DNA from: a virus
DNA length: 64,000 nucleotides
Strand: one strand, 5' to 3'
Virus record (IMG/VR): IMGVR_UViG_3300025131_009354
Location: 1-64,000 of that record
Under the pieces are notes generated by a model. It searched no databases. It was given only the letters and a program-made list of their open reading frames with translations, and had not been told where the DNA came from. The position numbers and the translations under genes were made by a program. Below are positions 1 to 64,000 of this stretch, one piece after another (within the stretch, counting starts at the first letter, position 1; each line of letters opens with the position of its first letter).

Positions 1-2
1 AC

Positions 3-98
3 CCAATCATCAGAGTAACTCTCATGGATACCACGCACGAACCACGGTTTCACGCAGAGCATTGGCGATCAGCCAGGCATTTTGAGGTAGTATCATGA
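3..98 (+). CDS. 3' end of an upstream gene (partial)
   Basis: The frame is open from the window edge and ends at TGA 96-98, overlapping the next ATG by four bases (ATGA), the same coupling seen in the genes that follow. The 31 visible residues end in RSARHFEVVS and match nothing I recognise. An ATG at 24 could instead make this a 24-residue peptide. Confidence 0.45.
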   Translation, partial: PIIRVTLMDTTHEPRFHAEHWRSARHFEVVS

Positions 99-298
99 AG
101 TGCGGCGACCTAGTAAGAATTAGAAAGTCAGCGATTGACCACTTGTCCACCTTGTGGTTCATTGAGTTGGCGGACAACAAGACGCCCTTGGTGCTGATTG
201 AGAAGCTGGATAGTCTCCACCCAGGTTGGTTTGTACTCAAGCCTGATGGCTCAAACTTCTTTATCCTTGAAGAAAATCTAACGAAAAGAATGTGGTAA
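95..298 (+). CDS. GDLV-type SH3-like mini-protein
   Basis: A 67-residue protein that opens MKCGDLVRIRKS. The pattern is a GDLV turn, a hydrophobic strand (PLVLIEKL), a GWFVLKPDG turn and a closing strand, as expected of a small SH3-like/KOW beta barrel. A GAGGT Shine-Dalgarno lies 8-12 bases upstream. It is the first of six similar genes in a row that overlap by a few bases, so they are probably co-translated. The fold assignment is inferred from the strand pattern; function is unknown. Confidence 0.75.
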   Translation: MKCGDLVRIRKSAIDHLSTLWFIELADNKTPLVLIEKLDSLHPGWFVLKPDGSNFFILEENLTKRMW

Positions 299-495
299 TG
301 AACCCCGAATACAAAAGCTATAAAATTGGCGAACTGGTTGGCGTGGCTAGCGCAAACACTCTCGGTCTCATCACTCGCTCAAATTATTGGGCTCTTGATG
401 AATATCTCGGCGGTGAGACTGAGTTCGTTGATGTGATGTGGGGCGCACACGAATCAAAACAATATCCCGTGCAATATCTGGTGAGAGTAAAATGA
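298..495 (+). CDS. GDLV-type SH3-like mini-protein
   Basis: Start chosen at ATG 298, which overlaps the previous stop as TAATG; an in-frame ATG at 292 is possible. The 65 residues contain KIGELVGVAS, a GLITRSNYW strand and a final QYPVQYLVRVK strand, the same order as its neighbours. Its stop overlaps the next start (ATGA at 492-495). Confidence 0.7.
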   Translation: MNPEYKSYKIGELVGVASANTLGLITRSNYWALDEYLGGETEFVDVMWGAHESKQYPVQYLVRVK

Positions 496-707
496 AATAC
501 GCTGACGGATTAAAGCCGGGCACCCTACTCCGCATCAAGAAGCAGTGCCGAAAGAACATCGCCATCTTGGAGAGCGGGGAATACGCTATCCTCGCTCACA
601 AGCAAGTGAAGACGGGCAAAAGTATTTTATGGGATGTATTATACCCCGACGGCCGCCGCTCTATTTTTATGCCTACGAATTGGGAGGTGCTGAGTGAACC
701 AGAGTGA
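492..707 (+). CDS. GDLV-type SH3-like mini-protein
   Basis: Start set at ATG 492 because of the ATGA overlap; the frame extends upstream to 438 but that would run through most of the previous gene. The 71 residues carry KPGTLLRIKKQ, a strand AILESGEYAILAH and a WDVLYPDGRR turn. The PDG turn followed by a strand and a terminal WEVL resembles the first gene of the cluster. Confidence 0.7.
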   Translation: MKYADGLKPGTLLRIKKQCRKNIAILESGEYAILAHKQVKTGKSILWDVLYPDGRRSIFMPTNWEVLSEPE

Positions 708-939
708 ATACAGCCTCTACCATGCGAACAAAGTTCAAATGCCCGGCACTCTTCTGCGCGCCCGCCACACTCCTCACGCAGGGAAGTTGGCCTTGGTTCT
801 TACCAAGTCTTACGAGGAGAAGAAAGGCACCGGCACAAGCTGGGCCAACCGTTATGTGGATCTTCAGTGGACCACTTCCGGCGAACGCTTTCAAGAACTT
901 TTAACAAATGTTAATAATTGCTTTTCAGTTGTAGAATAA
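694..939 (+). CDS. GDLV-type SH3-like mini-protein (GTG start)
   Basis: GTG start at 694 with GGGAGG five to eight bases upstream. The 81-residue product has MPGTLLRARHTPHAGKLALVL and a VDLQW strand typical of this cluster (turn, strand, turn, YVDhxW strand). It overlaps the previous gene by 14 bases, indicating translational coupling. Confidence 0.7.
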   Translation: MNQSEYSLYHANKVQMPGTLLRARHTPHAGKLALVLTKSYEEKKGTGTSWANRYVDLQWTTSGERFQELLTNVNNCFSVVE

Positions 940-970
940 TATGTTATACTCAAGCACAAGGAGAAATAAA

Positions 971-1162
971 ATGAGCACACAACATCTACAGTCGGGCACC
1001 GTCCTAAAGAATTCTGACGGGGCAGTTGGTCTCGTGTTGGGACGATTCATCCGTAAAGGCGAGGCATGGTGGACAGTCCACTGGGAAGATCTAGATACTG
1101 CTGCCCACAAAGAATTAGACATTTGTGAGTCCATGGAGATTCTAAGCGCTGATGAATCTTAG
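971..1162 (+). CDS. GDLV-type SH3-like mini-protein
   Basis: Start set at ATG 971, seven bases after AAGGAG (958-963); an upstream in-frame ATG at 941 lacks a ribosome site. The 63 residues include QSGTVLKNSDGAVGLVLGR and a WWTVHWEDLD strand: GT-V-L, G-V-G-L-V-L, W-x-V-x-W is the KOW/SH3-like strand order of the family. Function unknown. Confidence 0.75.
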   Translation: MSTQHLQSGTVLKNSDGAVGLVLGRFIRKGEAWWTVHWEDLDTAAHKELDICESMEILSADES

Positions 1163-1179
1163 CGTAAACCCCAGCACAA

Positions 1180-1392
1180 ATGGCCATCAAGCCTAAATTA
1201 AGACCAGGAGATCTGGTAGAGCTTAAGTCCTCTGATTACAGGTTCTTAGGGCTCGTAAAGAGGGCCTCCTATGCCCGCCGCCGCGGTGAATCACCCATGA
1301 TTTATGTAGAGTGGTGCGGTCTAGCACCAAGAATATATCCCCAGCAATATGTCGAGGAAAGCCTTTTAAAAATAGTAAAGAAGAGCAAATGA
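1180..1392 (+). CDS. GDLV-type SH3-like mini-protein
   Basis: A 70-residue protein with RPGDLVELKSS, FLGLVKRASYARRR and MIYVEWCG, then a closing strand before KKSK. No clear Shine-Dalgarno precedes ATG 1180, so it may depend on ribosomes from the gene that ends 18 bases upstream. A ten-residue frame (MNLFGELDTL, 1389-1421) overlaps its stop; I do not call it. Confidence 0.7.
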   Translation: MAIKPKLRPGDLVELKSSDYRFLGLVKRASYARRRGESPMIYVEWCGLAPRIYPQQYVEESLLKIVKKSK

Positions 1393-1442
1393 ACCTCTTT
1401 GGCGAACTAGATACTTTATAAGCCGGGAAGAGGAAAATATGT

Positions 1443-3287
1443 ATGAATTGGTACCGCGGTAACAAAAGTTATTTTATTTGGGCTTTTGTATTAGTCGCGG
1501 TTCTTTTCGTTATGTCTTCTCATCTTGCGCGCCTAGAGGTAAACCAGCCCAGTGTTGTGTCTTACAGCCGGGCGCTTACTCTGTTAGGCTCCGCAAGTGA
1601 CCAAGGTACTTCTGCCGAAGTAGTGATCCGCCAAGACAAGTGGACAATCACTATGGGCGAGAAAATCTATGAAACAAATGCACCACTCTCAGAAGAGGTT
1701 TTAAAAAAACTATCTGAAGACAAAAATATAGAGCTTAGGTTTCTTGGGTCAGATCCGCCGTCGATATGGCTGACTCTTCTTGTCTCTTGGCTGCCGATAG
1801 TATTTATATTTATTATTTTAATATATGTATTTCGTTCCGTCATGAAGAACACTGGCCCATCGCCGATGACAACCTTCTCTCAGACAAAGTCCCGAGTCAT
1901 TCTTCCGTCAGAATTTGGTGTAAAGTTTGATGATGTGGCGGGCTGCCAAGAGGCGAAGGAAGAGTTAGTAGAACTAGTTGAGTTCCTGCGTCACCCGCAC
2001 CGTTTTGTAAAGCTTGGCGGCAAGATGCCGAAGGGTGTTCTTTTATATGGTCCTCCTGGGACAGGAAAAACCTTATTAGCCAAGGCTGTTGCTCATGAGG
2101 CTCAGGTTCCCTTTATATTATCTTCCGGGTCTGAATTTGTCGAGATGTATGTTGGTGTCGGCGCATCACGAGTTCGTGACTTATTTGCTCGCGCCAAGAA
2201 GATGGCCCCATGTATTGTATTCATAGACGAGCTAGATGCAATAGGAAAACATCGCGGCGGCGGTGGCCATACCGGAGGGAATGATGAAAGAGAGCAAACA
2301 CTAAATCAAATACTCGTAGAGCTAGACGGATTCGAAGAAAACTCAGGAATAATTGTGATGGCAGCGACTAACCGTGTTGAGGTATTAGATAAAGCTCTGA
2401 CCCGCCCAGGGAGATTTGACAGAAAGGTCTCTGTGCCGCTGCCTGACTCTCGCGGAAGAGAGCAGATTTTAAAAATTCATACTGCCACCGCTCCCCTTGA
2501 TCGCCAGGTAGACCTAAAAACATTGGCAGCAACGACCCCTGGGTTATCAGGCGCTGATTTAGCCAACCTAGTAAATGAGGCATGTATCTTGGCTGCTATG
2601 AAGAAGTCGTCAAAGATTACCAATGCTCACCTTGAAGAAGCAAAGGACAAAGTTCTTATGGGAAAACCCCGTAAATCACTCCAGATTTCTGAGGACTCAC
2701 GCCGCGCAACAGCGATACACGAAGCCGGCCATGCCATTTTGGCTTATTATCTAGAAGATGCTGACCCGCTGCACAAAGTAACAATTGTGCCCCATGGTCA
2801 AGCGCTGGGACTAACTGTACAGATGCCAACTGACGATCGCTTCTCTTGGAACAAGAAGGAGAATATTGCCAGAATAAAAGTCCTTCTTGGAGGATACATC
2901 GCAGAGAAAATGTTCTTTGGGGAAGATGGTACGTCTACTGGTGTTTCAAATGATTTACTGAGAGCAAAACAATTAGCCGAGAGAATGGTAAAGGACTTTG
3001 GAATGGGTTCTATTGGGCCAATGTACTTTGGAAAGAATACAACTAATTCTTATATTGAACGTTCATCAGAAACTTCAGAGGCCTATAAATTAGAGTTTGA
3101 CCAAGCCGTAGAAGAGATTATCAGAAGGTCTCTCAAGGAAGCAGAGGGTCTTCTAGAGTCAAAGAGAGAGCACGTTGCTCTTCTTACGACATCTTTGGTG
3201 GACAATAATACCGTCACGGCAAAGGAGCTAGAGGGCATTTTCGGAGTCCTCGACATTTATATTCAGGAAGATGAAGAAAAAGCTTGA
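1443..3287 (+). CDS. ftsH: FtsH membrane AAA+ zinc protease
   Basis: Full-length FtsH (614 residues; the family is usually 600-650). Two transmembrane segments (about 11-25 and 108-131) bracket a small periplasmic domain, then the AAA+ module: Walker A GPPGTGKT 203-210, pore loop FVEMYVGVG 232-240, Walker B IVFIDE 258-263, second region of homology with [20 protein letters not shown] 308-327. The protease domain has HEAGH 426-430 and the third zinc ligand Asp504 in STGVSND. All catalytic residues are present, so it should extract and degrade membrane and soluble proteins. GAAGAGG precedes ATG 1443. A complete FtsH is unusual in a virus and may remodel the host membrane proteome or degrade host regulators. 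Confidence 0.95.
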
Positions 3288-3311
3288 CGTATCCCTGTGG
3301 CCTGATATTCT
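3284..3311 (+). promoter_or_regulatory. sigma70-type promoter TTGACG-N16-TATTCT
   Basis: TTGACG 3284-3289 and TATTCT 3306-3311 with a 16-base spacer, starting inside the last codons of ftsH and pointing at the next gene (start 3338). The 16-base spacer recurs at nine other places in the window. Confidence 0.6.
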
Positions 3312-3337
3312 AGTATAGAAGATGGGGGGGAACTGCT

Positions 3338-3622
3338 TTGCCTAAAAGTAAAAAACACCTTAAGCGCCTTAAGCGGGACAAGAAGAAAAAGAAAGACAAG
3401 AGGGTCATCCACGACCAACAGCAGAAGCTAGATAAGCAGATGAACATGTTTGACAGACTGCCAAGCTCATGCTCGGCTTGTAAAAAAGAATTTCCCAAGA
3501 CTCGCGACGCCCATATGACATGGCAAGTCGTAGTAAGAACAGAACAAGAACTGGTCAGGCTTTTCTGCCCAGAATGTCAAGAACTAGCCAGCAAACTGGC
3601 AGAGGAGCAAGATGAAGTTTAA
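3338..3622 (+). CDS. Basic Zn-ribbon protein
   Basis: TTG start at 3338 after a run of seven G (3324-3330) that can serve as ribosome site; no ATG is available near the N-terminus. The first 35 residues are very basic (KSKKHLKRLKRDKKKKKDKR), then CSAC (45-48 region) and CPEC near residue 78 form a CxxC/CxxC zinc ribbon. The basic tail plus ribbon suggests nucleic-acid or ribosome binding; no family recognised. Overlaps the next start by 11 bases. Confidence 0.75.
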   Translation: MPKSKKHLKRLKRDKKKKKDKRVIHDQQQKLDKQMNMFDRLPSSCSACKKEFPKTRDAHMTWQVVVRTEQELVRLFCPECQELASKLAEEQDEV

Positions 3623-4670
3623 AGAAGCAGTTACCTACGATGATATGCTCATGGTACCAAGGTACAGCAATATCGAGAGCAGAAATGAAGTAGATATTGG
3701 AAGCGACTTATCATTTGATATTAGGCTTTCTCTACCGGTGATTGCGTCGCCGATGGACACAGTCTCTGAGTCTAGGATGGCCCGTGCCATGGGCGCGGCT
3801 GGTGGAGTGGCAGTTTTGCATCGCTACAATACAATTCAAGAACAGGTCTCACTAGTTCAGGAGTCTATTCTTGGCGTACCCGTTCATAACCGTCTTACCC
3901 ACCCAATCGCAGCGGCTATTGGGGTTACGGGAGATTGTATGGAGAGGGCAGCCGAGCTTGTAGCTGCCGGCGTTGATATTTTGTGTGTAGACGTTGCCCA
4001 CGGGCACCATATCCTAATGAAAAAAGCGCTTGAGCACTTGAGCGAAGAATATAATAATAGTATTCATATTATGGCAGGCAATGTTTGCACGCTAGAAGGT
4101 GTCAATGATCTTGCCGACTGGGGCGCTCACTCAGTTCGCTGTAATATTGGCGGAGGCTCTATTTGCAGCACCCGCCTGGTGACAGGACATGGGCTGCCAG
4201 GACTTCAGACTATTTTCGACTGCGCTCGTACTGATCGAGATGTGTCGATTATTGCCGATGGCGGCATTAAAACTTCTGGAGATATTGTGAAGGCGCTCGC
4301 TGCCGGAGCCGACTTTGTAATGTGCGGCTCTTTGCTAGCTGGCACGGACGAAAGCCCAGGTCAAACAATTAATTTGCCAGATGGCAGCAGAGCAAAAGAA
4401 TATAGAGGCATGGCCTCAAAAGATGCGCAGCTAGATTGGCGGAACAAGTCACCTACCCCTGAGGGTGTTGCGTCATATATCCCCCACAAGGGAAGCGTAG
4501 TAGATATTCTTAGGGACTTAGAGGGTGGGATCCGCAGCGGATTTTCCTATACCGGCGCTCGCACTCTAGCTGAGCTACGAAATAAAGTAGAATGGGTACG
4601 GCAAACATCCGCCGGCACTCACGAAAGTAACACACACATCTTAAGCACCCGGAACGCACGGAGAAAATAA
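3612..4670 (+). CDS. IMP dehydrogenase/GMP reductase family enzyme, no CBS domain
   Basis: A 352-residue TIM-barrel enzyme. N-terminal [12 protein letters not shown] and ASPMDTVSE (45-53), DVAHGH 127-132, catalytic loop [10 protein letters not shown] with Cys185 (IMPDH consensus GPGSICTTR), phosphate site IADGGI, and C-terminal GTHESNTH are IMPDH-like. The CBS pair is absent, as in GMP reductase, and the [12 protein letters not shown] segment (305-316) also resembles GMP reductase. In the flap (284-294, [11 protein letters not shown]) the Arg-Tyr pair used by IMPDH for hydrolysis (EGRVxYKG) appears as Tyr and His. It therefore acts on IMP/XMP/GMP interconversion, but the direction is unclear. 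Role: guanine nucleotide supply during infection. Confidence 0.85.
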
Positions 4671-4671
4671 A

Positions 4672-5004
4672 ATGTTTTATCGTAAAGATCCGAAAAAACA
4701 GCAAGCTAAAATCAATCAAGAACCGACAGAGTTTGAGACTCAATATAGTTCTGCGCCAACATGCTTCGAGGTGCAGGAGAAGTGGAGAGTAGAGTGTGAT
4801 CAGACCGAGTGCCGCAACTGGATGAACTTCGAAGAGGACTTAAACTGCGCGGTAGCGTGCGCAAGGAAATACCCAGCAGGTCTTAGCCTGCGAGAAGTGG
4901 CTGACAGAATGGGAGTTAGCTTCCCTCGTATTAGTCAAATTGAGCATGCCGCTTTTAATAAGCTTGAGTCTACTGGGATTTTTGAAGATTTTGACGATCA
5001 ATAG
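4672..5004 (+). CDS. Sigma-70 region-4-like HTH protein
   Basis: A 110-residue protein whose residues 71-98 (GLSLREVADRMGVSFPRISQ then IEHAAFNKLE) match sigma-70 region 4: helix, turn, recognition helix, then the IExxAxxKL continuation. The rest of a sigma factor is missing. Four cysteines just before it (42, 47, 59, 63) could bind a metal. It may bind -35 elements or the RNA-polymerase flap, redirecting host transcription as small phage sigma-like factors do. It begins one base after the guaB-family gene stops. Confidence 0.75.
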   Translation: MFYRKDPKKQQAKINQEPTEFETQYSSAPTCFEVQEKWRVECDQTECRNWMNFEEDLNCAVACARKYPAGLSLREVADRMGVSFPRISQIEHAAFNKLESTGIFEDFDDQ

Positions 5005-5025
5005 GGTGTTTTTGATATTGACAAC

Positions 5026-5034
5026 CTATTTATT
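5026..5034 (+). promoter_or_regulatory. CTATTTATT box
   Basis: CTATTTATT 40 bases before the start of the acidic protein at 5074. A TTGACA at 5018-5023 overlaps it but has no good -10 partner (TGTGTT at 17). One of eight intergenic CTATTTAT(A/T) boxes in the window. Confidence 0.4.
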
Positions 5035-5073
5035 GATGATTGTGTTACCAATCACTTTAAGGAGAACAATGTA

Positions 5074-5580
5074 ATGACTAAGAAGACTCTTATTAACGAA
5101 AACGTTATTCGTCGCTGGGGAAAGCTTGCTAACATGGCCCCTCTCACCGAAAACTATCTTGACACTATCGATGAAGAAGAGGAGCTAGAGATGGACGCAG
5201 TTGAGCTTCCCGCCGAAGATGGCGAAGAAGAGATTGTAGATGCCGAAATGGAACTTCCAGGCGAGCCCGCAGCCCAAGTAGAGATGAGTGAAGAAGAGGC
5301 AGAAGTACTAGTACAAGCCATCGCCGACGCAGTCTCTCAAGTGACCGGCGTCGAAGTAGACGTAGAGTCTGAGGAAGAGGCTGAAGCTCTCGCTGATGAC
5401 GGAGCAGATCTTGAAGCTGCTGGCGAAGACCTAGAAGCGCTTGCCGACGAGGAAGCTGGAATGGGCGACGCTGCGTACAATCGTACCGACGAAACTATTG
5501 ATCTAGAGGTTGTTGATGACGAAGAACTCACCGAAGCAGTTCTTAAGCGTGTTGTCGAGCGTCTTCTTAGCCGTCAATAA
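5074..5580 (+). CDS. Highly acidic Ala/Glu/Asp-rich protein, virion-core-like
   Basis: 168 residues, dominated by Glu, Asp and Ala from residue 34 to 150, with little predicted fold, and an amphipathic C-terminal helix (LTEAVLKRVVERLLSRQ). AAGGAG is eight bases before ATG 5074. Low-complexity acidic proteins of this kind occur as scaffold or prohead-core proteins and as DNA mimics; the N-terminus has a PLTEN stretch that fits a (L/I)xE cleavage site. No homologue recognised. Confidence 0.7.
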   Translation: MTKKTLINENVIRRWGKLANMAPLTENYLDTIDEEEELEMDAVELPAEDGEEEIVDAEMELPGEPAAQVEMSEEEAEVLVQAIADAVSQVTGVEVDVESEEEAEALADDGADLEAAGEDLEALADEEAGMGDAAYNRTDETIDLEVVDDEELTEAVLKRVVERLLSRQ

Positions 5581-5615
5581 ACTAATTTCGAGTAACGCTT
5601 GAAAGTAATCTAAAG

Positions 5616-5644
5616 AACGACCTCACTCCGGGGTCGTTTTTTTA
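5616..5644 (+). terminator. Rho-independent terminator
   Basis: ACGACC 5617-5622 pairs with GGTCGT 5632-5637 (extended by neighbouring C/G bases), followed by seven T. It closes the acidic-protein gene. Confidence 0.85.
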
Positions 5645-5665
5645 TATGCGGAAAAGAGATAAATA

Positions 5666-6007
5666 ATGTTTAATGTCCTTAAACTTTTAGAAGAAGAGGG
5701 TTATATTAATGAAGGTGAGGATAACATTATCTACGCCGAGAAAGCTTTCTTCGCCGCTCGGGTGATGAAGTGGATTAGGGATGAGGCACAGGCTGACCCA
5801 AACTTTAATCTTGCTTCCCACTTGACTATACTAATGTATTATAAATCAGGACTGGCCGAACTAAAACTTGATGAAGATGGCCTAACATATCGGATGAAAG
5901 AAAACCCGGAGGTAGACGAATTTGTTCACTCACTTACTCAAGCTGTTCTCGGCGATCTTCCGCCTTCGTCCGAGCCGCCTGCTAGCGAACCCGACGAAAC
6001 CCCTTAA
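5666..6007 (+). CDS. Hypothetical protein with Pro-rich C-terminus
   Basis: 113 residues, mostly helical, opening MFNVLKLLEEEGYINEG and ending in PPSSEPPASEPDETP. The opening resembles the (L/I)xE-G processing-type N-termini found elsewhere in the window (here YINEG). Starts after GATAAATA. Function unknown. Confidence 0.6.
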   Translation: MFNVLKLLEEEGYINEGEDNIIYAEKAFFAARVMKWIRDEAQADPNFNLASHLTILMYYKSGLAELKLDEDGLTYRMKENPEVDEFVHSLTQAVLGDLPPSSEPPASEPDETP

Positions 6008-6017
6008 AGATATTCTT

Positions 6018-6623
6018 GTGGCAGAAAATATTATCTCATTTATGAAGTCTAAGGGGTATGTTTATTTTGAGAGAGTGGACAAGAAATTAAACCTAAATTT
6101 AATAGGTGTTCGACGGGACAATGATAGCTCAAACGAGTTTGATGACTATCTTCTCGTGTTCTATCAATCTGGAGACACAGTCATACAGAAAAAGTATGAG
6201 GTCACAACCGACCCAGGAAAGTATTGGTTAGAAAACCCAATGAACCCTAGGGGGACTGCGATTCTCATTCCTGGACAGTATCGAGGCGGATGGAAGCTCG
6301 GAAGGCACCAAAACCGATACCAGGCTCTTGTACAGCGAAAGCCTTGCAAGGTTTGGCGAGACAACAACAAAGATGATATAATTGACTATAGAGGGCTAGA
6401 AATGATCAATAAGGGGTTCTTTGGCATTAACATACACAAAAGTAACCCTTATACTGAGTCTTACCTTGTTAATAGATGGAGTGCTGGCTGTCAAGTGTTC
6501 AAACGCGCCGAAGACTACAACGAATTTTTAGAACTGTGTAAGTCTTCTGCACTTATCTACGGAAATAGCTTTACTTATACACTTATCACTGAGAAAGAAT
6601 TAAGAAAACACATCAATAGCTAA
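6018..6623 (+). CDS. L,D-transpeptidase-like (YkuD-fold-like) protein
   Basis: Start set at GTG 6018 just after the previous stop; the frame is open further upstream (ATG 5922) but that overlaps the preceding gene by 86 bases. Around residue 140 it has INIH, then about 15 residues later WSAGCQVF. The His-x(n)-S-x-GC order is the L,D-transpeptidase active-site pattern (HxxxxxSxGCxR). Phage proteins with this core are likely peptidoglycan enzymes or virion hydrolases. The assignment rests on that motif and on the GINIH/SAGCQ context; the arginine after Cys is replaced by Gln. Confidence 0.5.
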   Translation: MAENIISFMKSKGYVYFERVDKKLNLNLIGVRRDNDSSNEFDDYLLVFYQSGDTVIQKKYEVTTDPGKYWLENPMNPRGTAILIPGQYRGGWKLGRHQNRYQALVQRKPCKVWRDNNKDDIIDYRGLEMINKGFFGINIHKSNPYTESYLVNRWSAGCQVFKRAEDYNEFLELCKSSALIYGNSFTYTLITEKELRKHINS

Positions 6624-6632
6624 CTATTTATA
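6624..6632 (+). promoter_or_regulatory. CTATTTATA box
   Basis: CTATTTATA directly after the previous stop and 41 bases before the next start at 6674. Confidence 0.4.
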
Positions 6633-6673
6633 GATAGCCTGGGTGGCTTTAAGATTTAAGGAGAACATAAATA

Positions 6674-6925
6674 ATGTCAAATAAGTTTAAGATTTCAACA
6701 GCAAGGTTAGCCGAAATTATCAAGGAAGAGTACGCCTCTATTCTGGATGAGCTTGGTGGGCGACGTCCAGATGTGAAGAAGACTAAGTCCGCCGTCAACA
6801 CAGAGAAGGCTGCAACGGACGTAGAGACAGAAGAAGATAATGCAGAGCTTACCAAAGAGGAATCATCTCCCGACTCGATGGGCTCGATCAGAGACCTAAT
6901 CCGGAAAGAGCTTCAGAGCCTGTAA
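6674..6925 (+). CDS. Small protein with capsid-targeting-like N-terminus
   Basis: 83 residues. The first 30 form an amphipathic helix FKISTARLAEIIKEEYASIL ending DEL-GG, matching the (K/R)hTxxxLxxhIxEE pattern of other proteins in this window, and LDE fits a T4-type prohead protease site. The C-terminus (SIRDLIRKELQSL) repeats the same helix type; the middle is acidic and disordered. AAGGAG lies ten bases upstream. Confidence 0.6.
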   Translation: MSNKFKISTARLAEIIKEEYASILDELGGRRPDVKKTKSAVNTEKAATDVETEEDNAELTKEESSPDSMGSIRDLIRKELQSL

Positions 6926-6927
6926 AT

Positions 6928-7341
6928 ATGCATCAAGTTTTAAATCCACACCAGATAGATATTCTTCGGGGCAGCCCGGCTATCCATAATGAATTTTCCG
7001 CAAAGGTAAACATCCTAGATGACCGCCTTCAAAAGAATGGCATGTCATACCGAGAGTGGGATCTTCTTAACGATCGCCAGCGCGAGATCTTTTCCGGCAA
7101 TCTTTTTCTTGATGCCGAGTGCGCCAACGGCGTAGATGATTATGTCAACGGTGCAGTAAGTTCTTGTGGGTGCGCCGACACAGAGGAAGAACTCCACCAC
7201 CACTCCCCCGTGCTTATGGGGGAAATAGAAAAACAAAGAGAAATGCTACCAGCAATTAGTGTGTCTGTCAATCCAACAGAATCTTTGGATAACCAAATAG
7301 ACCAACTATTCACGGTCTTATTAGAAAGTGAGGATACTTGA
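6928..7341 (+). CDS. Hypothetical protein
   Basis: 137 residues starting three bases after the previous stop. Helical N-terminal half, then a CGC motif and three histidines (SSCGCADTEEELHHHSP, about 79-95) that could bind a metal, though the arrangement matches no family I know. Its stop overlaps the TTG start of the methylase gene, suggesting co-expression. Confidence 0.6.
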   Translation: MHQVLNPHQIDILRGSPAIHNEFSAKVNILDDRLQKNGMSYREWDLLNDRQREIFSGNLFLDAECANGVDDYVNGAVSSCGCADTEEELHHHSPVLMGEIEKQREMLPAISVSVNPTESLDNQIDQLFTVLLESEDT

Positions 7342-8150
7342 AGTCTTTATTAAGATACCCAGGTGGAAAAACTAGAGCGCTCAAACACATCATCCCTTAT
7401 TTCCCAGAAAACCTGACAGAAATGGTCAGTCCTTTTTTTGGCGGCGGATCAATTGAGATTCACTACGCCTCCCAAGGCACAAGAGTTCATGGATATGATA
7501 TCTTCGAACCGCTCACTAACTTTTGGCAATATGTTCTTTCGGATCCAGAAAAGTTAGGGTACTTGCTTGAGACGCTGTTCCACCCCTGTTCTAAGGAGAT
7601 GTTCGCCCAGTACCAGAAGAAGCAAAACTGGACACACATGGACGACACTCACCTACTTTGGAAAGAATTTCGTGCATGCATGTTCTATGCTTTGAACCGT
7701 GCCTCATTTAGCGGGGCAACTATGAGCGGTGGATGGTCAAGGGAGGCCGCACAGAAGCGGTTTACCGAAAGCAGCATCGAGCGCCTTAAAAACTTCGTAT
7801 GTCCCTCTCTAACTGTAGAGCAGGCAGACTTTACTGAGAGCCTCGAAAGGCATGATGACGAGACTTTTATCTACGCTGATCCACCATATCATGTGGAGAA
7901 GCCTGTACTATACGGTGACCGGGGCTCAACGCATAAGGGGTTTGACCACCACGGATTCGCCGAAGCAATCAAAAAGAAAAACAACTGGGTGATTTCTTAT
8001 AATCCAAACCCAACTATATTAGAGCTATACAAAGATTATGAAATCGTATATCCTGAGTGGGCATACGGCATGTCTTCTGATAAGAAGTCGAAAGAAGTAT
8101 TGATTTTAAACGTGAAGGAGAGTGAAGATGCGTTACTTATTGATGATTAG
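7338..8150 (+). CDS. dam: D12-class DNA adenine methyltransferase
   Basis: TTG start overlapping the previous TGA. The 270-residue protein has the N-terminal LLRYPGGKTR (4-13) of D12/Dam-type enzymes, SAM-binding motif FFGGGS 33-38 (FxGxG) and catalytic DPPY 181-184. It should transfer a methyl group from SAM to N6 of adenine. Phages use such enzymes to evade restriction or mark their own DNA. The recognition site cannot be read from the sequence; no partner endonuclease is adjacent. Confidence 0.9.
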   Translation: MKSLLRYPGGKTRALKHIIPYFPENLTEMVSPFFGGGSIEIHYASQGTRVHGYDIFEPLTNFWQYVLSDPEKLGYLLETLFHPCSKEMFAQYQKKQNWTHMDDTHLLWKEFRACMFYALNRASFSGATMSGGWSREAAQKRFTESSIERLKNFVCPSLTVEQADFTESLERHDDETFIYADPPYHVEKPVLYGDRGSTHKGFDHHGFAEAIKKKNNWVISYNPNPTILELYKDYEIVYPEWAYGMSSDKKSKEVLILNVKESEDALLIDD

Positions 8151-8244
8151 TTTATTGTTTCCCGCCGTCGCGACAGCGGGAAACCAGTTTCACTTTGTGG
8201 GCATCCGCGCAATCCCCAACCTTTCACTAATGTATTTTTGGTAG
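8128..8244 (+). CDS. 38-residue secreted peptide
   Basis: ATG 8128 follows AAGGAG (8115-8120) at good spacing, and the frame runs inside and past the 3' end of the methylase gene. The product begins MRYLLMISLLFPAVATA, a signal peptide with an ATA cleavage site, leaving about 21 mature residues (GNQFHFVGIRAIPNLSLMYF region). Ribosome site, signal peptide and tail-to-head packing support a real gene. Confidence 0.6.
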   Translation: MRYLLMISLLFPAVATAGNQFHFVGIRAIPNLSLMYFW

Positions 8245-8255
8245 GAGAAAACCAA

Positions 8256-9842
8256 ATGAACAACGACCATATCTTGTTCGGGAATGATATCCGACAAAAG
8301 CTAATCAATGGAGCAAACAAGCTCACTGATGCGGTAGCCTCAACACTTGGCCCTCGCGGACAGAACGTTATATTATATAAACGAGGGGCTGACCCAGTAA
8401 TCACCAAGGACGGAGTCAGTGTTGCCAGAGTTGTTGAATTAGACGACGATTACGAGCAGGCTGCTGTAGAAGTTCTTCGGCAAGCAGCGCTAGAAACAGA
8501 GAAGGCTAGCGGCGATGGAACAACTACTAGTACAGTTTTAGCTCGGGCCATTTTGATGTCAGCCAACAAGCATATTGCAGCCGGCGCATCTTCTATCGAG
8601 ATCAAGAGGGGCATTGATCTAGCCGTTGAGGCAATCTGCGACAGGATTACAGACATGGCACAACCTGTCTCCAGCGAAGAAGAGATCCGACATGTTGCAA
8701 CAGTGTCTGCTAACGGCGATGAGGCTATTGGAACTCTGATTGCCGAGGCTGTTGCTACTGCCGGTAAAGATGGAGCCATCACGATTGAAGAGGGCAGATC
8801 TCTCCAGACATCCATGGATGTAGTTGAGGGGTTTCAGTTTGAGGGAGGGTATGTCTCCTCTCAGTTCATTACTGACGAGCGCAAAGGGACAGTTGAACAC
8901 CGAGATACTCTTGTTCTTGTGACTGATGAGTCGCTAGATAATGTAGAGGAGATGCTTCCCATTCTTGAGGTGGTTGCCCGCGACGGTCGCCCTTTTGTGG
9001 TGGTGGCGGAAGAAGTTGAGGGGCCACTTTTGGCTGCACTTATTATAAATCGCATGCGTAATGGCATGAAGATCGCTGCTATCAAAGCTCCTCGCTATGG
9101 AGAAGAGCGCCGGAACTTGCTAGAGGATGTCGCCCTTGTTACTGGCGCAACGTTTGTGAGCAAAGAGAGAGGGTTACGTCTTAAGGATGTAAAACTTGAG
9201 CACCTAGGATCAGTCAAGAAAATAGAAATTGGCAAAAGGTTTACCACTATGGCCGACGGTGACGCAAACCACGAAGAACTAGAGGATCGCCTAGCTACCC
9301 TTCGGGGACAAGTAGAGGAAACAGAAAGCCTAGTAGAGGCAGAGAGAATTCAAAATAGAATCACTCGCCTCTCCTCGGCTATCGCCGTCATTAAGATTGG
9401 CGGCGCTACAGAAATAGAAGTCACAGAAAAGAAGCATCGGGTTGAGGACGCCCTAGAGGCTGTTCGATCAGCACAGGAAGAGGGGATTGTCCCCGGCGGC
9501 GGCACAGCCCTTTTAAAGTGCGCTAATAATATTGAGATCGAGGCTGCCTCCCCGGATCAGTTCCGCGGCGCAGAAATAACTCTTCAGGCTTGTTATGCTC
9601 CAATTACCCAGATTTTACAGAATGCAGATATCTCTTCTGATATCGTAGTAAATTCTCTCTTGCATGACGAGCATGATAAGAATGTCGGCTTTAATGTTAG
9701 GACTGAAAGGTTCGAGAATTTAGTGGAGACCGGGGTCATCGACCCGGCTAAAACGGTGAAGTGTGCATTACAAAATGCCGCTAGCGCAGCAGGAACGCTG
9801 CTCACCACTAATTGTGCTGTTCTTCGGAAGGGTGGTGAATAA
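8256..9842 (+). CDS. groL: GroEL chaperonin
   Basis: Start at ATG 8256, six bases after TAGGAG. The 528-residue product covers the whole chaperonin: STLGPRGQNV and ITKDGVSVA of the equatorial domain, ATP-binding GDGTTT (about 87-92), apical EGFQFEGGYVSSQF, and the C-terminal VPGGGTALL and ASAAGTLLTT. The GGM-rich C-terminal tail of cellular GroEL is absent (ends LRKGGE), and a charged insertion near 350-375 differs from the E. coli pattern. No groES is in the window, so it may work with host GroES, without one, or with a co-chaperonin elsewhere. Likely folds capsid or other phage proteins. Confidence 0.95.
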   Translation: MNNDHILFGNDIRQKLINGANKLTDAVASTLGPRGQNVILYKRGADPVITKDGVSVARVVELDDDYEQAAVEVLRQAALETEKASGDGTTTSTVLARAILMSANKHIAAGASSIEIKRGIDLAVEAICDRITDMAQPVSSEEEIRHVATVSANGDEAIGTLIAEAVATAGKDGAITIEEGRSLQTSMDVVEGFQFEGGYVSSQFITDERKGTVEHRDTLVLVTDESLDNVEEMLPILEVVARDGRPFVVVAEEVEGPLLAALIINRMRNGMKIAAIKAPRYGEERRNLLEDVALVTGATFVSKERGLRLKDVKLEHLGSVKKIEIGKRFTTMADGDANHEELEDRLATLRGQVEETESLVEAERIQNRITRLSSAIAVIKIGGATEIEVTEKKHRVEDALEAVRSAQEEGIVPGGGTALLKCANNIEIEAASPDQFRGAEITLQACYAPITQILQNADISSDIVVNSLLHDEHDKNVGFNVRTERFENLVETGVIDPAKTVKCALQNAASAAGTLLTTNCAVLRKGGE

Positions 9843-9887
9843 AAACACAAGTCTAGCGACTAATTAGAGCAGCCGGTTTCATACATA

Positions 9888-9917
9888 AAGACCAGTATAT
9901 TTTGTGCTGGTCTTTTT
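9888..9917 (+). terminator. Rho-independent terminator after groEL
   Basis: AGACCAG 9888-9894 pairs perfectly with CTGGTCT 9906-9912, followed by a T run. Confidence 0.9.
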
Positions 9918-9937
9918 TATAACACGGGAGAACTTAT

Positions 9938-10408
9938 ATGAAGCCGAAAACACAAGAAGAGGCCATAGCCTCATTGTTAGAGAAAGTAGAGAGAGTTGAG
10001 CGCAAAATCTCAGGAGCGCAGTCGCTGAATGGCGGCTTTGATAAGCTCCTTTTGGAGGTCGCTCATATCAAGGAGGCTCAAGTAGAAATCCTCCAGGGTA
10101 TCCGAGGGGTTAAAAAGAATTTGTACGAGCCAGACTCAGGACTTTTCAGTCGAGTTAAAGAACTAGAATCAGAATCAGCCCGCCGCTGGGAATATATTGT
10201 AGAAACGAAGCCAGTTGTGGGACAACACCAAGAACTTCTCCACTGGAGAAAAGACGCCCAAAAAGATTTAGACGAAGTGGAAGACCTCCGGGTGGAGATG
10301 GCCAAGCTTCAAGACTGGAAAGCCGGAATGTCCAAGGTGATGTGGCTTGTGGGCACCGCCGCCGCAGGCATGTGGGTGAAGCATTTTATGGATATGCTCA
10401 TGAAGTGA
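9938..10408 (+). CDS. Coiled-coil protein with C-terminal membrane segment
   Basis: 156 residues: long charged heptad helices (about 5-135) and a hydrophobic C-terminal segment VMWLVGTAAAGMWVKHFM. This tail-anchored coiled-coil design is common in phage proteins of the lysis or membrane-associated type. GGGAG precedes ATG 9938. Coupled to the tiny membrane protein that starts two bases after its stop. No family recognised. Confidence 0.65.
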   Translation: MKPKTQEEAIASLLEKVERVERKISGAQSLNGGFDKLLLEVAHIKEAQVEILQGIRGVKKNLYEPDSGLFSRVKELESESARRWEYIVETKPVVGQHQELLHWRKDAQKDLDEVEDLRVEMAKLQDWKAGMSKVMWLVGTAAAGMWVKHFMDMLMK

Positions 10409-10409
10409 T

Positions 10410-10541
10410 ATGTTTGGCTTATTTCTCTCACTCATTTTTCTAGGGGGAGCGATTTATTACCGCAATCGCTGGAAGAAGTGCGAGGAAGTCAAAGAAAATC
10501 TTAAAAAAAACCGCCCCTTGTACGACGACTGGGGCGAATAA
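10410..10541 (+). CDS. 43-residue single-span membrane peptide
   Basis: MFGLFLSLIFLGGAIYYRNR followed by a charged tail ending LYDDWGE. One N-terminal transmembrane helix with positive residues after it. Starts immediately after the coiled-coil gene, and the pair resembles phage lysis-accessory pairs, but that role is a guess. Confidence 0.6.
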   Translation: MFGLFLSLIFLGGAIYYRNRWKKCEEVKENLKKNRPLYDDWGE

Positions 10542-10555
10542 AATATAAATAAAAC

Positions 10556-10583
10556 TTGACATACTACCCAGCCATGCTAATAT
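10556..10583 (+). promoter_or_regulatory. sigma70-type promoter TTGACA-N16-TAATAT
   Basis: TTGACA 10556-10561 and TAATAT 10578-10583, followed by a leader and GGAGG (10590-10594) before ATG 10605. Confidence 0.8.
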
Positions 10584-10604
10584 AGTTATGGAGGAAAGCC
10601 CCTT

Positions 10605-11240
10605 ATGTCCTACTGGCACCAAATGTATCCGCGCTACCAAAAGGCTGAGCGTCTTGAAGTGAAGAACGGCGAGGCCCGCTTTGAATCTTTGATGGACAAG
10701 AAACTATCCGAAAAGGATCGTAAGTTTGCTGAATCCCTCAAGCGGCAGTTTGAGGATGGCGGCAAGTTAAGCCCCAAGCAGATTGAGTGCATTGAGCGTA
10801 TGGAGCAACGCTACTCCCCCGAAACAGTTCTGAAGCGGCAGCGCTGGACTCAGTCCTACAAGGCTGACCACCGCTCCACCGCTCTCATCGTTGCCAAGTA
10901 CTACCGCACCACTCACTACTTCAGCGACTTGGCAGGCAAGATTTTACTTGAAGAGGACTTCGTTCCAACCGAGCGCCAGTTCGAGGCGATGACTAAAAAC
11001 AAGTATGCCAAGAAGGCCATTGCCACTGCGACTGAGCCGGCTGCCTTTCCGGCAGGTTCGCTCTGTAAGATTCGGGCGAACTATAACTTGGTAAGCAATC
11101 GTGAACTCCACGACCAGTTCGCCTTGGTCATGGAGAACCATCCCATCGGGCTCCACGCCTCTTCAACCCTTCTTGTAAATGGGGCGAAGGTCAGGCTTGA
11201 AGACCGTTGCCTGAAGGCAGCAAAAAAGAAAAAGAAATAA
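10605..11240 (+). CDS. Lys/Arg-rich hypothetical protein, probably early and abundant
   Basis: 211 residues. A helical KLSEKDRKFAESLKRQFEDG-KLSPKQIECIERMEQRY segment (33-69) precedes a basic middle and a C-terminal strand-rich part with FPAGSLCKIRANYN, which is close to the GDLV/GSLV turn of the mini-proteins, so a C-terminal SH3-like domain is likely. The tail is poly-Lys. Arginine is coded almost only by CGN here, unlike many later genes, and the promoter is strong; both suggest high early expression. Function unknown. Confidence 0.75.
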   Translation: MSYWHQMYPRYQKAERLEVKNGEARFESLMDKKLSEKDRKFAESLKRQFEDGGKLSPKQIECIERMEQRYSPETVLKRQRWTQSYKADHRSTALIVAKYYRTTHYFSDLAGKILLEEDFVPTERQFEAMTKNKYAKKAIATATEPAAFPAGSLCKIRANYNLVSNRELHDQFALVMENHPIGLHASSTLLVNGAKVRLEDRCLKAAKKKKK

Positions 11241-11241
11241 C

Positions 11242-11270
11242 TTAACAAAAAGTCAATAATGGGGCATAAT
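11242..11270 (+). promoter_or_regulatory. sigma70-type promoter TTAACA-N17-CATAAT
   Basis: TTAACA 11242-11247 and CATAAT 11265-11270, then AAGGAGGAG before ATG 11293. Confidence 0.6.
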
Positions 11271-11292
11271 CCTAATAAGGAGGAGTTAGTTT

Positions 11293-11703
11293 ATGCGTGC
11301 AACAATTAGTTTCGACGTAGACATCGAAAAAGTTAGTACAACAATGTGGGCGCTTGTCCTAGAGGAGGCGGCCAACCTAGGAGAGACCCAGGTCAAGCTT
11401 GAGAATGCTGATCAGGAGAACTTAATGGAAGAGTTGTCTAGGGTGATCGAGCGCTTATCAGAAACGACTAGCCAACTAGGGCAATATCAGCAGATGCTAG
11501 CAGGCTTTGAGCGCGCTAGGCTGGAGACCATCTTGCCAGCACCAGCATCAGAAGACGAAGCGACACAAGCAGGACAGCCGGCATCTAATCTCGGAGAAGT
11601 TAGAGATGCGATTAGAAACATGAAAAGTTTTGATGGTTTCCTGGAGGCTATTAATAATAATTCTCCCGAGGAAGAGGGGAATCATGATCCCGAAGAAGGG
11701 TGA
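11293..11703 (+). CDS. Coiled-coil hypothetical protein
   Basis: 136 residues with a very good ribosome site (AAGGAGGAG). The N-terminus MRATISFDVDIEKV is a short beta segment; residues 35-85 form a coiled coil (ENLMEELSRVIERLSE...); the rest is acidic and likely disordered. Overlaps the next gene by 20 bases. Confidence 0.7.
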   Translation: MRATISFDVDIEKVSTTMWALVLEEAANLGETQVKLENADQENLMEELSRVIERLSETTSQLGQYQQMLAGFERARLETILPAPASEDEATQAGQPASNLGEVRDAIRNMKSFDGFLEAINNNSPEEEGNHDPEEG

Positions 11704-11914
11704 CCTAGTATATTTACCTTCAGATATTATGATATTTGGAGTAATTAGTGAAGGTGGAGAAATCCACGACTGGCTGAGCCTGGATGAGCCTACCTACGGG
11801 GTGATGGTTATCCCCAACTATGATGATGAAAACATCTATCACAAGGTTCACGTAAGAGGGAGTGAGTGGTACGTGAGGACAATTGATACAATGGAGGTAA
11901 TGTCCGGTGCTTAA
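11684..11914 (+). CDS. GDLV-type SH3-like mini-protein
   Basis: ATG 11684 follows GAGGGG; an upstream in-frame ATG (11630) lies inside the previous gene. The 76 residues start MIPKKGDLVYLPSDIMIFGV and contain TYGVMVIPNYDDE, a variant of the KxGDLV-strand-GVV-strand pattern. Confidence 0.7.
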   Translation: MIPKKGDLVYLPSDIMIFGVISEGGEIHDWLSLDEPTYGVMVIPNYDDENIYHKVHVRGSEWYVRTIDTMEVMSGA

Positions 11915-12218
11915 AGTTTTAGAAGTTTTTGAGAGACAGGCCAGGGTCGCAACTGAGCGCCCAGACGGATCTGAGTATATAAATTTTGAACATGTTTATG
12001 ACACTCGCGAGTGTTTATTAAACACTAATTATATTGTAGCTATACATCCTTACGAGTTTTCTTCCTCGCGAGAAATAAAGAAGACCGAGGGGAGATTCCC
12101 CGAGGGGACTAAGTTTAGCACATTTGTTTTGGACGGTAACTCTTTCCGTCAATCTGAAATTATTGTAATTGGGTCGTTTGAGAAGTTCACGCAGGTTCTT
12201 GGCGACACTGCACAGTGA
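11907..12218 (+). CDS. Hypothetical protein (GTG start)
   Basis: GTG 11907 with GGAGGT nine bases upstream, overlapping the previous stop by eight bases. 103 residues, predicted beta-rich (MLKVLEVFE, YINFEHVYDTRE, NYIVAIHPYE, SEIIVIGSFEKF). No recognised family. Confidence 0.6.
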   Translation: MLKVLEVFERQARVATERPDGSEYINFEHVYDTRECLLNTNYIVAIHPYEFSSSREIKKTEGRFPEGTKFSTFVLDGNSFRQSEIIVIGSFEKFTQVLGDTAQ

Positions 12219-12967
12219 GGTTCCCAAGCTGGGGAGAGCTTTTTGATTACCACTGTGGAGTCAAGAGAGACTCTCTTGACCATTTCCCAGGGGGCGAGAA
12301 CCCTCTCTATGAACAGTTTTCCCAGCGTAGGTATAATTATGCCACAGGCTCTGACACCACCTGCTGCCGATTAGTATTTCTAAAAGAGGTTTTAGACGAT
12401 CCGGTGAATAAGACTCTTGTTCGAAATGGGAGATTTATCTGGTGTCGGGAATTAAAATACGAAGGACTATCAGGAAAAGGTTTTCGCCAAATTTCATTTA
12501 GCGTGGACAACGGAAAGAAAAGATTCATAGTGGCAGAGAACAATATCCTATGCCTGCCTTCTGATATTTTTGTTAGCAATAACCGTTACTTCCGTGCAAA
12601 AGGCTCTACATTCACCCCGTTTTCTTCTGTGTTTGGCTATAGAAAAACAATAGCGATGATGTGTAAGAATAGTGAGTTGCCAGCAGAAGAGTTAAGAGAG
12701 AAGATTAAGTCCGAGAACCCTTTCCGTCCCGGCACCCTTGTCTCGCCTAGGCTAGGGTATTTTTTCCCTGACCAGCCTCAAGTTCCTAATAATTACCCTC
12801 AGGTAGCCTACCCAAACCTACTGGAGGAACATCCGTGTGGCATTATTCTGGGGAGAGGAACTTTAAATGATGATCGTTCAGGCAGAGAGTTTTATCGAGT
12901 TCGCTTTGGGGGGACTACTTATGAGAGAGTACACCCTGTTCAATTGGAGATCGTAAATGAAGTTTAG
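12215..12967 (+). CDS. Hypothetical protein with C-terminal GDLV-like barrel
   Basis: GTG 12215 overlaps the previous TGA. 250 residues: an unassigned N-terminal part of about 165 residues, then NPFRPGTLVSPRLGYFFPD, CGIILGRGTL and FYRVRFGGTTYERVHP, the strand order of the small SH3-like proteins. It appears to be that mini-domain fused to a larger partner. Overlaps the glutaredoxin start by 11 bases. Confidence 0.6.
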   Translation: MRFPSWGELFDYHCGVKRDSLDHFPGGENPLYEQFSQRRYNYATGSDTTCCRLVFLKEVLDDPVNKTLVRNGRFIWCRELKYEGLSGKGFRQISFSVDNGKKRFIVAENNILCLPSDIFVSNNRYFRAKGSTFTPFSSVFGYRKTIAMMCKNSELPAEELREKIKSENPFRPGTLVSPRLGYFFPDQPQVPNNYPQVAYPNLLEEHPCGIILGRGTLNDDRSGREFYRVRFGGTTYERVHPVQLEIVNEV

Positions 12968-13214
12968 ATTATATACGAAGACAGATTGCGTATATTGCCA
13001 GATGGCTATTCGTCTTTTGGCCGAGCATCAGAAAGAATTTGAATGTTTTGCTTTGGATTCAAAGCCAAAATTGCTTAACGAGATCAAGGACACCTACCGA
13101 TGGGAGACTGTGCCGCTTGTAGTGGAAATTACGGAGGGACAAGAAAAGTTTATTGGTGGCTTTACTGATCTTAAAGAATACTTACTTAAAGGCAAGCAAT
13201 TACTCCAAGGATAG
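12957..13214 (+). CDS. Glutaredoxin-like protein
   Basis: 85 residues with the thioredoxin-fold start FRLYTKTDCVYCQMA: redox pair Cys11-x-x-Cys14, then TVPLVV with the cis-proline, then GGFTDLKEYL. Such proteins reduce ribonucleotide reductase or other disulphides in the cytoplasm; T4-like phages often encode one. No reductase gene is in this window. Confidence 0.85.
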   Translation: MKFRLYTKTDCVYCQMAIRLLAEHQKEFECFALDSKPKLLNEIKDTYRWETVPLVVEITEGQEKFIGGFTDLKEYLLKGKQLLQG

Positions 13215-13223
13215 GCAAAATAT

Positions 13224-13826
13224 ATGATATGGACATCAAAGATCTCGCCCTTGATAAAGGATGTAGAACTCCGCAAGCCGCCAGTTATAGTAAAAGTAAA
13301 TAAGTTCACAGAAGAGTCGGCAAAACGCTTCCACGTTGAGATGGCCCAGGCTCACAATAGCGGACAGAAAGTTATTCCTATTGTGATTGATTCTTACGGC
13401 GGACAGGTCTACGCCTTGATGTCTATGATATCAGCGATTGAGTCCTCTGACCTGCCAGTCGCGACAATTGTAGAAGGCAAGGCGATGTCTTGTGGTGCCG
13501 TCCTTCTCACTTTTGGCGAGCAGGGCATGAGGTTCGCCAATCCCAATGCAACCGTGATGATTCATGACGTGAGCAGCGGAGGGCACGGAAAGATAGAAGA
13601 ATTAAAAGCCGACGTAAAAGAGGCCGAAAGGCTTGACGAGAAGATATTTACTATGATGGCTCGTAATTGCGGAAAGAAAGACGACTACTTCAAGAAAAAG
13701 GTTTTTAATAAAAAACATGCTGACTGGTTTATGGATGCCCAGGAAGCAAAGAAACATGGACTTGTCAACCACCTACGTGTTCCCAAGATGAACATCAGGG
13801 TAGAAGTGGACATTGACTTTGGGTAA
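13224..13826 (+). CDS. ClpP-like serine protease
   Basis: 200 residues with the ClpP/crotonase fold markers: IDSYGGQVYALMSMISAI (oxyanion loop), EGKAMSCGAVLL with nucleophile Ser89, MIHD with His114, and DWFMDAQEAKKHGLVN matching the ClpP DxFMSAEEAxxYGLID segment. The Asp that completes the ClpP triad (first D of RDxxRD) aligns with lysine here, so the enzyme may use another acid, a dyad, or be impaired. It could degrade tagged proteins with a host ATPase or act as a head-maturation-type protease. Confidence 0.85.
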   Translation: MIWTSKISPLIKDVELRKPPVIVKVNKFTEESAKRFHVEMAQAHNSGQKVIPIVIDSYGGQVYALMSMISAIESSDLPVATIVEGKAMSCGAVLLTFGEQGMRFANPNATVMIHDVSSGGHGKIEELKADVKEAERLDEKIFTMMARNCGKKDDYFKKKVFNKKHADWFMDAQEAKKHGLVNHLRVPKMNIRVEVDIDFG

Positions 13827-14311
13827 TGCTGGAACTCGTCTTAGTTTCAGCGATGGCGTATAACTTCCCATCATATTATAATACTCAGCAAGAGTTTAAC
13901 GCCGCTGTCATCATAGATCAAGTTGTAAAAGTCGGCGATGATCCATATTATATGGTAGCTCTTGCCTGGACAGAGTCTCGTCTACAATCAGCCAAAGTAT
14001 CTAGGACTAAAGACTACGGAATTTTTCAGATAAACTATCGTTTCTGGGGAAAGAGGTGGGGTTATGCTAGCCCCCGTAAATTTCTAGAAGATATGTCTGG
14101 CCCAAAGCATGCAACCATTTCTGCCCTTATTGTTCTGAAGGAGATGCGAAAGTACAGAAGCTGCCAAGGGCTTAACCTAGCTGCATGCTATAATGGTGGG
14201 CCAGCTTGGCAAAAATCACGGAACAAAGAAAAGATAATTGCGTACGCAAACAAGGTCAATAGGATGAGAGGCATCCTTAAGAGAGGGTTCCCCGGTTGGG
14301 TGGCACGTTGA
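13826..14311 (+). CDS. Secreted lytic transglycosylase (SLT/GEWL fold)
   Basis: 161 residues starting at ATG 13826 (TAATG overlap) with a short signal-like N-terminus MLELVLVSAMA. VALAWTESRLQ contains catalytic Glu50; DYGIFQINYRFW and NLAACYNGGPAW are the other two conserved blocks of Slt70-type enzymes, and YANKV closes the domain. It cleaves the MurNAc-GlcNAc bond of peptidoglycan. Placement in a small-gene cluster fits either lysis or a virion-borne muramidase. Confidence 0.9.
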   Translation: MLELVLVSAMAYNFPSYYNTQQEFNAAVIIDQVVKVGDDPYYMVALAWTESRLQSAKVSRTKDYGIFQINYRFWGKRWGYASPRKFLEDMSGPKHATISALIVLKEMRKYRSCQGLNLAACYNGGPAWQKSRNKEKIIAYANKVNRMRGILKRGFPGWVAR

Positions 14312-14640
14312 AACAGCACTATGGGATCAAGATAACTACAATTCTCAATGCTGCTGAGAAACTTACTGCTGATCTTGATTATTTATGTTCTTTAATAGAG
14401 CAGCCAGATCCAGAGTTTCCTATAGCGGACGCCGTTATCTACGCAACGGCTGTATCTGCGTTGTCTTCACAATTAGACTTTATCACGGAAGACATATCGG
14501 GTAACGACTTAAGCGAAGATGAAGAATATGTTAAACTAACTCAAGACGAAATAGGGATGCTTAATTTATACACAGAGAATGCAGAGGACTCGATTAAGCA
14601 CTTGGAGGAAACATGTGGGATCTCACTAAGAAACAACTAA
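14308..14640 (+). CDS. Hypothetical helical protein
   Basis: TTG 14308 chosen because it overlaps the transglycosylase stop (TTGA) with GGTGG just upstream; TTG 14296 is an alternative. About 110 residues, all-helical and acidic. Unknown function; coupled to the membrane protein that follows. Confidence 0.55.
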   Translation: MKQHYGIKITTILNAAEKLTADLDYLCSLIEQPDPEFPIADAVIYATAVSALSSQLDFITEDISGNDLSEDEEYVKLTQDEIGMLNLYTENAEDSIKHLEETCGISLRNN

Positions 14641-14825
14641 TTTATATTGGTTTTTATTATTTCTGGATAGTCTTTTTATTGGCATGCGTTGCTTTTGACA
14701 TGGCCTTTGACAACGTAAGCGGCTTTACTTTCGGTTATGCCTTCGCGCTAATCTATTTTATTATTCGCACTCGCGAAGTACACAAAGAGTTGGAGATATT
14801 CAATGATTACGAATCAGAAGATTGA
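14613..14825 (+). CDS. Two-span membrane protein
   Basis: 70 residues with GGAGG seven bases upstream. Two hydrophobic helices (about 8-32 and 37-52) separated by a short DNVSG loop, then a charged tail. Size and topology fit a class-II-like holin, and it lies two genes downstream of a transglycosylase, but many tiny membrane proteins occur here. Confidence 0.6.
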   Translation: MWDLTKKQLIYIGFYYFWIVFLLACVAFDMAFDNVSGFTFGYAFALIYFIIRTREVHKELEIFNDYESED

Positions 14826-15030
14826 GGTCGGCGAAGTCCAATACTCGAAGTTTTCACAAGTTCTTCGTTTTACTGTGACAGCCAATATCGAAGCTATCCA
14901 AACAATCGAAGATATTACTTATCGCAATGATATGACAATTGAAGAGATTGCCACAAAAATGGGGGAACTTCTAAAAAAAGCGATAGTAAGTGACTACCAC
15001 CGCGGTGGCCTTCGAAGGAAATATGATTAA
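14803..15030 (+). CDS. Hypothetical protein
   Basis: 75 residues with GGAG upstream and a 23-base overlap with the previous gene. N-terminal strands (VGEVQYSKFSQVLRFTVTAN) and a C-terminal helix. No family recognised. Confidence 0.55.
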   Translation: MITNQKIEVGEVQYSKFSQVLRFTVTANIEAIQTIEDITYRNDMTIEEIATKMGELLKKAIVSDYHRGGLRRKYD

Positions 15031-15131
15031 TGTTTTATCGTGTTTTGGCAGTAGCTGCGATGATAGCCTACACTCCAATTTATTGGTCTATCCGTGCGGT
15101 GGACAAAGTTAAAGAAACTATAGGACAATAA
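15030..15131 (+). CDS. 33-residue membrane peptide
   Basis: Starts at ATG 15030 overlapping the previous stop (TAATG) after GAAGGAA. MFYRVLAVAAMIAYTPIYW is a single transmembrane helix, followed by a short charged tail RAVDKVKETIGQ. Confidence 0.5.
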   Translation: MFYRVLAVAAMIAYTPIYWSIRAVDKVKETIGQ

Positions 15132-15139
15132 AGCCAGAG

Positions 15140-15262
15140 ATGTTAAAAGATTTTGCAGCATATACCATCGCCACAGTAATTGGCATTGCTTTTTTAGGCG
15201 TCGTCGCCCTTGGAATGGTCAAGGAAAGCTTGAGAGATATTGACATTGCCCCACCTAACTGA
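15140..15262 (+). CDS. 40-residue membrane peptide
   Basis: ATG 15140 nine bases after the previous stop, with AGAG upstream. Residues 6-29 (AAYTIATVIGIAFLGVVAL) are one membrane span; the tail is charged. Second of two adjacent tiny membrane proteins. Confidence 0.5.
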   Translation: MLKDFAAYTIATVIGIAFLGVVALGMVKESLRDIDIAPPN

Positions 15263-15707
15263 AAATAATTGGAACACACTGGGCGGCCGCCCAATTCTAA
15301 ACATTCAGCAGCGCATTCAGCGCCGCCTTGAAGAAGATCGTTACACTTTCCATGTTGGGACAGATAGCAAATCGTACAAGGATCATACAGTCGTGACCAC
15401 GACCATCTGTTTTCGGGAAAATGGCTCTGGCGCGCTAGTTGCTTATCAGCGGAATAAGGTCGATAATTTTACAAATATTGCAGAACGCTTAATCCATGAG
15501 ACCCTGGTCTCGATTGAGGCTGCGTTCATGGTGCAAGACATCACAGGCACACCCCCCACTGTCCACTCAGACATAAACACAAAAGAATCAGCCTTAAGCA
15601 ATCGATCAATGAGTGTTATAATGGGGATGGTCAACGGGATGGGTTTTCCTGTTAAAGTTAAGCCTAATGCGTGGGCTGCTGATATTGCAGATATGTTTAC
15701 GAGGTAA
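15240..15707 (+). CDS. YkuK/DUF458-like RNase H-fold protein
   Basis: 155 residues (TTG 15240; TTG 15246 also possible). Conserved blocks of the DUF458/YkuK family are visible: FHVGTDSKS with the first Asp, IAERLIHETLVSIEAA, VHSDIN with the second acidic pair, and GFPVKVKPNAWAADIADMFTR. The acidic residues follow an RNase H-like order. Family function is not established; nuclease activity is inferred from the fold. Confidence 0.75.
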   Translation: MTLPHLTENNWNTLGGRPILNIQQRIQRRLEEDRYTFHVGTDSKSYKDHTVVTTTICFRENGSGALVAYQRNKVDNFTNIAERLIHETLVSIEAAFMVQDITGTPPTVHSDINTKESALSNRSMSVIMGMVNGMGFPVKVKPNAWAADIADMFTR

Positions 15708-15708
15708 G

Positions 15709-15966
15709 ATGAGTACATCACAGAAGAAGCGAAAATGTTTATTAACTTGTGCGCGCAAGAAGTCCAATCTGCCCAATACAAACAACAGGCTTAAGGAGTT
15801 GTGCCTAGATCCAATACACATTCAAGAGTGGAATCTGTGGCTTAACTATTATGAGCCAATAGTTCGTAACGACCCATATTTTGAACATGAATTGATTACT
15901 CGTGGCCGACCACTTGCTTGGTTCGTTGCGGAACTCAACCAGAGAAAAAATAAATATATTTCTTGA
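15709..15966 (+). CDS. Hypothetical protein
   Basis: Start at ATG 15709 (GAGG upstream) rather than the in-frame ATG 15667 inside the previous gene. 85 residues, basic N-terminus, Trp/Tyr-rich middle. Not recognised. Confidence 0.55.
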   Translation: MSTSQKKRKCLLTCARKKSNLPNTNNRLKELCLDPIHIQEWNLWLNYYEPIVRNDPYFEHELITRGRPLAWFVAELNQRKNKYIS

Positions 15967-15977
15967 AAGGAAATACA

Positions 15978-16346
15978 ATGCTTACTGATGAAGAGATCAA
16001 CAAACATATTGATATTTTTAAAACATTTTGCAAGAATAATAGATTGAGACTAAGAGAAGCTGGCGATGGAATGCCTATAGCCCGAGCTATCGGGAAGTTT
16101 AACGAAGACCAGTTTTTTTGTAACTTTCGCACTGGGACTATTGGCGTCTTTGTTACCCGCGAGACTCAACGACAGTTTACTTACTTACATAAGAAGCTGA
16201 CTAAGTTAGGCTGCGTAGCTACGCAACTGGGGGATTTCGAGGCCGCATATGATTTGGAGTGGATGAACATCCCTCCCGTAGCACGGCTGCTAAAAATAAA
16301 GAAAGGTGCTGCCAAAGTGAGAGATCCAAAGTGGCTACGAGATTAA
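15978..16346 (+). CDS. Hypothetical protein
   Basis: ATG 15978 follows AAAGGA; the in-frame TTG 15963 overlaps the previous stop but has no ribosome site. 122 residues, N-terminal helices then strands (FFCNFRTGTIGVFVT). A C-terminal KIKKGAAKVRDPKW is basic. Unknown. Confidence 0.6.
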   Translation: MLTDEEINKHIDIFKTFCKNNRLRLREAGDGMPIARAIGKFNEDQFFCNFRTGTIGVFVTRETQRQFTYLHKKLTKLGCVATQLGDFEAAYDLEWMNIPPVARLLKIKKGAAKVRDPKWLRD

Positions 16347-16347
16347 G

Positions 16348-16551
16348 ATGAGGAAGAACCAAATAGAAGCAGTTAGAAAGTGGCTTAGTGACTCCACTCT
16401 TCCTCGCACGGCCGAGTTTGAAGAATTGTCCCTGCTTACTGCCCAATTTATATTTGCTGCTACATATTACTACGACAGGGTAAAGCTTCATATGCTATTG
16501 CACCCTTTGTTTTATTTGGCGGGCTTCTTAACTTCTTATTATTTGTTATAG
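16348..16551 (+). CDS. Tail-anchored small membrane protein
   Basis: 67 residues beginning one base after the previous stop (TTAAGATG context). Charged helical N-terminal half, then a hydrophobic C-terminal segment LLHPLFYLAGFLTSYYLL ending the protein. Confidence 0.55.
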   Translation: MRKNQIEAVRKWLSDSTLPRTAEFEELSLLTAQFIFAATYYYDRVKLHMLLHPLFYLAGFLTSYYLL

Positions 16552-16575
16552 TTAATAGAATGGAGATATAATATT

Positions 16576-16836
16576 ATGAGTGACACACCTAGAAAAAAAC
16601 CAACCCCAAAAATCGAAATAAAAAATGAAAAAGGAAACAATACATTTAAAAGGAGCGACGTCACGAAACACGATGTTCGCCCCCTTAAGGGATTCGAGGA
16701 AGGTCTTCAGAGGATATTAGAAAAGTTTGAATTCCCAGAGGAATCTCGCCGCGAAATTTTTTCACGCATCAAAGAATACACCAACGCCCAACAAGCCGGC
16801 AAACCAAAGAAAGATAATCAAAATGACCAAGACTAA
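16576..16836 (+). CDS. Hypothetical Lys-rich protein
   Basis: 86 residues with GGAGAT upstream. A disordered Lys/Asn-rich N-terminus (to 35), one helical segment LKGFEEGLQRILEKFEFPEE, and a charged tail. Overlaps the next gene by 14 bases. Confidence 0.6.
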   Translation: MSDTPRKKPTPKIEIKNEKGNNTFKRSDVTKHDVRPLKGFEEGLQRILEKFEFPEESRREIFSRIKEYTNAQQAGKPKKDNQNDQD

Positions 16837-17062
16837 TCAAGAATTTGAAACCACTGTCAAGGAATTCGTGAATAAGCTCACGACCATCGAGAATGAGATG
16901 ACAATCCTTCGACAAGATCGCACAGAACTATTTGCAGAGATGAAGAGTCGTCTAGACCCTCGATCATTTCGGGCAGCCCTCAAGATTCATAATTTACAAA
17001 CGTCCACCCCAGATCAAACTTCTTTAACAAGAATTCTGGAAGTTTTGGAAACTTGTGAATAG
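16823..17062 (+). CDS. GapR-like (DUF2312-like) coiled-coil protein
   Basis: ATG 16823 is inside the end of the previous gene; an earlier in-frame ATG (16727) lacks a ribosome site. 79 residues: EFVNKLTTIENEMTILRQDR then ELFAEMKSRLDPRSFRAALK follows the helix-heptad pattern of GapR/DUF2312 (ERIExLExEKxxIxEDIKEVYAEAKxxGFDxxxLRxxVR). GapR binds overtwisted AT-rich DNA near replication forks. Similarity is by pattern only. Confidence 0.45.
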   Translation: MTKTNQEFETTVKEFVNKLTTIENEMTILRQDRTELFAEMKSRLDPRSFRAALKIHNLQTSTPDQTSLTRILEVLETCE

Positions 17063-17071
17063 TTATATATT

Positions 17072-17556
17072 ATGGGGTAAAGCAGAAAAAACCACTTGAA
17101 CTTTGTGTCGCATTCTACAAGGGCGAAGGAGAATGGCACCATCGGCTTGTCCGCAGCACTACTCAATCGGTTTATTCTCATGCAGAACTGATCATGCCCG
17201 ACGGCAAAGCAATCAGCATCCAGCCATTCAGCACCGCAGGCATTCGCAAGATATGGTTTGAGGACGAAGAAGACGCTAAGGACTACGACATAATCTGTGT
17301 ACCGGCTAGCCAAGAACAGATTGATACGATAGAGGCTTTCTTCCACGACACCAGGGGAGATGGCTATGATTGGGCTGGAATGATTCTCTCAAAAATTACA
17401 CCGTTCCACATCAAGCGGACAGGCCGCTGGTATTGTTCTGAGTGGATTGCGTATGCTCTTCGGCTAGCCGGCGCGGTTGACAACCTCTATCATTATTCCG
17501 ATTTAACGCCGCAAAGGCTCTATGAAGTGCTGCATCACTATGCCAACCAAGACTAA
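17072..17556 (+). CDS. Permuted papain-fold (YiiX/NlpC-P60-like) hydrolase with apparent frameshift
   Basis: The recognisable enzyme frame runs from 17059 to 17556 but has no ATG, GTG or TTG until ATG 17194, which would remove the conserved SHAEL histidine. An ATG at 17072 is followed at once by GGG TAA; one extra G in the GGGG run (17074-17077) would give M-G-V-K-Q-K-K-P and join the frame exactly. Conserved residues: His in YSHAELIMPDG and Cys in RWYCSEWIAYALRLAG, the His/Cys order of permuted papain-like enzymes that act on peptides, lipids or peptidoglycan. Either a sequencing or assembly indel, a pseudogene, or slippage at the G run. Confidence 0.6.
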
Positions 17557-17785
17557 AGAATATTCTGTCTTTGCGCCGGGCAACCTTGTCACCTGCGCAA
17601 AAGATCTTTATTCGTCTACTCCTATCGGCGGCTTGGCCGGATCCGAGAACCAAGTTGTCTATGGGACAGTGGGGCTCATTATCTGTGGGCCAAACTCTGA
17701 GCGCAGGGCTCAATACCAAGTACAGTTTCTTAATAATGTTACTTGGTGGGTAAATCATAATGAGATAGAACCCTATATAAGTTAG
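17540..17785 (+). CDS. GDLV-type SH3-like mini-protein
   Basis: ATG 17540 inside the end of the previous gene; ATG 17522 is possible. 81 residues: FAPGNLVTCAKDLY, VYGTVGLIICG, AQYQVQFLNNVTWWV, EIEPYIS, the standard turn-strand-strand-strand order of this family. Confidence 0.65.
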   Translation: MPTKTKEYSVFAPGNLVTCAKDLYSSTPIGGLAGSENQVVYGTVGLIICGPNSERRAQYQVQFLNNVTWWVNHNEIEPYIS

Positions 17786-17823
17786 GGAAGAATGCTGTAT
17801 AATAAAACAAGAAGGGGGTCAAC

Positions 17824-18105
17824 ATGACCAACAATATTAATTATCAACAAATTTTCGAAGAAGAGATTTCCGAGCACACAAAGTCCTCCGCAAACTTAGC
17901 TGAGCGTTTTTTTGAGTTGCCTTACGAGCAGAGATGCTTAGTGGAGTCATTGATGGATGCAGCATACCAGCGTGCTGTGGATGACGCCTTCAATCCGGAG
18001 GTTGTTTTGGAGACTGCCGAGCTAGCTGGGGAGATGGGTGCGCAGCTTTATAATTTTGCAAATATGCTGCAAACATACCTGTCTGATCCGGATGAAACCG
18101 ACTGA
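17824..18105 (+). CDS. Hypothetical helical acidic protein
   Basis: 93 residues, all helical, preceded by a good ribosome site (AAGGGGG) and a TATAAT at 17800 region. Contains YEQRCLVESLMDAAYQRAVDDA. No family recognised. Confidence 0.6.
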   Translation: MTNNINYQQIFEEEISEHTKSSANLAERFFELPYEQRCLVESLMDAAYQRAVDDAFNPEVVLETAELAGEMGAQLYNFANMLQTYLSDPDETD

Positions 18106-18448
18106 CAGAACTACTTATAATGAGGGCGATTTAGTCGAAGTGATCCGTGTTGGATCCTTCACTATTTGTTATACGCTAGAGGGCGAATTCCCTGGCGTTA
18201 GGGAGTGTCCGGTGCAAGAACTAGAGGTCTATACGCACCCAAAGCGCCGTTATGAAAATATTTTTCTAAATCTTGAAGGAAAAGCGGCCTTGATCGTCTA
18301 TGTTTCGCGGAATAAATTGTTGCAGCCAGTGGGTTACCGAGTTTTAATTGAGGGCAAAGAAATGTTTTGCAAATCTATCGTTGCTGAAAAATATTTTAAA
18401 CTCATAGGAACCCAGGGCAATGCGATTAGGAGATCTGGTAAGATTTAA
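18092..18448 (+). CDS. GDLV-type SH3-like protein, long version
   Basis: ATG 18092 overlaps the previous gene by 14 bases; ATG 18038 is in frame but inside that gene. 118 residues: YNEGDLVEVIRVGSFTICY starts the barrel, and a second half (KAALIVYVSRNKLLQPVGYR then VLIEGKEMFCKS) repeats a strand pattern, so it may contain two barrels. Confidence 0.65.
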   Translation: MKPTDRTTYNEGDLVEVIRVGSFTICYTLEGEFPGVRECPVQELEVYTHPKRRYENIFLNLEGKAALIVYVSRNKLLQPVGYRVLIEGKEMFCKSIVAEKYFKLIGTQGNAIRRSGKI

Positions 18449-18599
18449 AACACACGACCACCAAGTTGAGTGGTACATCGGGTTGCTTCTTCGTTACGAC
18501 AAGTTTACCAAAGTGGCTGAAATCATGGTAGGAGAGCATCTATATTATGCGCCTGGAAGATTGGTCAACACTCACCAACGAGGGAGGCGACACCCATGA
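18420..18599 (+). CDS. GDLV-type SH3-like mini-protein
   Basis: 59 residues beginning MRLGDLVRFKTHDHQVEWYI and continuing GLLLRYDKFTKVAEIM, YYAPGRLV, the minimal version of the family. ATG 18420 lies 29 bases inside the previous gene with CAGGG upstream. Confidence 0.65.
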   Translation: MRLGDLVRFKTHDHQVEWYIGLLLRYDKFTKVAEIMVGEHLYYAPGRLVNTHQRGRRHP

Positions 18600-18667
18600 G
18601 ATTGACATCTATAGAGGTAATATTGTTTATCGCTGCATGTATCTTTTTATATACCCAATGGAATTAG
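18596..18667 (+). CDS. 23-residue membrane peptide
   Basis: ATGA overlap with the previous gene and GGGAGG ten bases upstream. MRLTSIEVILFIAACIFLYT is essentially one transmembrane helix. Short, but the ribosome site and overlap argue for translation. Confidence 0.45.
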   Translation: MRLTSIEVILFIAACIFLYTQWN

Positions 18668-18698
18668 GCTTAACGGCACACGCCTAACGTGGTAAATT

Positions 18699-18722
18699 AG
18701 CACTCTAAAGAGGTGCTTTTTT
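18699..18722 (+). promoter_or_regulatory. Hairpin with T run overlapping the next ribosome site
   Basis: AGCAC 18699-18703 plus TCT pairs with AGA plus GTGCT (to 18717), then six T. It looks like a terminator, but the right arm contains AGAGGTG, the Shine-Dalgarno of the gene that starts at 18723. It may end the upstream transcript and also hide that ribosome site. Confidence 0.6.
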
Positions 18723-18953
18723 ATGCGAAGAATCATTTTGTGCTTATTCTTGTCCGCAGCCTGCGCAACAGCAGAAAAACACCCCGATACATGCTGCGAG
18801 CGGCTTCAGACCCGCAATCAAATGCTGAAAAAATATGAACGACTCTGCATTGGGCTTGTCTTTTTAGAGGGACGATTCAAGGGTGATGCAAGGGCTGTAG
18901 AAAATATTAGAGCAGGACTGGAGGTTTGCAAATATGTATATGGAGTGAGGTAA
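18723..18953 (+). CDS. Small Cys-rich exported protein, paralogue of 24049-24423
   Basis: 76 residues. MRRIILCLFLSAACATA is a signal peptide of lipoprotein type (Cys15 with a non-ideal lipobox). The mature part has CCERLQTRNQ, a Cys near 42 and a Cys near 69 followed by KYVYG. The same CC-x(n)-C-x(n)-C pattern and flanking residues (CC-x-RL, RxQ, VFGA/VYGV) occur in the protein at 24049, so the two are paralogues. Envelope location; role unknown. Confidence 0.65.
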   Translation: MRRIILCLFLSAACATAEKHPDTCCERLQTRNQMLKKYERLCIGLVFLEGRFKGDARAVENIRAGLEVCKYVYGVR

Positions 18954-18998
18954 AAAATAATGGAAGAGTGATTGCCCTATGCAAACAAAGGAGAGCCC

Positions 18999-19313
18999 GT
19001 GACCGAAGATAAAAAGCCCCCTATCCGGAAAGATAGACGCAGGGCAAAAAAGAAAACACATAAACTAACAAAGCGCCACGTCGAGATGATCAGGTCTCAA
19101 AAGGGAAAGCAGTCAGTCAGAGAGATTGCTAAATGGTTTGCCCGAGAGACTCACCATATTTATAAGATCTCTCCGTCGATGGTTCATCACATCCTGACCG
19201 GCAAGCGGCATGCTCGCAAAGAAGATCAGGTATCGATCTACGACCTGATCGCCGACGAGGCCAGCGAGGAAGAGCTTGAAAAGCTTGACCCAAAAAAAGT
19301 TGATTTTAATTAA
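18999..19313 (+). CDS. HTH-like basic protein (GTG start)
   Basis: GTG 18999 has AAAGGAG six bases upstream; TTG 18972 in frame lacks one. 104 residues: a Lys/Arg-rich N-terminus, then SVREIAKWFARETHHIYKIS then PSMVHHILTGKRH, a helix-turn-helix with a conserved S-x-V-x-x-I-L-x-G-K/R recognition helix. Probable DNA-binding protein sitting just upstream of the strong promoter at 19333. Confidence 0.65.
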   Translation: MTEDKKPPIRKDRRRAKKKTHKLTKRHVEMIRSQKGKQSVREIAKWFARETHHIYKISPSMVHHILTGKRHARKEDQVSIYDLIADEASEEELEKLDPKKVDFN

Positions 19314-19332
19314 AAAAAGATGCGTTTTTTAC

Positions 19333-19360
19333 TTGACCAGAACCCTATCCGTGGTAATAT
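19333..19360 (+). promoter_or_regulatory. sigma70-type promoter TTGACC-N16-TAATAT
   Basis: TTGACC 19333-19338, TAATAT 19355-19360. The spacer end (TATCCGTGG) and the downstream AGTGTTA(C/G)AAGGAGAGAGA leader are nearly identical to those at 20488, indicating a duplicated promoter-leader unit. Confidence 0.85.
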
Positions 19361-19383
19361 AGTGTTACAAGGAGAGAGAATAA

Positions 19384-20427
19384 ATGGCTGTTGACTTCAA
19401 AACCTTCGTATCCCTGGCCCCCGCAGTTAGCGCTGCTCGGTTGCCCGTCTTGCTTCGTGGTCGCCACGGCATCGGCAAAAGCCAGGTTGTTTATCAACTC
19501 GCAGGTACCCTCGGGCTTCCTGTTATTGAGCGCCGTGCCAGCCAGATGACTGAGGGCGACCTTGTTGGTCTGCCCAGCATCGAGGGCAACCGTACCACGT
19601 TCAATCCGCCGGATTGGTTCAAGCAAGCTTGCGAAGAGCCCGCCGTCCTCTTCCTCGACGAGGTTGATCGTGCTACTCTTGAGGTTCGTCAGGGCATCTT
19701 TGAGTTGACTGACAGCCGTAAGCTTAACGGGCACACTCTTCACGAAGATACCATCGTCTTCGCTGCCATCAACGGCGGTGATCATGGCGAGAGCTATCAG
19801 GTCAATGAGATGGATCCTGCTGAACTTGATCGTTGGAGCGTCTGGGATGTCGAGCCCACTACTGAAGACTGGCTCGCCTGGGGTAAGAACAATGTTGATA
19901 GTCTTGTTTGGGACTTCATTAACCAGAACCGTGCCCACCTTGAGCATACTACCGATATTGAGCCCAACAAGCGCTATCCCAGCCGTCGTAGCTGGAAGCG
20001 ACTGAATGATGTTTTGGTCAACGCTGACATGATCAAAGAGGCATCACCGGCCATGTTCAACCTGGCTCAAAGCTTCGTTGGGTTTGAAGCTGCGGTAGCC
20101 CTCAACGATTTCGCTAAGAATTACGAGCGGGTCGTAACTGTTGATCAGCTTCTGGCTGGCGAACGTGTCGAAGCTCTGGCGGCCTTCTCGCTCAATGAGC
20201 ACTGCGCCATGATCGAAAAGATCGACGCCGAAGAGGCATGCAAGAAGGAACTCACCGAAGAGCAGATCAGCAACCTGGCTACCTACTTCGTCAGCCTGCC
20301 TAGCGAAGCTGCCATGAAGCTCTGGGGACTCGTCAGCAAAGGCGGAGTACAGGGCAATGTGGTGAACTTCCACGCTGCCAACGACGGCGATGTTGGGGCA
20401 CACTTGAGCAATATTCTGGGAGCATAA
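19384..20427 (+). CDS. MoxR-type AAA+ ATPase
   Basis: 347 residues. Walker A GRHGIGKS 26-33, GDLVGLP (59-64, the MoxR pattern after sensor-like M-T-E), Walker B VLFLDEVD 88-95, then FAAINGG of sensor 1. MoxR ATPases act with von Willebrand-type partners to load metals or remodel proteins. The likely partner is the DUF2201-type VWA protein at 25228, which has the same kind of promoter. Codon use is CGN-rich for arginine. Start follows AAGGAG. Confidence 0.85.
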   Translation: MAVDFKTFVSLAPAVSAARLPVLLRGRHGIGKSQVVYQLAGTLGLPVIERRASQMTEGDLVGLPSIEGNRTTFNPPDWFKQACEEPAVLFLDEVDRATLEVRQGIFELTDSRKLNGHTLHEDTIVFAAINGGDHGESYQVNEMDPAELDRWSVWDVEPTTEDWLAWGKNNVDSLVWDFINQNRAHLEHTTDIEPNKRYPSRRSWKRLNDVLVNADMIKEASPAMFNLAQSFVGFEAAVALNDFAKNYERVVTVDQLLAGERVEALAAFSLNEHCAMIEKIDAEEACKKELTEEQISNLATYFVSLPSEAAMKLWGLVSKGGVQGNVVNFHAANDGDVGAHLSNILGA

Positions 20428-20487
20428 TTTCTCTCCGACCTGGGCATGTCTTAAAACTGCCGGCTCCCTTTTTGCCAAAAATAAAGC

Positions 20488-20515
20488 TTGACCAATACCT
20501 TATCCGTGGTAATAT
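20488..20515 (+). promoter_or_regulatory. sigma70-type promoter TTGACC-N16-TAATAT (copy 2)
   Basis: TTGACC 20488-20493, TAATAT 20510-20515, followed by AGTGTTAGAAGGAGAGAGATA before ATG 20537. Almost the same as the unit at 19333. Confidence 0.85.
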
Positions 20516-20536
20516 AGTGTTAGAAGGAGAGAGATA

Positions 20537-21436
20537 ATGAGTCGTCAGAACCAATGTCACGCGTGCCATGGCTGGGGTCACAACCGTCGAGGCTGCCCAC
20601 GCATTAAAGAATCTCACGCCAAGGTGGAAGCCATGGCGAAGAAGTACGGGATCCCACTCCCCGCCAAAGATGAATATGTTTCCACACAGTGGATCAGCGA
20701 TATCAATGCCGCCAATATGGCTGCGAACGGTAATGTCACCGACAGCAACGATGAGATCACCTACTCCGAGCGCTGGAATTGGGAAGAGATCGAAGGACGC
20801 AAGCGGGCACAATCCCGAAAGAACGGACGTGGGCGTACCTGCGGCTTCTGCGGTGAGGGCGGACATAACTCTCGCACCTGCCCCGACAAGAAACAACACC
20901 GCAAGAACTGCGATGCGATGCAGGGACTTGCCCACCGAGTAGTTGCGACTTGTCTTGAAAAGGCTGGCATCGTCCCAGGCGCTCTGATGTACTACCGCGA
21001 CTGGAGCTATGAAACACGAGACTACACTCAAAGTTTTGCTCTCGTTCTGGGAGTTGACTGGAGTAAAATTGCTTCTCCTGGGCATGACTCCTCTCAGGGC
21101 CTGCCGCGAGGGTTCGAAGAGTGGTTCCGCGGCAGCTTCATTAAGGCGCGCATGTCTGATGGTAGTATGAAATACTTTCGTATTCCTTCGGATGTCCGCC
21201 AACAGAGCAAACGTAATTACTCCGAAACGCGGGACGCGTACGAAGGCCTCACTAATCCTGTTCGAGGAGGAAAGCTCAACAAGGATAATGGGTGGATGGG
21301 CGAGAACGTTACCCTTATTGATCCAGCATGCCATGGCATCTATCGCTGGTCGAAAGAAGGAATAGTGGACGAAGAGTTGCAACCTGTTATTGAAAAACTG
21401 ATCAGTGATGCCGGCAGTAAGTGGTCAGATGTCTAG
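20537..21436 (+). CDS. Protein with two CCHC zinc knuckles
   Basis: 299 residues. Two CX2CX4HX4C knuckles: Cys7-Cys10-His15-Cys20 and Cys102-Cys105-His110-Cys115, each with the aromatic/Gly residues of nucleic-acid-binding knuckles (HGWGHNRRGC, GEGGHNSRTC). The C-terminal 170 residues have no recognised domain. CCHC knuckles are common in retroviral Gag and eukaryotic RNA-binding proteins but rare in phage, so single-stranded RNA or DNA binding is likely. It has its own promoter and CGN-type arginine codons like the MoxR gene. Confidence 0.8.
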   Translation: MSRQNQCHACHGWGHNRRGCPRIKESHAKVEAMAKKYGIPLPAKDEYVSTQWISDINAANMAANGNVTDSNDEITYSERWNWEEIEGRKRAQSRKNGRGRTCGFCGEGGHNSRTCPDKKQHRKNCDAMQGLAHRVVATCLEKAGIVPGALMYYRDWSYETRDYTQSFALVLGVDWSKIASPGHDSSQGLPRGFEEWFRGSFIKARMSDGSMKYFRIPSDVRQQSKRNYSETRDAYEGLTNPVRGGKLNKDNGWMGENVTLIDPACHGIYRWSKEGIVDEELQPVIEKLISDAGSKWSDV

Positions 21437-21450
21437 GAGATGGACAAAAG

Positions 21451-21543
21451 ATGATTAAATATTTATTGTATTTCTTTTGCCGGCCTCAACGTCCAGTTCG
21501 TGCAAAACACATTCAACTCCATGCTTCCGCTGATTATCTGTAG
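21451..21543 (+). CDS. Possible 30-residue peptide
   Basis: ATG 21451 opens MIKYLLYFFCRPQRPVRA, a hydrophobic start followed by basic residues. A ribosome site (AGGAG at 21435) is too far for 21451 and better placed for a five-codon frame at 21440 that could re-initiate here. Weak. Confidence 0.3.
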   Translation: MIKYLLYFFCRPQRPVRAKHIQLHASADYL

Positions 21544-21596
21544 AACTATACGACATTCAGTCTATGTGTTACTCTTGGTAAAGAGGAGAGCACAAC

Positions 21597-21887
21597 ATGA
21601 CTGACAAGACCAGCGATGCACCAGAAGAAGAGCCCGGCGAAGATGAGGAAGAGCCTAAGTCGCCGCCTAAGCTTCTAGACTTTAATGAAGATACCTTTGA
21701 CGCAATCTTCGAAACAATTCAGAGGATTGGTATGCAGACTATTGAAAATCAACAGATTCTTCGTTCTCTCTATACTACTGTGTCAAACCTAGAGCTTGCC
21801 TTTGCAGAACTACATGCCATGGCGACAAAAGACCACCAGCGTCTTGACCGCCTAGAGGGCGGATCAAAGGACGTGGGAGAGGAATAA
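21597..21887 (+). CDS. Acidic coiled-coil hypothetical protein
   Basis: 96 residues: a Glu/Pro-rich disordered N-terminus then a coiled coil (ETIQRIGMQTIENQQILRSL...ALQELHAM type). AGAGGAGAG precedes ATG 21597. Unknown. Confidence 0.6.
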   Translation: MTDKTSDAPEEEPGEDEEEPKSPPKLLDFNEDTFDAIFETIQRIGMQTIENQQILRSLYTTVSNLELAFAELHAMATKDHQRLDRLEGGSKDVGEE

Positions 21888-21970
21888 GTATAGTTGTATC
21901 AGTGAAACTATACACAAAACAAAAGATGGTGTAGAATTAATTGTTAGAGAAGGAGAAAATAATAGATAAT

Positions 21971-22330
21971 TTGAAGGAAGGCACGATTTGGGAGGCGCTG
22001 AACCGCCCAGGTCGTATGGAAAAGGTTGTCAAGATTTTGCCGGATATGGTATATTATGAGAACCTTCAGAGCAGAGCGACGTTTTGTCGCCCAAGAGATA
22101 ACTTTTTAACCATGTATGAATATCGTCGGGAAACCGAACAGGAGAAAACAATGATTAACAATGTGGCAGATAAATGGCAAGAACTGAAACTGCTGGTGGA
22201 GTCTTTGGAAGAGGACGTCCAAAAGAATGCAAGTGGCAACAAAGCAGCAGGCACCAGAGCACGCAAAGGATTACGCACTCTTAAAAGCACAGCTTCAGAG
22301 CTTGTGCGTCTTACTCTTGGGAAGGAATAA
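21971..22330 (+). CDS. GDLV-like domain fused to Hc1 histone-like domain
   Basis: The frame opens at TTG 21941 or TTG 21971. The N-terminal part (KEGTIWEALNRPGRMEKVVK then MVYYENLQ) looks like the small SH3-like proteins. The C-terminal part from Met at 22151 (ADKWQELKLLVESLEEDVQK then GNKAAGTRARKGLRTLK) is the signature of the Hc1/histone H1-like family that compacts DNA. ATG 22151 has its own AGGAG at ideal spacing, so a separate 59-residue Hc1 protein is probably also made from an internal start. Role: phage or host DNA compaction. Confidence 0.65.
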   Translation: MKEGTIWEALNRPGRMEKVVKILPDMVYYENLQSRATFCRPRDNFLTMYEYRRETEQEKTMINNVADKWQELKLLVESLEEDVQKNASGNKAAGTRARKGLRTLKSTASELVRLTLGKE

Positions 22331-22331
22331 A

Positions 22332-22634
22332 ATGAAGCTCAAGCTCCACTGGTCTGAAAAGTTTGAAGTAGTGAGAGAATACCCACAGTTCACCCTTGAT
22401 ACTGAAGAGTTTCCGGAATTAGAACTAGAGATTCAGCAAGTCTGGACTGCACCTGACAAGGGAACTCAAGAAAAAGCATTAGCTGATCTTGAGTACAAGA
22501 TGCATCATACCGAGAAACGCGGAGAGACGATTATGCAGATTGTTGGCCCATGGAATGACTTTGATAAAGCTCAAGTATCCTCGCTAACAGAAGAGGAAGG
22601 ATTCCTTAAGATGTCAGCGGCGGAGGAAGAATAA
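22332..22634 (+). CDS. Hypothetical protein
   Basis: ATG 22332 with AAGGAA upstream. 100 residues, strand-rich N-terminus (KLKLHWSEKFEVVRE) and acidic C-terminus. Its stop and the next start overlap (TAATG at 22632-22636). Confidence 0.6.
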   Translation: MKLKLHWSEKFEVVREYPQFTLDTEEFPELELEIQQVWTAPDKGTQEKALADLEYKMHHTEKRGETIMQIVGPWNDFDKAQVSSLTEEEGFLKMSAAEEE

Positions 22635-23155
22635 TGGACTCGACAAAAAGTCATGTAAAGATTTATAATATTTCTCCTGAAGAGGCAGAGGATTTTGAGT
22701 TCGACTATGATACAGAGACTAGTGACATCTTGACTGAACTTGTGCCTAACTTAGATGACTGGGGAGGTCTTGGGTGGATGGAGCTAGAAGAGTACGAATA
22801 TAATCCTCATGACAATACTATGCACCTCAGTTTGGAAACAAAGTGGGCATCACCTGTTCAGTGGTTGCAGTACGCTAGCAAAGGTACACACTATTTTGAG
22901 AATAGGCTCATTACAATGTCTACCGTCCAAAAAGACGAAACCTGTGTTAATGGTGTCGCCATCATGGATGGAGAAGTGCTACAACAAAAGACTCTTTTCG
23001 AAATGGAGTCAGAAGAGGTCGGCAAATATTATAATGAAGGCCATCCGGATTATAATTTAGAAAGCCTGGATAATCAAATCTGGGATTCAATTGGAAAGTT
23101 CGTTAAAGTCTGCGAACAATTTTACCTTGAAGGGGATAAAGAAAATGACTACTAA
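22634..23155 (+). CDS. YubB/Api92-like ferredoxin-fold protein
   Basis: 173 residues. SLETKWASPVQWLQYASKGTHYFENRL (quoted in parts: ETKWASPVQWL, FENRLITM) resembles the W-x-P-x-x-W and F-x-x-x-Y pattern of the YubB ferredoxin-like domain found in plasmid and phage proteins. The N-terminus (KSHVKIYNISPEEAEDF) starts with a beta strand as in that fold. Function of the family is unknown. Confidence 0.45.
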   Translation: MDSTKSHVKIYNISPEEAEDFEFDYDTETSDILTELVPNLDDWGGLGWMELEEYEYNPHDNTMHLSLETKWASPVQWLQYASKGTHYFENRLITMSTVQKDETCVNGVAIMDGEVLQQKTLFEMESEEVGKYYNEGHPDYNLESLDNQIWDSIGKFVKVCEQFYLEGDKENDY

Positions 23156-23615
23156 CACAACCGTAAAGGGATCAACCGTCACTTTACATTATCGGGGTAC
23201 TCTCGACGATGGTACTGAGTTTGATAGCTCATATAACCGTGGCGAGCCGATGACAGTAACTGTCGGCGCTGGTCAACTTATTGAGGGTTTTGACTCGGCT
23301 CTTTCTGGCATGGAGGAGGGCGATACCAAGACCTTTACCCTTCCCCCTGAAGAGGCTTACGGCGACAGGGACGAAGCCGCCACCACAAATCTAAGCCGCG
23401 GAGTATTCCCGGATGATTTTGAGTTTACTACCGGCATGACCGTACCATTGACTGGGCCTGGTGGGCAGCCTTTCCTCGCCACCATCACTGAGGTGACAGA
23501 TGAAGAAGTTGTTGCTGATTTGAACCACCCAATGGCCGGAAAGAACCTCACCTTTGAGGTGGAAGTCTTGACAGTCGATACTACCGGTGATGGCGATGAG
23601 ACTACTGCTAGCTAG
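23145..23615 (+). CDS. FKBP-type (SlyD-like) prolyl isomerase
   Basis: ATG 23145 has AAGGGG nine bases upstream; the in-frame ATG 23091 is inside the previous gene. 156 residues with the FKBP core VTLHYRGTLDDGTEFDSS, GQLIEGFDSALSGMEEGD, PPEEAYGDRD, then an insert-in-flap domain and DLNHPMAGKNLTFEVEV, the order of SlyD. Lacks the His-rich metal tail of E. coli SlyD. Catalyses proline isomerisation and acts as a chaperone; part of the folding set in this genome. Confidence 0.9.
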   Translation: MTTNTTVKGSTVTLHYRGTLDDGTEFDSSYNRGEPMTVTVGAGQLIEGFDSALSGMEEGDTKTFTLPPEEAYGDRDEAATTNLSRGVFPDDFEFTTGMTVPLTGPGGQPFLATITEVTDEEVVADLNHPMAGKNLTFEVEVLTVDTTGDGDETTAS

Positions 23616-23646
23616 GATAACATTCTTCTTAGCTAGAGCCTTCCAG

Positions 23647-23699
23647 AGCAGGGGGATGCCAATTGGACAATGGTTCCAAAACAAGGGCATCCTCCTGCT
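23647..23699 (+). other. Strong RNA hairpin
   Basis: Arms 23647-23660 and 23686-23699 are complementary over 14 bases with one G-T pair, and a smaller inner stem (TTGGAC/GTTCCAA) sits in the loop. No T run follows, so it is not a standard terminator. It lies between the FKBP gene and the next GTG start. Confidence 0.6.
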
Positions 23700-23719
23700 T
23701 GTGGGAGTGAAGCATAAAC

Positions 23720-24052
23720 GTGATTAGTTTGCTTTTAGCAGTAGCTTTGGCTGCCCCAAACTACTATGCCAAGCGACCGCCGAGCAACCGCCAGGTTAGC
23801 ACGAAAGCTTATCAAATTGTGCAACTTCTCAGGAAACAAGATCGGCGCGTCTTAAAGCTGGTGATGTACCACATGGACTGGATACCAAAACTGAGGTACG
23901 ACAGAGAAAAGAAGAAATACGACAGAGAGAAAAGAAGGCAGAAAAGCAAGAGACAACAACAGAAGGAACAATTGAACTCTTTTGATCAGTGGTATGTAGA
24001 TATGCTGCTGGATATGGCCGGCGTTCCTAAACAACCAAGAGGTAGAAAATGA
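23720..24052 (+). CDS. Secreted basic protein
   Basis: GTG start at 23720. Signal peptide MISLLLAVALAA then a very basic, helical protein (REKKKYDREKRRQKSKRQQQ region) and YVDMLLDMAGV near the end. 110 residues. Its stop overlaps the next gene's ATG (ATGA). Envelope or periplasmic; function unknown. Confidence 0.6.
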   Translation: MISLLLAVALAAPNYYAKRPPSNRQVSTKAYQIVQLLRKQDRRVLKLVMYHMDWIPKLRYDREKKKYDREKRRQKSKRQQQKEQLNSFDQWYVDMLLDMAGVPKQPRGRK

Positions 24053-24423
24053 AATATATTTTATTAGCAACAACTTTTATGGCAATCAGCGCATGTGCTA
24101 GCACTCCTCGGTCACCTTCTGAAGAGTGCTGCCAGCGCCTTGATGTTCGTACTCAAGAGATGCAAGAATTTAATCGCTTCTGCAAGGTACTCATCTTCGC
24201 CAAACGAACGAACAAGAACCCGGCAATCCAAGAGAGCATTGCCCGACGACTTGGAATATGCCGGTTTGTTTTTGGTGCTGAAAACAATACACAACTCTTG
24301 TCTGCTGGGCCGGATGACAACCTCTACAAGGTTCGGCATTTCTTAGACCAAGACCCCCCCGTAAATGGATGGCAGACTCCTCTTGACTGCGACCCATCAG
24401 AGCCAACATGCGAGGAGTTTTAA
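24049..24423 (+). CDS. Cys-rich lipoprotein, paralogue of 18723-18953
   Basis: 124 residues with a proper lipobox, MAISAC (Cys16). Mature region CCQRLDVRTQ, then Cys near 45 and Cys near 71 followed by RFVFGAE, matching the smaller paralogue at 18723. A C-terminal extension with two more cysteines (DCDPSEPTCEEF) is unique to this copy. Likely anchored in an envelope membrane. Confidence 0.65.
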   Translation: MKYILLATTFMAISACASTPRSPSEECCQRLDVRTQEMQEFNRFCKVLIFAKRTNKNPAIQESIARRLGICRFVFGAENNTQLLSAGPDDNLYKVRHFLDQDPPVNGWQTPLDCDPSEPTCEEF

Positions 24424-24666
24424 ATGGAGTACACATATCAATGCTCTTCATCCGGAAGCAGAAACAACAAGCTCAAATCAAGCTGCGAGTTCGAAGCAGT
24501 TCTTGGTGAGGGCCCTCACCATTGTCCGATTTGCGGAGCAGAACTAAGACTAGCTTCCACAGGAAAAACCGTATCGGAATTCCTGCAAGAAGGCCTCCGC
24601 AAATTCGAAGCCCAACAAGCAGCCAAAGCTAAAACCAAATCCAAAGGCACCAATAATAAAACATGA
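24424..24666 (+). CDS. Zinc-ribbon protein
   Basis: ATG directly follows the previous stop (TAAATG). 80 residues: MEYTYQC, then SSC, then CPICGAELR; the last CxxC with the earlier cysteines makes an FmdB-like zinc ribbon. The C-terminal half is a Lys/Ala-rich helix. Function unknown. Confidence 0.6.
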   Translation: MEYTYQCSSSGSRNNKLKSSCEFEAVLGEGPHHCPICGAELRLASTGKTVSEFLQEGLRKFEAQQAAKAKTKSKGTNNKT

Positions 24667-24812
24667 ACATCGAAACCATAACATCCTTTCTTAGTATAGT
24701 ACTAGTAGTAGTAACATGTGGCTTTATATTCAGTAAGCTAATAGGAGCCTTTACAGAGTTTGCCCTGCGAGTATTAAAGAACCAAGATGATAGAAGAGAC
24801 GATGAATGGTAG
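24663..24812 (+). CDS. 49-residue membrane peptide
   Basis: ATGA overlap with the previous gene. ITSFLSIVLVVVTCGFIFSK forms one transmembrane helix; the tail NQDDRRDDEW is charged. Confidence 0.55.
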   Translation: MNIETITSFLSIVLVVVTCGFIFSKLIGAFTEFALRVLKNQDDRRDDEW

Positions 24813-24834
24813 AGAGAGCTAAGGAGTGTGAGAT

Positions 24835-24924
24835 ATGAATTCAGTAAAAGATTTTGTAGTGGTGTTTGCTCTTGCCTGCTTGCTTAACTTGGTGGTCTAT
24901 GCTTGTGTGCTAGCGGTAGAGTAG
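24835..24924 (+). CDS. 29-residue membrane peptide
   Basis: AAGGAG at 24821-24826, eight bases before ATG 24835. MNSVKDFVVVFALACLLNLV then VYACVLAVE: a single hydrophobic helix that makes up almost the whole peptide. Confidence 0.55.
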   Translation: MNSVKDFVVVFALACLLNLVVYACVLAVE

Positions 24925-25176
24925 ATAGCTTTATTAGGCGTTTACAGTTTCGTTGACAAAATGGCAGCTAATGGCTGCAAAACTTGCACAGTTTGCAAGT
25001 GTATGATTTATCGAATATTAATGTAATAATGATAGCGGTTCTCTAGCGTTATCAATGGCTTCAGTATTGGCTGCGATTGGCTGCGTTTGTGTGCGATTGG
25101 AAGAGATGGGCCTAATACATGAGTAATTAGGGGCAGTCAAGGGAAAAGAAAAAAGAGAATATAGTGCATTATTTAC
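24925..25176. repeat. Non-coding block with several inverted and direct repeats
   Basis: No gene of any support. It holds GCAGC-taatg-GCTGC (24964-24978), ACTTGCA-cagtt-TGCAAGT (24982-25000), an imperfect GATAGCG/GCGTTATC pair (25031-25053) and tandem TTGGCTGCG(A/T) copies (25068-25086). It precedes the DUF2201 promoter, so these could be operator sites or a replication-initiation element. Confidence 0.5.
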
Positions 25177-25204
25177 TTGACCAGCAAGCCATATATGGTA
25201 TTAT
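25177..25204 (+). promoter_or_regulatory. sigma70-type promoter TTGACC-N16-TATTAT
   Basis: TTGACC 25177-25182, TATTAT 25199-25204 (TATAAT also at 25202). ACGGAGAGA follows before ATG 25228, similar to the MoxR leader. Confidence 0.8.
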
Positions 25205-25227
25205 AATGGTACGGAGAGATACTGACT

Positions 25228-26445
25228 ATGACCTTTGACCTCAAGCTACACGCCTACAGGCTTCTGATGGATGACCCGTTCTTTGCTGCGTTGTCCCGCA
25301 AGATTGAGAAGGTAGCTACGACTGCCATCCCTACTGCTGGTGTTCGGGTTGATCCCGAGACTGCTCAGTTTGAAATGGCTTACAACCCTGAGTTCTTTGC
25401 CAGCCTTCCGGAAGATCAGATCAAGGGTGTCCTCAAGCATGAGTTCTATCATCTGATCTTTGAGCATGTTACCAGCCGTAAGCCTGAGGGCGTTAACCCC
25501 AGGGCTTGGAACATTGCTGCGGACTTGGCGATCAACAGCCACTTGGTTGGTGAACTGCCTGACAACTGTTGCATGCCTGGTGTTGCTCCCTTCGAAGATC
25601 TGCCTCTTCATCAAACTGCTGAGTGGTATCTTGCCAACCTTCCCCAGCCGCCAGAAGGCTCCGAAGGTGAGAGCGGTTCGGGAGAAGGTGAAGGCGAAGA
25701 AGGCGGTGACAGCGATGCCAGCGGTGAAGGCTCTGACAGCCCTGGCAACTTTGATGATCACTCTGGCTGGTCAGACGGCCAATCCGGAGAAGCTGCTGAC
25801 GCTGCTAACCAAATGGCTAGAGAACGACTTAAGCAAGGCATGAAAGAAGCTGCCAAAGAAGCTGCTGAGTCTGCCAAGGGCTGGGGCTCGATGTCGCAGG
25901 GAGTAAAACAAGAAATTCTAAAGCGACTGGAAACTAAAGTAGATTGGAAGAAAGTGCTGAGGTACTTCATCAAGACTAGCCAGCGTGCTAGCCGTACTTC
26001 CAGCGTGAAGCGTATTAATAAGCGGTATGCTTATATCCATCCCGGCAAGAAGACTAAGCGCCAGGCAAAGATTGCTATTGCTATCGATCAGTCCGGCTCT
26101 GTCAGCAGTGACATGCTTGAATCTTTCTTCGGAGAACTTAATAAGCTGGCAAAGCTGGCAGAGTTCACAGTCATTCCCTTCGATACTCAGGTGGATGAGA
26201 GCAAGGTATACGTTTGGAAGAAGGGTCAGAACAAGAAGGCTGAGCGCGTACTGTGTGGCGGCACTTGCTTCGACGCTCCCACCAATTACGTGAATGATCA
26301 GAGCTTTGACGGTGTCATTATTCTGACGGACATGGAAGCTCCTAAGCCTAAGCGCTGCAAAGCTCAGCGCATGTGGATGACTGACCGGCAAGGTGCTGCT
26401 CGTCCTTACTTCAAGACTAACGAGCGAGTGATTGCAATCGATTAA
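25228..26445 (+). CDS. DUF2201-type metallopeptidase/VWA protein
   Basis: 405 residues in three parts. N-terminal metallopeptidase-like domain with HEFYH 71-75 (HExxH); a Gly/Glu/Ser-rich linker (about 141-190); and a C-terminal VWA-like domain with MIDAS DQSGS 287-291 and later LTDME. This matches the DUF2201 family, which is usually paired with a MoxR-type ATPase; here that ATPase is at 19384 under a similar promoter. Probable function: a AAA+/VWA remodelling or protease system. Confidence 0.85.
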   Translation: MTFDLKLHAYRLLMDDPFFAALSRKIEKVATTAIPTAGVRVDPETAQFEMAYNPEFFASLPEDQIKGVLKHEFYHLIFEHVTSRKPEGVNPRAWNIAADLAINSHLVGELPDNCCMPGVAPFEDLPLHQTAEWYLANLPQPPEGSEGESGSGEGEGEEGGDSDASGEGSDSPGNFDDHSGWSDGQSGEAADAANQMARERLKQGMKEAAKEAAESAKGWGSMSQGVKQEILKRLETKVDWKKVLRYFIKTSQRASRTSSVKRINKRYAYIHPGKKTKRQAKIAIAIDQSGSVSSDMLESFFGELNKLAKLAEFTVIPFDTQVDESKVYVWKKGQNKKAERVLCGGTCFDAPTNYVNDQSFDGVIILTDMEAPKPKRCKAQRMWMTDRQGAARPYFKTNERVIAID

Positions 26446-26515
26446 ACCCACGAGAAATTGTATAGTTTCCCAACATTCTGCTAAACTTTTAGGGAACAAA
26501 AGAAAGGAATAGAAT

Positions 26516-26629
26516 ATGAATAAACTACTAACCCAATGGATGATCAACCATCCTGTCAAATATACAATGGCTTTCAGTTTATTGACTGCTGCCAACACTG
26601 CCCTGCTTCTCTACTATCTCAACCTCTAA
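26516..26629 (+). CDS. 37-residue membrane peptide
   Basis: AAAGGA precedes ATG 26516. Amphipathic start [15 protein letters not shown] then [20 protein letters not shown], a single transmembrane helix. Confidence 0.5.
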
Positions 26630-26652
26630 CTTTGCGGGAAAGAAATAAAAGA

Positions 26653-26823
26653 ATGAAACAACTAACACAACAACTGATAGAGTATGAACAGGGAGAGCTT
26701 AATGATAGCGAGACTATTGAACTCTTCCAGCAACTGGTTGACAGCGGACTTGCCTGGAACCTGCAAGGTCACTACGGTCGAGTAGCCTATGCAATGATTG
26801 AAGAAGGACTAATTAATACTTGA
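26653..26823 (+). CDS. Conserved short phage protein (DUF7417-like)
   Basis: 56 residues from ATG 26653 after [43 protein letters not shown] and AMIEEGLI form the well-conserved short family seen in many unrelated tailed phages. Function unknown. Its presence supports the phage assignment. Confidence 0.75.
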
Positions 26824-26848
26824 CAACAGTTGACTGCTGTGCTAGAAT
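26820..26848 (+). promoter_or_regulatory. sigma70-type promoter TTGACA-N17-TAGAAT
   Basis: TTGACA 26820-26825 overlaps the stop of the previous gene; TAGAAT 26843-26848. It drives the structured non-coding block that follows and the GDLV cluster beyond it. Confidence 0.7.
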
Positions 26849-26849
26849 G

Positions 26850-27000
26850 ACTGCCATGCCAGCCCCCCAAGGGGGGTACCCAGGCCATGCCCCCACCCCC
26901 CCAGGTATGTCCCTAGGGATTGACTACCCCTGGAAGCCGTGCTAAGGACATTCACAACGCGTAAGTAATTTTTCCAGATTTCAGTTTTAAGGAAGAAAGA
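26850..27000 (+). other. Structured non-coding leader or small RNA with C/G tracts
   Basis: Right after a promoter and before ATG 27005. It contains CCCCCC-AA-GGGGGG (26863-26876), a second C-rich run (26889-26902), the palindrome CCCTAGGG (26911-26918) inside CCAGG/CCTGG arms (26901-26933). No reading frame with a ribosome site is seen. Could be a leader RNA or a separate small RNA. Confidence 0.5.
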
Positions 27001-27004
27001 AGAT

Positions 27005-27226
27005 ATGATTAAAGTGGGTGACATCGTATACCGAAGAAGAAGAAGAGGCTTTCTCCATGAATATCCTGATGTAGTTAAGAACAGCGTCGGACTAGTTATT
27101 AAAGAGTTGCTAGACAAAGGAGCGGTTCCTCAGTACTATGTCCACTTCGACGACAAAGAAAGACCTCTGTGGTATCTCCAGCATGACCTCCATAAAATCG
27201 GAGGAGAAAGAAAAAAACATGTTTAA
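27005..27226 (+). CDS. GDLV-type SH3-like mini-protein
   Basis: 73 residues: MIKVGDIVYRRRRRGFLHEY, SVGLVIKELL, QYYVHFDDKE, WYLQHDLHKI. AAGGAAG is upstream. It opens the second cluster of these genes. Confidence 0.7.
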   Translation: MIKVGDIVYRRRRRGFLHEYPDVVKNSVGLVIKELLDKGAVPQYYVHFDDKERPLWYLQHDLHKIGGERKKHV

Positions 27227-27467
27227 CTTTAGTACCAAGTGTAAAGAAATCGATAAAGAGAATAGTAACCTCTTTAGGGCAGCCACCCTACTTCAAGAGC
27301 TAGGAAACGAGCCAGGACTAACAACGGCTCAGTTTGCCCTCCAACTAGAGCGTCATGATATCCCAGCAGATGAATACGAGAATCTGTACCTGGCGGCCAA
27401 AGCAATTGAAACGATGATGTCTCTTGACCTGCCATCAGAGTTTGCTAGCGAGCCAACCGTACATTAA
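27219..27467 (+). CDS. Hypothetical helical protein
   Basis: ATG 27219 has GGAGGAG upstream and overlaps the previous gene by eight bases; ATG 27138 lies inside it. 82 residues, all helical (FRAATLLQELGNEPG, LYLAAKAIETMMSL). Unknown. Confidence 0.6.
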   Translation: MFNFSTKCKEIDKENSNLFRAATLLQELGNEPGLTTAQFALQLERHDIPADEYENLYLAAKAIETMMSLDLPSEFASEPTVH

Positions 27468-27673
27468 TGTGGAATCCAGGTGACCTTGTAGAAATTACAG
27501 ACATCGCAGCCATGCCGGCTCTTATCGGCTCAGTCGGAATCATTGTTCGCAGACTAGGAGTCAACCCAAATGGAGGCGAGGATCATTTCTATGAAGTGGA
27601 TGTCTCGTCACATGGCTATCAAATCCTAATAGAAAAAGAGCTAAGATTAGTTCGGGAAGCAAATAAAAAATGA
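27467..27673 (+). CDS. GDLV-type SH3-like mini-protein
   Basis: 68 residues starting MWNPGDLVEITDIAAMPALI, then GSVGIIVRR, FYEVDVSSHGY and KELRLVRE. TAATG overlap with the previous gene. Confidence 0.7.
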   Translation: MWNPGDLVEITDIAAMPALIGSVGIIVRRLGVNPNGGEDHFYEVDVSSHGYQILIEKELRLVREANKK

Positions 27674-27870
27674 AAATTGGAGATTTAGTAGAATTCTCAC
27701 TTGGCACTGTGCCGGGAGAAGTAGATGGCATTGGAGTATATGCCGGCAGTAGCGATAACGGTAAGCATAAGGTGCTATATGCCGGCAGGTCTTATGAACT
27801 ACAGCCACAGTTCATTAATCTAATTTCTATAGTACGAAAGACCGGTGTAAATGATCCGGTAGACAATTAA
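27670..27870 (+). CDS. GDLV-type SH3-like mini-protein
   Basis: 66 residues: MKIGDLVEFSLGTVPGEVDG, IGVYAG, HKVLYAGRSYELQPQFI. ATGA overlap with the previous gene. Confidence 0.7.
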   Translation: MKIGDLVEFSLGTVPGEVDGIGVYAGSSDNGKHKVLYAGRSYELQPQFINLISIVRKTGVNDPVDN

Positions 27871-27985
27871 AAACAAAGTCTAAAGTAGAAACCCGCGGAA
27901 CATCATTAATCCTTTCAGCACTTCGGTACCCCCCCTACACAACTCTTTAAAACTATTGTATAATCATAGGGGAGTATTTCAGTAT

Positions 27986-28174
27986 ATGTTAACTTTTCAA
28001 AAGGGTGATTTTATTGTTGAGCACTTAGGCGCGCGATCGCCTGCGTCGTTCGGCGTAGTGACCGGTATTCATGAGGGTGAGGTTATTTCTGTACGATTCC
28101 CTAGAGGAGAATTTTACAGCTTTGCCAGCTATTGCCGGCATTATCAGGATTGGTTAGATGAACACAGATTTTAA
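27986..28174 (+). CDS. GDLV-type SH3-like mini-protein
   Basis: ATG 27986 preferred over TTG 27956, because the TTGTATAAT at 27956 looks like a -10 element. 62 residues: MLTFQKGDFIVEHLGARSPA, FGVVTGIHEGEVISVRFP and the closing FYSFASYCRHYQ. GGGGAG is upstream at a long spacing. Confidence 0.6.
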   Translation: MLTFQKGDFIVEHLGARSPASFGVVTGIHEGEVISVRFPRGEFYSFASYCRHYQDWLDEHRF

Positions 28175-28382
28175 AGTTGGCGACCTTGTACGGCGTAAGT
28201 CAGTTTCCAAAAAATTGACCAACAGGCCTTACACTGCTTTGCAAGAGTCAAACGATTTGGTACTTGTTGTCAACTCCCTGCCTGCTAGTAAAAGATTTTT
28301 TTATGGCAATGTTTGTGGTACTGGTGATACACACCTTTGGAGCGTTGATCAATTTTACTTAGTCTCTAAGGGGTGCCCGTGA
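28158..28382 (+). CDS. GDLV-type SH3-like mini-protein
   Basis: 74 residues: FKVGDLVRRKSVSKK, DLVLVVNSLP, and a final VDQFYLV strand. Overlaps its neighbours on both sides. Confidence 0.7.
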   Translation: MNTDFKVGDLVRRKSVSKKLTNRPYTALQESNDLVLVVNSLPASKRFFYGNVCGTGDTHLWSVDQFYLVSKGCP

Positions 28383-28582
28383 AACGTGGTGATGTAGTTG
28401 TCTTAAGGGCAGACAAGATTTACGAACGCTATGGAAAAGACGTTCCCTATTATCTTGTAGTTGAAAGATATGACCGCGACATCGTAAAGGTACATGATCC
28501 GGTTTCCAAAGAGATGACTGCTGTGCCCATTGATGACTTAATTTTGATTTCCTCAAATTGCGGGCATCAAAAAAATTTCTAA
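28379..28582 (+). CDS. GDLV-type SH3-like mini-protein (GTG start)
   Basis: GTG 28379 overlaps the previous TGA with AAGGGG six bases upstream. 67 residues: MKRGDVVVLRADKIYERYGK, YYLVVERYDRDIVKVHDP and PIDDLILISS. Closes the cluster. Confidence 0.65.
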   Translation: MKRGDVVVLRADKIYERYGKDVPYYLVVERYDRDIVKVHDPVSKEMTAVPIDDLILISSNCGHQKNF

Positions 28583-28602
28583 GAAAAAATTTCGAGACTT
28601 AT

Positions 28603-28839
28603 ATGAACCCTACTTTAGATTTACATGGATATAAACATCATGAAGTACAAAATGCTGTGGCGAGATTCATCGAAGATTGGTTGGGCGAAGGTGTTTTCAT
28701 TGATATTATTACGGGACATAGCGAACAAATGGTTAAGGAGACGGTCAAAGTGATTCAATATTATGGTTTAGAATATATGACAGGGTTGCCTGAGCACTCT
28801 GGGAAAATTAGAGTGGTGCTGTACAATGACTATCATTAA
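28603..28839 (+). CDS. Smr-domain protein
   Basis: 78 residues from ATG 28603 (TTG 28558 is a possible longer start). LDLHGYKHHEVQNAVARFIE opens the Smr fold and ITGHSEQM replaces the usual HGxG loop as T-G-H-S; GKIRVVL ends it. Stand-alone Smr domains are nucleases acting on branched or structured nucleic acid or on stalled ribosomes' mRNA. Confidence 0.8.
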   Translation: MNPTLDLHGYKHHEVQNAVARFIEDWLGEGVFIDIITGHSEQMVKETVKVIQYYGLEYMTGLPEHSGKIRVVLYNDYH

Positions 28840-28975
28840 TTTTTTGATTTATGGTGTTGCTTGGATTGTAGTGAGTTTTGGATTAACTCTTTTTATTGCT
28901 TCGGCCTTCTTCGGAATTCCTAAAGAAATTAGTGAAGAAGAATATAATGACTTGCAAAGCAAGAAGGGAAGGTAA
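28826..28975 (+). CDS. 49-residue membrane peptide
   Basis: ATG 28826 overlaps the Smr gene end. INFLIYGVAWIVVSFGLTLF is a transmembrane helix that continues to about residue 30; the tail KEISEEEYNDLQSKKGR is charged. Confidence 0.55.
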   Translation: MTIINFLIYGVAWIVVSFGLTLFIASAFFGIPKEISEEEYNDLQSKKGR

Positions 28976-28980
28976 GCCAA

Positions 28981-29328
28981 ATGTTATATAACTCGTTGTT
29001 TTTATTGTTATTTTCTACTTTTTTCAATCAAACATACCAACTCCGGCAAATTGAGTGCCCTCGATGGATGCCCGGTAGTAATGAAGTTTTACCCCAAGGT
29101 GTGGTACTTTCTCCCGCCCTAGAACTTCAAAATAAAGTAAGATGCTACTGTGAGGTTGTTAAGCGCAAAGAAAGGCAGTGTATTGCTCGGCATGTGCCTG
29201 CCTCTATTTGTAAGGAGCGTACTTCGGTATGGGTTGCTGACAATTTGTCACTTAAAAATAGCTTCCGGTTAGTGAACGGTGTTGCGCCGGCCCCGAGACG
29301 AGATAGGATGATGAGTTTTGAACCGTAG
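28981..29328 (+). CDS. Secreted Cys-containing protein
   Basis: 115 residues with GAAGGGAAGG upstream. Signal peptide MLYNSLFLLLFSTFFNQTYQ; the mature part has cysteines in ECPRW, CYC, QCIAR and SICKER that could form disulphides. No family recognised. Overlaps the pilin-like gene. Confidence 0.6.
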   Translation: MLYNSLFLLLFSTFFNQTYQLRQIECPRWMPGSNEVLPQGVVLSPALELQNKVRCYCEVVKRKERQCIARHVPASICKERTSVWVADNLSLKNSFRLVNGVAPAPRRDRMMSFEP

Positions 29329-29719
29329 AGGAATGACCCTTCTTATAGTTTTAGTTACATCTACACTTATTAGCTTGAGTGTAACGTTATTAATTTCTTC
29401 CGTCAACACTGAAGTGATGATCGCAGGGAACAATCTCCGCATTGCCCATGCAAAAATTTCGGCGGCGAGTGGCTTGAACCACTTTGCCGCCCTTAATTTA
29501 ACTTACGACACACTTAGAGAGCGCGCTGGCGACGTGCAAACTCTTCAAATTATTCCCGAGACCCAACTTGGGCAGCGCACCTCTTATGAAGTAAATGTGC
29601 ATTTTTCTCCCTCTCTAAGTGACGGGCGATATTTTGTTGAGAGCATCGGATATTACAAAAAATCTGGGCGAGTTATTTCCGTGCATCCAATAAAAGCGCT
29701 TTTTCAAGGCGAGCAATAA
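29318..29719 (+). CDS. Type IV pilin/PilX-like protein
   Basis: TTG 29318. The N-terminus is MNRRG|MTLLIVLVTSTLISL: a short positive leader, Gly, then a 25-residue hydrophobic helix, as in prepilins and minor pilins of the PilX type; AKISAASGLNHFAAL resembles the helix-globular junction of PilX. The Glu5 of major pilins is absent. The 133-residue product could be processed by the host prepilin peptidase and enter the pilus or secretion machinery, perhaps blocking superinfection. Rare in phage. Confidence 0.55.
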   Translation: MNRRGMTLLIVLVTSTLISLSVTLLISSVNTEVMIAGNNLRIAHAKISAASGLNHFAALNLTYDTLRERAGDVQTLQIIPETQLGQRTSYEVNVHFSPSLSDGRYFVESIGYYKKSGRVISVHPIKALFQGEQ

Positions 29720-29729
29720 AAAAACAAAA

Positions 29730-29738
29730 CTATTTATT
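29730..29738 (+). promoter_or_regulatory. CTATTTATT box
   Basis: CTATTTATT 35 bases before ATG 29773, at the head of the run of genes with capsid-targeting-like N-termini. Confidence 0.4.
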
Positions 29739-29772
29739 AAGCCGTAAGCCTATACAAAAGGGACACTTTCAC

Positions 29773-30516
29773 ATGAAGCTTGATCTTAACTTCCTTAAAA
29801 ATATGATATTGGAAGAACGACAAAGCCGCAAAAAGCAGTATCTACGAGAAGGGGTTTTTGGAGATTACTCTAAAGGGCGCTCCGATCGCGGCATGACTCC
29901 TGCTGATATTGATGCTCGAATTGCAGCAGTCCAATCCAAGCTAGGAATAGAAACCGGCAACGTAGGAAAACCACAAGATGTTAAAACTTTTGGGGGATCC
30001 GGCACCGCACCTATTCCAGGTGAAGCAACCACTACCATGGCTCCTGCTGCTGGTAACGCCGCACGGGACGCAACAAAAGACCTAATTAATAAATTTACTA
30101 CCGCAGAGAAAAAAGAAGCCGCGGCGGATAGTATAATAATTCTTATTGCGACGCCTCCTTTTGGAAATGTCAAAGCCGGGGAAAAGATAGAAAATATAAT
30201 TTTAAAAGATTTCGAAAACTTTGGATCAATTCTTACGGGGCCAGGAGGATTTGGTGCCGAGGGCGTCAAGGCACTTGGACACAACTACGCGCTAACAAAC
30301 GTAATAAATACAATTTTCCCAGCAGGCTTTGGAACTACTCTCAACGATGAACAAGAGGAATCTTATACAATGCTCTTAGACATTGTCCGAGAACTGCTCG
30401 GACAGGACAAAGTGCAGGAGTTAGAAGATGAGATGGGGGTTAAGCCATTGGCTGCATTGCCTCCAGAATCTGCCGGCACTTCGCCCACGGACACAATGAT
30501 AGGAGCATATGACTAA
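29773..30516 (+). CDS. Putative packaged protein with capsid-targeting-like N-terminus
   Basis: 247 residues. MKLDLNFLKNMILEERQSRK is an amphipathic basic helix that leads into YLRE-GVFG, which fits a T4-type prohead protease site ((L/I)xE then a small residue). The body is Gly/Ala-rich with helical segments and no recognised domain; it ends in an acidic stretch. It heads a group of similar N-termini up to 32274. Confidence 0.65.
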   Translation: MKLDLNFLKNMILEERQSRKKQYLREGVFGDYSKGRSDRGMTPADIDARIAAVQSKLGIETGNVGKPQDVKTFGGSGTAPIPGEATTTMAPAAGNAARDATKDLINKFTTAEKKEAAADSIIILIATPPFGNVKAGEKIENIILKDFENFGSILTGPGGFGAEGVKALGHNYALTNVINTIFPAGFGTTLNDEQEESYTMLLDIVRELLGQDKVQELEDEMGVKPLAALPPESAGTSPTDTMIGAYD

Positions 30517-30665
30517 TGATTACTAAAACTCCTATTTGGAATATCGTCCGGCAAGAACTAAGAGAAGCCGCTAGATCAACGAAAATTGTAAACCTTATAA
30601 TAGAAAGAATCAAGGAGACACCGCAAGATGAAGCTGACAATGAGCCAACTAAAAAAGATCGTTAG
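30516..30665 (+). CDS. 49-residue protein with capsid-targeting-like N-terminus
   Basis: TAATG overlap with the previous gene. ITKTPIWNIVRQELREAARS repeats the basic amphipathic pattern and contains LRE-A. Overlaps the next gene by 38 bases. Confidence 0.5.
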   Translation: MITKTPIWNIVRQELREAARSTKIVNLIIERIKETPQDEADNEPTKKDR

Positions 30666-30828
30666 CGAAGTCTTGGCAGAAGCTGCGCCTGACGGCTATA
30701 TACAAAAGAAATATAGGAAATCTTTTAAACGGATGATAGCCAAAGCCGGCAGCGGCGGGAATAAAAATACACCGCCCTTTACTAAAAAAGCAAAGCTCGG
30801 CAAATCAGGAACTTCAGGGAACCCATAG
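30628..30828 (+). CDS. Small basic protein with capsid-targeting-like N-terminus
   Basis: 66 residues. MKLTMSQLKKIVSEVLAEAA: the MKhTxxQLKKIhxE pattern with LAE-A as candidate cleavage site. The remainder is very basic (Lys/Arg/Gly), so the cleaved product would bind DNA, like T4 internal proteins. AAGGAG is upstream. Confidence 0.6.
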   Translation: MKLTMSQLKKIVSEVLAEAAPDGYIQKKYRKSFKRMIAKAGSGGNKNTPPFTKKAKLGKSGTSGNP

Positions 30829-31598
30829 TGAAAAAATTAATAACAGAGTGGAGAAGGTTTATAAAAGAAGGTGTCGTAATTAACATCCCTGATACCTTTG
30901 TTCCCCACTCCGAACTCAATCAGGATTTCTGGAATCAACCCGGAGAAAAGCTCGATCCGAAGATCCGATTACAACTCCTGAAAATTGCTCAGGACTTCAT
31001 TGATAACAGTCAAGGATCTGACGCTCCTTTAAAGGACATCACGTTTACAGGATCACTTGCGAACTTTAATTACTCTCCCTTCTCTGATGTGGATCTTCAT
31101 GTTCTTTTCGATTTTTCTGAGATAAATGACGATGAAGAATTAGTCCGTGAATATTTTCAGGCTGCCAAAGCTGTCTGGAATTTTACCCACGACATTCGCA
31201 TGAAAGGCTATGAGGTTGAGATCTACGGGCAACACTCTAAAGATCCTCACGTAGCTTCTGGACTTTATTCAGTCCTCAACGATGAGTGGATTGTGAAACC
31301 TGACCAGAAAGATCCTCAAATCGACTTTAAAGATATTAAAGTAAAGGCTGATTCTTTGGAAGATCAGATTGATAGAGTTGTAGGACTTTATGACGAAGGC
31401 AAATATCAAGAAGCTATTGACCGTGCAGACAAACTGAAAGAGAAGATTAGAAAACTCCGCAAAACAGGACTCGATAGTGTGGGAGAGTACTCAGTTGAGA
31501 ATCTCGCATTCAAAACGCTACGACGAAACGGATATCTCGGCAAATTGTCTGATGCTAAGACAGATGCTTATGATAAACTCATGTCCGTCGAGGACTAA
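30828..31598 (+). CDS. Nucleotidyltransferase with capsid-targeting-like N-terminus
   Basis: GTG 30828 overlaps the previous stop. 256 residues. N-terminus MKKLITEWRRFIKEG: (I)KE-G candidate site. The pol-beta-type nucleotidyltransferase motif is clear: GS 75-76, then DVD 87-89, and a third acid in YEVEIYGQ near 135. C-terminal helices may be a substrate domain. If it is packaged, it would enter the cell with the DNA and modify a host RNA, protein or metabolite. Target unknown. Confidence 0.75.
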   Translation: MKKLITEWRRFIKEGVVINIPDTFVPHSELNQDFWNQPGEKLDPKIRLQLLKIAQDFIDNSQGSDAPLKDITFTGSLANFNYSPFSDVDLHVLFDFSEINDDEELVREYFQAAKAVWNFTHDIRMKGYEVEIYGQHSKDPHVASGLYSVLNDEWIVKPDQKDPQIDFKDIKVKADSLEDQIDRVVGLYDEGKYQEAIDRADKLKEKIRKLRKTGLDSVGEYSVENLAFKTLRRNGYLGKLSDAKTDAYDKLMSVED

Positions 31599-31611
31599 CT
31601 CAAATAAGGAA

Positions 31612-31620
31612 CTATTTATA
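31612..31620 (+). promoter_or_regulatory. CTATTTATA box
   Basis: CTATTTATA two bases before ATG 31623, with AAGGA just upstream of the box. Same two-base spacing as at 44662 and 54353. Confidence 0.4.
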
Positions 31621-31622
31621 GC

Positions 31623-31934
31623 ATGAAGCTTACACGCGACATTATCAGAAACCTCATCGAAGAAGAGGTTAAACTTCTTTCTGAAGCTGTCTTCGGTGCC
31701 CAGTCCAATATGACTGGACAAGAGAGAGAAAAAGAAAGCCTGATTGCTCAAGCTCAAGCATATCAACTTGCAATGACACCTGAAGCTTTGGAAAAACAAT
31801 GGGCCGAGGCAGAAAAAGCTGGAGTGGCTCCTGAGAGTAAGAATGCGTGGATTAAGGAAAGAAAAAAACACCTTGACGACGCCTGGGCTTCGGTCAATGC
31901 AGATGCTACTCGGCTATCGGGAGGTCAGCCATAA
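31623..31934 (+). CDS. Putative packaged protein with capsid-targeting-like N-terminus
   Basis: 103 residues. MKLTRDIIRNLIEEEVKLLS then E-AVFG: the same basic-amphipathic helix and an LSE-A site. GVFG/AVFG after the site is shared with the protein at 29773. The mature part is a helical, charged protein. Confidence 0.6.
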   Translation: MKLTRDIIRNLIEEEVKLLSEAVFGAQSNMTGQEREKESLIAQAQAYQLAMTPEALEKQWAEAEKAGVAPESKNAWIKERKKHLDDAWASVNADATRLSGGQP

Positions 31935-31935
31935 C

Positions 31936-32274
31936 ATGAAAATTACAAAACCACAACTACAACAAGTTATTCAAGAAGAGATTAAGAATGTCATCTCCGA
32001 GATGGTTCGTCTTCGTCCAAAAGATATTGCCGGTAAAGATCTCACTTTCCAAATCCTTCAGCCCATTACTAACAAAAGAGGCAAGCCTGACTTTGAGCGG
32101 GTAACCTATAAGGGCAAGATCGTAAAGCTTCCGGGTATTACCCGAAGTGAACTGCGCGATCCTCTATCTCCTGAGCAGCCTGTTATTGTAGAATTAGAGT
32201 CTGGTGAACATCTTCATTTTGTTCCTGGCACAGATGTAAAGCTCACGCTAGCTGACGTCACATACAATTTATAA
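31936..32274 (+). CDS. Hypothetical protein with capsid-targeting-like N-terminus
   Basis: ATG 31936; earlier in-frame ATG 31843 lies inside the previous gene. 112 residues. MKITKPQLQQVIQEEIKNVI repeats the motif, with ISE as candidate site. The C-terminal part is beta-rich (DLTFQILQPI, VTYKGKIVKLPG, VIVELESGEHLHFVPG). Confidence 0.6.
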   Translation: MKITKPQLQQVIQEEIKNVISEMVRLRPKDIAGKDLTFQILQPITNKRGKPDFERVTYKGKIVKLPGITRSELRDPLSPEQPVIVELESGEHLHFVPGTDVKLTLADVTYNL

Positions 32275-32298
32275 TCATATATTATTGACTGAATAAAA

Positions 32299-32307
32299 CT
32301 ATTTATT
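32299..32307 (+). promoter_or_regulatory. CTATTTATT box
   Basis: CTATTTATT 17 bases before ATG 32324, heading the YeaH-SpoVR-PrkA genes. A TATAAT also lies at 32315-32320. Confidence 0.45.
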
Positions 32308-32323
32308 TTAGGTCTATAATATT

Positions 32324-33514
32324 ATGAGCACTTTTAAAGAACATAAAACAATTGCTGATAGAGCCGCGAGTGATCGTGCGCGTCATCGCCAAAAGATTGA
32401 AAAAGCTATAAAAGAGAGTATTAAGGACGTTGTAGCTGAAGAAAGTATCATTGGACAAAACGGAAAAAAGAAGATAAGAATACCTGTTAGGGGCATAAAA
32501 GAGCACCGGTTTGTTTATGGAGCTAATGAAAATAATAAGCAAGTCGGCTCAGCGGAAGGAAAAGAAGTCAAACAAGGACAGAGAATTGGACACCGCCGTC
32601 GCCGTTTAGCGAAGGAAGGACAAGGCGACCGTCCTGGAGATAAGCCCGGCGAGGAAATGTATGAGATAGAAATGTCCCTAGAGGAACTAGCTGGATATCT
32701 TTTTAGTGACCTTAATTTGCCCGAGCTAGAAAAGAAGAACTTCAAATTTACAACTCAAGAAAAGATGAAACGGAAAGGCAAGCGCCCATACGGAATTCGT
32801 CCACGCTTGTCAAAAAAAGAAACCATTAAACAAAAGATTAGAAGAAAGAAGGCCGCAATTAAGGCGGGATCCTATGATCCGGAAAGTGGTGAGCGATTTA
32901 CGTTTCACGAGAGTGACCTACGGTATAAACACATAGCACCAGTAATCAAAGAAAACACTGCTGCTGTTGTATTTTTTGTGATGGATGTGTCCGGGTCTAT
33001 GACTAAATCCAAGAAGTTTCTTGCTCGGAGTTTCTTTTTTCTTCTCTATCAATTTTTAAACCATAAATATTCATCTATTGACGTAGTGTTTATTTCTCAT
33101 ACTGCCGACGCCCACGAAGTCAATGAGGAGCAATTTTTTACACAGGTTCCCAATGGCGGAACACTTGTCTCGACTGGGTTGAAAAAAGCAGAAGAGATTA
33201 TTGAAAAACGATATCACCCAAACAATTGGAATCTCTATACTTTTTACTGCGGGGACGGAGATAATTGGGGGATAGATAATAAAGAGGCGCTTGATGCGTT
33301 TAAGCGGTTAAAAGAGATAAATCAGGCAATGTGTTATACTGAAATCGGCTCTGAGCCGACTTACCGAGAACTTTCATTCTTTGGGGGTTCGGGCGAAAGA
33401 CGGCTTTGGGATTGGGTTAAGCTCGCAGAGGATAAGAGCTTCAAGAGAGTTCGCCTCACCGAGAGTAAAGATATTTGGCCAGCGTTTAAAAGATTATTCG
33501 GAGGTAAAGAATAA
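32324..33514 (+). CDS. yeaH: YeaH/YhbH-family (DUF444) VWA protein
   Basis: 396 residues. Basic N-terminal region with HRRRRLAKEGQGDRPGDKPG typical of DUF444, then a VWA-like domain with MIDAS DVSGS 221-225 and FISHTADAHEV, NGGTLVSTGL, YTFYCGDGDNWG. In bacteria YeaH is the partner of the PrkA/YeaG kinase and often near SpoVR. Here the order is yeaH, spoVR, prkA with one-base or three-base gaps, so they form one operon. Confidence 0.92.
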   Translation: MSTFKEHKTIADRAASDRARHRQKIEKAIKESIKDVVAEESIIGQNGKKKIRIPVRGIKEHRFVYGANENNKQVGSAEGKEVKQGQRIGHRRRRLAKEGQGDRPGDKPGEEMYEIEMSLEELAGYLFSDLNLPELEKKNFKFTTQEKMKRKGKRPYGIRPRLSKKETIKQKIRRKKAAIKAGSYDPESGERFTFHESDLRYKHIAPVIKENTAAVVFFVMDVSGSMTKSKKFLARSFFFLLYQFLNHKYSSIDVVFISHTADAHEVNEEQFFTQVPNGGTLVSTGLKKAEEIIEKRYHPNNWNLYTFYCGDGDNWGIDNKEALDAFKRLKEINQAMCYTEIGSEPTYRELSFFGGSGERRLWDWVKLAEDKSFKRVRLTESKDIWPAFKRLFGGKE

Positions 33515-34830
33515 TGTCAGACTGGTCGATGGAAGAGCTTCAGGAATGGGATAAAAAGATTTGTAAGATTGGAGAGTCCCTGGGTTTAGACTGGTATCCA
33601 ATTGAGTATGAGATATGTGATTATAAAGAGATGATCGGACACATGGCTTACACGGGGTTACCGACTCACTATAGGCATTGGTCTTTCGGAAAATCCTTTG
33701 ATCGTATTCAGACAGAATATAATTTGGGGATGTCTGGTTTACCATATGAGATGATAATAAATTCCAATCCCAGTATATCGTACCTTATGACAGAGAACCC
33801 AATGCCGACCCACCTACTTACAATGGCACATTGTGTAGGCCACAGCGATTTCTTCAAGAATAACCGTATGTTCTCTGAGACCGGCGCTGATACAGTAATT
33901 GATCGGTTTAAAACCTCCGGTAAACGTGTCAAGAAATATATGGAAGATCCAAATATTGGAATTGATAAGGTTGAGAAGATATTAGATGCTTGTCACGCTA
34001 TTCGTTTTCAAGTCCCGCGGACTCCCGGACTAAAACGTCGGAATCATAAAGAACTTAAAGAATATTATAAAAGATTAATATTGAATGATAAGTCTGGCTG
34101 GTGGGATCATTTTAATTTAGAAAAAATTCCACTAGAGCCAGACTGTAACCTTTTAGCCTTTATAGCAGATAATAATCGATTTCTAGAGGAGTGGGAAAGA
34201 GATCTAATTCGTATTGTTGAACAAGAGTCTAAATATTTTGTCCCGCAAGCTTGTACCAAAATAATGAATGAGGGGTGGGCTTGCATGATGCATGAAAAAA
34301 TTCTTAATATGCTGGATATACCAGATGATTATTTCCTATCATTTGTCCGATTACATAATCAGGTAGTTAGGCCTCACTTGGGCAGGATTAATCCATATCA
34401 CTTAGGGTTTAAAATATTCAAATATATTGAAGAAACCCAAGGATTTGATGAATGTCTGAGGATCAGAGAAATACACAACGACGAAACTTTCCTTAAAAAC
34501 TATCTTAATGAGGAATTATGCAAAGAGTTGAATTTATTTACTTATTCGTTTAATAGGAGAGAGGGGTACAACCAAATCGCCGATGTTTCTGGGGAAGATA
34601 GCTGGCAAAGAGTCCGCGATAACCTAATTAAAGGTGTGGGATTAAATAGTGTTCCTGTAGTTCTAATAAAAGAATTACGTAAAGATGGAACACTTATTTT
34701 ACAGCATGAGCACGATGGGAGAGATCTTGAATTATCCGAAGCAAATAAAGTGTTTGAGCACATTAACAGTTTGTGGGTTGGTGGTATAAGATTCACAACA
34801 GTAATAGAAGAAGATACTTGGGAGTTCTAG
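33514..34830 (+). CDS. spoVR: SpoVR-family protein
   Basis: 438 residues. Blocks of the SpoVR family are visible: LGLDWYPIEYEICDYKEMIG, MAYTGLPTHYRHWSFGKSFD, EMIINSNPSISYLMTEN, HCVGHSDFFKNN, and FVPQACTKIMNEGWACMMHE. Rich in conserved His, as in cellular SpoVR. Biochemical role is not established; in bacteria it is linked to spore cortex or to stress and stationary-phase responses with PrkA/YeaH. Starts at the last base of yeaH. Confidence 0.92.
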   Translation: MSDWSMEELQEWDKKICKIGESLGLDWYPIEYEICDYKEMIGHMAYTGLPTHYRHWSFGKSFDRIQTEYNLGMSGLPYEMIINSNPSISYLMTENPMPTHLLTMAHCVGHSDFFKNNRMFSETGADTVIDRFKTSGKRVKKYMEDPNIGIDKVEKILDACHAIRFQVPRTPGLKRRNHKELKEYYKRLILNDKSGWWDHFNLEKIPLEPDCNLLAFIADNNRFLEEWERDLIRIVEQESKYFVPQACTKIMNEGWACMMHEKILNMLDIPDDYFLSFVRLHNQVVRPHLGRINPYHLGFKIFKYIEETQGFDECLRIREIHNDETFLKNYLNEELCKELNLFTYSFNRREGYNQIADVSGEDSWQRVRDNLIKGVGLNSVPVVLIKELRKDGTLILQHEHDGRDLELSEANKVFEHINSLWVGGIRFTTVIEEDTWEF

Positions 34831-34833
34831 TAG

Positions 34834-36777
34834 ATGTCAAAAAATAACAAATCTGATAAGTTTTTGAAACTGGTTGGCAAACACCAGGAGAAGAAAAAAG
34901 TAAAACAATTTCGTGGAAGTTTATCTGAATACATGGAATTGCTTGAAGATGATTCTGGTATAGCCAAGCTTGCACATAAAAGACTGTTTGACTCCATAGT
35001 CTCGAATGGCGTAACTAGAATGGAGAGATCTAATGATCGATGCAACAAATTATTCGGCGGGGAAAAGCTTAGAACATATGATTATTTCCAAGACAAGTTC
35101 TTCGGGATGGAGCGCTCTCTTGCAAAGATAATGAGATTCTTGAGATCAGCATCTTTAAAAGGAGAAGAGAGCCGTCAAGTTCTTTTACTGCTTGGCCCAG
35201 TGGGTGCCGGTAAATCTGCCTTAATGGAGCATATCAAAAGCGCCCTAGAAGAATGTGAGGGAATGTATCATATTGATGGGTGTCCGATCCATGAAGAGCC
35301 CCTTCATCTTATTCCCCGCTCCTTGAGGGAAGAGTTTCGTAAGCTATATGGAATTCGGATTGAAGGTGATTTGTGCCCAGTCTGCCGGTTCAGGCTTAAA
35401 GACGAATTTGATAATGATTATATGGCAATGCCTGTTGCTCAATCTTCTTTTTCTGTCCGCGGGAGGCGTGGTGTCGGCGTGGTGCCGCCAATGGATGCCA
35501 ATAGCCAGGACGTAACAATTCTAGTTGGCAGCGAAGATATTTCAAAGCTGGATATGTATTCTGAAGATGATCCACGAGTTCTCTCACTAAATGGGGCTTT
35601 CAACGTTGGTAACCGAGGTATTGTGGAGTTTGTAGAAGTCTTTAAAAACGAAATTGAGTTCTTACATACAATGATCACAGCGACACAAGAGAAATCAGTG
35701 CCATCGCCAGGCAAAGGTCCCATGATTTATTTTGATGGCGTAATTCTAGCTCATTGTAATGAGGCAGAGTGGAACAAGTTCAAGTCAGAGAATACTAATG
35801 AAGCTATCCTTGATAGAATTGTGAGAGTTAATGTACCTTATTGCCTAGAAGTATCTGAGGAAATAAAGATTTATCAAAAGATGCTTAACCTATCTGATTT
35901 TGATGGACATGTTGCCCCACATACACTGGAGGTTGCTTCTATGTTCGCCGTTCTTAGCCGGTTGCACCCCTCCAACAAGGTTGACCCACTAACGAAAATG
36001 AAGCTCTATAACGGCAAGGATGTGATTGAAAAAGGTACAGTTAAGAAAATTGATATTAACGACCTCAGAGATGAATCCAGAAATGAGGGAATGACTGGTA
36101 TTTCTACACGATTCATCATGAAGGCTATTGATTCGGCTCTATCGGATAGTGAAGAAGATATGGTAACGCCAATATCTATCCGCGATGCGCTAATCAAGCA
36201 GGTCAAAGATCAAATTGTAGTAGAGGACGACCGTAATAGATATCTTGACTTTTTGGGAAAAACATTACACGACGAATATCTTAATATCCTAGAAAAAGAA
36301 ATTACAAAAGCATTTGTATCAGCATATGAAGAACAAGCAGAAGCTCTGTTTAATAACTATTTGGATCATGCGGAAGCCTACGTTAATATGGCGACAGTAA
36401 AGGATTCTATTACAAAGGAAGAAATAAACCCAGATGACGGCTTTATGGCTTCTATCGAGGAGCAAATTGGGATTACCGGGACATCCAAAGAGAACTTCCG
36501 TGTGGATATTACAGCCTTCATGTTCTCTAAGCTTCGACGCGGAGAGAAAGTGGACTGGAAATCTTATGCGCCGCTTAGGGAAGCTATTGAGACTAAGTTA
36601 ACATCCTCAGTCAAGCAAATATCTCGCATTGTGACCAAATCTAAAAGCCGAGATAAAAAGCAACAAGGAAAATATAACGAAATGGTGGACACTCTAATAA
36701 AAGAATATGGATACAACGAGAGTTCAGCACAAGAAGTAATTAAATTCGCAGCTAATAATCTGTGGAGAGACAGCTAA
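34834..36777 (+). CDS. prkA: PrkA/YeaG-family AAA+ serine kinase
   Basis: 647 residues, the usual family length. FRGSLSEYMELLEDD near the N-terminus, Walker A GPVGAGKS 121-128, CPIHEEPLHLIP and a CPVC/C zinc-like site near 182, MIYFDGVILAHCNEAEW, and a C-terminal PrkA domain. The family couples an AAA+ motor with kinase or protease-like regulation in stress responses. The complete triad in one phage operon suggests a functional module rather than a relic. Confidence 0.92.
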   Translation: MSKNNKSDKFLKLVGKHQEKKKVKQFRGSLSEYMELLEDDSGIAKLAHKRLFDSIVSNGVTRMERSNDRCNKLFGGEKLRTYDYFQDKFFGMERSLAKIMRFLRSASLKGEESRQVLLLLGPVGAGKSALMEHIKSALEECEGMYHIDGCPIHEEPLHLIPRSLREEFRKLYGIRIEGDLCPVCRFRLKDEFDNDYMAMPVAQSSFSVRGRRGVGVVPPMDANSQDVTILVGSEDISKLDMYSEDDPRVLSLNGAFNVGNRGIVEFVEVFKNEIEFLHTMITATQEKSVPSPGKGPMIYFDGVILAHCNEAEWNKFKSENTNEAILDRIVRVNVPYCLEVSEEIKIYQKMLNLSDFDGHVAPHTLEVASMFAVLSRLHPSNKVDPLTKMKLYNGKDVIEKGTVKKIDINDLRDESRNEGMTGISTRFIMKAIDSALSDSEEDMVTPISIRDALIKQVKDQIVVEDDRNRYLDFLGKTLHDEYLNILEKEITKAFVSAYEEQAEALFNNYLDHAEAYVNMATVKDSITKEEINPDDGFMASIEEQIGITGTSKENFRVDITAFMFSKLRRGEKVDWKSYAPLREAIETKLTSSVKQISRIVTKSKSRDKKQQGKYNEMVDTLIKEYGYNESSAQEVIKFAANNLWRDS

Positions 36778-36791
36778 AGGATTGCCTAAAG

Positions 36792-37778
36792 ATGGGTAAC
36801 ACCCTAGAAAGACTAGAAAAACTACAGAACTTTATTGGAAACACTCCAACAATTCGGTTTCAGTGCGAAATTAATGGTAAGAACGTTACTGTTTTAGCAA
36901 AATATGAAGCTAATAATTTTACCGGCAGCATTAAAGACCGGATGGCCTACCAAATAATTAAAGCTGCACATGTGTTTGATAAAATCTCCCCCGGAGATAT
37001 CATTGTTGAGGCAACAAGTGGGAATACTGGTATTTCTTTTGCTGCAATTGGGGCATATCTCGGACATCCAGTCCAAATTTATATGCCAAACTGGCTTTCT
37101 GAAGAAAGAAAACGTTTATTACGATTTTATGGTGCAGATTTATTTGAAATAAGCGCAAAAGATGGCGGATTTATGGAATGTATTGACCTTGCTGCTAAAA
37201 AAAGTAAGAAAAACGGGTATTTTTGCCCAAAACAGTTTGATAATACTTGGAATATAATGGCTCACCAGAAAACAACGGCTCCGGAGCTTGAAAATACATT
37301 AAAATCCAATAAATTAGGTAATTTAGATGTATTTATAGCAGGTGTAGGGACGGGTGGGACTATAATGGGGTTTTATCACTATTTTTCTGAACTCTTGCAC
37401 AATAAGAACGATTTCAAGGCATTTCCAATACTGCCGGACAAAAATGAAGACGAAGGACATCGCATCGAAGGCATTGGTGATAGTTTTGTTCCGCGTATCC
37501 TAAATTTAAAGTCCCTGGGACCTGTTCTGAGGGTAAAAGACTCAGATGCAATAAATATAGCGAGACAGATAAACAAGCTAGGGCTCTCCGTAGGAATTTC
37601 CTCCGGCGCGAATCTTTTCGGGGCTATAATCAAAGCATCAGAGCTTCCAGCATCTGGAAATGTCGCGACAGTGCTACCTGACGGAAATAAGAAATATCTA
37701 ACGACAGATTTATGCTCTCAGAGCAAAGAACCTCTCTCGGAAGAGATAAAAATCTTAGATTATGAATTAATTTCTTGA
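36792..37778 (+). CDS. cysK: Cysteine synthase-like PLP enzyme
   Basis: ATG 36792 follows AAAGGA; ATG 36762 in frame lies inside prkA. 328 residues of fold-type-II PLP enzyme: NNFTGSIKDR with the PLP lysine Lys48, ATSGNTG 74-80 substrate loop, GVGTGGTIMG phosphate cup, and VGISSGAN near the C-terminus. It would make cysteine from O-acetylserine and sulphide, or a related beta-replacement. Directly follows prkA, so probably co-transcribed. Confidence 0.9.
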   Translation: MGNTLERLEKLQNFIGNTPTIRFQCEINGKNVTVLAKYEANNFTGSIKDRMAYQIIKAAHVFDKISPGDIIVEATSGNTGISFAAIGAYLGHPVQIYMPNWLSEERKRLLRFYGADLFEISAKDGGFMECIDLAAKKSKKNGYFCPKQFDNTWNIMAHQKTTAPELENTLKSNKLGNLDVFIAGVGTGGTIMGFYHYFSELLHNKNDFKAFPILPDKNEDEGHRIEGIGDSFVPRILNLKSLGPVLRVKDSDAINIARQINKLGLSVGISSGANLFGAIIKASELPASGNVATVLPDGNKKYLTTDLCSQSKEPLSEEIKILDYELIS

Positions 37779-37802
37779 CATAACTCGTTTTTGTGATATT
37801 TT
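37775..37802 (+). promoter_or_regulatory. sigma70-type promoter TTGACA-N16-TATTTT
   Basis: TTGACA 37775-37780 overlaps the cysK stop; TATTTT 37797-37802. A TAGTATAG lies just downstream. Confidence 0.6.
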
Positions 37803-37835
37803 AGTAGTATAGAAAGATTAAGGGATATAGCCATA

Positions 37836-38186
37836 GTGCAAATAATGAAAGAGGGAGTTGATATATCGATTCCTATGTCCGGCAACGATGACGAATATCC
37901 AGAGGAGGCTCTGCCTGTTGGAACATATGTTCGCCCAATACGCCATGACAAGCTTGGTGTTATAACTGATGCTTTTTATGGGGAGTTGGACGCAAACAAT
38001 ACTAAAATAATTGTTTATACAATTTTAATGTTCCCCAAAAACAGCCCCATGGGACACCTTTCAAAAGAGCCAGAGCAATACTATATATCTAACGAATACG
38101 AGTACGACATTATCGCCTATTTAATGGTCGCACCTGCCGACATGGATAAAATAACTAGAAACCTAAGTGGAGGATTGTTCATATGA
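37836..38186 (+). CDS. Hypothetical protein (GTG start)
   Basis: GTG 37836 after AAGGGA. 116 residues: VGTYVRPIRHDKLGVITDAF and IIVYTILMFP suggest a GDLV-like barrel with longer loops. ATGA overlap with the next gene. Confidence 0.55.
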   Translation: MQIMKEGVDISIPMSGNDDEYPEEALPVGTYVRPIRHDKLGVITDAFYGELDANNTKIIVYTILMFPKNSPMGHLSKEPEQYYISNEYEYDIIAYLMVAPADMDKITRNLSGGLFI

Positions 38187-38950
38187 GGATACAGCCATCA
38201 GCACTATTGTTTGATATGGATGGGACGATTACAGATGCAAGACAACCTATTACACAAGATGTGGCAGATTCTTTGCTGGGGATCCCCCCCGGCGTAAAGA
38301 AATATTTAGTCACAGGGTCGGACATGGCGAAGGTCGAAGAGCAAATCCCAACAGATATTCTACTTGAGGTTTTTGATCGAGTTTATGCGTGCAACGGGAC
38401 TAGAGTCTATAATTGTAATTTAGATATGGATGATGAACACGGCGCTTTAGAGGCAGAGTTGATCCACAAGGTATCCCTAACTGATCATTATTCAGAGGCT
38501 GATATTAATCATATCCTAAACGTGTTGCTTAAAACGGCCTCAGATACGCACACTAAAATTAAAACCGGTACTTTTGTAGAATGGCGCGACAGTCAGGTCA
38601 ATTTTTCTGTAGTGGGGAGAAACTGCACGCCAGAACAAAGAGATGACTATATTCAGTGGGATAAGAAATCCGGCGAACGCAGCAAAATTGTAGAAAAACT
38701 AAGGAAGGAGTTCAAAGGATGGGGGCTCTCTTTCCGACTAGGCGGACAGATCTCGATTGACATAACGAGAGAAGGCTGGGATAAAAGTTATGCCTTTAAT
38801 AACATGTTAGAATCCCCAGACCAGTGTGTGTTTTTCGGAGACAAAATCTGTAAAGATGGAAATGACCTTGATATTGCAATGAAGTGCGCCTTTTATCACC
38901 ACATTGAGAGTCCTGCCGACCTCATTCTTAACCTACAGGAGTATCAATGA
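38183..38950 (+). CDS. Eukaryotic-type phosphomannomutase (HAD IIB)
   Basis: 255 residues. HAD motif DMDGT 11-15, then TGSD, a cap with NFSVVGRNCTPEQRDDYI, and GGQISIDITREGWDKSYAF plus FFGDKICKDGNDLDIA: these are the blocks of the alpha-PMM family (yeast/human PMM), not of bacterial ManB. It interconverts mannose-6-P and mannose-1-P, feeding GDP-mannose for glycans. It fits the glycan genes at 57-64 kb. Confidence 0.88.
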   Translation: MRIQPSALLFDMDGTITDARQPITQDVADSLLGIPPGVKKYLVTGSDMAKVEEQIPTDILLEVFDRVYACNGTRVYNCNLDMDDEHGALEAELIHKVSLTDHYSEADINHILNVLLKTASDTHTKIKTGTFVEWRDSQVNFSVVGRNCTPEQRDDYIQWDKKSGERSKIVEKLRKEFKGWGLSFRLGGQISIDITREGWDKSYAFNNMLESPDQCVFFGDKICKDGNDLDIAMKCAFYHHIESPADLILNLQEYQ

Positions 38951-38953
38951 GTA

Positions 38954-39175
38954 ATGCCGTCGATTACGCTACTGGTTGTTATTCTATTAACCCTGTTTTT
39001 GCCTGGTGGAACTATAATCCTGTTCGTTTGGCATCGCTCAAAGAACATCTTGAAAAAGAACGAATCAGCAAGAAAGAAAAACAACAAGAAAAAAAGAATT
39101 CTGCAAAAATTGCAGAAGGAACAATCTCGATATATGCGTAGCAAAAGAAATAAGCGTTCACGAAAGGAAAAATAA
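38954..39175 (+). CDS. Single-span membrane protein with basic tail
   Basis: 73 residues: MPSITLLVVILLTLFLPGGT then IILFVWHRSK gives one or two membrane spans, followed by a Lys/Arg-rich tail. A second frame of 64 residues starts at ATG 38947 (TGAATG overlap with the previous gene) over the same bases; the hydrophobic helix favours this one. Confidence 0.45.
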   Translation: MPSITLLVVILLTLFLPGGTIILFVWHRSKNILKKNESARKKNNKKKRILQKLQKEQSRYMRSKRNKRSRKEK

Positions 39176-39357
39176 TGAACTGCTTTCAAATCGAAGTCCG
39201 TGGTGTAACCTTCACAATTTGGGCCCCTACTCTTCGTGAGGCTGTAGAGACCTTCCTGATTGATATGGATTTCTTCGAAGTTCCCAAGGATGCCATACCG
39301 TGCAGTGGAAGCCCTTGTGGAGAGGATATTTTCCCACCAGAGTGTGGTGGTTTTTAA
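39175..39357 (+). CDS. 60-residue hypothetical protein
   Basis: AAAGGAA precedes ATG 39175. FQIEVRGVTFTIWAPTLREA then a Cys-rich end (PCSGSPCGED, PPECGGF). Unknown. Confidence 0.55.
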   Translation: MNCFQIEVRGVTFTIWAPTLREAVETFLIDMDFFEVPKDAIPCSGSPCGEDIFPPECGGF

Positions 39358-39369
39358 TTCCTTTTTTCC

Positions 39370-39397
39370 TTGACTCGTCCTATATTAATGGTATTAT
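39370..39397 (+). promoter_or_regulatory. sigma70-type promoter TTGACT-N16-TATTAT
   Basis: TTGACT 39370-39375 and TATTAT 39392-39397, then AAGGAAGGAGAG before ATG 39420. Confidence 0.75.
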
Positions 39398-39419
39398 ATT
39401 GTTAAGGAAGGAGAGGAAT

Positions 39420-39674
39420 ATGAATTTTCCATGGAAAAAGAGCAAGAAATCGCAACAACCAAAAGAAAGCGAGAAAAATATGTCTATTCAGCTTGGCGAT
39501 CCAGTAATGATCATCCCCGCTAACCAAAATACCGGCAGATCAGCCGACCTCAAAGGTGTTGTTGTTTCTTTCGAAGATAAAGAGAAAACCAGTGCAGTTG
39601 TAGTATGGGGGCTCCCAGGGCTTGAGTTAGAGTCGATTCTTCCTGTTGAGCGGCTAGTCTCGATCGTACAATAG
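39420..39674 (+). CDS. GDLV-like SH3-type protein
   Basis: ATG 39420 after AAGGAGAG; ATG 39480 would give the barrel alone. 84 residues: a Lys-rich N-terminus, then IQLGDPVMIIPANQ, LKGVVVSFED, SAVVVWGLPG, PVERLVSIV. Confidence 0.6.
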   Translation: MNFPWKKSKKSQQPKESEKNMSIQLGDPVMIIPANQNTGRSADLKGVVVSFEDKEKTSAVVVWGLPGLELESILPVERLVSIVQ

Positions 39675-39712
39675 AGTTCAGTACTTAAGAATAAAATATA
39701 GAATGGAATACT

Positions 39713-39865
39713 TTGAATAATTGGTATAATTTGTTTTTTTACCCTGAAAACCATGAATATGGCGCAGGGCTGAGATCTTGGGCTGCCTGTGTTCTTATGG
39801 TTGGTATATTGTTAGCCACTGGCTACCTAGAGGGACTTGAGCAGACCAGTTTTTACGGCAAGTAA
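39713..39865 (+). CDS. 50-residue membrane peptide
   Basis: TTG 39713 with GGAATA upstream. A hydrophilic N-terminus (NNWYNLFFYPENHE) then RSWAACVLMVGILLATGYLE as the transmembrane helix. Confidence 0.4.
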   Translation: MNNWYNLFFYPENHEYGAGLRSWAACVLMVGILLATGYLEGLEQTSFYGK

Positions 39866-39883
39866 GAAAGAAAAGAGATTAAA

Positions 39884-40087
39884 ATGATCCGAATTGCTAT
39901 TATCGCAGGCATTGCCTATTGTTCTATTGGGTATACTCTTAAAAATCCTGACCAAGCGACTAAGCTGTATGATTCTACTTCTAGAGTTGTTTCAGTGGCG
40001 TATGAAAAGGTTAAATTACTTTTTTTAGATGAAGACTCTGCACAAGTGACAGTCATGCCGGAGCAAAAAGTAACAATTCATTTATAA
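39884..40087 (+). CDS. Small membrane-anchored protein
   Basis: 67 residues, AAGAAAAGAG upstream. N-terminal hydrophobic segment MIRIAIIAGIAYCSIGYTL, then a helical and strand-like soluble part ending QKVTIHL. Confidence 0.55.
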   Translation: MIRIAIIAGIAYCSIGYTLKNPDQATKLYDSTSRVVSVAYEKVKLLFLDEDSAQVTVMPEQKVTIHL

Positions 40088-40109
40088 TTGGAATAGTCAA
40101 AAATAAAGC

Positions 40110-40137
40110 TTGACTTATCCCCTGGGCATGGTATAAA
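40110..40137 (+). promoter_or_regulatory. sigma70-type promoter TTGACT-N16-TATAAA
   Basis: TTGACT 40110-40115 and TATAAA 40132-40137; AAAGGGAG follows before ATG 40164. Confidence 0.8.
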
Positions 40138-40163
40138 AGAGATGTAGAAAGGGAGAAACACTA

Positions 40164-40637
40164 ATGAAGCTCCAATCCGCGCTTAAGAAAATTGACGCCC
40201 GAGCCAAGAAGGTCGGCGTTGAAGTATCCATCCGAGAAGATAAGCGGGCTCACGACTCGCTGTATTATATCCGCTTCGAAGGATCTAACCAGAGCATCAG
40301 CTTTTACTCCAAGTGTAACGGCGAAGATAATATCCACCTGATCAAGGTAACTCGTGATGGTGATGTGAGCGACCCTCAGACCGATTACTTCGCTGGTACA
40401 TTTGCGGACAATCTCACCCAGGCTCTAAACTGGTGTGCCCCGCTTCCCCCGAAATATCCTGCCGGTTCGCTGGTTCGTTTCAAAGATAACAAGCGAAACG
40501 GTCGCTCCAGACTCACGGGTATTGTCGCTCTGGTAATAGAGGCAAAGACCGGCGGAAACTACAAGGTTCAGTATGCTGGTCAAAAAGACCGCTACCATCC
40601 TTACTTCTCCGAGCGTGACTTAGAAAGGATTTCATAA
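40164..40637 (+). CDS. Two-domain protein with C-terminal GDLV-like barrel
   Basis: 157 residues. N-terminal alpha/beta part (KLQSALKKIDARAKKVGVEV, YYIRFEGSNQSISFYSK) and a C-terminal YPAGSLVRFKDNKRNGRSRL, TGIVALVIE, GNYKVQYAG barrel. Arginine is mostly CGN, as in other genes with TTGAC promoters. TAATG overlap with the next gene. Confidence 0.65.
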   Translation: MKLQSALKKIDARAKKVGVEVSIREDKRAHDSLYYIRFEGSNQSISFYSKCNGEDNIHLIKVTRDGDVSDPQTDYFAGTFADNLTQALNWCAPLPPKYPAGSLVRFKDNKRNGRSRLTGIVALVIEAKTGGNYKVQYAGQKDRYHPYFSERDLERIS

Positions 40638-40951
40638 TGGCCTCGCCAAACCCTGAAGTTGAGTTTCATCTTAGTGGCTTTCTTGAGCAATGTAGTGAAA
40701 TCCTCAAAGAGCATTATGAAACGAAGCTCCCCACTTTGGATATCCCAGATATTAAGGTCTATCCTGGCGGAAAATATTATAAGGTTGCCAAGAAAGACAA
40801 CAGCCATAACGAATCTGTTTGGTTCTTCGTGGATAAAGAAGACGGCAATATTTGGAAAGCCGCTTCTTGGAAGGCTCCAGCTAAGAACTTCCCTCGTGGA
40901 AACATTCTTGAGGACGTTGCCAAAGATGTAATTGGTGTTTACGGACTTTAG
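40637..40951 (+). CDS. Conserved short phage-type protein
   Basis: 104 residues. KVYPGGKYYKVAKKDN, ESVWFFVDKEDGNIWKAASW and KAPAKNFPRGNILED match a short protein common in tailed phages (K-x-x-x-G-x-x-Y-x-K-I, S-V-W-x-F-V, K-x-A-S-W-K-x-P-A-K-x-x-R-G-N-I). Function unknown. Confidence 0.7.
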   Translation: MASPNPEVEFHLSGFLEQCSEILKEHYETKLPTLDIPDIKVYPGGKYYKVAKKDNSHNESVWFFVDKEDGNIWKAASWKAPAKNFPRGNILEDVAKDVIGVYGL

Positions 40952-40959
40952 GAGAGGAC

Positions 40960-41184
40960 ATGGATCAGTGGAATGAGTTTGAAGACATGGAGCACTTGCA
41001 TAATTGTATTGTGGCCAATCTTGAAGCAGGCATTCTAACACAGGAAGATTTGGAAAAGCCCAACTGGGGAGTTTCTCCGCTTTTTCTGATTGAAGCCGGA
41101 CGAAACGAAATTACCGCTAAACGGGCAAGTTGGCTAATACCTACTTTGTTTCTTTCCGGGTTTTTGCTCGGTTACTTTTTATAG
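40960..41184 (+). CDS. Tail-anchored small membrane protein
   Basis: 74 residues with AGGAGAGG upstream. Acidic helical start, then C-terminal hydrophobic RASWLIPTLFLSGFLLGYFL. Confidence 0.55.
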   Translation: MDQWNEFEDMEHLHNCIVANLEAGILTQEDLEKPNWGVSPLFLIEAGRNEITAKRASWLIPTLFLSGFLLGYFL

Positions 41185-41187
41185 CAT

Positions 41188-41196
41188 CTATTTATT
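41188..41196 (+). promoter_or_regulatory. CTATTTATT box
   Basis: CTATTTATT just after the previous stop and 27 bases before ATG 41223. Confidence 0.35.
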
Positions 41197-41222
41197 GGCT
41201 ACACAAAATACAGGAGAACAAA

Positions 41223-41402
41223 ATGAAAATTGGTGATATTGTAAAGATTGTCCCAAGTACCAAAGAGGGTGACAGAGACCTATCCGGTATTATTGTCGAT
41301 ATTAAAACAGATAGGGCTAAAGTAGTTTGGGAACTCACAGAGAATATTCATACCCAAGGAATTGTCCACATTGACCGTTTAATCAAACACCCCCATTTTT
41401 AG
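41223..41402 (+). CDS. GDLV-type SH3-like mini-protein
   Basis: 59 residues from ATG 41223 (AGGAG upstream; ATG 41130 is inside the previous gene). MKIGDIVKIVPSTKEG, LSGIIVDIKTDRAKVVWEL, HIDRLIKHP. Confidence 0.7.
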   Translation: MKIGDIVKIVPSTKEGDRDLSGIIVDIKTDRAKVVWELTENIHTQGIVHIDRLIKHPHF

Positions 41403-41411
41403 GAGAAGAAA

Positions 41412-41654
41412 ATGAAAATCACTGAACAAGAATTTGATGCTATTAGACAAGGGTTGTGGGCTGCCTTTAACGAAGGTTGCTTGGATGAAAAATGTTGCCT
41501 TTCAGCGATGGACAAGATGAAAGAGGTTTATAAACGATATCGGTGGTTCAAGGACCAACTTTCATATTTTGACCCCTCTGAACTTCAAAGAGAATATATT
41601 GAAGAGTTTGGAAGCTGGGGGAAAGGAGAAGAAAATGAAAAAGAAAAACACTAA
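41412..41654 (+). CDS. Hypothetical helical protein
   Basis: 80 residues with AGGAGAAG upstream. MKITEQEFDAIRQGLWAAFN opens like the amphipathic N-termini elsewhere, but no (L/I)xE-small site follows. Ends in a Glu/Lys-rich stretch. Confidence 0.55.
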   Translation: MKITEQEFDAIRQGLWAAFNEGCLDEKCCLSAMDKMKEVYKRYRWFKDQLSYFDPSELQREYIEEFGSWGKGEENEKEKH

Positions 41655-41689
41655 ACGAAGATAAGTGTCAAGGGTAAACCTGAACCGAT

Positions 41690-41828
41690 CTGGCAGGAAC
41701 CATAAAGAGCCAGCGTCCCTACCTTCAGTAACCATGTACCTTTGAAGAGTTGCGTGTGGAAAACGGTTTGTAGGGTTAGATACAAAACTAACAGGAATCC
41801 TCTTCAAAGGGGTGAAAACTCTTCAAAT
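41690..41828 (+). ncRNA. Structured RNA of unknown type upstream of the tRNA cluster
   Basis: About 140 bases without a gene. Visible pairing: CTGGC/GCCAG (about 41690-41714), an 11-base perfect pair CCTTTGAAGAG 41739-41749 with CTCTTCAAAGG 41800-41810, and inside its loop TTTGTA 41767-41772 with TACAAA 41781-41786, or alternatively GTTAG/CTAAC (41775-41792). A further CTCTTCAA copy lies at 41819-41826. It could be a processing signal, a riboswitch-like leader or a new small RNA. Confidence 0.5.
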
Positions 41829-41830
41829 CT

Positions 41831-41902
41831 AGGGACGTAGCTCAGTGGTAGAGCACCGGACTTTTAATCCGATGGTCGTGGGTTCAATCCCCACCGTCCC
41901 TA
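41831..41902 (+). tRNA. trnK-TTT: tRNA-Lys (anticodon TTT)
   Basis: Complete cloverleaf: acceptor AGGGACG/CGTCCCT, D-arm GCTC/GAGC, anticodon stem CCGGA/TCCGA with loop CTTTTAA, T-arm GTGGG TTCAATC CCCAC. No CCA is encoded, unlike the other five. Reads AAA and AAG. Confidence 0.93.
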
Positions 41903-41910
41903 CAACAATT

Positions 41911-41987
<77 letters not shown>

Positions 41988-41997
41988 AGGAGTTTCA

Positions 41998-42597
41998 ATG
42001 TTGCGAATTTTGGGAAAGTTGCCGAGAGAGTTAGGAGTCGCCGTCAGCGGCGGACCAGACTCCATGGCTATTTTAGATTTTCTCAGCAACAATCACGATG
42101 TGACCGCAGTTTATTTCGACCACGGCACCGACTTCGGGAAGAAATGTAAAAGATTTGTAAAGAACTTTTGCGATAATAGAAATATTCCCTTTGTGATAGG
42201 AGTTAATTATAATGATTGTCCTCCGCACAAATCACTCGAAGAGCACTGGCGTGACGAGCGTTACAAGTTCCTACATAGCTTTGATATGCCCATCATCACG
42301 GGTCATAACTTAGACGACGTGATAGAGTGGTTTTTGTTCTCTTCGATTCATGGCGCAGGCAAGGTAATGCCCTACAACAACAAAAACGTCATTCGACCAT
42401 TTATCTCTACCTCTAAACGCTCGCTGGAAGCTTGGTGTTATAGAAAAGAAGTTCCATATTTGGTTGACCCCGGAAACGCAGACAGAAAGTTCATGCGCAG
42501 CATTATCCGGCATGACATTATGCCTCACGCACGGCTCGTAAATCCGGGGATCGAAAAGACATTTAAAAAACTCGTGGAAAAGGAATATAATAACTAA
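41998..42597 (+). CDS. tilS: tRNA(Ile)-lysidine synthetase
   Basis: ATG 41998 has AAGGAG; the frame continues upstream into the tRNA. 199 residues, the N-terminal catalytic core only (cellular enzymes are 320-430). PP-loop SGGPDS 17-22, then YFDHGTDFG, TGHNLDDVIEWFLF and RPFISTSKRSLEAWC, all TilS blocks. It converts C34 of tRNA-Ile(CAU) to lysidine so that it reads AUA instead of AUG. The candidate substrate tRNA is encoded ten bases downstream. Confidence 0.9.
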   Translation: MLRILGKLPRELGVAVSGGPDSMAILDFLSNNHDVTAVYFDHGTDFGKKCKRFVKNFCDNRNIPFVIGVNYNDCPPHKSLEEHWRDERYKFLHSFDMPIITGHNLDDVIEWFLFSSIHGAGKVMPYNNKNVIRPFISTSKRSLEAWCYRKEVPYLVDPGNADRKFMRSIIRHDIMPHARLVNPGIEKTFKKLVEKEYNN

Positions 42598-42607
42598 GAA
42601 AGGATAT

Positions 42608-42684
42608 AGGGGATTAGCTCAATTGGTCAGAGCACTCGACTCATAATCGATAGGTTCAGGGTTCAAGTCCCTGATCCCCTACCA
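42608..42684 (+). tRNA. trnI-CAT: tRNA-Ile2 (anticodon CAT, lysidine type)
   Basis: Cloverleaf with acceptor AGGGGAT/ATCCCCT, anticodon loop CTCATAA, T-arm CAGGG TTCAAGT CCCTG and CCA. A CAT anticodon alone could be Met. The CTCATAATCG loop-stem and TTCAAGTCC T-loop are the same as in E. coli tRNA-Ile2, it lacks initiator features, and tilS lies next to it, so Ile is preferred. Pair 27-43 (C-T) is mismatched. Confidence 0.85.
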
Positions 42685-42687
42685 AAA

Positions 42688-42762
42688 GCCGCTTTAGCTC
42701 AGGGGTAGAGCAGCAGTTTTGTAAACTGCCGGTCATCTGTTCGAATCAGATAAGCGGCTCCA
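42688..42762 (+). tRNA. trnT-TGT: tRNA-Thr (anticodon TGT)
   Basis: Acceptor GCCGCTT/AAGCGGC, anticodon loop TTTGTAA, T-arm ATCTG TTCGAAT CAGAT, discriminator T, encoded CCA. Reads ACA. Confidence 0.95.
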
Positions 42763-42763
42763 T

Positions 42764-42839
42764 GCGGGCATAACTCAGTTGGTAGAGTGTCAGTTTTCCA
42801 AACTGAATGTCGTCGGTTCGAACCCGACTGTCCGCTCCA
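42764..42839 (+). tRNA. trnG-TCC: tRNA-Gly (anticodon TCC)
   Basis: Acceptor GCGGGCA/TGTCCGC (one G-T pair), anticodon loop TTTCCAA, T-arm GTCGG TTCGAAC CCGAC, encoded CCA. Reads GGA and GGG. One base separates it from tRNA-Thr. Confidence 0.93.
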
Positions 42840-42840
42840 G

Positions 42841-42928
42841 GGAAGAGTGTCCGAGTGGTCGATGGTGAGGCACTAGAAATGCCTTGTACAGCGATGTACC
42901 GTGGGTTCGAACCCCACCTCTTCCTCCA
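42841..42928 (+). tRNA. trnS-AGA: tRNA-Ser (anticodon AGA)
   Basis: Acceptor GGAAGAG/CTCTTCC, anticodon stem AGGCA/TGCCT with loop CTAGAAA, long variable arm with GTACA/TGTAC, T-arm GTGGG TTCGAAC CCCAC, encoded CCA. The long variable arm confirms Ser. Anticodon AGA has A34, which is rare in bacterial and phage tRNA-Ser; it reads UCU, and more if A34 becomes inosine. Confidence 0.88.
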
Positions 42929-42935
42929 AGAATAA

Positions 42936-42960
42936 AGGGCTCCCTTCGGGGGGCTTTTTA
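42936..42960 (+). terminator. Rho-independent terminator after the tRNA cluster
   Basis: GCTCCC-TTC-GGGGGC stem (about 42938-42954) followed by TTTTTATTTAT. Confidence 0.85.
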
Positions 42961-43071
42961 TTTATCTTTTTTTGCCCTAAAGATTACGTGGACTCAGAAA
43001 TTTCCGGGAACAAAAAAAATATATATTAAAGACGTTCTTTTATGAATAAAGAGTCTAATTAAAACGTATAA

Positions 43072-43166
43072 GGGTCGCTCACTCTACTAACTCAGTGAGC
43101 CCTCATAACTACGGTTATGAAACAGTTTCCTACAAAGAGTTCCAATAGTCGCCGTTTTAGCGGCGA
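43072..43166 (+). other. Three consecutive hairpins in a 260-base gene-free stretch
   Basis: Between the tRNA terminator and the fibre-like gene there is no coding frame. Hairpins: GCTCACT 43077-43083 with AGTGAGC 43094-43100 (extended by GGG/CC); CATAAC-TACG-GTTATG 43104-43119; TCGCCG-TTTTAG-CGGCGA 43149-43166. Could be a processed RNA or an insulator before the promoter at 43181. Confidence 0.55.
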
Positions 43167-43180
43167 TCGTTTATATAAAA

Positions 43181-43189
43181 TGTTATAAT
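43181..43189 (+). promoter_or_regulatory. Extended -10 promoter TGTTATAAT
   Basis: TGTTATAAT (TGn plus perfect TATAAT) 31 bases before ATG 43220, followed by AAGGAGGAA. No clear -35. Confidence 0.6.
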
Positions 43190-43219
43190 ACTTTTTATAT
43201 TTCTCAAGGAGGAAATATT

Positions 43220-44602
43220 ATGGCTAATGTATTATCCGGTTCAACAATCGGTAAATCTATGCAGGTTAATGTAGATATTCTAGGTGGTATTCAGTACAGC
43301 GCCAACACCGGCAGCTTTAAAGGGTTGCCCACGAAGGCGTCCTTGACGACCGCTGCGGAGCAAAAGCAATATCTTAGTTCTTCGTTCGGTTCAGATACCG
43401 GAACAATTATTCAGGCGCTTAATCACCTGAAAGCTCAATCGAGCGCGGTTGCGCCCGCGGGTTTGACGGGATCGATCCAGCTACGTAATTCAGACGGGAC
43501 AGGGTTTGAGGCTGTTCCAGGCCTCCGCGCTATCCACACCGATTTGCACGTCCCCGCTAAACTGAATGTGACTGGTGCCGTAGATATGGCATCTACATTG
43601 CAAGTTGATGGTGTCGGTACCTTTACGGCTCAGTCGGTTCACAGCGCTGGTGCTACGTTCAACTCGGCTGGTTTGTCTGCTTGTGGTGCCATCGCTGGTG
43701 GTACCACCCTGGCTCTAAGTGACCTTGCTAGTGTCGCCTCCATTTCGATGGATGACGGCTCTACATTGGGACCTGACTCGGTTGCTGATTTGTGGACATT
43801 CAGTGCCGCTGGTGACACCACGCAGAAAGACGGTGCTTATGACTTTGATATTGCGTCTCACGACGGAACCAACGGTCTTAAGCTTGGTGGGGTTCTGGTT
43901 GATGCTTCGGCTGGCGATCTTAACTACACCAATGTAGCTGCTGCCGGCACGGCTGAAGCCTCTAAGGCTCTTGTCGTGGATGCTAACAAGGATATTGGCA
44001 CCATTCGCAATCTTACGATTGATGGTACCTTTAGCGATGGCAACTACACCTTTGACACAAGCGGCAATGTAAGTGGTCTCGGTACAGTTGGTTGTGGTGC
44101 TATTACTTCAACTGGTGCTTCTACGCTTGGAAGCATCTCGTCGGTCGGTGCTGTTACTTCAACTGGTATGATTACAGCCGGCTCAAGCTTCGTCATTGGA
44201 TCTGCCGATCTAAATGAAGCCGACATGGAAAAACTTGATGGTATTACTGATGGTACGGCTGCTGCAAACAAGGCTCTTGTCTTGGATGCTAACAAGGATA
44301 TTGGCACCATTCGCAATCTTACGATTGATGGTGTCTTTACCGATGGCAACTACACCTTTGACACAAGCGGCAACGTAAGTGGTCTCGGCGAGGTTGGTTG
44401 TGGTGCTATTACTTCAACTGGTGCTTCTTCGTTCGGAAGCATCTCGTACGTCGGTGATGTTACTGTGCAGGACATAGCCGCCGCGGCCTGGGATGACATT
44501 CCATCCTTCCAGATTCAGGGAACTAATGCTGCTGGGCAAATTGCTAACTTCCGGCTCATGGTTTCTGGTGGTATTCTAAGAGCCGCACAGGGAACTGCAT
44601 AA
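43220..44602 (+). CDS. Fibre-like structural protein with internal repeats
   Basis: 460 residues, beta-rich, Gly/Ser/Thr/Asp-rich, like marine phage tail-fibre or fibritin-type proteins. Opens MANVLSGSTIGKSMQVNVDI; the middle holds two copies of a 65-residue unit (KDIGTIRNLTIDG, GNYTFDTSGNVSGLG, GCGAITSTGAS) 102 residues apart. C-terminal IQGTNAAGQIANFRLMVSGG resembles the chaperone-like or base region of such fibres. A very good ribosome site suggests abundance. Likely a virion surface component. Confidence 0.75.
   Translation: MANVLSGSTIGKSMQVNVDILGGIQYSANTGSFKGLPTKASLTTAAEQKQYLSSSFGSDTGTIIQALNHLKAQSSAVAPAGLTGSIQLRNSDGTGFEAVPGLRAIHTDLHVPAKLNVTGAVDMASTLQVDGVGTFTAQSVHSAGATFNSAGLSACGAIAGGTTLALSDLASVASISMDDGSTLGPDSVADLWTFSAAGDTTQKDGAYDFDIASHDGTNGLKLGGVLVDASAGDLNYTNVAAAGTAEASKALVVDANKDIGTIRNLTIDGTFSDGNYTFDTSGNVSGLGTVGCGAITSTGASTLGSISSVGAVTSTGMITAGSSFVIGSADLNEADMEKLDGITDGTAAANKALVLDANKDIGTIRNLTIDGVFTDGNYTFDTSGNVSGLGEVGCGAITSTGASSFGSISYVGDVTVQDIAAAAWDDIPSFQIQGTNAAGQIANFRLMVSGGILRAAQGTA
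43964..44163 (+). repeat. Internal direct repeat, copy 1
   Basis: Near-identical over 200 bases to 44270-44463, offset 306 bases (102 codons), in frame within the fibre-like gene. Encodes the ANKDIGTIRNLTIDG-type unit. Confidence 0.9.
44270..44463 (+). repeat. Internal direct repeat, copy 2
   Basis: Second copy of the unit above. High DNA identity points to a recent in-frame duplication or gene conversion. Confidence 0.9.
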
Positions 44603-44629
44603 TCTTAGATAACATAACTGGTTTTTTAA

Positions 44630-44657
44630 ACAGGGGGCTTCGGCTCCCTGTTTTTTT
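44630..44657 (+). terminator. Rho-independent terminator after fibre-like gene
   Basis: ACAGGGGGC-TTCG-GCTCCCTGT with one mismatch, UUCG tetraloop, then seven T. Confidence 0.92.
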
Positions 44658-44661
44658 ATAT

Positions 44662-44670
44662 CTATTTATA
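44662..44670 (+). promoter_or_regulatory. CTATTTATA box
   Basis: CTATTTATA directly after the terminator and two bases before ATG 44673. No Shine-Dalgarno fits between box and start. Confidence 0.45.
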
Positions 44671-44672
44671 AT

Positions 44673-45296
44673 ATGTCCCGCATAAAACTCAAAAAGCTAA
44701 CTCTTCAATATGCCTTTCTAAAATTAGAGAAAGAAGAAGTAGAAGAGGCTTGTTCCGGCCAAGAAAAAGAAATTCAAGAATATATGAGAAAGTATTACCC
44801 AGAATACTATGAAGTTTCTCCAGAGGCTGAGGAGAAGCCCAAACAAGAAGACGCTGAAAATAAAGCAGAGAAGACAGACAATAAAGAGGAAGATATACCC
44901 GAGGATTCTGAACCAGAAGATATAGAAGAGTTCGAAGAACGAGAGTCAATTCCAAAAAACAAGGATCTTAGGACTCTTTATCGTAAGATTGTATCAAAAA
45001 CACATCCAGACAAAATAGGAGATGATAAATATGCTGAAGTATTTAATGCTGCGGCCAGAGCCTATGAAGAAGATAATCTTGCGAAGCTGTTAGAGATAGC
45101 CGGCACGCTCAATATAGAATTAGTGGAACTATCCCCAGAATCCGTCGCTCTCTTAGAAAATAACATAAAAATGTTAGTCAAAGAAGTACATAATATGAAG
45201 CAGTCTACAGCCTGGGCTTGGGCAAACGCCGAAACCGAGGAACAAAAACAAAAGATTATCAAGTTTTTAATGGATTCAAGGGGAATTAAAAAATGA
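44673..45296 (+). CDS. J-domain-containing protein
   Basis: 207 residues. An N-terminal coiled coil (to about 50), a Glu/Lys/Asp-rich disordered stretch (50-95), then LRTLYRKIVSKTHPDKIGDD with the HPD motif and FNAAARAYEEDNLAKLL, a J domain placed in the middle, then C-terminal helices. J domains stimulate Hsp70 ATPase, so this may recruit host DnaK to a phage substrate. No DnaK is encoded here. Confidence 0.8.
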   Translation: MSRIKLKKLTLQYAFLKLEKEEVEEACSGQEKEIQEYMRKYYPEYYEVSPEAEEKPKQEDAENKAEKTDNKEEDIPEDSEPEDIEEFEERESIPKNKDLRTLYRKIVSKTHPDKIGDDKYAEVFNAAARAYEEDNLAKLLEIAGTLNIELVELSPESVALLENNIKMLVKEVHNMKQSTAWAWANAETEEQKQKIIKFLMDSRGIKK

Positions 45297-45652
45297 ACGA
45301 ACAAAGTAAAAGACAAATAGCAGTTGTAGTTAATGACGATGATCTTCGCCCAATACTGAAGAATATCTTTATTCTTATTGTGAAAAGAAATAACACTCTC
45401 AGAGAAGAAGCCCTTAAAGCGCTCGATAAGGAAATCAACGAAGGCGAACCATCAGATATTATAAAGGCTATGACAGGACTTACAGCCGTGGCGGCACAAA
45501 TGGCTGTAGAGCTTCAGGACGTTGCTGCCCTAGTACACCAAATGAATGATCAAGTGGAAGAGGAAGAACTACTCTCCCCCGATGCAGAGGTCATTGAAGA
45601 TTTGCCTAATCTGCCGGAAAACAGTCTCAGAATTAGTGACCGGAGTGAATAG
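45293..45652 (+). CDS. Hypothetical acidic helical protein
   Basis: 119 residues starting ATGA-coupled to the J-domain gene. Helical, acidic C-terminus. Its last 84 bases overlap the leftward lipoprotein gene tail to tail. Confidence 0.6.
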   Translation: MNEQSKRQIAVVVNDDDLRPILKNIFILIVKRNNTLREEALKALDKEINEGEPSDIIKAMTGLTAVAAQMAVELQDVAALVHQMNDQVEEEELLSPDAEVIEDLPNLPENSLRISDRSE

Positions 45653-46834
45653 GCGATCGTGCTCGCCACGAACCAACTCTAAAAAAGTATGATGATGTTC
45701 AAGTAGGGCAAAGATGAATATTTCAAAGCCTCCATCGAGCGCCAATTGATTGACTTCTCTCACGTCTGTGCCAACAATTGTTTGAGATATCTCGTCTGTC
45801 ATTAGTATTATTACTTTTTGGTTCCCGCTTTCCCAGCCAAAGGGATACAACCCGTTCATCGACCATTTTAGAGCGTCGATTGATGGTTCGACACCACCGT
45901 CAGGAAGCTGACGGATGGACTCAAGATATGGAAGAAAATCCACAGCGTCAACGAAGTTTGTGACCATCTCAGAATGACGGGTTAAAGCTGGCTCATATGC
46001 CCCAAGGGAATGTCTACCTATGACAGCCAGACCAAATCGAAAGTTGCTTGTCAAAGGGTCGTCTAAAAGAGGAGCAATGCCCTCTATCATTGATTCTATC
46101 TCGTCATCAAACGATCCGGAAATATCGATAATAAAGACAATATCCACTCCACGATTATCGAAGCCCTCATCAACTTCACCATCGCAGTCGTTGTCTAAAT
46201 CATCACAACGCTCAGGTACAGGCAAAACCTGTCCATCACAAGGCCCGTCAAAACCACCCTCTTGGCAATATCTAACTCCTGCCCTGCATTCGCCAACAGC
46301 CATTGTGCCAGCCGGCCCATCATAACAAACAATGGCTGTTGTGTTGGCAACTCCTTCGTCAATTGTTCCGTTACAGTTATTGTCTAATCCGTCACACACT
46401 TCCTCTTGCGGGCCAACGTGCCCATCACAGAAAAGGTCTGACTCTTCACATTTCATTACGCCAGGAGTGCAGACGCCCACACCATAATCTGCTCCTTCAA
46501 CAAACCCGCACAGCATGTGTTGTTCTGGATATGTTTCGTCTACGGCTCCGTCGCAGTCATTATCTATTCCATCACATTCTTCGCTTGTTGGTGCAACTGC
46601 ACCATGACACTCTCCCCAACCATTAAAAGTACACCTCCTGGTGCCATATGAACATTGTCCCGGAATAGTAGGGAGTTTAGCTGGGTTCATGTTGGCATAT
46701 ATTTCACCAAGATGATTGCACACCTGTTCTTGTCCCGGCGTACACTCTAGCGCAATTAACTCATCATCATCTAAACATGCAGAGCAGCTTGCGAGCAAGA
46801 TCGCGGGCACCAAAAATAATAATAAACGTCTCAC
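45569..46834 (-). CDS. MopE-repeat and VWA-domain lipoprotein
   Basis: GTG start at 46834 with AGGA upstream. 421 residues: lipoprotein signal MRRLLLFLVPAILLASC, then three MopE-type metal-binding motifs (ECDGIDNDCDGAVDE, VCDGLDNNCNGTIDE, RCDDLDNDCDGEVDE) in a Cys-rich region, then a VWA domain with MIDAS DISGS and LMTDE. Proteins of this design are typical of myxobacterial and other deltaproteobacterial surfaces. It would sit in the envelope and bind a ligand or ion. Looks host-derived and is one of only three - strand genes in the window. Confidence 0.85.
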   Translation of the reverse strand: MRRLLLFLVPAILLASCSACLDDDELIALECTPGQEQVCNHLGEIYANMNPAKLPTIPGQCSYGTRRCTFNGWGECHGAVAPTSEECDGIDNDCDGAVDETYPEQHMLCGFVEGADYGVGVCTPGVMKCEESDLFCDGHVGPQEEVCDGLDNNCNGTIDEGVANTTAIVCYDGPAGTMAVGECRAGVRYCQEGGFDGPCDGQVLPVPERCDDLDNDCDGEVDEGFDNRGVDIVFIIDISGSFDDEIESMIEGIAPLLDDPLTSNFRFGLAVIGRHSLGAYEPALTRHSEMVTNFVDAVDFLPYLESIRQLPDGGVEPSIDALKWSMNGLYPFGWESGNQKVIILMTDEISQTIVGTDVREVNQLALDGGFEIFIFALLEHHHTFLELVRGEHDRLFTPVTNSETVFRQIRQIFNDLCIGGE

Positions 46835-47301
46835 TTCATCGTATCCTCAGCGCAACTTTCAAAAGTCGAATATAATACCATGGTCATGACGGTACTATTG
46901 AATACACGAAATCGAATCTTCTTCAAGGGAAGATCTTCCATATTATACATCGCCGTCAAAACAATTGGAGGCGTATTATCTGATTGGGAAGGGGTTTTAA
47001 AAGCTAGAAGGAGTGAGTTCCCAGGGCCGTTTTGTAAGATCCCAGAAATATAGCCATCTTTTATTACTTCGGGTATTCCGATTTGAGCGGAAGACGTATC
47101 ACCTGGGAAGGTGGTTATCCTATCGCTAATATGGATGACCCACTTGCAGTTATTGTTCTGCCCCGGCATATAAAATGTGGATTTTGCCGCAAATACAGTT
47201 TGATGTATATTGTTGGCTTTTGTTTGGTAATAAAGAGCCGCGGCGCAAGAGATAGCAAGTATCCCCAGAAGTATAACTCTTTTTGTAAGGAATTTAGTCA
47301 A
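46831..47301 (-). CDS. Membrane-anchored hypothetical protein
   Basis: TTG 47301 preceded by AAGGAGA. 156 residues: N-terminal transmembrane anchor ILLGILAISCAAALYYQTKA (or uncleaved signal), then an extracytoplasmic beta-rich domain. Its TGA overlaps the GTG of the MopE/VWA gene, so the two are co-expressed. Confidence 0.65.
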   Translation of the reverse strand: MTKFLTKRVILLGILAISCAAALYYQTKANNIHQTVFAAKSTFYMPGQNNNCKWVIHISDRITTFPGDTSSAQIGIPEVIKDGYISGILQNGPGNSLLLAFKTPSQSDNTPPIVLTAMYNMEDLPLKKIRFRVFNSTVMTMVLYSTFESCAEDTMK

Positions 47302-47311
47302 GATACTCTCC

Positions 47312-47566
47312 TTACGGGAGAGGGCTTATCTCAACTACCTTTCCCTTGGGAGATAAAGTAATAAAAGGCATCTTCTTTATCTCTTTAATAAGTATCTCGT
47401 TGTTTGGGCTTTTTGTTTTCTTTTCTATCCAGACAAGAATTTGTGTTTTTTCTTTAATCTGTCCAATGTATGACCACTCGCCTTCGACCTTTTGCCAAAT
47501 TTGAGGAAAGTCAATACTTTGGCTTCCAAATATTAAAAGTCCGAACAACATAATGTTGTTTATCAT
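47312..47566 (-). CDS. Small secreted protein
   Basis: ATG 47566 is preferred: it yields a signal peptide MINNIMLFGLLIFGSQS and has AAAGGA upstream. GTG 47632 would give 22 more residues. 84 residues; the mature part is WQKVEGEWSYIGQIKEKTQI and following strands. First gene of the leftward cassette. Confidence 0.55.
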   Translation of the reverse strand: MINNIMLFGLLIFGSQSIDFPQIWQKVEGEWSYIGQIKEKTQILVWIEKKTKSPNNEILIKEIKKMPFITLSPKGKVVEISPLP

Positions 47567-47647
47567 ATCTTGATCCAATCCTTTCGTGAAATTAATAACC
47601 AGATTTACTGTGGATAAATAGTATCCCTTCACTCTAGTTACTACGAT

Positions 47648-48547
47648 ATGAAGAAAAAAACACCTTTTTACGTCAAGTTTCTTACAATATGGTTACTTTG
47701 CCTGACAAGTTGTATGACCGGTTGTGCCACGATTAACTTTAGTCAAGAGAAAGAAGTAGGGTTGTTGCCGATGCACGCGTTTGTACAAATTCAACAATCT
47801 GTGGAGCTTGAAGGTTGTGGGCAAGATCCTGAAACTAAGGAAAGCAAATGCCAAAAAGCAATAATGCGTTATGTCTCTTCCGGTGCGTATGTTTTTCACA
47901 GTGAGGTATCTGAAGGTTTTTCTTACGCCTTAACGGCCGGTCACTCCTGCCAATCCAGTATTCCAAAGGTTCAAAACATCAACGGATATAAGGTGACGAA
48001 TAATGGCTCAGTCTTTACGGCTGTAGGTTTAAATGGTTCACGACATGACGCAGAAGTAGTAAGTATTAATTCTCGCTTCGATCTTTGTTTGTTAAGAGTT
48101 TCAGATGTACTAGGGAACCCTCCTACTCTCAAAATAGCAAAAAAGGTACCTAGGCGAGGAGAGCTTGTTACAAATATGGCTGCACCTCATGGATTATTCT
48201 GGCCTGGGACAGTGCTACTGTTTAAAGGAATTTTCTCAGGGTATCACAGTAGGGGGTATTCTATTTATACAATCCCCACAAAACCCGGATCTAGCGGGTC
48301 TCCAATTTTAAATGATAAAAATGAACTTATAGGAGTTATTTTTGCTGGCTATTCTATCATCGAGAATGTTGGGCTATCTTCACCGCTTATAGCTATCAGA
48401 GTATTTCTTAAAAAGTCAATAGTTAAAGGGGAAATGGAACTTTTCGAAAAAAGTAGAAAGTCTTCTGGTACAGATAGACAAACTACAATAGAAAGAAGCT
48501 GGATGCAAAAGATGAAAACAAAACTTAGTGAAGTTTTCGGTCAGTAA
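47648..48547 (+). CDS. Trypsin-like serine protease lipoprotein
   Basis: 299 residues. Lipoprotein-type signal (MKKKTPFYVKFLTIWLLCLT, lipobox near SCMTGC at 22-26). Chymotrypsin/DegP-type triad: His99 in LTAGHS, Asp145 in RFDLCLL, Ser216 in KPGSSGSPI. The mature protein would be anchored in the envelope and cut proteins there. It is transcribed away from the leftward cassette, sharing an 81-base divergent region. Unusual cargo for a phage; possibly host-derived. Confidence 0.85.
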   Translation: MKKKTPFYVKFLTIWLLCLTSCMTGCATINFSQEKEVGLLPMHAFVQIQQSVELEGCGQDPETKESKCQKAIMRYVSSGAYVFHSEVSEGFSYALTAGHSCQSSIPKVQNINGYKVTNNGSVFTAVGLNGSRHDAEVVSINSRFDLCLLRVSDVLGNPPTLKIAKKVPRRGELVTNMAAPHGLFWPGTVLLFKGIFSGYHSRGYSIYTIPTKPGSSGSPILNDKNELIGVIFAGYSIIENVGLSSPLIAIRVFLKKSIVKGEMELFEKSRKSSGTDRQTTIERSWMQKMKTKLSEVFGQ

Positions 48548-48562
48548 AATACTTAAGTAACT

Positions 48563-49045
48563 ATGGCTGAACAAAATTTTCAAAATATTCAAAGGGCACT
48601 CGACCAAGCTCCTTCTGTCGTGGGTGCAGGGTCTGCAAGATTTCCCTTATCCGTTAGTCTGAGCGGCTCACCAGTACCCGTTGGGACAAGCGAGACTTTA
48701 ATTCACACCTTTCCGGTTAATACTAATGCCATGGAAGAATTATATGTGTATGCCTACAATTATTCCACTTCGGATTACAATTTGTCAATGTCATTTGCTA
48801 CTGATTCCTCAGATGCTTTCGTAATAAACAATATTATAACGCCGGTATCGTCTATGACTGGGCTTACTTTATGTTATCCAGGGATCCCCCACAAAAGCAC
48901 AGACATATCTAGCCCTTTAAAAGTATTTGTCAAAACCAAAGATAACGCTTCGGCTATAAGTGTCCTCGGTTATGTGATCCGATACTACCCTGTTGATAAC
49001 GGCGGTAATACCCAGGCAACGACCTACGGATATAGTACAGAATGA
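48563..49045 (+). CDS. Putative virion structural protein
   Basis: 160 residues, beta-rich with alternating hydrophobic and Ser/Thr/Asn residues (PVNTNAMEELYVYAYNYSTS, YVIRYYPVDNGGN). Such proteins occur next to fibre genes in marine myoviruses. Its stop overlaps the next ATG (ATGA at 49042). Confidence 0.6.
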   Translation: MAEQNFQNIQRALDQAPSVVGAGSARFPLSVSLSGSPVPVGTSETLIHTFPVNTNAMEELYVYAYNYSTSDYNLSMSFATDSSDAFVINNIITPVSSMTGLTLCYPGIPHKSTDISSPLKVFVKTKDNASAISVLGYVIRYYPVDNGGNTQATTYGYSTE

Positions 49046-49395
49046 GAGACCCTATCCCGCGGAGAATGCTGGGGCCGATCACAAAAGAGATGGGCGGGGA
49101 TCAAGTACCATCCGGTTCTAGTGGTGGCGGCGGTGGCGGCGTAACAATCACAAACAATATCAACGGCTATATATTAAGGGCTACTGGTGATGCGAATAGG
49201 GTAGAGGGTATTCCACAACTTCAATATGATTCTAGCCGCGCTACCTTGACTGCCAGCGCTGGTATATACATTTCCGGTTCAAATGACCCAGGAGATAACT
49301 ATTTATATCTACATGGAACTGATAGTACCGGCGCAAAAAAGCAGTTTAAGATTGAGATAAGCGGGTCTATGTTTAAAGTCATATCTCAAGCCTAG
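49042..49395 (+). CDS. Putative fibre or virion-surface protein
   Basis: 117 residues. A Gly/Ser linker (SGSSGGGGGG) joins a short N-terminal peptide to NNINGYILRATGDANRVEGI then GIYISGSNDPGDNYLYLHGT, a repeat-type beta domain found in phage fibre proteins. Same style as the protein at 43220. Confidence 0.65.
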   Translation: MRDPIPRRMLGPITKEMGGDQVPSGSSGGGGGGVTITNNINGYILRATGDANRVEGIPQLQYDSSRATLTASAGIYISGSNDPGDNYLYLHGTDSTGAKKQFKIEISGSMFKVISQA

Positions 49396-49404
49396 GAGAA
49401 AAAG

Positions 49405-49644
49405 ATGTGGAATTCTATTACTAAAAGGTTCATTCTTAATGAGGATGTCAAAGTTGATCCACTTGCCTCTGTTCAGGCATTATACGATATAATTACGAAT
49501 GTTAAAGTGTCAACTCAGAGGGACAACAAAAGAATACACGTAGCCAAAGAGCATGTAAGAAATATTAAAAGACAACTTCGAAGTCTTAACGAAAAAGTTT
49601 CGAAGCTTGAAGAAGAGCTTAGTCTACTAAACGAGGAAAAATAA
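49405..49644 (+). CDS. Coiled-coil protein with processing-type N-terminus
   Basis: 79 residues, AGGAG upstream. MWNSITKRFILNEDVKVDP has ILNE as a candidate (L/I)xE site; from 40 on it is a coiled coil ending NEKVSKLEEELSLLNEEK. Precedes the 1120-residue gene without a gap. Confidence 0.55.
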   Translation: MWNSITKRFILNEDVKVDPLASVQALYDIITNVKVSTQRDNKRIHVAKEHVRNIKRQLRSLNEKVSKLEEELSLLNEEK

Positions 49645-52600
49645 ATGGGCGGTGTTTATGGTAAGACCGGGCATATGTCTCATTTATATGACAATCCCGA
49701 TTTAACATTCCAGGAAATGAAAGAAATTCTACAAGCCGCGGCCAACGCAGACTTAGATGTAGAAGAAAAGCTAGATGGGCAAAATCTATATTTATCTTAC
49801 TCAATACCAGAGGGGAAAGCCAAAGCTTCTAGGAACCTTACGCATCTTCGTAACAAGGGTGTTGATGCAATGGGATTAGCTAATAAGTTTGCTGGGCGTG
49901 GTACACTGTATGATGCCTTTACAAATTCTTTTGATGCTTTCGAAAAAGCAGTAGAAACAATGAGCCCAGAAGCTAGAGAGAAGGTTTTTGGACCAGATAC
50001 GAACTTTTGGTATAATGCAGAAGTGATGGATCCGGATAATCCAAATATTATCAACTATGATTCTAAAACACTCAAAATACACGATAAAGGTCATTATCGA
50101 TTTGACAGGAAAGCAAAGGACGGAAAAGGGGACAAGATTTTTGAGGATTTCACAGAGAGGTTAGAAATCTTAGATTCGCATCTTGATAGAATACAAAAAG
50201 CCCTAGAGAATCATGACTTTTCACTTATAAGAGACGCGGCTCTTCAATTAAAAAAGATGTCTGATGATGTTCCCTTGCGTACAGCCATTACTAAAATTAA
50301 CTCTATTATCGGTAGAGAGGGACTAAATGATAACGATACTGTAGGTGATTATTTATACAAACGAGTTCACAGTGGGTTAGATACCGATCTCAATGATTTA
50401 AAAAAGGAAGAAATAACAAACTACTTGTTGAAGCTCCCAAGTAATGTGGGACTTAGGGCAATCAAAAAAGGACTATCTCCAGAAGATACGCAAGACCTAA
50501 ATGCTATTATAGCATCAAAATCCAATATACTTCAACAAGCGATTCAGCCAGTTGAAAATGTGATTCATGATTTTACTGTAGAGTTGCTAAAAGGAATGGA
50601 AAGCCGGTTTATTCTTGATAACGATAAGGAAACCGAAAGACTTCAAAATAACTTAGCAAACGCAGTAAACGCCCTTACGGCAACAGGTTCAGAAGATCCT
50701 GCCGCCATAGAGATAATGCAAAGGCACCTAAACAAGATTAAGGACTTTGTGAATATCTCTACCCCTATTGAGGGAGTTGTTTTTGATTATAACGGGCACA
50801 CTTACAAATTCACCGGTAATTTCGCCCCTCTTAACCAGATTTTAGGAATGGTTGACCCTACAAAATATAGCCGCGGCCCACAAAACCCCGAAACAAATAA
50901 TGAGTCCTTAATCTTTTCTAAAAATATTATAAAAGAAGAGGAAGAGAAAATATCTTCTGAACCTAGTAAAGCAGAACGCTTTGTGCTTTCATTGCCAAAA
51001 TTTACTCCTACAGAAGCTTGGGGTGATCCCAATTCTATGGAAAGAGAACAGATTCAAAGAATATTTGATACCGTTGGTGGTGGTGCAACTATTCAAGAAA
51101 AATTACAGTTCTTAAATGATTCTATTAACAATCCCCGAGGAGGAATCAGATCTCCTCGTAGAATTATCAGTACTCTGATTCTTCTGGAATCTATTAGGGC
51201 TGTTATTGAATCATTTGGTGAATCGCCTGCCGGTTTTGTTTTTGAAGGTTTTATGGCCGGATTACTTCGCGGTAAGCAAGTTGCCGGCAGAACTGAAAAG
51301 GGTAATCTCCCTATTCAAGATTTAATTGCTTTCTCTGAACTTGGTGGTGGTAAAAGTGTACCAGTAAGTCTCAAATTGTTAAAGGGATTAGCTCCCGGAA
51401 AAAAAGGTAAGATAACAGATATTGAAGGAAGTTATACTAATCTCATAGATGCACTAGAAGAATTTGGACTCATGGTTTACATCGTTGGTAGAAAAGATGG
51501 TGAACAAATTGTCCTTGAGAAATTTACTTTTACTAGAGATAATTTTATGGAAGCTCTTATAAGAGGGGCTACAGGCGGATTAGTTAAAGAAGCTTATTTG
51601 TTTCAACTCCCCGGAAAAACAGTTGAACAATCTATTCGTAAACTTAAACGAACAAAAGATTGGGATACAAAATATGAACTCTTGCAAACAACTTATGGTT
51701 ACGACCCTAAAGAACGGGCTCGAAAACTAAGCAACAAAGAAAAAGAAGAAGAAATAGCCATAACGGATGAGGTACCTGACGGAGAAGATATAGAAGTAGA
51801 AGTGGACTCAGAAGAGGTAAAGACTCCTGGAAATAGAAAAGATACTTCATATTCTGTAAAAGAATGTCGAAGACTTTGGAATGAAAGGCTGAACGAATCA
51901 TTATTGGTCGAATCTTCCCAGCGACAATGGTCTATTAGTCCCGCCCAATTAAGAAGCATTGCTCCTATGGTTGATTATGAAAAATTAGGATCTTTACCTT
52001 ATAATTCCAATAAGATTGTACAAGTCGCTGAACAATATATGAAATACTTGTCTGATAATCTTTTGAATGTCTTTGAGGCTACTAAAGATTTGTCTGAAAA
52101 TATCACGCAGTATTTTACTTTCCGAAAAAGAAGCAAAGCTATTTCATCAGGGGAAAAAGCGATTGAAGATTCTAACACGATTAGTGATGAAATGGCTCAA
52201 CAATTAAGTCAAGACAAAGGTGTAAAAGAATCATTAAATAATGAGAGATCATATACACAAGGCATTAAGAACTCGGGAGACACCAATGGAAAAAAGATTG
52301 CCCTTTTCCCAGGGAAATTTAAACCACCCCATAGAGGACATTATGAGTTCGCTAAAAAAATGGCTAAAAAACTTGGAAATGAAGGAGAGGTGGTTGTTTT
52401 AATTTCTCCATCTTCTAAGCCTGAAGTAAACCCTCAACAGTCGTTAGAAATTTGGAATCAATATCTGCAATCCGGTGATGCTCCGGATAATATCCAAGTG
52501 GAAATTGCGGATTATCGCAGCCCAATCACCTCAGTTTATGAGTTTGTAGCTGATCCTGTCAAAGCGAGAGCCGGTGATACTATTTATTTAATCAAGAGTT

Positions 52601-53007
52601 CAAAAGATGTCGGAGATACAAGGTATAACGGGGCTCAGTCTTATGCTGAAAGAAAAAATCCTGGTGTCAATGTAGAAATAATAGAGGAAGATCCTGTGAC
52701 TCGTCCTGATGGAACCCCTTACAATGGTGAAGATGCTAGAGAAGCTATAGCCATGAATGACGCTGTCCTTTTCAATACTTTTGTACCAAAAGTTATCGAT
52801 TCAGATGAAATATGGAATATTTTTCATCCAAACGAATCATATAACGAGCACGTAGACTTTATGATAGACGAGATCTCGGCGATGGGATCCGGAGCCGTTT
52901 CTGGCGGTGGTTCTGGCTTCGGGCCACCCAATACCTATAACCCCTATACTCCCGGTAGAGTAAAAAAACCTAAAGTTAAGCGGGCAAAACGACAAAGGCG
53001 GAAGTAA
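49645..53007 (+). CDS. 1120-residue multidomain enzyme: ligase-like, nuclease-like and HxGH nucleotidyltransferase
   Basis: Starts at ATG 49645 one base after the previous stop. Domain 1 (about 1-400): EEKLDGQNL with Lys42 in a KxDG motif, NAEVMDPD around Glu125, and EGVVFDYNGHTYKFTG 376-391, the order of motifs I, III/IIIa, IV and V of DNA/RNA ligases. Domain 2 (about 480-650): FEGF near Glu534, IQDL with Asp559 and VSLKLLK with Lys577, a PD-(D/E)XK-like layout. Domain 3 (about 880-1050): PGKFKPPHRGHYEF with H896-R-G-H899, the signature of adenylyl/cytidylyltransferases such as NMNAT or CTP-transferases. Ends in a Gly-rich linker and a very basic tail. The three together suggest end processing or nucleotide-adduct repair, possibly delivered with the DNA. 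Domain calls are by motif only. Confidence 0.65.
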   Translation: MGGVYGKTGHMSHLYDNPDLTFQEMKEILQAAANADLDVEEKLDGQNLYLSYSIPEGKAKASRNLTHLRNKGVDAMGLANKFAGRGTLYDAFTNSFDAFEKAVETMSPEAREKVFGPDTNFWYNAEVMDPDNPNIINYDSKTLKIHDKGHYRFDRKAKDGKGDKIFEDFTERLEILDSHLDRIQKALENHDFSLIRDAALQLKKMSDDVPLRTAITKINSIIGREGLNDNDTVGDYLYKRVHSGLDTDLNDLKKEEITNYLLKLPSNVGLRAIKKGLSPEDTQDLNAIIASKSNILQQAIQPVENVIHDFTVELLKGMESRFILDNDKETERLQNNLANAVNALTATGSEDPAAIEIMQRHLNKIKDFVNISTPIEGVVFDYNGHTYKFTGNFAPLNQILGMVDPTKYSRGPQNPETNNESLIFSKNIIKEEEEKISSEPSKAERFVLSLPKFTPTEAWGDPNSMEREQIQRIFDTVGGGATIQEKLQFLNDSINNPRGGIRSPRRIISTLILLESIRAVIESFGESPAGFVFEGFMAGLLRGKQVAGRTEKGNLPIQDLIAFSELGGGKSVPVSLKLLKGLAPGKKGKITDIEGSYTNLIDALEEFGLMVYIVGRKDGEQIVLEKFTFTRDNFMEALIRGATGGLVKEAYLFQLPGKTVEQSIRKLKRTKDWDTKYELLQTTYGYDPKERARKLSNKEKEEEIAITDEVPDGEDIEVEVDSEEVKTPGNRKDTSYSVKECRRLWNERLNESLLVESSQRQWSISPAQLRSIAPMVDYEKLGSLPYNSNKIVQVAEQYMKYLSDNLLNVFEATKDLSENITQYFTFRKRSKAISSGEKAIEDSNTISDEMAQQLSQDKGVKESLNNERSYTQGIKNSGDTNGKKIALFPGKFKPPHRGHYEFAKKMAKKLGNEGEVVVLISPSSKPEVNPQQSLEIWNQYLQSGDAPDNIQVEIADYRSPITSVYEFVADPVKARAGDTIYLIKSSKDVGDTRYNGAQSYAERKNPGVNVEIIEEDPVTRPDGTPYNGEDAREAIAMNDAVLFNTFVPKVIDSDEIWNIFHPNESYNEHVDFMIDEISAMGSGAVSGGGSGFGPPNTYNPYTPGRVKKPKVKRAKRQRRK

Positions 53008-53017
53008 TTATAATACT

Positions 53018-53809
53018 ATGAAAAATATAGATAGACAACAAATGATAGCCGAACAAGTAATTCGCGAACACGTTCGTAAAAGAATTAAAAATAAGATCCT
53101 AGAACAAAGACAGAATGAAGGTAAGCTTCGAAAAGTAATTCGTCGGATGATACTTGAAACGGAAACAGGCACAGAAGAGCCAAATAGCTTTACTGGAATA
53201 AATGTGCTAGCTGATTTATTAAAAAGCATCGTACCTGTTCTGGGAGATGGTTACAAAATGCTTACTACTTCAGAAGCGCAGAGGCAGTCATTTAGGACTC
53301 ATATAATCCACGCTGTTAAGAATACTTTACGTCCGATTGAAGTTAATAAAGACGCAGAAGACGTCCAAGAACGCTTTGAGTATGAAATTGATGCCGATAT
53401 CCTTTTAGAAAAAGTAGCTATGGTTGTTGATGATGAGGCAGCCGAATCCGTCGAAGGTGAGTTCATCGATATCGAGGACTCCGCACCAGTAGAAGATGAG
53501 TTTGTAAGAGTTGACGATCAAAATGAAACAGGTCGCAACTTTGCTGCGGAAACATTTAAAAAAATAGAAAAACAAATAGTAGACGCCTATGACCTATTGG
53601 CGGACGATGAAGACCGTAATATGTTTTATGAGTACCTGCTTACGAATCTTCTCCTCTATTTTGATAAGTTTGAAGATGAGTTGGCCAATGAGCTTCCAGA
53701 TGTTTCTACCAAGGAATATGAAGAAGAGAAGCATGACACTGCATCTGCCGGCAGCGAATTCGCACCCGACGCCCCAGCCGGCGAAGCAGATCTCGGCTTA
53801 GAACTTTAA
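53018..53809 (+). CDS. Acidic prohead-core-like protein
   Basis: 263 residues. The first 50 are very basic and helical (QVIREHVRKRIKNKILEQRQ, KLRKVIRRMILETETGT), with ILE-T or VIRE as candidate protease sites; the rest is acidic (DDEAAESVEGEFIDIEDS). Basic head plus acidic body is the pattern of prohead core proteins. Confidence 0.6.
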   Translation: MKNIDRQQMIAEQVIREHVRKRIKNKILEQRQNEGKLRKVIRRMILETETGTEEPNSFTGINVLADLLKSIVPVLGDGYKMLTTSEAQRQSFRTHIIHAVKNTLRPIEVNKDAEDVQERFEYEIDADILLEKVAMVVDDEAAESVEGEFIDIEDSAPVEDEFVRVDDQNETGRNFAAETFKKIEKQIVDAYDLLADDEDRNMFYEYLLTNLLLYFDKFEDELANELPDVSTKEYEEEKHDTASAGSEFAPDAPAGEADLGLEL

Positions 53810-53818
53810 AAATAAAAC

Positions 53819-53846
53819 TTAACACTTTCTCAGGGCTCGTTATAAT
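53819..53846 (+). promoter_or_regulatory. sigma70-type promoter TTAACA-N16-TATAAT
   Basis: TTAACA 53819-53824 with perfect TATAAT 53841-53846, 110 bases before the second promoter and the tmRNA. Confidence 0.7.
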
Positions 53847-53852
53847 AGCTGC

Positions 53853-53919
53853 AAGCTGTTTAACAACTAATCTAAACTATTCTTTACTTCTTACTACTTT
53901 ATTCTAACTATAACAGCTT
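53853..53919 (+). other. G-free segment flanked by an 8-base inverted repeat
   Basis: AAGCTGTT 53853-53860 pairs with AACAGCTT 53912-53919. From 53859 to 53915 there is not one G in 57 bases, so the loop would be unstructured. It lies downstream of the promoter at 53819 and upstream of the tmRNA promoter. Could be a small RNA or a decoy leader. Confidence 0.45.
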
Positions 53920-53954
53920 AAAACTCTGCTAGCATATAAGTAAGAATAAATAAG

Positions 53955-53983
53955 TTGACAACTCTAGCGTATTGCTATATAGT
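53955..53983 (+). promoter_or_regulatory. tmRNA promoter TTGACA-N17-TATAGT
   Basis: TTGACA 53955-53960 and TATAGT 53978-53983, placing the start near 53990, just before the mature 5' end at 53995. Confidence 0.75.
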
Positions 53984-53994
53984 ACTATAGTAAT

Positions 53995-54318
53995 GGGGGT
54001 AACCGGTATCGATTGACGGGGAAGTAGAAAAGGTGCAAGGGTGAGGGAAGCGTGGCTCACTAAAAACGCTTAAACTTTTAATCGCAAACGACGATTTTAA
54101 CATGGAGATGGCAGCTTAAAAACCTGACCTCTCTTGAGGCGACGGCAGCCGATAAACAGAAAGCCGTATTTGAGAACCTTAAGGCTTTTGATTATCTCAG
54201 CCACAATAAGATGATCTAGTCAAGCGGGCTGTCCGACGAAAAAAACAGGCCTAACCTTGTGAATGACCTTTCTGTGAAACTGGACAAGACGGGAGTTCGA
54301 TTCTCCCTACCTCCACCA
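53995..54318 (+). ncRNA. ssrA: Transfer-messenger RNA (tmRNA)
   Basis: One-piece tmRNA of 324 bases. The tRNA-like ends pair (GGGGGTA with TACCTCC), the T-arm is GGGAG TTCGATT CTCCC and CCA is encoded. After the characteristic ATCGCAAACGACGA segment the tag frame starts at GCA 54084 and reads ANDDFNMEMAA, stop TAA 54117-54119. It would rescue stalled ribosomes and add this tag; the M-A-A end is a variant of the usual L-A-A that ClpXP and FtsH recognise. No SmpB gene is in the window, so it would use the host's. Confidence 0.95.
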
Positions 54319-54343
54319 GCCGCCCTCGGGCGGCTTTTTTTTT
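54319..54343 (+). terminator. tmRNA terminator
   Basis: GCCGCCC-TC-GGGCGGC followed by nine T, starting at the base after CCA. Confidence 0.95.
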
Positions 54344-54352
54344 GTGGGGAAT

Positions 54353-54361
54353 CTATTTATT
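54353..54361 (+). promoter_or_regulatory. CTATTTATT box
   Basis: CTATTTATT two bases before ATG 54364, which opens an eight-residue frame (MPLRLVVN) that ends on the TTG start of phoH (TTGA overlap). Confidence 0.4.
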
Positions 54362-54386
54362 ATATGCCTTTAAGATTGGTGGTAAA

Positions 54387-55694
54387 TTGACAAAAACTCT
54401 TATACTTGATACTAATGTTTATTTAACAGACGCACAGTCTCTTTTTTCTTTTGGCAGAAGTAACGTTGCAGTTCCAACTATTGTACTAGATGAGATTGAC
54501 CGGCACAAACACCGACAAGATACAGCAGGCTTAAATGCCAGGACAATGAATCGAGTGTTAGATAAGCTTCGCTCAAAAGGAAGTTTATTACATGGCGTTC
54601 CACTTGGCAGCGGAAAAGGTAAAGTCTTTGCCGCACAATATGATCCAAGATATATGCCCGCCGGCATGGATCAAGAAGACTCCGATAACAAAATAATTGC
54701 TGTTGCTCTTCGACTGAGAATAGAGGGCCACGATATCGCCGTGATCTCTCGTGATCTTAATATGCGAGTTAAATGTGACTCGTTCGGGATAGAGTGCTAT
54801 GATTATCAGCCTCAACAAGCAGTAAAATCTGTAGAAAACCTATATGACGGCTCTTCGGAGATTGTTGTACCTGATGAGTTGGTGGAGAATTTCTACAACG
54901 ATATAGAAGTCTTTCTGCCAGACCAGAAATCAAAATTGTTCCCAAATCACTATTTGGTGCTTAAATCAGAGAAAGATCCAAAGAAGACAGCGCTTTGTCG
55001 ATTCAAAAACTACGAAACACCTCTGCAAAAGATTTATACTTATCGAGACATCTGGGGACTTTCGGCGAAAAACAAAGAACAGAAATACGCCATGGATCTC
55101 CTTTTTGATAAAGACATTCAGATAATATCCTTGACAGGACAGGCAGGAACTGGTAAAACACTTATAGCAGCAGCTTGCGGACTAGAACAGGTCTTACATA
55201 ATACAAAAGCTAACGGCGGGTACGATAAATTGATAATCACAAGGCCAGTACAGCCCATGGGTCGAGATATTGGGTTTTTGCCCGGCACTCTAGAGGAGAA
55301 GATGTTGCCCTGGATAGCTCCTATACGTGATAACTTAGAATATCTTTTTGGGGACAAGACGGCACTTCAGATGCACATGGAACAAGGAATTGTAGAGATT
55401 GAGGCCATGACATATATTCGAGGCAGGTCGATCTCAAACGCCTTTATGATAGTTGACGAGGCACAAAACTTAACAACTCACGAATTAAAGACTATAATAA
55501 CTAGAGTGGGGCATGGTACTAAATTAGTCCTGACAGGCGATATTCAACAGATTGATAATTCATATGTTGATGCTGTCTCGAATGGGTTGACTCACGCTGT
55601 AGAGAAATTTAAGGAATATAGCATTTCTGGGCATGTGACGCTATATAAGGGAGAGAGATCAAAATTGGCAACTTTAGCGGCTGAAATCCTGTGA
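54387..55694 (+). CDS. phoH: PIN-domain PhoH-family protein
   Basis: TTG 54387 with GGTGG upstream, coupled to a tiny frame; GTG 54342 falls in the tmRNA terminator. 435 residues. N-terminal PIN nuclease domain: LDTNVYL with Asp8, LDEIDRH with Glu36, DSDNKIIA and VISRDLN, the four-acid PIN site. C-terminal PhoH ATPase: Walker A GQAGTGKT 251-258, GRDIGFLPGTLEEKM, Walker B FMIVDEAQN, LTGDIQQID. PhoH2-type proteins are RNA helicase-nucleases; phoH is common in marine phages. Confidence 0.93.
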   Translation: MTKTLILDTNVYLTDAQSLFSFGRSNVAVPTIVLDEIDRHKHRQDTAGLNARTMNRVLDKLRSKGSLLHGVPLGSGKGKVFAAQYDPRYMPAGMDQEDSDNKIIAVALRLRIEGHDIAVISRDLNMRVKCDSFGIECYDYQPQQAVKSVENLYDGSSEIVVPDELVENFYNDIEVFLPDQKSKLFPNHYLVLKSEKDPKKTALCRFKNYETPLQKIYTYRDIWGLSAKNKEQKYAMDLLFDKDIQIISLTGQAGTGKTLIAAACGLEQVLHNTKANGGYDKLIITRPVQPMGRDIGFLPGTLEEKMLPWIAPIRDNLEYLFGDKTALQMHMEQGIVEIEAMTYIRGRSISNAFMIVDEAQNLTTHELKTIITRVGHGTKLVLTGDIQQIDNSYVDAVSNGLTHAVEKFKEYSISGHVTLYKGERSKLATLAAEIL

Positions 55695-56359
55695 TAACTT
55701 ATATTACTGAAAAAGTAGAAAATACTACTCGATATTTTAAATTTGGAAGCATTGAGGTTGAAGAGTTGGAACCTCCACCAGAGAACGTTAGCCTAGATGC
55801 AGTATTTAAGGCTGTCGAGAATCATTTTCCATCACACTATTTCACAGGCTTGAAAAGTGTTAAAATTGGCAATTTTATTGACCTTCGGGACAAGAATTTC
55901 ACTGCCCTTTACGACGATGGAATATTCTATATTAATCACGACCAAGCTGATTCTAAAAGCATTCTAGATGATGTAGTTCATGAGTTTGCTCATCATTTAG
56001 AAGCAGTATACACAGATTTGATCTATGGAGATAAGTCAATTGTTCGCGAATTCATTGGAAAAAGGACTAGCCTAAAATTTGAACTTCATAGCGAAGGGTA
56101 CTGGTTGAAGGATTATAATTTCGATAATCTAAGGTATGACGAAAAATTTGATGAGTTCCTATACAAGCGTCTCGGGAAGTCAATGCTCCGGATGGTCACG
56201 ACGGGATTATTCATAAGACCTTATGCGTCGGTCTCTTTAAGGGAGTATTTTGCTACTGGATTTGAAGCTTACTATTTAGGGAAGCGCGACACCCTAGAAA
56301 AAATTAGCCCAATGCTATATGATAAGATTAATGAACTTCATCATCAGAGAAATTTTTAA
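55691..56359 (+). CDS. Putative zinc metallopeptidase
   Basis: GTG 55691 overlaps the phoH stop (GTGA). 222 residues with VVHEFAHHLE (His97, Glu98, His101) and a downstream Glu in REYFATGFEAYYLG, fitting a gluzincin HExxH...E site. Spacer proteins of this kind occur in T4-like phages. Substrate unknown; it could be a host-protein protease. Confidence 0.7.
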   Translation: MITYITEKVENTTRYFKFGSIEVEELEPPPENVSLDAVFKAVENHFPSHYFTGLKSVKIGNFIDLRDKNFTALYDDGIFYINHDQADSKSILDDVVHEFAHHLEAVYTDLIYGDKSIVREFIGKRTSLKFELHSEGYWLKDYNFDNLRYDEKFDEFLYKRLGKSMLRMVTTGLFIRPYASVSLREYFATGFEAYYLGKRDTLEKISPMLYDKINELHHQRNF

Positions 56360-56374
56360 GAAAGCAGGTTACAA

Positions 56375-57214
56375 TTGGCAGGTAAACACATCTCTTATTC
56401 TGAGTGGCGGAACTGGCATGTTTGCCCTCACTACCATAAACTCACTTACATTGATAAAGTAACTCAGTTCCAGGGCAATATTTTTACAGCCTTTGGCAAA
56501 GCTCTTCACACTGTTTGTGAGTTTACTTTGACTTCCCCCGAAAAGTACAGACAAACCGGCGCTATTGAGGCGCTAGTTAAAGAGCAGTTCTTGAAAGAAT
56601 TGAAGGCTCTGCCCGAGAGTGAGCAGCAAAGAGCTAAACGTGATTTCAAACTCAAAGAGTGGCTTGTAAGTGGAATAGAAATCATTCCTGACCTTTACCG
56701 TTGCCTGACCGACAAGTTCGGCAAGCTGGGTGAGGACTGGGAAGTACTCAGGGCAGAAGAGCAACTCTATGTGCCCATCACCGAATTCACGGAAGCAGAA
56801 AAAAACTTCAAAGGCTTTATCGACCTTGTGGTTTATTCCAAAAAGGATGAAAAGGTTCACCTGATTGATTGGAAGACCTGCTCGTGGGGATGGAAGCGTG
56901 AAAAGAAGAGCGACAAAATCCTCGCTTACCAGCTTGTCTTCTATAAGCATTTTTATGTTCAGAAATATGAAGTAGACCCAAAAGATGTGGATTGTCACTT
57001 CGTTTTGCTGAAGCGGACAGCCAAGGCCGGAAAGAAGGCAGAGTTTGTGCGTGTAACGGCAGCTAAAAAAAGAACAACTGACGCCCTTAACGCCTTGACA
57101 AAAGCATTGCATAATATCAATAAACAGAACTATATTAAGAACCGGGCAGCTTGTACAAATTGTAAAGACCGCTTTGGAACTTGTGAGTTTTACCAAACGG
57201 AACATTGTCCATAG
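56375..57214 (+). CDS. RecB-type PD-(D/E)XK nuclease
   Basis: TTG 56375 after AGCAGG. 279 residues. SYSEWRNWHVCPHYHKL near the N-terminus, FGKALHTVCE (GxAxH), FKGFIDLVVYS and HLIDWKTCSWGWK (Asp, then D-x-K), and AYQLVFY, the RecB/Cas4 order. Cys17 plus C-terminal CTNC, C and C (ending CEFYQTEHCP) could bind an Fe-S cluster as in Cas4 and AddB. Probably a 5' or 3' DNA exonuclease for replication or recombination. Confidence 0.88.
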   Translation: MAGKHISYSEWRNWHVCPHYHKLTYIDKVTQFQGNIFTAFGKALHTVCEFTLTSPEKYRQTGAIEALVKEQFLKELKALPESEQQRAKRDFKLKEWLVSGIEIIPDLYRCLTDKFGKLGEDWEVLRAEEQLYVPITEFTEAEKNFKGFIDLVVYSKKDEKVHLIDWKTCSWGWKREKKSDKILAYQLVFYKHFYVQKYEVDPKDVDCHFVLLKRTAKAGKKAEFVRVTAAKKRTTDALNALTKALHNINKQNYIKNRAACTNCKDRFGTCEFYQTEHCP

Positions 57215-57226
57215 GAGGATATTCTT

Positions 57227-58501
57227 TTGACAGAGAAAAAGAAGATAAAAATATTAACACTGAGCGACCACCCCTTGTTGCCTTCTGGTGTCGGCACTCA
57301 GACAAAATATATAATACAAGCATTATTGGATAGTGGAAAATTCTCTGTCCTTTCTCTAGGTGCAGCCGTAAAACATAAAGATTATACTCCTGTACGTGTC
57401 CAGGGCTATGAGGAAGATTGGCAAATCATTCCAGTTGATGGTTATGGTACACAAGAGCAAATTAGAGTACTCTTGGCACAATATGAACCAGATATACTTT
57501 ATTTCATGACCGACCCTAGATTCTATCATTGGCTATGGGGAATGGAACATGAAATCAGACATGCTGTTCCTATGATTTATTACCATGTATGGGATAATAG
57601 GCCTTATCCGGTTTACAACAAATCTTTCTATGATTCTAACGATATGATCGCCACTATTTCGAAGGTGACGAGTGATATTGTCCAGACAGTCTCCCCAGAT
57701 GTTAAAGAGCAGTATATTCCTCATGCTGTTGACACAACTATTTTTCGCCCAGCCGAAACGCCGGAAGAAATTAAAAAGTGTGTAGAAATAAGAGATGCTG
57801 TCCCTCATATGAATGAGGATAAGTTTATAGTATTTTGGAATAACCGAAACGCCCGCCGCAAACAGAGTGGCACGTTACTGTTCTGGTGGAAAACCTTCTT
57901 GGATAAAGTAGGGCATGATAAGGCTACCTTAATTATGCATACTGATATCCGAGATGAACATGGGCAGCCTTTGGACTATATCCTAGAACATTTGGGACTA
58001 AACAAAGGACAGGTTGTATTTTCTGTTCAGAAGATGCCGGCTGAAGAATTGTGTAACTTCTACAGATGGGCAGATTGTACGGTAAACATTGCTGACGCAG
58101 AAGGGTTTGGATTGGCAACTCTAGAGTCTCTTGCTTGTGCAACTCCAATCATCGTGTCAATGACTGGTGGCTTACAGGAGCAAGTAACAGACGGAGAAGA
58201 GTGGTTTGGCGTCGGACTTGAGCCAACTTCTAAGTCACTAATAGGTTCTCTAAACGTGCCATTTATTTATGAGGATAGGGTCAGCGAAGAGTCTTTTGTC
58301 AATGCTTTGGAAAAGATATACAACATGACGCCCGAAGATCGAACAGCCCTAGGACAAAAAGGTCGGGAACATGTAATGAAGAATTATAATTTCGAAAACT
58401 TCAAAGAAACTTGGGTTAGAACAATGTTAGAACTCCATGAAAGTTGTGGATCTTGGGAGAATAGAAAAAATTATCAATCTTGGGAGTTAAACACAGTATG
58501 A
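57227..58501 (+). CDS. GT4-type glycosyltransferase
   Basis: TTG 57227 with AGGAGG. 424 residues: Gly-rich start LPSGVGTQTKYIIQAL and donor-binding DAEGFGLATLESLACATPII in a GT-B fold. It transfers a sugar from a nucleotide donor. Overlaps the next GT by four bases and opens the glycan cassette. Confidence 0.88.
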   Translation: MTEKKKIKILTLSDHPLLPSGVGTQTKYIIQALLDSGKFSVLSLGAAVKHKDYTPVRVQGYEEDWQIIPVDGYGTQEQIRVLLAQYEPDILYFMTDPRFYHWLWGMEHEIRHAVPMIYYHVWDNRPYPVYNKSFYDSNDMIATISKVTSDIVQTVSPDVKEQYIPHAVDTTIFRPAETPEEIKKCVEIRDAVPHMNEDKFIVFWNNRNARRKQSGTLLFWWKTFLDKVGHDKATLIMHTDIRDEHGQPLDYILEHLGLNKGQVVFSVQKMPAEELCNFYRWADCTVNIADAEGFGLATLESLACATPIIVSMTGGLQEQVTDGEEWFGVGLEPTSKSLIGSLNVPFIYEDRVSEESFVNALEKIYNMTPEDRTALGQKGREHVMKNYNFENFKETWVRTMLELHESCGSWENRKNYQSWELNTV

Positions 58502-59802
58502 GCAACAAGGTTAAAAAAGTATTATTAGTCGGCCCAATCCTGTCGAATAGTGGGTATGGTGAGCATGCCAGGTGTGTTTTGCGTTCTCTTATCAGGAACA
58601 TAGAGAAGTTTGATATTTATATAGCACCAACATCCTGGGGCGCAACGTCTACAGACACCAGGGACACACCCGAAAACAAATTCATCATTAATTGCATCAA
58701 GAGGACACAACAGTATAAGGAAGGTAAATATGACATTTCCCTCCAGGTTGCTCTTCCTAATGAGTGGAAGAAAATAGCTCCAATAAATATAGGCATCACA
58801 GCGGCGGTTGAAACAGATAGGTGTAACCCAGAATGGATCCGCAATTGTAATGAGATGGATAAGGTTATTACGATATCTGAGCATGCTAGTACATCCCTCA
58901 CTAAGCACGCTTACCCACTACAGGATAAACAAGGGAACCATGTTGGAACCCTTAGTTGTGAGAATAATCCCAAGGTGATAGGGTACCCGGTCAAGGAATA
59001 TATTCCTGATGATTTCTCTAAAAATTTAAATATCTCAGAGAAATGTTTCTTATCTGTTGCTCAGTTCGCTCCACGAAAAAATGTTGAGGCTCTTATCCGA
59101 TCTTTTGTGGAAGAATTTAAGGAAGAAGAAGTTGGACTAGTGTTAAAGGCAAATATGGTAACAGACTCAATTATTGACCGTCGAAACACCAGCCAACTAA
59201 TTGGGCAAATGCTTAAAGCGATAGACCCAAAGGATAAACGCAAATGTAAGATTCATCTATTACACGGACGCCTAACCGAGGACGAGCTTCATTCATTGTA
59301 TAGCGATCCTAGAATATTCGGATATGTAACGACTACTCATGGAGAGGGTTTTGGACTCCCGGTATTTGAAGCAGTATATTCAGGGCTTCCGGTAATAGCA
59401 CCAACTTGGTCTGGGTATTTGGATTTTTTAAAGGCCCCGGTAGTAAACGAGACATCCGGAAAGGTAAGGTCAAAAAACCTATTCCTTAAAACTCGTTTTG
59501 AGCTAAAGCCGGTAGATCCCCGTGCAATTATGCAAGGAATTATCATAGAAGGGTCACAATGGGCATATATCGATGAAAAGCATTTTAAGAAAAATATGAG
59601 ATCGTTATTAGAATCTCCTACATCTTATAGAAATGATGCAAAGATATTACAAGAACACATAAGAAATAAGTTTTCGGAAGAAAAAATATACTCTAAATTC
59701 TTAAATGAGATATTGGATTCCCTTGGCAGCCATCCCGATTTAGCTCCGAAACCGGGGTTAGACGAGGATGACTTTGCTTTATTTAAGACACAAAATCTCT
59801 GA
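58498..59802 (+). CDS. GT4-type glycosyltransferase
   Basis: ATG 58498 (ATGA overlap). 434 residues: LSNSGYGEHARCVLRSL, LSVAQFAPRKNVEALIRSF, and THGEGFGLPVFEAVYSGLPVI, the E-x7-E motif of retaining GT-B enzymes. Second enzyme of the cassette. Confidence 0.88.
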   Translation: MSNKVKKVLLVGPILSNSGYGEHARCVLRSLIRNIEKFDIYIAPTSWGATSTDTRDTPENKFIINCIKRTQQYKEGKYDISLQVALPNEWKKIAPINIGITAAVETDRCNPEWIRNCNEMDKVITISEHASTSLTKHAYPLQDKQGNHVGTLSCENNPKVIGYPVKEYIPDDFSKNLNISEKCFLSVAQFAPRKNVEALIRSFVEEFKEEEVGLVLKANMVTDSIIDRRNTSQLIGQMLKAIDPKDKRKCKIHLLHGRLTEDELHSLYSDPRIFGYVTTTHGEGFGLPVFEAVYSGLPVIAPTWSGYLDFLKAPVVNETSGKVRSKNLFLKTRFELKPVDPRAIMQGIIIEGSQWAYIDEKHFKKNMRSLLESPTSYRNDAKILQEHIRNKFSEEKIYSKFLNEILDSLGSHPDLAPKPGLDEDDFALFKTQNL

Positions 59803-60656
59803 TGAAGAAAAAATTAATCCTTCAACCCGGCAAAATGGGGGATATAGTTATCACCACTCCGATCGCACAATATTATGCGGATCAAGGATACGAGGTAGTG
59901 TGGCCCGTATTTGATAACTATATAGATTATTTTAAACAGTTCCCAGACATCAAGACATTCTCCTTGGGGGTGTCGATGAATCCTTATGTTTATTACACAA
60001 ATACACGCATCGATGCAAATAACCCAGATGTGTTTATAATGGCGGGGGTTGAATTCTTTCGAAAGTTGGCGGCGTGGTTGACCAAGCAACCCGACCAAGA
60101 AGAATACGAGGTTTTAGATTTTTGTTTTACATTTCCAGGACATCGTAATGACATAAATAATCAAATGACCCAGATTTTCTCAAAAAGAAATAGAAACTGG
60201 ATTGACTTAAAATATTTTCTCGCCAATGTTCCTCTGCAAGAGAGGTGGAATTATAGCTGGACCCGCGACTTAGAAAAAGAACAGAAGCTCTATAATTTTA
60301 TCACTTCTTACGCTAAAGAAAAGTATGGATCCGAAAAATATTCCATAGTACACCAGTATAAGAATGGAAAAAAACTCCCAGAAGTGGAAGTATCCAATCC
60401 AATCAATTTCTCTTATATTAAAGGTTACGAAATATATGACTGGACGATGGTGTTAGAAAATGCCCAAGCTATTATGTGTGTAGATTCGTGCTTGGCTAAT
60501 TATGTGGAAGTTATACCATCTCTGAAAAAGGTAACTAAACATTACCTTGGAAGCGAAGAGCCTCACTTCCACCCCTACATGAGAAACATCTTAATTAACA
60601 ACTGGATAAACCACTCGGAGTCTGATGTGGCGTATAACGAATTTTCTCTGGACTAA
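59802..60656 (+). CDS. GT9-like (heptosyltransferase-type) glycosyltransferase
   Basis: 284 residues. KKLILQPGKMGDIVITTPIA is the GDhhhxTP start of the ADP-heptose transferase family, and IMCVDSCLANYVEVIP matches its C-terminal donor region (DSGxxH with His replaced by Asn). Shares the last base of the previous gene's stop. The following HldE-type genes could supply its heptose donor. Confidence 0.8.
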   Translation: MKKKLILQPGKMGDIVITTPIAQYYADQGYEVVWPVFDNYIDYFKQFPDIKTFSLGVSMNPYVYYTNTRIDANNPDVFIMAGVEFFRKLAAWLTKQPDQEEYEVLDFCFTFPGHRNDINNQMTQIFSKRNRNWIDLKYFLANVPLQERWNYSWTRDLEKEQKLYNFITSYAKEKYGSEKYSIVHQYKNGKKLPEVEVSNPINFSYIKGYEIYDWTMVLENAQAIMCVDSCLANYVEVIPSLKKVTKHYLGSEEPHFHPYMRNILINNWINHSESDVAYNEFSLD

Positions 60657-60659
60657 GAA

Positions 60660-61058
60660 GTGTTAACAGGATTCACTAACGGATGTTTTGACATTATACA
60701 TGTTGGCCACCTAAGATTAATAAGTTCTCTTACTGAGAGAGTAGATCATCTAGTGGTTGGTATCGATAGTGATCGAATGGTGAGATCTTCCAAGGGTAAT
60801 GACCGACCCTATAATAACCAAGAGGATAGAAAATTTTTCCTTGAGAATATTAAAGGCGTGGCGGAAGTTTTTATCTTTGATTCTCACGACGAATTAAGAT
60901 CCCGGTTAGAGAACTTAAACCCGGATCATATGGTGGTAGGGTCAGATTACAGACACAAAGAGGTGATCGGATCAGAACACGCAAAAACTTTATCTTTTTT
61001 TGAGGTTATAGATGGATATTCAAGCACTGAAATCTTACAATATACTTCTTCTGGGTGA
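60660..61058 (+). CDS. HldE C-domain-like cytidylyl/adenylyltransferase
   Basis: GTG 60660. 132 residues: TGFTNGCFDIIHVGHLRLIS carries the HxGH motif, then VVGIDSDRMVR and EVIDGYSSTEIL (Ile-Ser-SST-like end), as in the adenylyltransferase half of HldE/RfaE. Overlaps the kinase gene by 47 bases. Together they would make ADP-heptose or a similar NDP-sugar. Confidence 0.85.
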   Translation: MLTGFTNGCFDIIHVGHLRLISSLTERVDHLVVGIDSDRMVRSSKGNDRPYNNQEDRKFFLENIKGVAEVFIFDSHDELRSRLENLNPDHMVVGSDYRHKEVIGSEHAKTLSFFEVIDGYSSTEILQYTSSG

Positions 61059-61806
61059 TAGTTGCACAGACATGTATCATTATGGGGTGTGTGAGCGTCT
61101 GAGTCAAGAAGCGCCAGTTCCCGTCTTTAAGTTGATTTCGACGGAACACAAACCCGGCATGGCATCAAATGTAGAAAAAAATATTCTGGCATTCAACAAT
61201 AAGGTAACTCTAGTATCTAATGACCCTTCTTTAATAACAAAAGAGAGGTTCATCGATAATAAATTCAACCAGCAACTTTTGAGAATAGATAAAGGCGAGG
61301 GAGCTTCACTCCAGCCATTATCCAAAATCCCTAACAACATAGAAGACTATGACTGTGTAATTATCTCTGATTATAATAAGGGGTTTCTTAGGCACGAAGA
61401 GTGCTTAAAGATATCTTCTCTGTGTGCGCGACATAAAATCCCTTTCTTTGTTGATAGTAAAAAGCAAGATTTATCATGTTTTGAGGGTGCTATTTTGAAG
61501 ATAAATAAAAAAGAAGCTGAACAGGTGGTAAAATATCCTATAAACTATGATATAATTATTACATTGGGTGGCTCTGGTGCCCAATGGTTGGACAACTGTA
61601 TACCTTCGATCGCGACTGAAGTGTTTGATGTTTGCGGCGCAGGAGATACTTTTTTTGCATCTTTGGTAGAGGAATTTTTGAATACAAAAGATATGATAAA
61701 ATCTATACAATATGCCAACCGGTGCGCGTCCATAACTGTATCAAAAATTGGAGCCCACGCTCTGACTGCCGAAGAGGTCTGTGAAGTAAATGAAATTAAA
61801 GTCTAA
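61012..61806 (+). CDS. HldE N-domain-like PfkB sugar kinase
   Basis: 264 residues. ERLSQEAPVPVFKLI matches the HldE kinase ERISPEAPVPV signature, KPGMASNVEKNI the substrate region, and DVCGAGDTFFASL the PfkB GAGD active site with catalytic Asp. Phosphorylates a heptose-7-phosphate-like sugar at C1. Separate from the transferase domain, and in the reverse order of E. coli HldE. Confidence 0.85.
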   Translation: MDIQALKSYNILLLGDSCTDMYHYGVCERLSQEAPVPVFKLISTEHKPGMASNVEKNILAFNNKVTLVSNDPSLITKERFIDNKFNQQLLRIDKGEGASLQPLSKIPNNIEDYDCVIISDYNKGFLRHEECLKISSLCARHKIPFFVDSKKQDLSCFEGAILKINKKEAEQVVKYPINYDIIITLGGSGAQWLDNCIPSIATEVFDVCGAGDTFFASLVEEFLNTKDMIKSIQYANRCASITVSKIGAHALTAEEVCEVNEIKV

Positions 61807-62560
61807 AATCGCATCTGCAAGTTCAATCGAGGAAAAGATCCTCTGCCTACAGGACTCCTATAAGGGGAGAGATTGTTATATCTTGACTTGCGGTCAATCA
61901 TTGAACGAGTATTCTAAAAAGGAACTTGATGATCTTTTGGCAGACGAATTAGTCCTCAGTGTGAAACAGGCATACAACCGGCACCCCGAGATTAGTGATT
62001 TTCACTTTTTTAATTGTTGTAATCTTCCTGTAGGAGAGGATAAATTCATACATTACGACTATAAAGATTCCGATACTATTTCTATAACTTCTAGTAATTA
62101 TTCTCCCGCTCTTCGGTGGTCTCCGTATCAAGAACATGATATTTTCCTAAAAGTCCCGATCCGAACGGAGAAAAACAATGAGTTTATTTGCCGCACTAAG
62201 AACTTTGATAAGTTTCTCCTAAGCAACGGACACCAAAGACCATCAGGGCCAGGGATCATGCTAGAGACAGTCATATATACAGCAGTTCATCTTGGGGTAA
62301 AGAACATATATGCCCTTGGTTGGGACTTGAGCGCCAAGAACATCACCAAGGTTGACGAATATAACCACTTTTTTGGTTCAACATTGGATTTGTTGAACCG
62401 GGGAGACATGTTAGATTGGGAGATAGGGGAAACAAGATCCGCATCAAAAGAGTTGTATTATTGGCTACAGTCCAAGGGAATATCTTTACATCTTGTTTCA
62501 TCTCAAAGTTCTCTATATGAAAACATACCCCGTGTTAGATTAGAGGATATCCAACAATGA
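61790..62560 (+). CDS. GT42-like (sialyltransferase/DUF115-type) protein
   Basis: 256 residues. YILTCGQSLNEYSKKEL is the G-x-S-L CMP-binding start; LVLSVKQAYNRHPEIS, then PSGPGIMLETVIYTAVHLGV and NIYALGWDLSAKN follow the GT42/MAF order (SG-x-x-x-L-x-x-A-x-x-L-G-x-x-x-I-Y-L-x-G-D). With neuB downstream, a nonulosonic-acid transferase is plausible. Confidence 0.6.
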   Translation: MKLKSKIASASSIEEKILCLQDSYKGRDCYILTCGQSLNEYSKKELDDLLADELVLSVKQAYNRHPEISDFHFFNCCNLPVGEDKFIHYDYKDSDTISITSSNYSPALRWSPYQEHDIFLKVPIRTEKNNEFICRTKNFDKFLLSNGHQRPSGPGIMLETVIYTAVHLGVKNIYALGWDLSAKNITKVDEYNHFFGSTLDLLNRGDMLDWEIGETRSASKELYYWLQSKGISLHLVSSQSSLYENIPRVRLEDIQQ

Positions 62561-62922
62561 AGAAGCCTGATACCTCATTAGTTAATTTTGTCCCAAAGGG
62601 GTGGGGATTCGAAAAATGGATCGCCAACTCAGAAGAATATTGTGGAAAGCTTCTATATTTCGTAAAAGGAAAACAATGCTCTTGGCACTATCACAAGCTT
62701 AAAGATGAGGTCTTTTATATACAATCTGGACGAGTTCTAGTAAAATATGGTGAGTCCGATGATATTAAAGAGTCCAACGAGCTTATTTTATCAAAGGGTG
62801 AGAGGTTCCACGTAACACGAGGACTTCGCCATCGCATTATTGCTCTTGAGGATACTGAGTTATATGAATTTTCAACACAGCATTTTGATAGTGATAGCTA
62901 TCGCCTAGCGAAAGGAGATTGA
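62557..62922 (+). CDS. Cupin (sugar-isomerase type)
   Basis: 121 residues, ATGA overlap. GWGFEKWIAN, QCSWHYHKLKDEVFYIQSGR (metal-binding H-x-H...E) and RHRIIAL (third His) as in mannose-6-phosphate isomerase type II or sugar-nucleotide cupins. Likely isomerises or epimerises a sugar of the cassette. Confidence 0.8.
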   Translation: MKKPDTSLVNFVPKGWGFEKWIANSEEYCGKLLYFVKGKQCSWHYHKLKDEVFYIQSGRVLVKYGESDDIKESNELILSKGERFHVTRGLRHRIIALEDTELYEFSTQHFDSDSYRLAKGD

Positions 62923-63010
62923 TTATTAACTATACAATTCTCTGTGGCATAGTGTATACTGTTCCTGAGAGAAAATTATTTACCTCAATGTAACAATGTA
63001 AGGATGTACA

Positions 63011-63850
63011 ATGTCAGATACTAATGCTTTTATTATTGCAGAAGTGGGGATCAACCACAACGGAGATATAAAAATAGCAAAAAAGCTTATTGATATCGCC
63101 CATAGTTCCGGCTGTGACGCAGTAAAGTTTCAAAAAAGAACTATCAATACCGTTTATTCCGAGGATGTCCTTGACTGTCCCCGAGAGAGCCCCTGGGGAA
63201 CCACCCAGAGACAACAAAAAGAGGGATTAGAATTCGGGAAGGAAGAATATGACATAATTGATGAGCACTGTAGAGAATTGGGGATCAAGTGGACATCCTC
63301 TGCTTGGGATATTGAAAGCCTATATTTTATTAATAATTACAATGTCCCGTTTCATAAAGTCGCTTCTGCTATGTTAACTCATACAGAGTTTCTTAATGAA
63401 GTAGCTAAGTGCAGGAAACATACTTATATTTCCACAGGACTATCAACAATGGAACATGTCGATGCTGCGGTAGAAATATTTAAAAATAATGACTGCCCCT
63501 TTACTCTTCTGCATTGTGTGTCAACTTACCCGACAAAAGAAGAAGATAGTAATCTTTTGACTATAAAATCTTTAGAGGAAAAGTATGGCTGTGGTGTCGG
63601 ATATAGTGGACATGAATCTGGCGGACTACCTACCCTTGTGGCCGCGGCATTAGGAGCACCAGTTATTGAGAGGCACATAACCTTAGATAAGGAAATGTAT
63701 GGATCGGATCAGTCAGCTTCTTTGAATCCAAAAGAATTAAAAGAGTTGGTTTCCACTATTAGACAAGTTCAGAAAATTCTCGGGAACGGAAAAAAATCTT
63801 TACTCGACGATGAGATTCCAATTGCCAATAAATTAAGGTACTGGGAATAG
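63011..63850 (+). CDS. neuB: N-acetylneuraminate/nonulosonate synthase (NeuB)
   Basis: 279 residues. IIAEVGINHNGDIKIAKKLI, DAVKFQKR, TSSAWDIESL, KVASAMLT, ISTGLSTM, LLHCVSTYPT and GYSGHESG are the NeuB blocks, including the PEP and metal residues. The C-terminal SAF (antifreeze-like) domain is missing (family about 350). Condenses PEP with ManNAc or a related aldehyde to make a nonulosonic acid. AAGGA lies upstream of ATG 63011. Confidence 0.92.
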   Translation: MSDTNAFIIAEVGINHNGDIKIAKKLIDIAHSSGCDAVKFQKRTINTVYSEDVLDCPRESPWGTTQRQQKEGLEFGKEEYDIIDEHCRELGIKWTSSAWDIESLYFINNYNVPFHKVASAMLTHTEFLNEVAKCRKHTYISTGLSTMEHVDAAVEIFKNNDCPFTLLHCVSTYPTKEEDSNLLTIKSLEEKYGCGVGYSGHESGGLPTLVAAALGAPVIERHITLDKEMYGSDQSASLNPKELKELVSTIRQVQKILGNGKKSLLDDEIPIANKLRYWE

Positions 63851-63858
63851 AAGAAAAG

Positions 63859-64000
63859 GTGAAAGTATTAATAACAGGTGCTACTGGGGGACTAGGGAGA
63901 GAGCTAGCATCTCAGTATGCTATGGCAGGACATGATTTATGTTTGGTAGCAAGGGACAAGTATAAACTAAACGATATTAATTCTAAACTATCAAGCCAAT
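63859..64000 (+). CDS. Short-chain dehydrogenase, 5' part
   Basis: Frame open to the window end. GTG 63859, AAAAGG upstream. Begins VKVLITGATGGLGRELASQY: TGxxxGxG Rossmann motif, so NAD(P)-dependent SDR. Likely a sugar-modifying oxidoreductase of the glycan cassette. Confidence 0.8.
   Translation, partial: MKVLITGATGGLGRELASQYAMAGHDLCLVARDKYKLNDINSKLSSQ

Follow-up and report, generated by a model that had tools for sequence, protein, structure and literature searches.

In the phage lineage studied here, an uncultivated one of T4 type, PrkA, YeaH and SpoVR form a rearranged, phage-specific version of a bacterial module that was already known. The window, the whole 64,000-base stretch that was analysed, comprises bases 1-64000 of a 75,610-base IMG/VR virus record, which is probably itself a fragment. 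The genes run YeaH-SpoVR-PrkA (H-R-A), in place of the bacterial PrkA-YeaH-SpoVR (A-H-R), and they share a single origin in this lineage. In one clade the module is inserted into the operon for head and tail proteins, and a box of the kind found ahead of virion-type genes precedes it in the window. The pattern points to late transcription and to a possible role as host-derived accessory cargo acting on the infected cell.

The three genes and the predicted fold of SpoVR

An earlier note had described a tight, full-length three-gene operon with intact motifs, a description that the ORFs, Pfam domains and motif alignments bear out (Table 1). The YeaH and SpoVR ORFs share 1 base, and the gap between SpoVR and PrkA is 3 bases; as in the bacterial operon, the three genes are adjacent and on the same strand, and only their order departs from it. 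Pfam assigns YeaH to DUF444 (3.8e-103), SpoVR to the SpoVR domain (4.2e-120) and SpoVR_C (2.5e-07), and PrkA to AAA_PrkA (1.1e-140, residues 29-384) and the PrkA C-terminal domain (3.1e-80, residues 386-638). The window's copies retain GPVGAGKS, the MDVSGS MIDAS, HCVGHSDFFKNN and NEGWA intact. Across 10 phage sequences, the PrkA Walker A motif GPVGAGKS (residues 121-128) and the YeaH MIDAS residues D221, S223, S225, T280 and D311 are invariant. The SpoVR motifs HxxxH and NEGWAxxxH are invariant as well, and K430 of the window's PrkA aligns with the conserved K426 of YeaG, represented by the Enterobacter copy.

Table 1. Module genes and associated elements, in window coordinates
Feature	Position	Strand	Basis or remark
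YeaH (DUF444; VWA domain, MIDAS motif DVSGS), 396 aa	32324..33514	+	ORF, Pfam
SpoVR (YcgB family), 438 aa; helical fold predicted to be gluzincin-like	33514..34830	+	ORF, Pfam, model
PrkA (YeaG family), AAA+ ATPase plus PrkA C-terminal domain, 647 aa	34834..36777	+	ORF, Pfam
CTATTTATT box (possible late promoter or leader element)	32299..32307	+	25 nt before YeaH ATG
Upstream gene block with several MK(L/I)T..LI.EE leaders; two with box 11-43 nt upstream	29773..32274	+	

Structural modelling suggests a link between SpoVR and the gluzincin metallopeptidases. The model was built from 62 sequences and reached a pLDDT of 85.5; an earlier one from 10 sequences (pLDDT 62.5) was left unused. When it was compared with structures, the matches listed were almost only gluzincins (M1, M2, M3, M13, M32, M61 and others), with Z of 5.5-11.6 and, among these matches, up to 11.6 over 156-192 residues (VIA-align), middling values that helical folds can reach by chance. 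The model puts H106 and H110 within one helix (97-116) and E253 within another (249-266), positions that match those of the H, H and E metal ligands that gluzincins carry on two helices. All three residues are invariant in the 62 sequences. Unlike gluzincin metallopeptidases, which have the catalytic HExxH glutamate, SpoVR has C, V or I at position 107 in 62/62 sequences and lacks that residue.

All 62 aligned members match both SpoVR and SpoVR_C in Pfam, and scanning them against Pfam gave no peptidase family and only a weak DUF5700 match in three. A Foldseek search of the model returned no PDB match at E 0.001 and, among viral models, one match only, to an unnamed protein. Because helical models can reach such Z values by chance, the gluzincin likeness is a strong lead, not proof, that SpoVR may be a gluzincin-like metal-binding protein.

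Phage identity and origin of the module

Scanning the window's SpoVR against 2.9 million viral contigs in IMG/VR yielded 120 relatives, 80 of which were fetched. All three genes occur in H-R-A order in 77 of these 80 loci, a set that includes near-duplicates (e.g. L006/L007), and the other three (L033, L053, L066) are broken by contig ends. Hallmark genes were searched on 16 long module-bearing records, the window's record among them: a T4-type (gp17-type) terminase was found on 13 and the gp23 capsid gene on 12. Neither was found on the window's own 75.6 kb fragment. The description of the sequence as a phage-like genome therefore holds, with the hallmark head and packaging genes sitting on the contigs of relatives. 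The longest of the 16 records measure 190-284 kb, which places some members of the lineage in the jumbo size class.

Three public bacterial MAGs also carry module contigs (L082, L083, L084). On one of these, 306 kb long and binned under Methylococcaceae, gp23 accompanies the module; the other two are assigned to Legionellales SP195 and Halobacteriovorax SP2999. Because all three show the phage gene order and are placed within the phage clade, they are most likely misbinned phage. Enterobacter phage LAU1 (L192, MN688132.1) is a different case: its record starts with YeaG-YeaH, the YeaG is 95% identical to an enterobacterial-type gene, and the pair probably derives from the host at the edge of a prophage. 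Such records would favour reading the module as misassigned bacterial DNA, from a chromosome or a prophage edge, but for this lineage that reading is refuted and its probability is negligible. Both gp23 and terminase share contigs with the module, the gene order is found in phages only, and gp23 on the 306 kb contig indicates that the MAGs are what is misassigned. A chromosomal origin of the module is ruled out on these grounds, and the earlier note's own test for a chromosomal contig, trees nested inside one bacterial genus and bacterial flanks, came out the opposite way.

With the three phage-like MAG contigs set aside, every Firmicutes-type locus complete for the module (73/73) had the bacterial order A-H-R. 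In one scan of cellular genomes, the nearest PrkA matches came from Clostridia and Negativicutes, at 56-60% identity over the full length and with the CPxH/CPxC motif in common. Their prkA-yhbH-spoVR operon contains all three families; it differs in its A-H-R order and chromosomal location, and the phage clade is separate from it with full support. E. coli yeaG-yeaH and ycgB belong to orthologous families and have the AAA+ and MIDAS motifs in common with the phage genes, yet YeaG is only about 32% identical to the window's PrkA and lacks the CPxH/CPxC motif. In E. coli, ycgB stands outside the yeaG-yeaH operon.

In the PrkA tree, 35 phage rows form one clade (SH-aLRT 100), which is sister to Clostridia with a support of 81, a Binatia sequence falling outside. 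The phage rows likewise group together in the SpoVR tree (SH-aLRT 99) and the YeaH tree (98); all three trees come from "quick" searches with no bootstrap. Patristic distances correlate among the three gene trees (Spearman 0.84-0.96). Values of dN for the phage module genes are 0.07-0.19 and silent sites are saturated, so that dN/dS is mostly incomputable as a ratio. Because distances agree across genes, dN is low and the phages form one clade, the module entered this lineage once, long ago and as a unit. From these sequence comparisons, it is under strong purifying selection in this phage lineage, and its donor was of Firmicutes type or from a relative of that group.

Phage carriage of the module as such is not new, since some or all of its genes occur in phiYS40, huge phages and Ralstonia phage RsoM2USA. 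The annotation of phiYS40 already names SpoVR and a serine kinase, which lowers the novelty that the earlier note had implied. A literature search on phage PrkA/SpoVR produced no accounts beyond those cited here. PrkA is encoded in only 16 of 50,697 phage records, which belong to Thermus phages, to four huge phages lacking annotation and to LAU1. The module is present in Thermus phages phiYS40, TMA, phiLo, MN1 and Lalka8, and its order is H-R-A, as in the window, in 4/4 of those examined (phiYS40, phiLo, MN1, Lalka8), with one additional gene ahead of PrkA in phiYS40. The Thermus proteins differ from those of the window in being only 24-33% identical and on a separate long branch, in another phage lineage. 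This distant branch in a different lineage suggests a separate or very old acquisition, the branch being too long for firm placement in the tree.

Huge phages LR745206, LR756502, LR756504 and LR756511 and large IMG/VR contigs, together spanning 110-640 kb, encode PrkA and YeaH and mostly SpoVR. They differ in having the bacterial A-H-R order and a PrkA that is of Pseudomonadota type or placed beside Bdellovibrionota. A second IMG/VR scan found complete A-H-R modules in 63/80 loci, several of them on terminase-bearing contigs of 113-342 kb. The Ralstonia jumbo phage RsoM2USA, likened here by description, has SpoVR (ORF28) and PrkA (ORF30) (PMC8504454), and was not found in the phage collection searched. 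Given the differing orders and tree positions among phages, at least three or four phage acquisitions are likely.

Genomic setting and timing of expression

One clade (L169, L171, L172) has the module embedded among structural genes, in the order box-gp22-gp23-p422-p291-p277-YeaH-SpoVR-PrkA, followed by a tail sheath gene. The genes of this block overlap or nearly abut, and no second box lies immediately ahead of the module. Here gp23 was called by a Pfam/PHROG match and the tail sheath gene by a Pfam match, p422 has a weak head-tail adaptor match, and gp22 is named from its position. The corresponding empty site is seen in L238 and L243-L247, which share these genes and have the box and tail sheath straight after p277. 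The module occupies the head-gene site in 9 of the 44 loci that could be judged, and in other clades it is remote from gp23, with PhoH or other genes as neighbours. Because relatives build the operon without it there, the module is best described as cargo in a structural operon, seemingly dispensable for assembly. At the p277/tail sheath site, L239 (3600-8568) and L241 (3565-8533) hold about 5 kb of other DNA, a possible cargo hotspot.

The box CTATTTATT occurs six times in the window, always on the + strand, against 0.9 copies expected on both strands together. The window has 14 coding-strand copies of CTAYTTAY and a single one on the opposite strand, where 3.35 would be expected on each; in twelve gp23 regions there are 40 sense versus 3 antisense copies (8.25 expected). 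This box is enriched upstream of head and sheath genes, lying ~40 nt ahead of gp22 and about 47-57 nt ahead of the sheath gene, and of 14 loci in the window clade, 12 have it 11-25 nt ahead of YeaH (70 nt upstream searched). The box counts and the relatives thus agree with the earlier observation that a box like that of virion-type genes precedes the module. The T4 late promoter core TATAAATA matches the box core only as its reverse complement. Because TATAAATA mostly lies opposite to the genes (10 of 11), the box reads CTATTTAT on the coding strand, and its identification as a plain T4 late promoter was rejected. The distance to YeaH is so short that almost no leader fits; this, together with the reversed T4 core, makes the box a "candidate late promoter" at most. 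The box common to virion-type genes and the placement in a structural operon support late expression, which the earlier note had suggested, and the module is probably transcribed late in infection.

The upstream gene block probably also consists of late genes. Its MK(L/I)T..LI.EE leaders resemble, as we take it, the T4 capsid-targeting sequences of internal proteins, and by this analogy the genes next to the module may be internal-head-like. Leaders of the same type also occur at window positions 6674-6925 and 53018-53809, some such genes having a CTATTTAT box upstream. The leader is present in neighbouring genes and absent from YeaH, SpoVR and PrkA, so packaging through a capsid-targeting leader is not supported. 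With that leader missing and with relatives building head and tail operons that have no module there, the proposal that the three proteins are packaged in the virion found no support.

Several other genes accompany the module. A PLP-dependent enzyme of the cysteine synthase type (36762-37778) overlaps the end of PrkA and, along with a phosphomannomutase-like HAD phosphatase (38183-38950), is kept in most close relatives. A MoxR/CobS-like AAA+ ATPase (19384-20427), also kept near the module in close relatives, is a possible second ATPase besides PrkA. Elsewhere, the window encodes a 614-aa phage FtsH-like protein that joins an AAA+ domain to an M41 peptidase domain (1443-3287), a GroEL-like chaperonin (8238-9842; PHROG match 6.9e-142) and a tmRNA gene with the tag ANDDFNMEMAA (53995-54318), which adjoins a PhoH gene.

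Possible functions and their evidence

In E. coli, YeaG and YeaH jointly quiesce metabolism under nitrogen starvation, acting as a "metabolic brake" (PMC4664914, PMC10954441), and YeaG lowers mqsRA and dinJ-yafQ transcription in starved cells (PMC4664914). The biochemistry of YeaG/PrkA is disputed, with kinase, protease or neither proposed; B. anthracis PrkA shows no kinase and negligible protease activity, yet the bacterium requires it for sporulation and under osmotic stress (PMC13001217). A solved structure exists for a PrkA relative (9xip-9xir). In vivo, SpoVR is an RNA-binding protein, and it has an effect on the spore cortex (PMC12456014). Work cited in that paper describes it as required for the B. 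subtilis cortex to form and as taking part in cortex formation in Myxococcus.

The best available explanation of the phage module is an effect on the state of the host, by analogy with E. coli yeaGH (PMC4664914, PMC10954441). The bacterial PrkA-YeaH-SpoVR set would have been captured whole, once, by an ancestor of a large T4-type (gp23/gp17) phage group, reordered to H-R-A and then retained as a unit by strong selection. It would serve as accessory cargo read with late genes, from its own box in the window clade and within the gp22-gp23-head-tail transcript in another. The phage proteins probably work as in the host, with PrkA as an AAA+ ATPase and YeaH as its VWA adaptor. SpoVR may be a metal-binding, gluzincin-like effector handled by this remodelling pair, possibly in a three-protein complex. 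The likely use would be to put the host into a quiescent, stress-tolerant state, or to extend such a state, so that a starved or damaged cell stays intact during virion assembly. We give about an even chance to this account of a captured host quiescence/stress module, kept as late accessory cargo that acts on the infected cell. A metabolic brake late in infection could reduce phage yield, which speaks against it. More tentatively, and in a form we consider doubtful, PrkA/YeaH (AAA+ plus VWA adaptor) would drive a gluzincin-fold SpoVR without the peptidase glutamate. Several phage lineages would have captured this whole machine independently as a late host-arrest or preservation device, sometimes expressed from the capsid operon.

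A role in virion morphogenesis, with the AAA+/VWA/SpoVR trio as a chaperone or maturation machine for head and tail proteins, would suit the clade with the module between the gp22-p277 genes and the tail sheath. It would also suit Lalka8, whose module lies near portal/TerL, between portal/minor head and TerL, giving a similar neighbourhood in two unrelated phage groups. However, the empty-site relatives and the distant placement in other clades indicate that assembly seems not to need the module, and we judge this role improbable. We rate it on a par with envelope protection, in which SpoVR and its partners would preserve peptidoglycan or membrane late in infection and thereby delay lysis or prevent superinfection. 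The cortex roles of SpoVR and the late position of the module fit that proposal, but RNA binding by SpoVR points elsewhere. The same RNA binding, taken with the effect of YeaG on mqsRA and dinJ-yafQ, would instead favour counter-defence or RNA-level takeover, with the module modifying a host toxin-antitoxin or RNA target. A late-gene position would be unusual for such a role, which seems less likely again. The host-state explanation remains the one we prefer.

The PrkA-YeaH-SpoVR stress module is widespread in bacteria, and no consensus exists on its biochemical role. Because unrelated phage groups carry all three genes, and one clade carries them inside a head-tail operon, they form one functional unit, one that pays off during infection, probably late. 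Among the "sporulation" genes carried by viruses of an oxygen-minimum zone, spoVR is reported to be the most abundant (PMC8940887), an abundance that need not imply spore formation. Thermus phages offer the best experimental handle, since isolates with the module exist and phage genetics may provide a route to its function.
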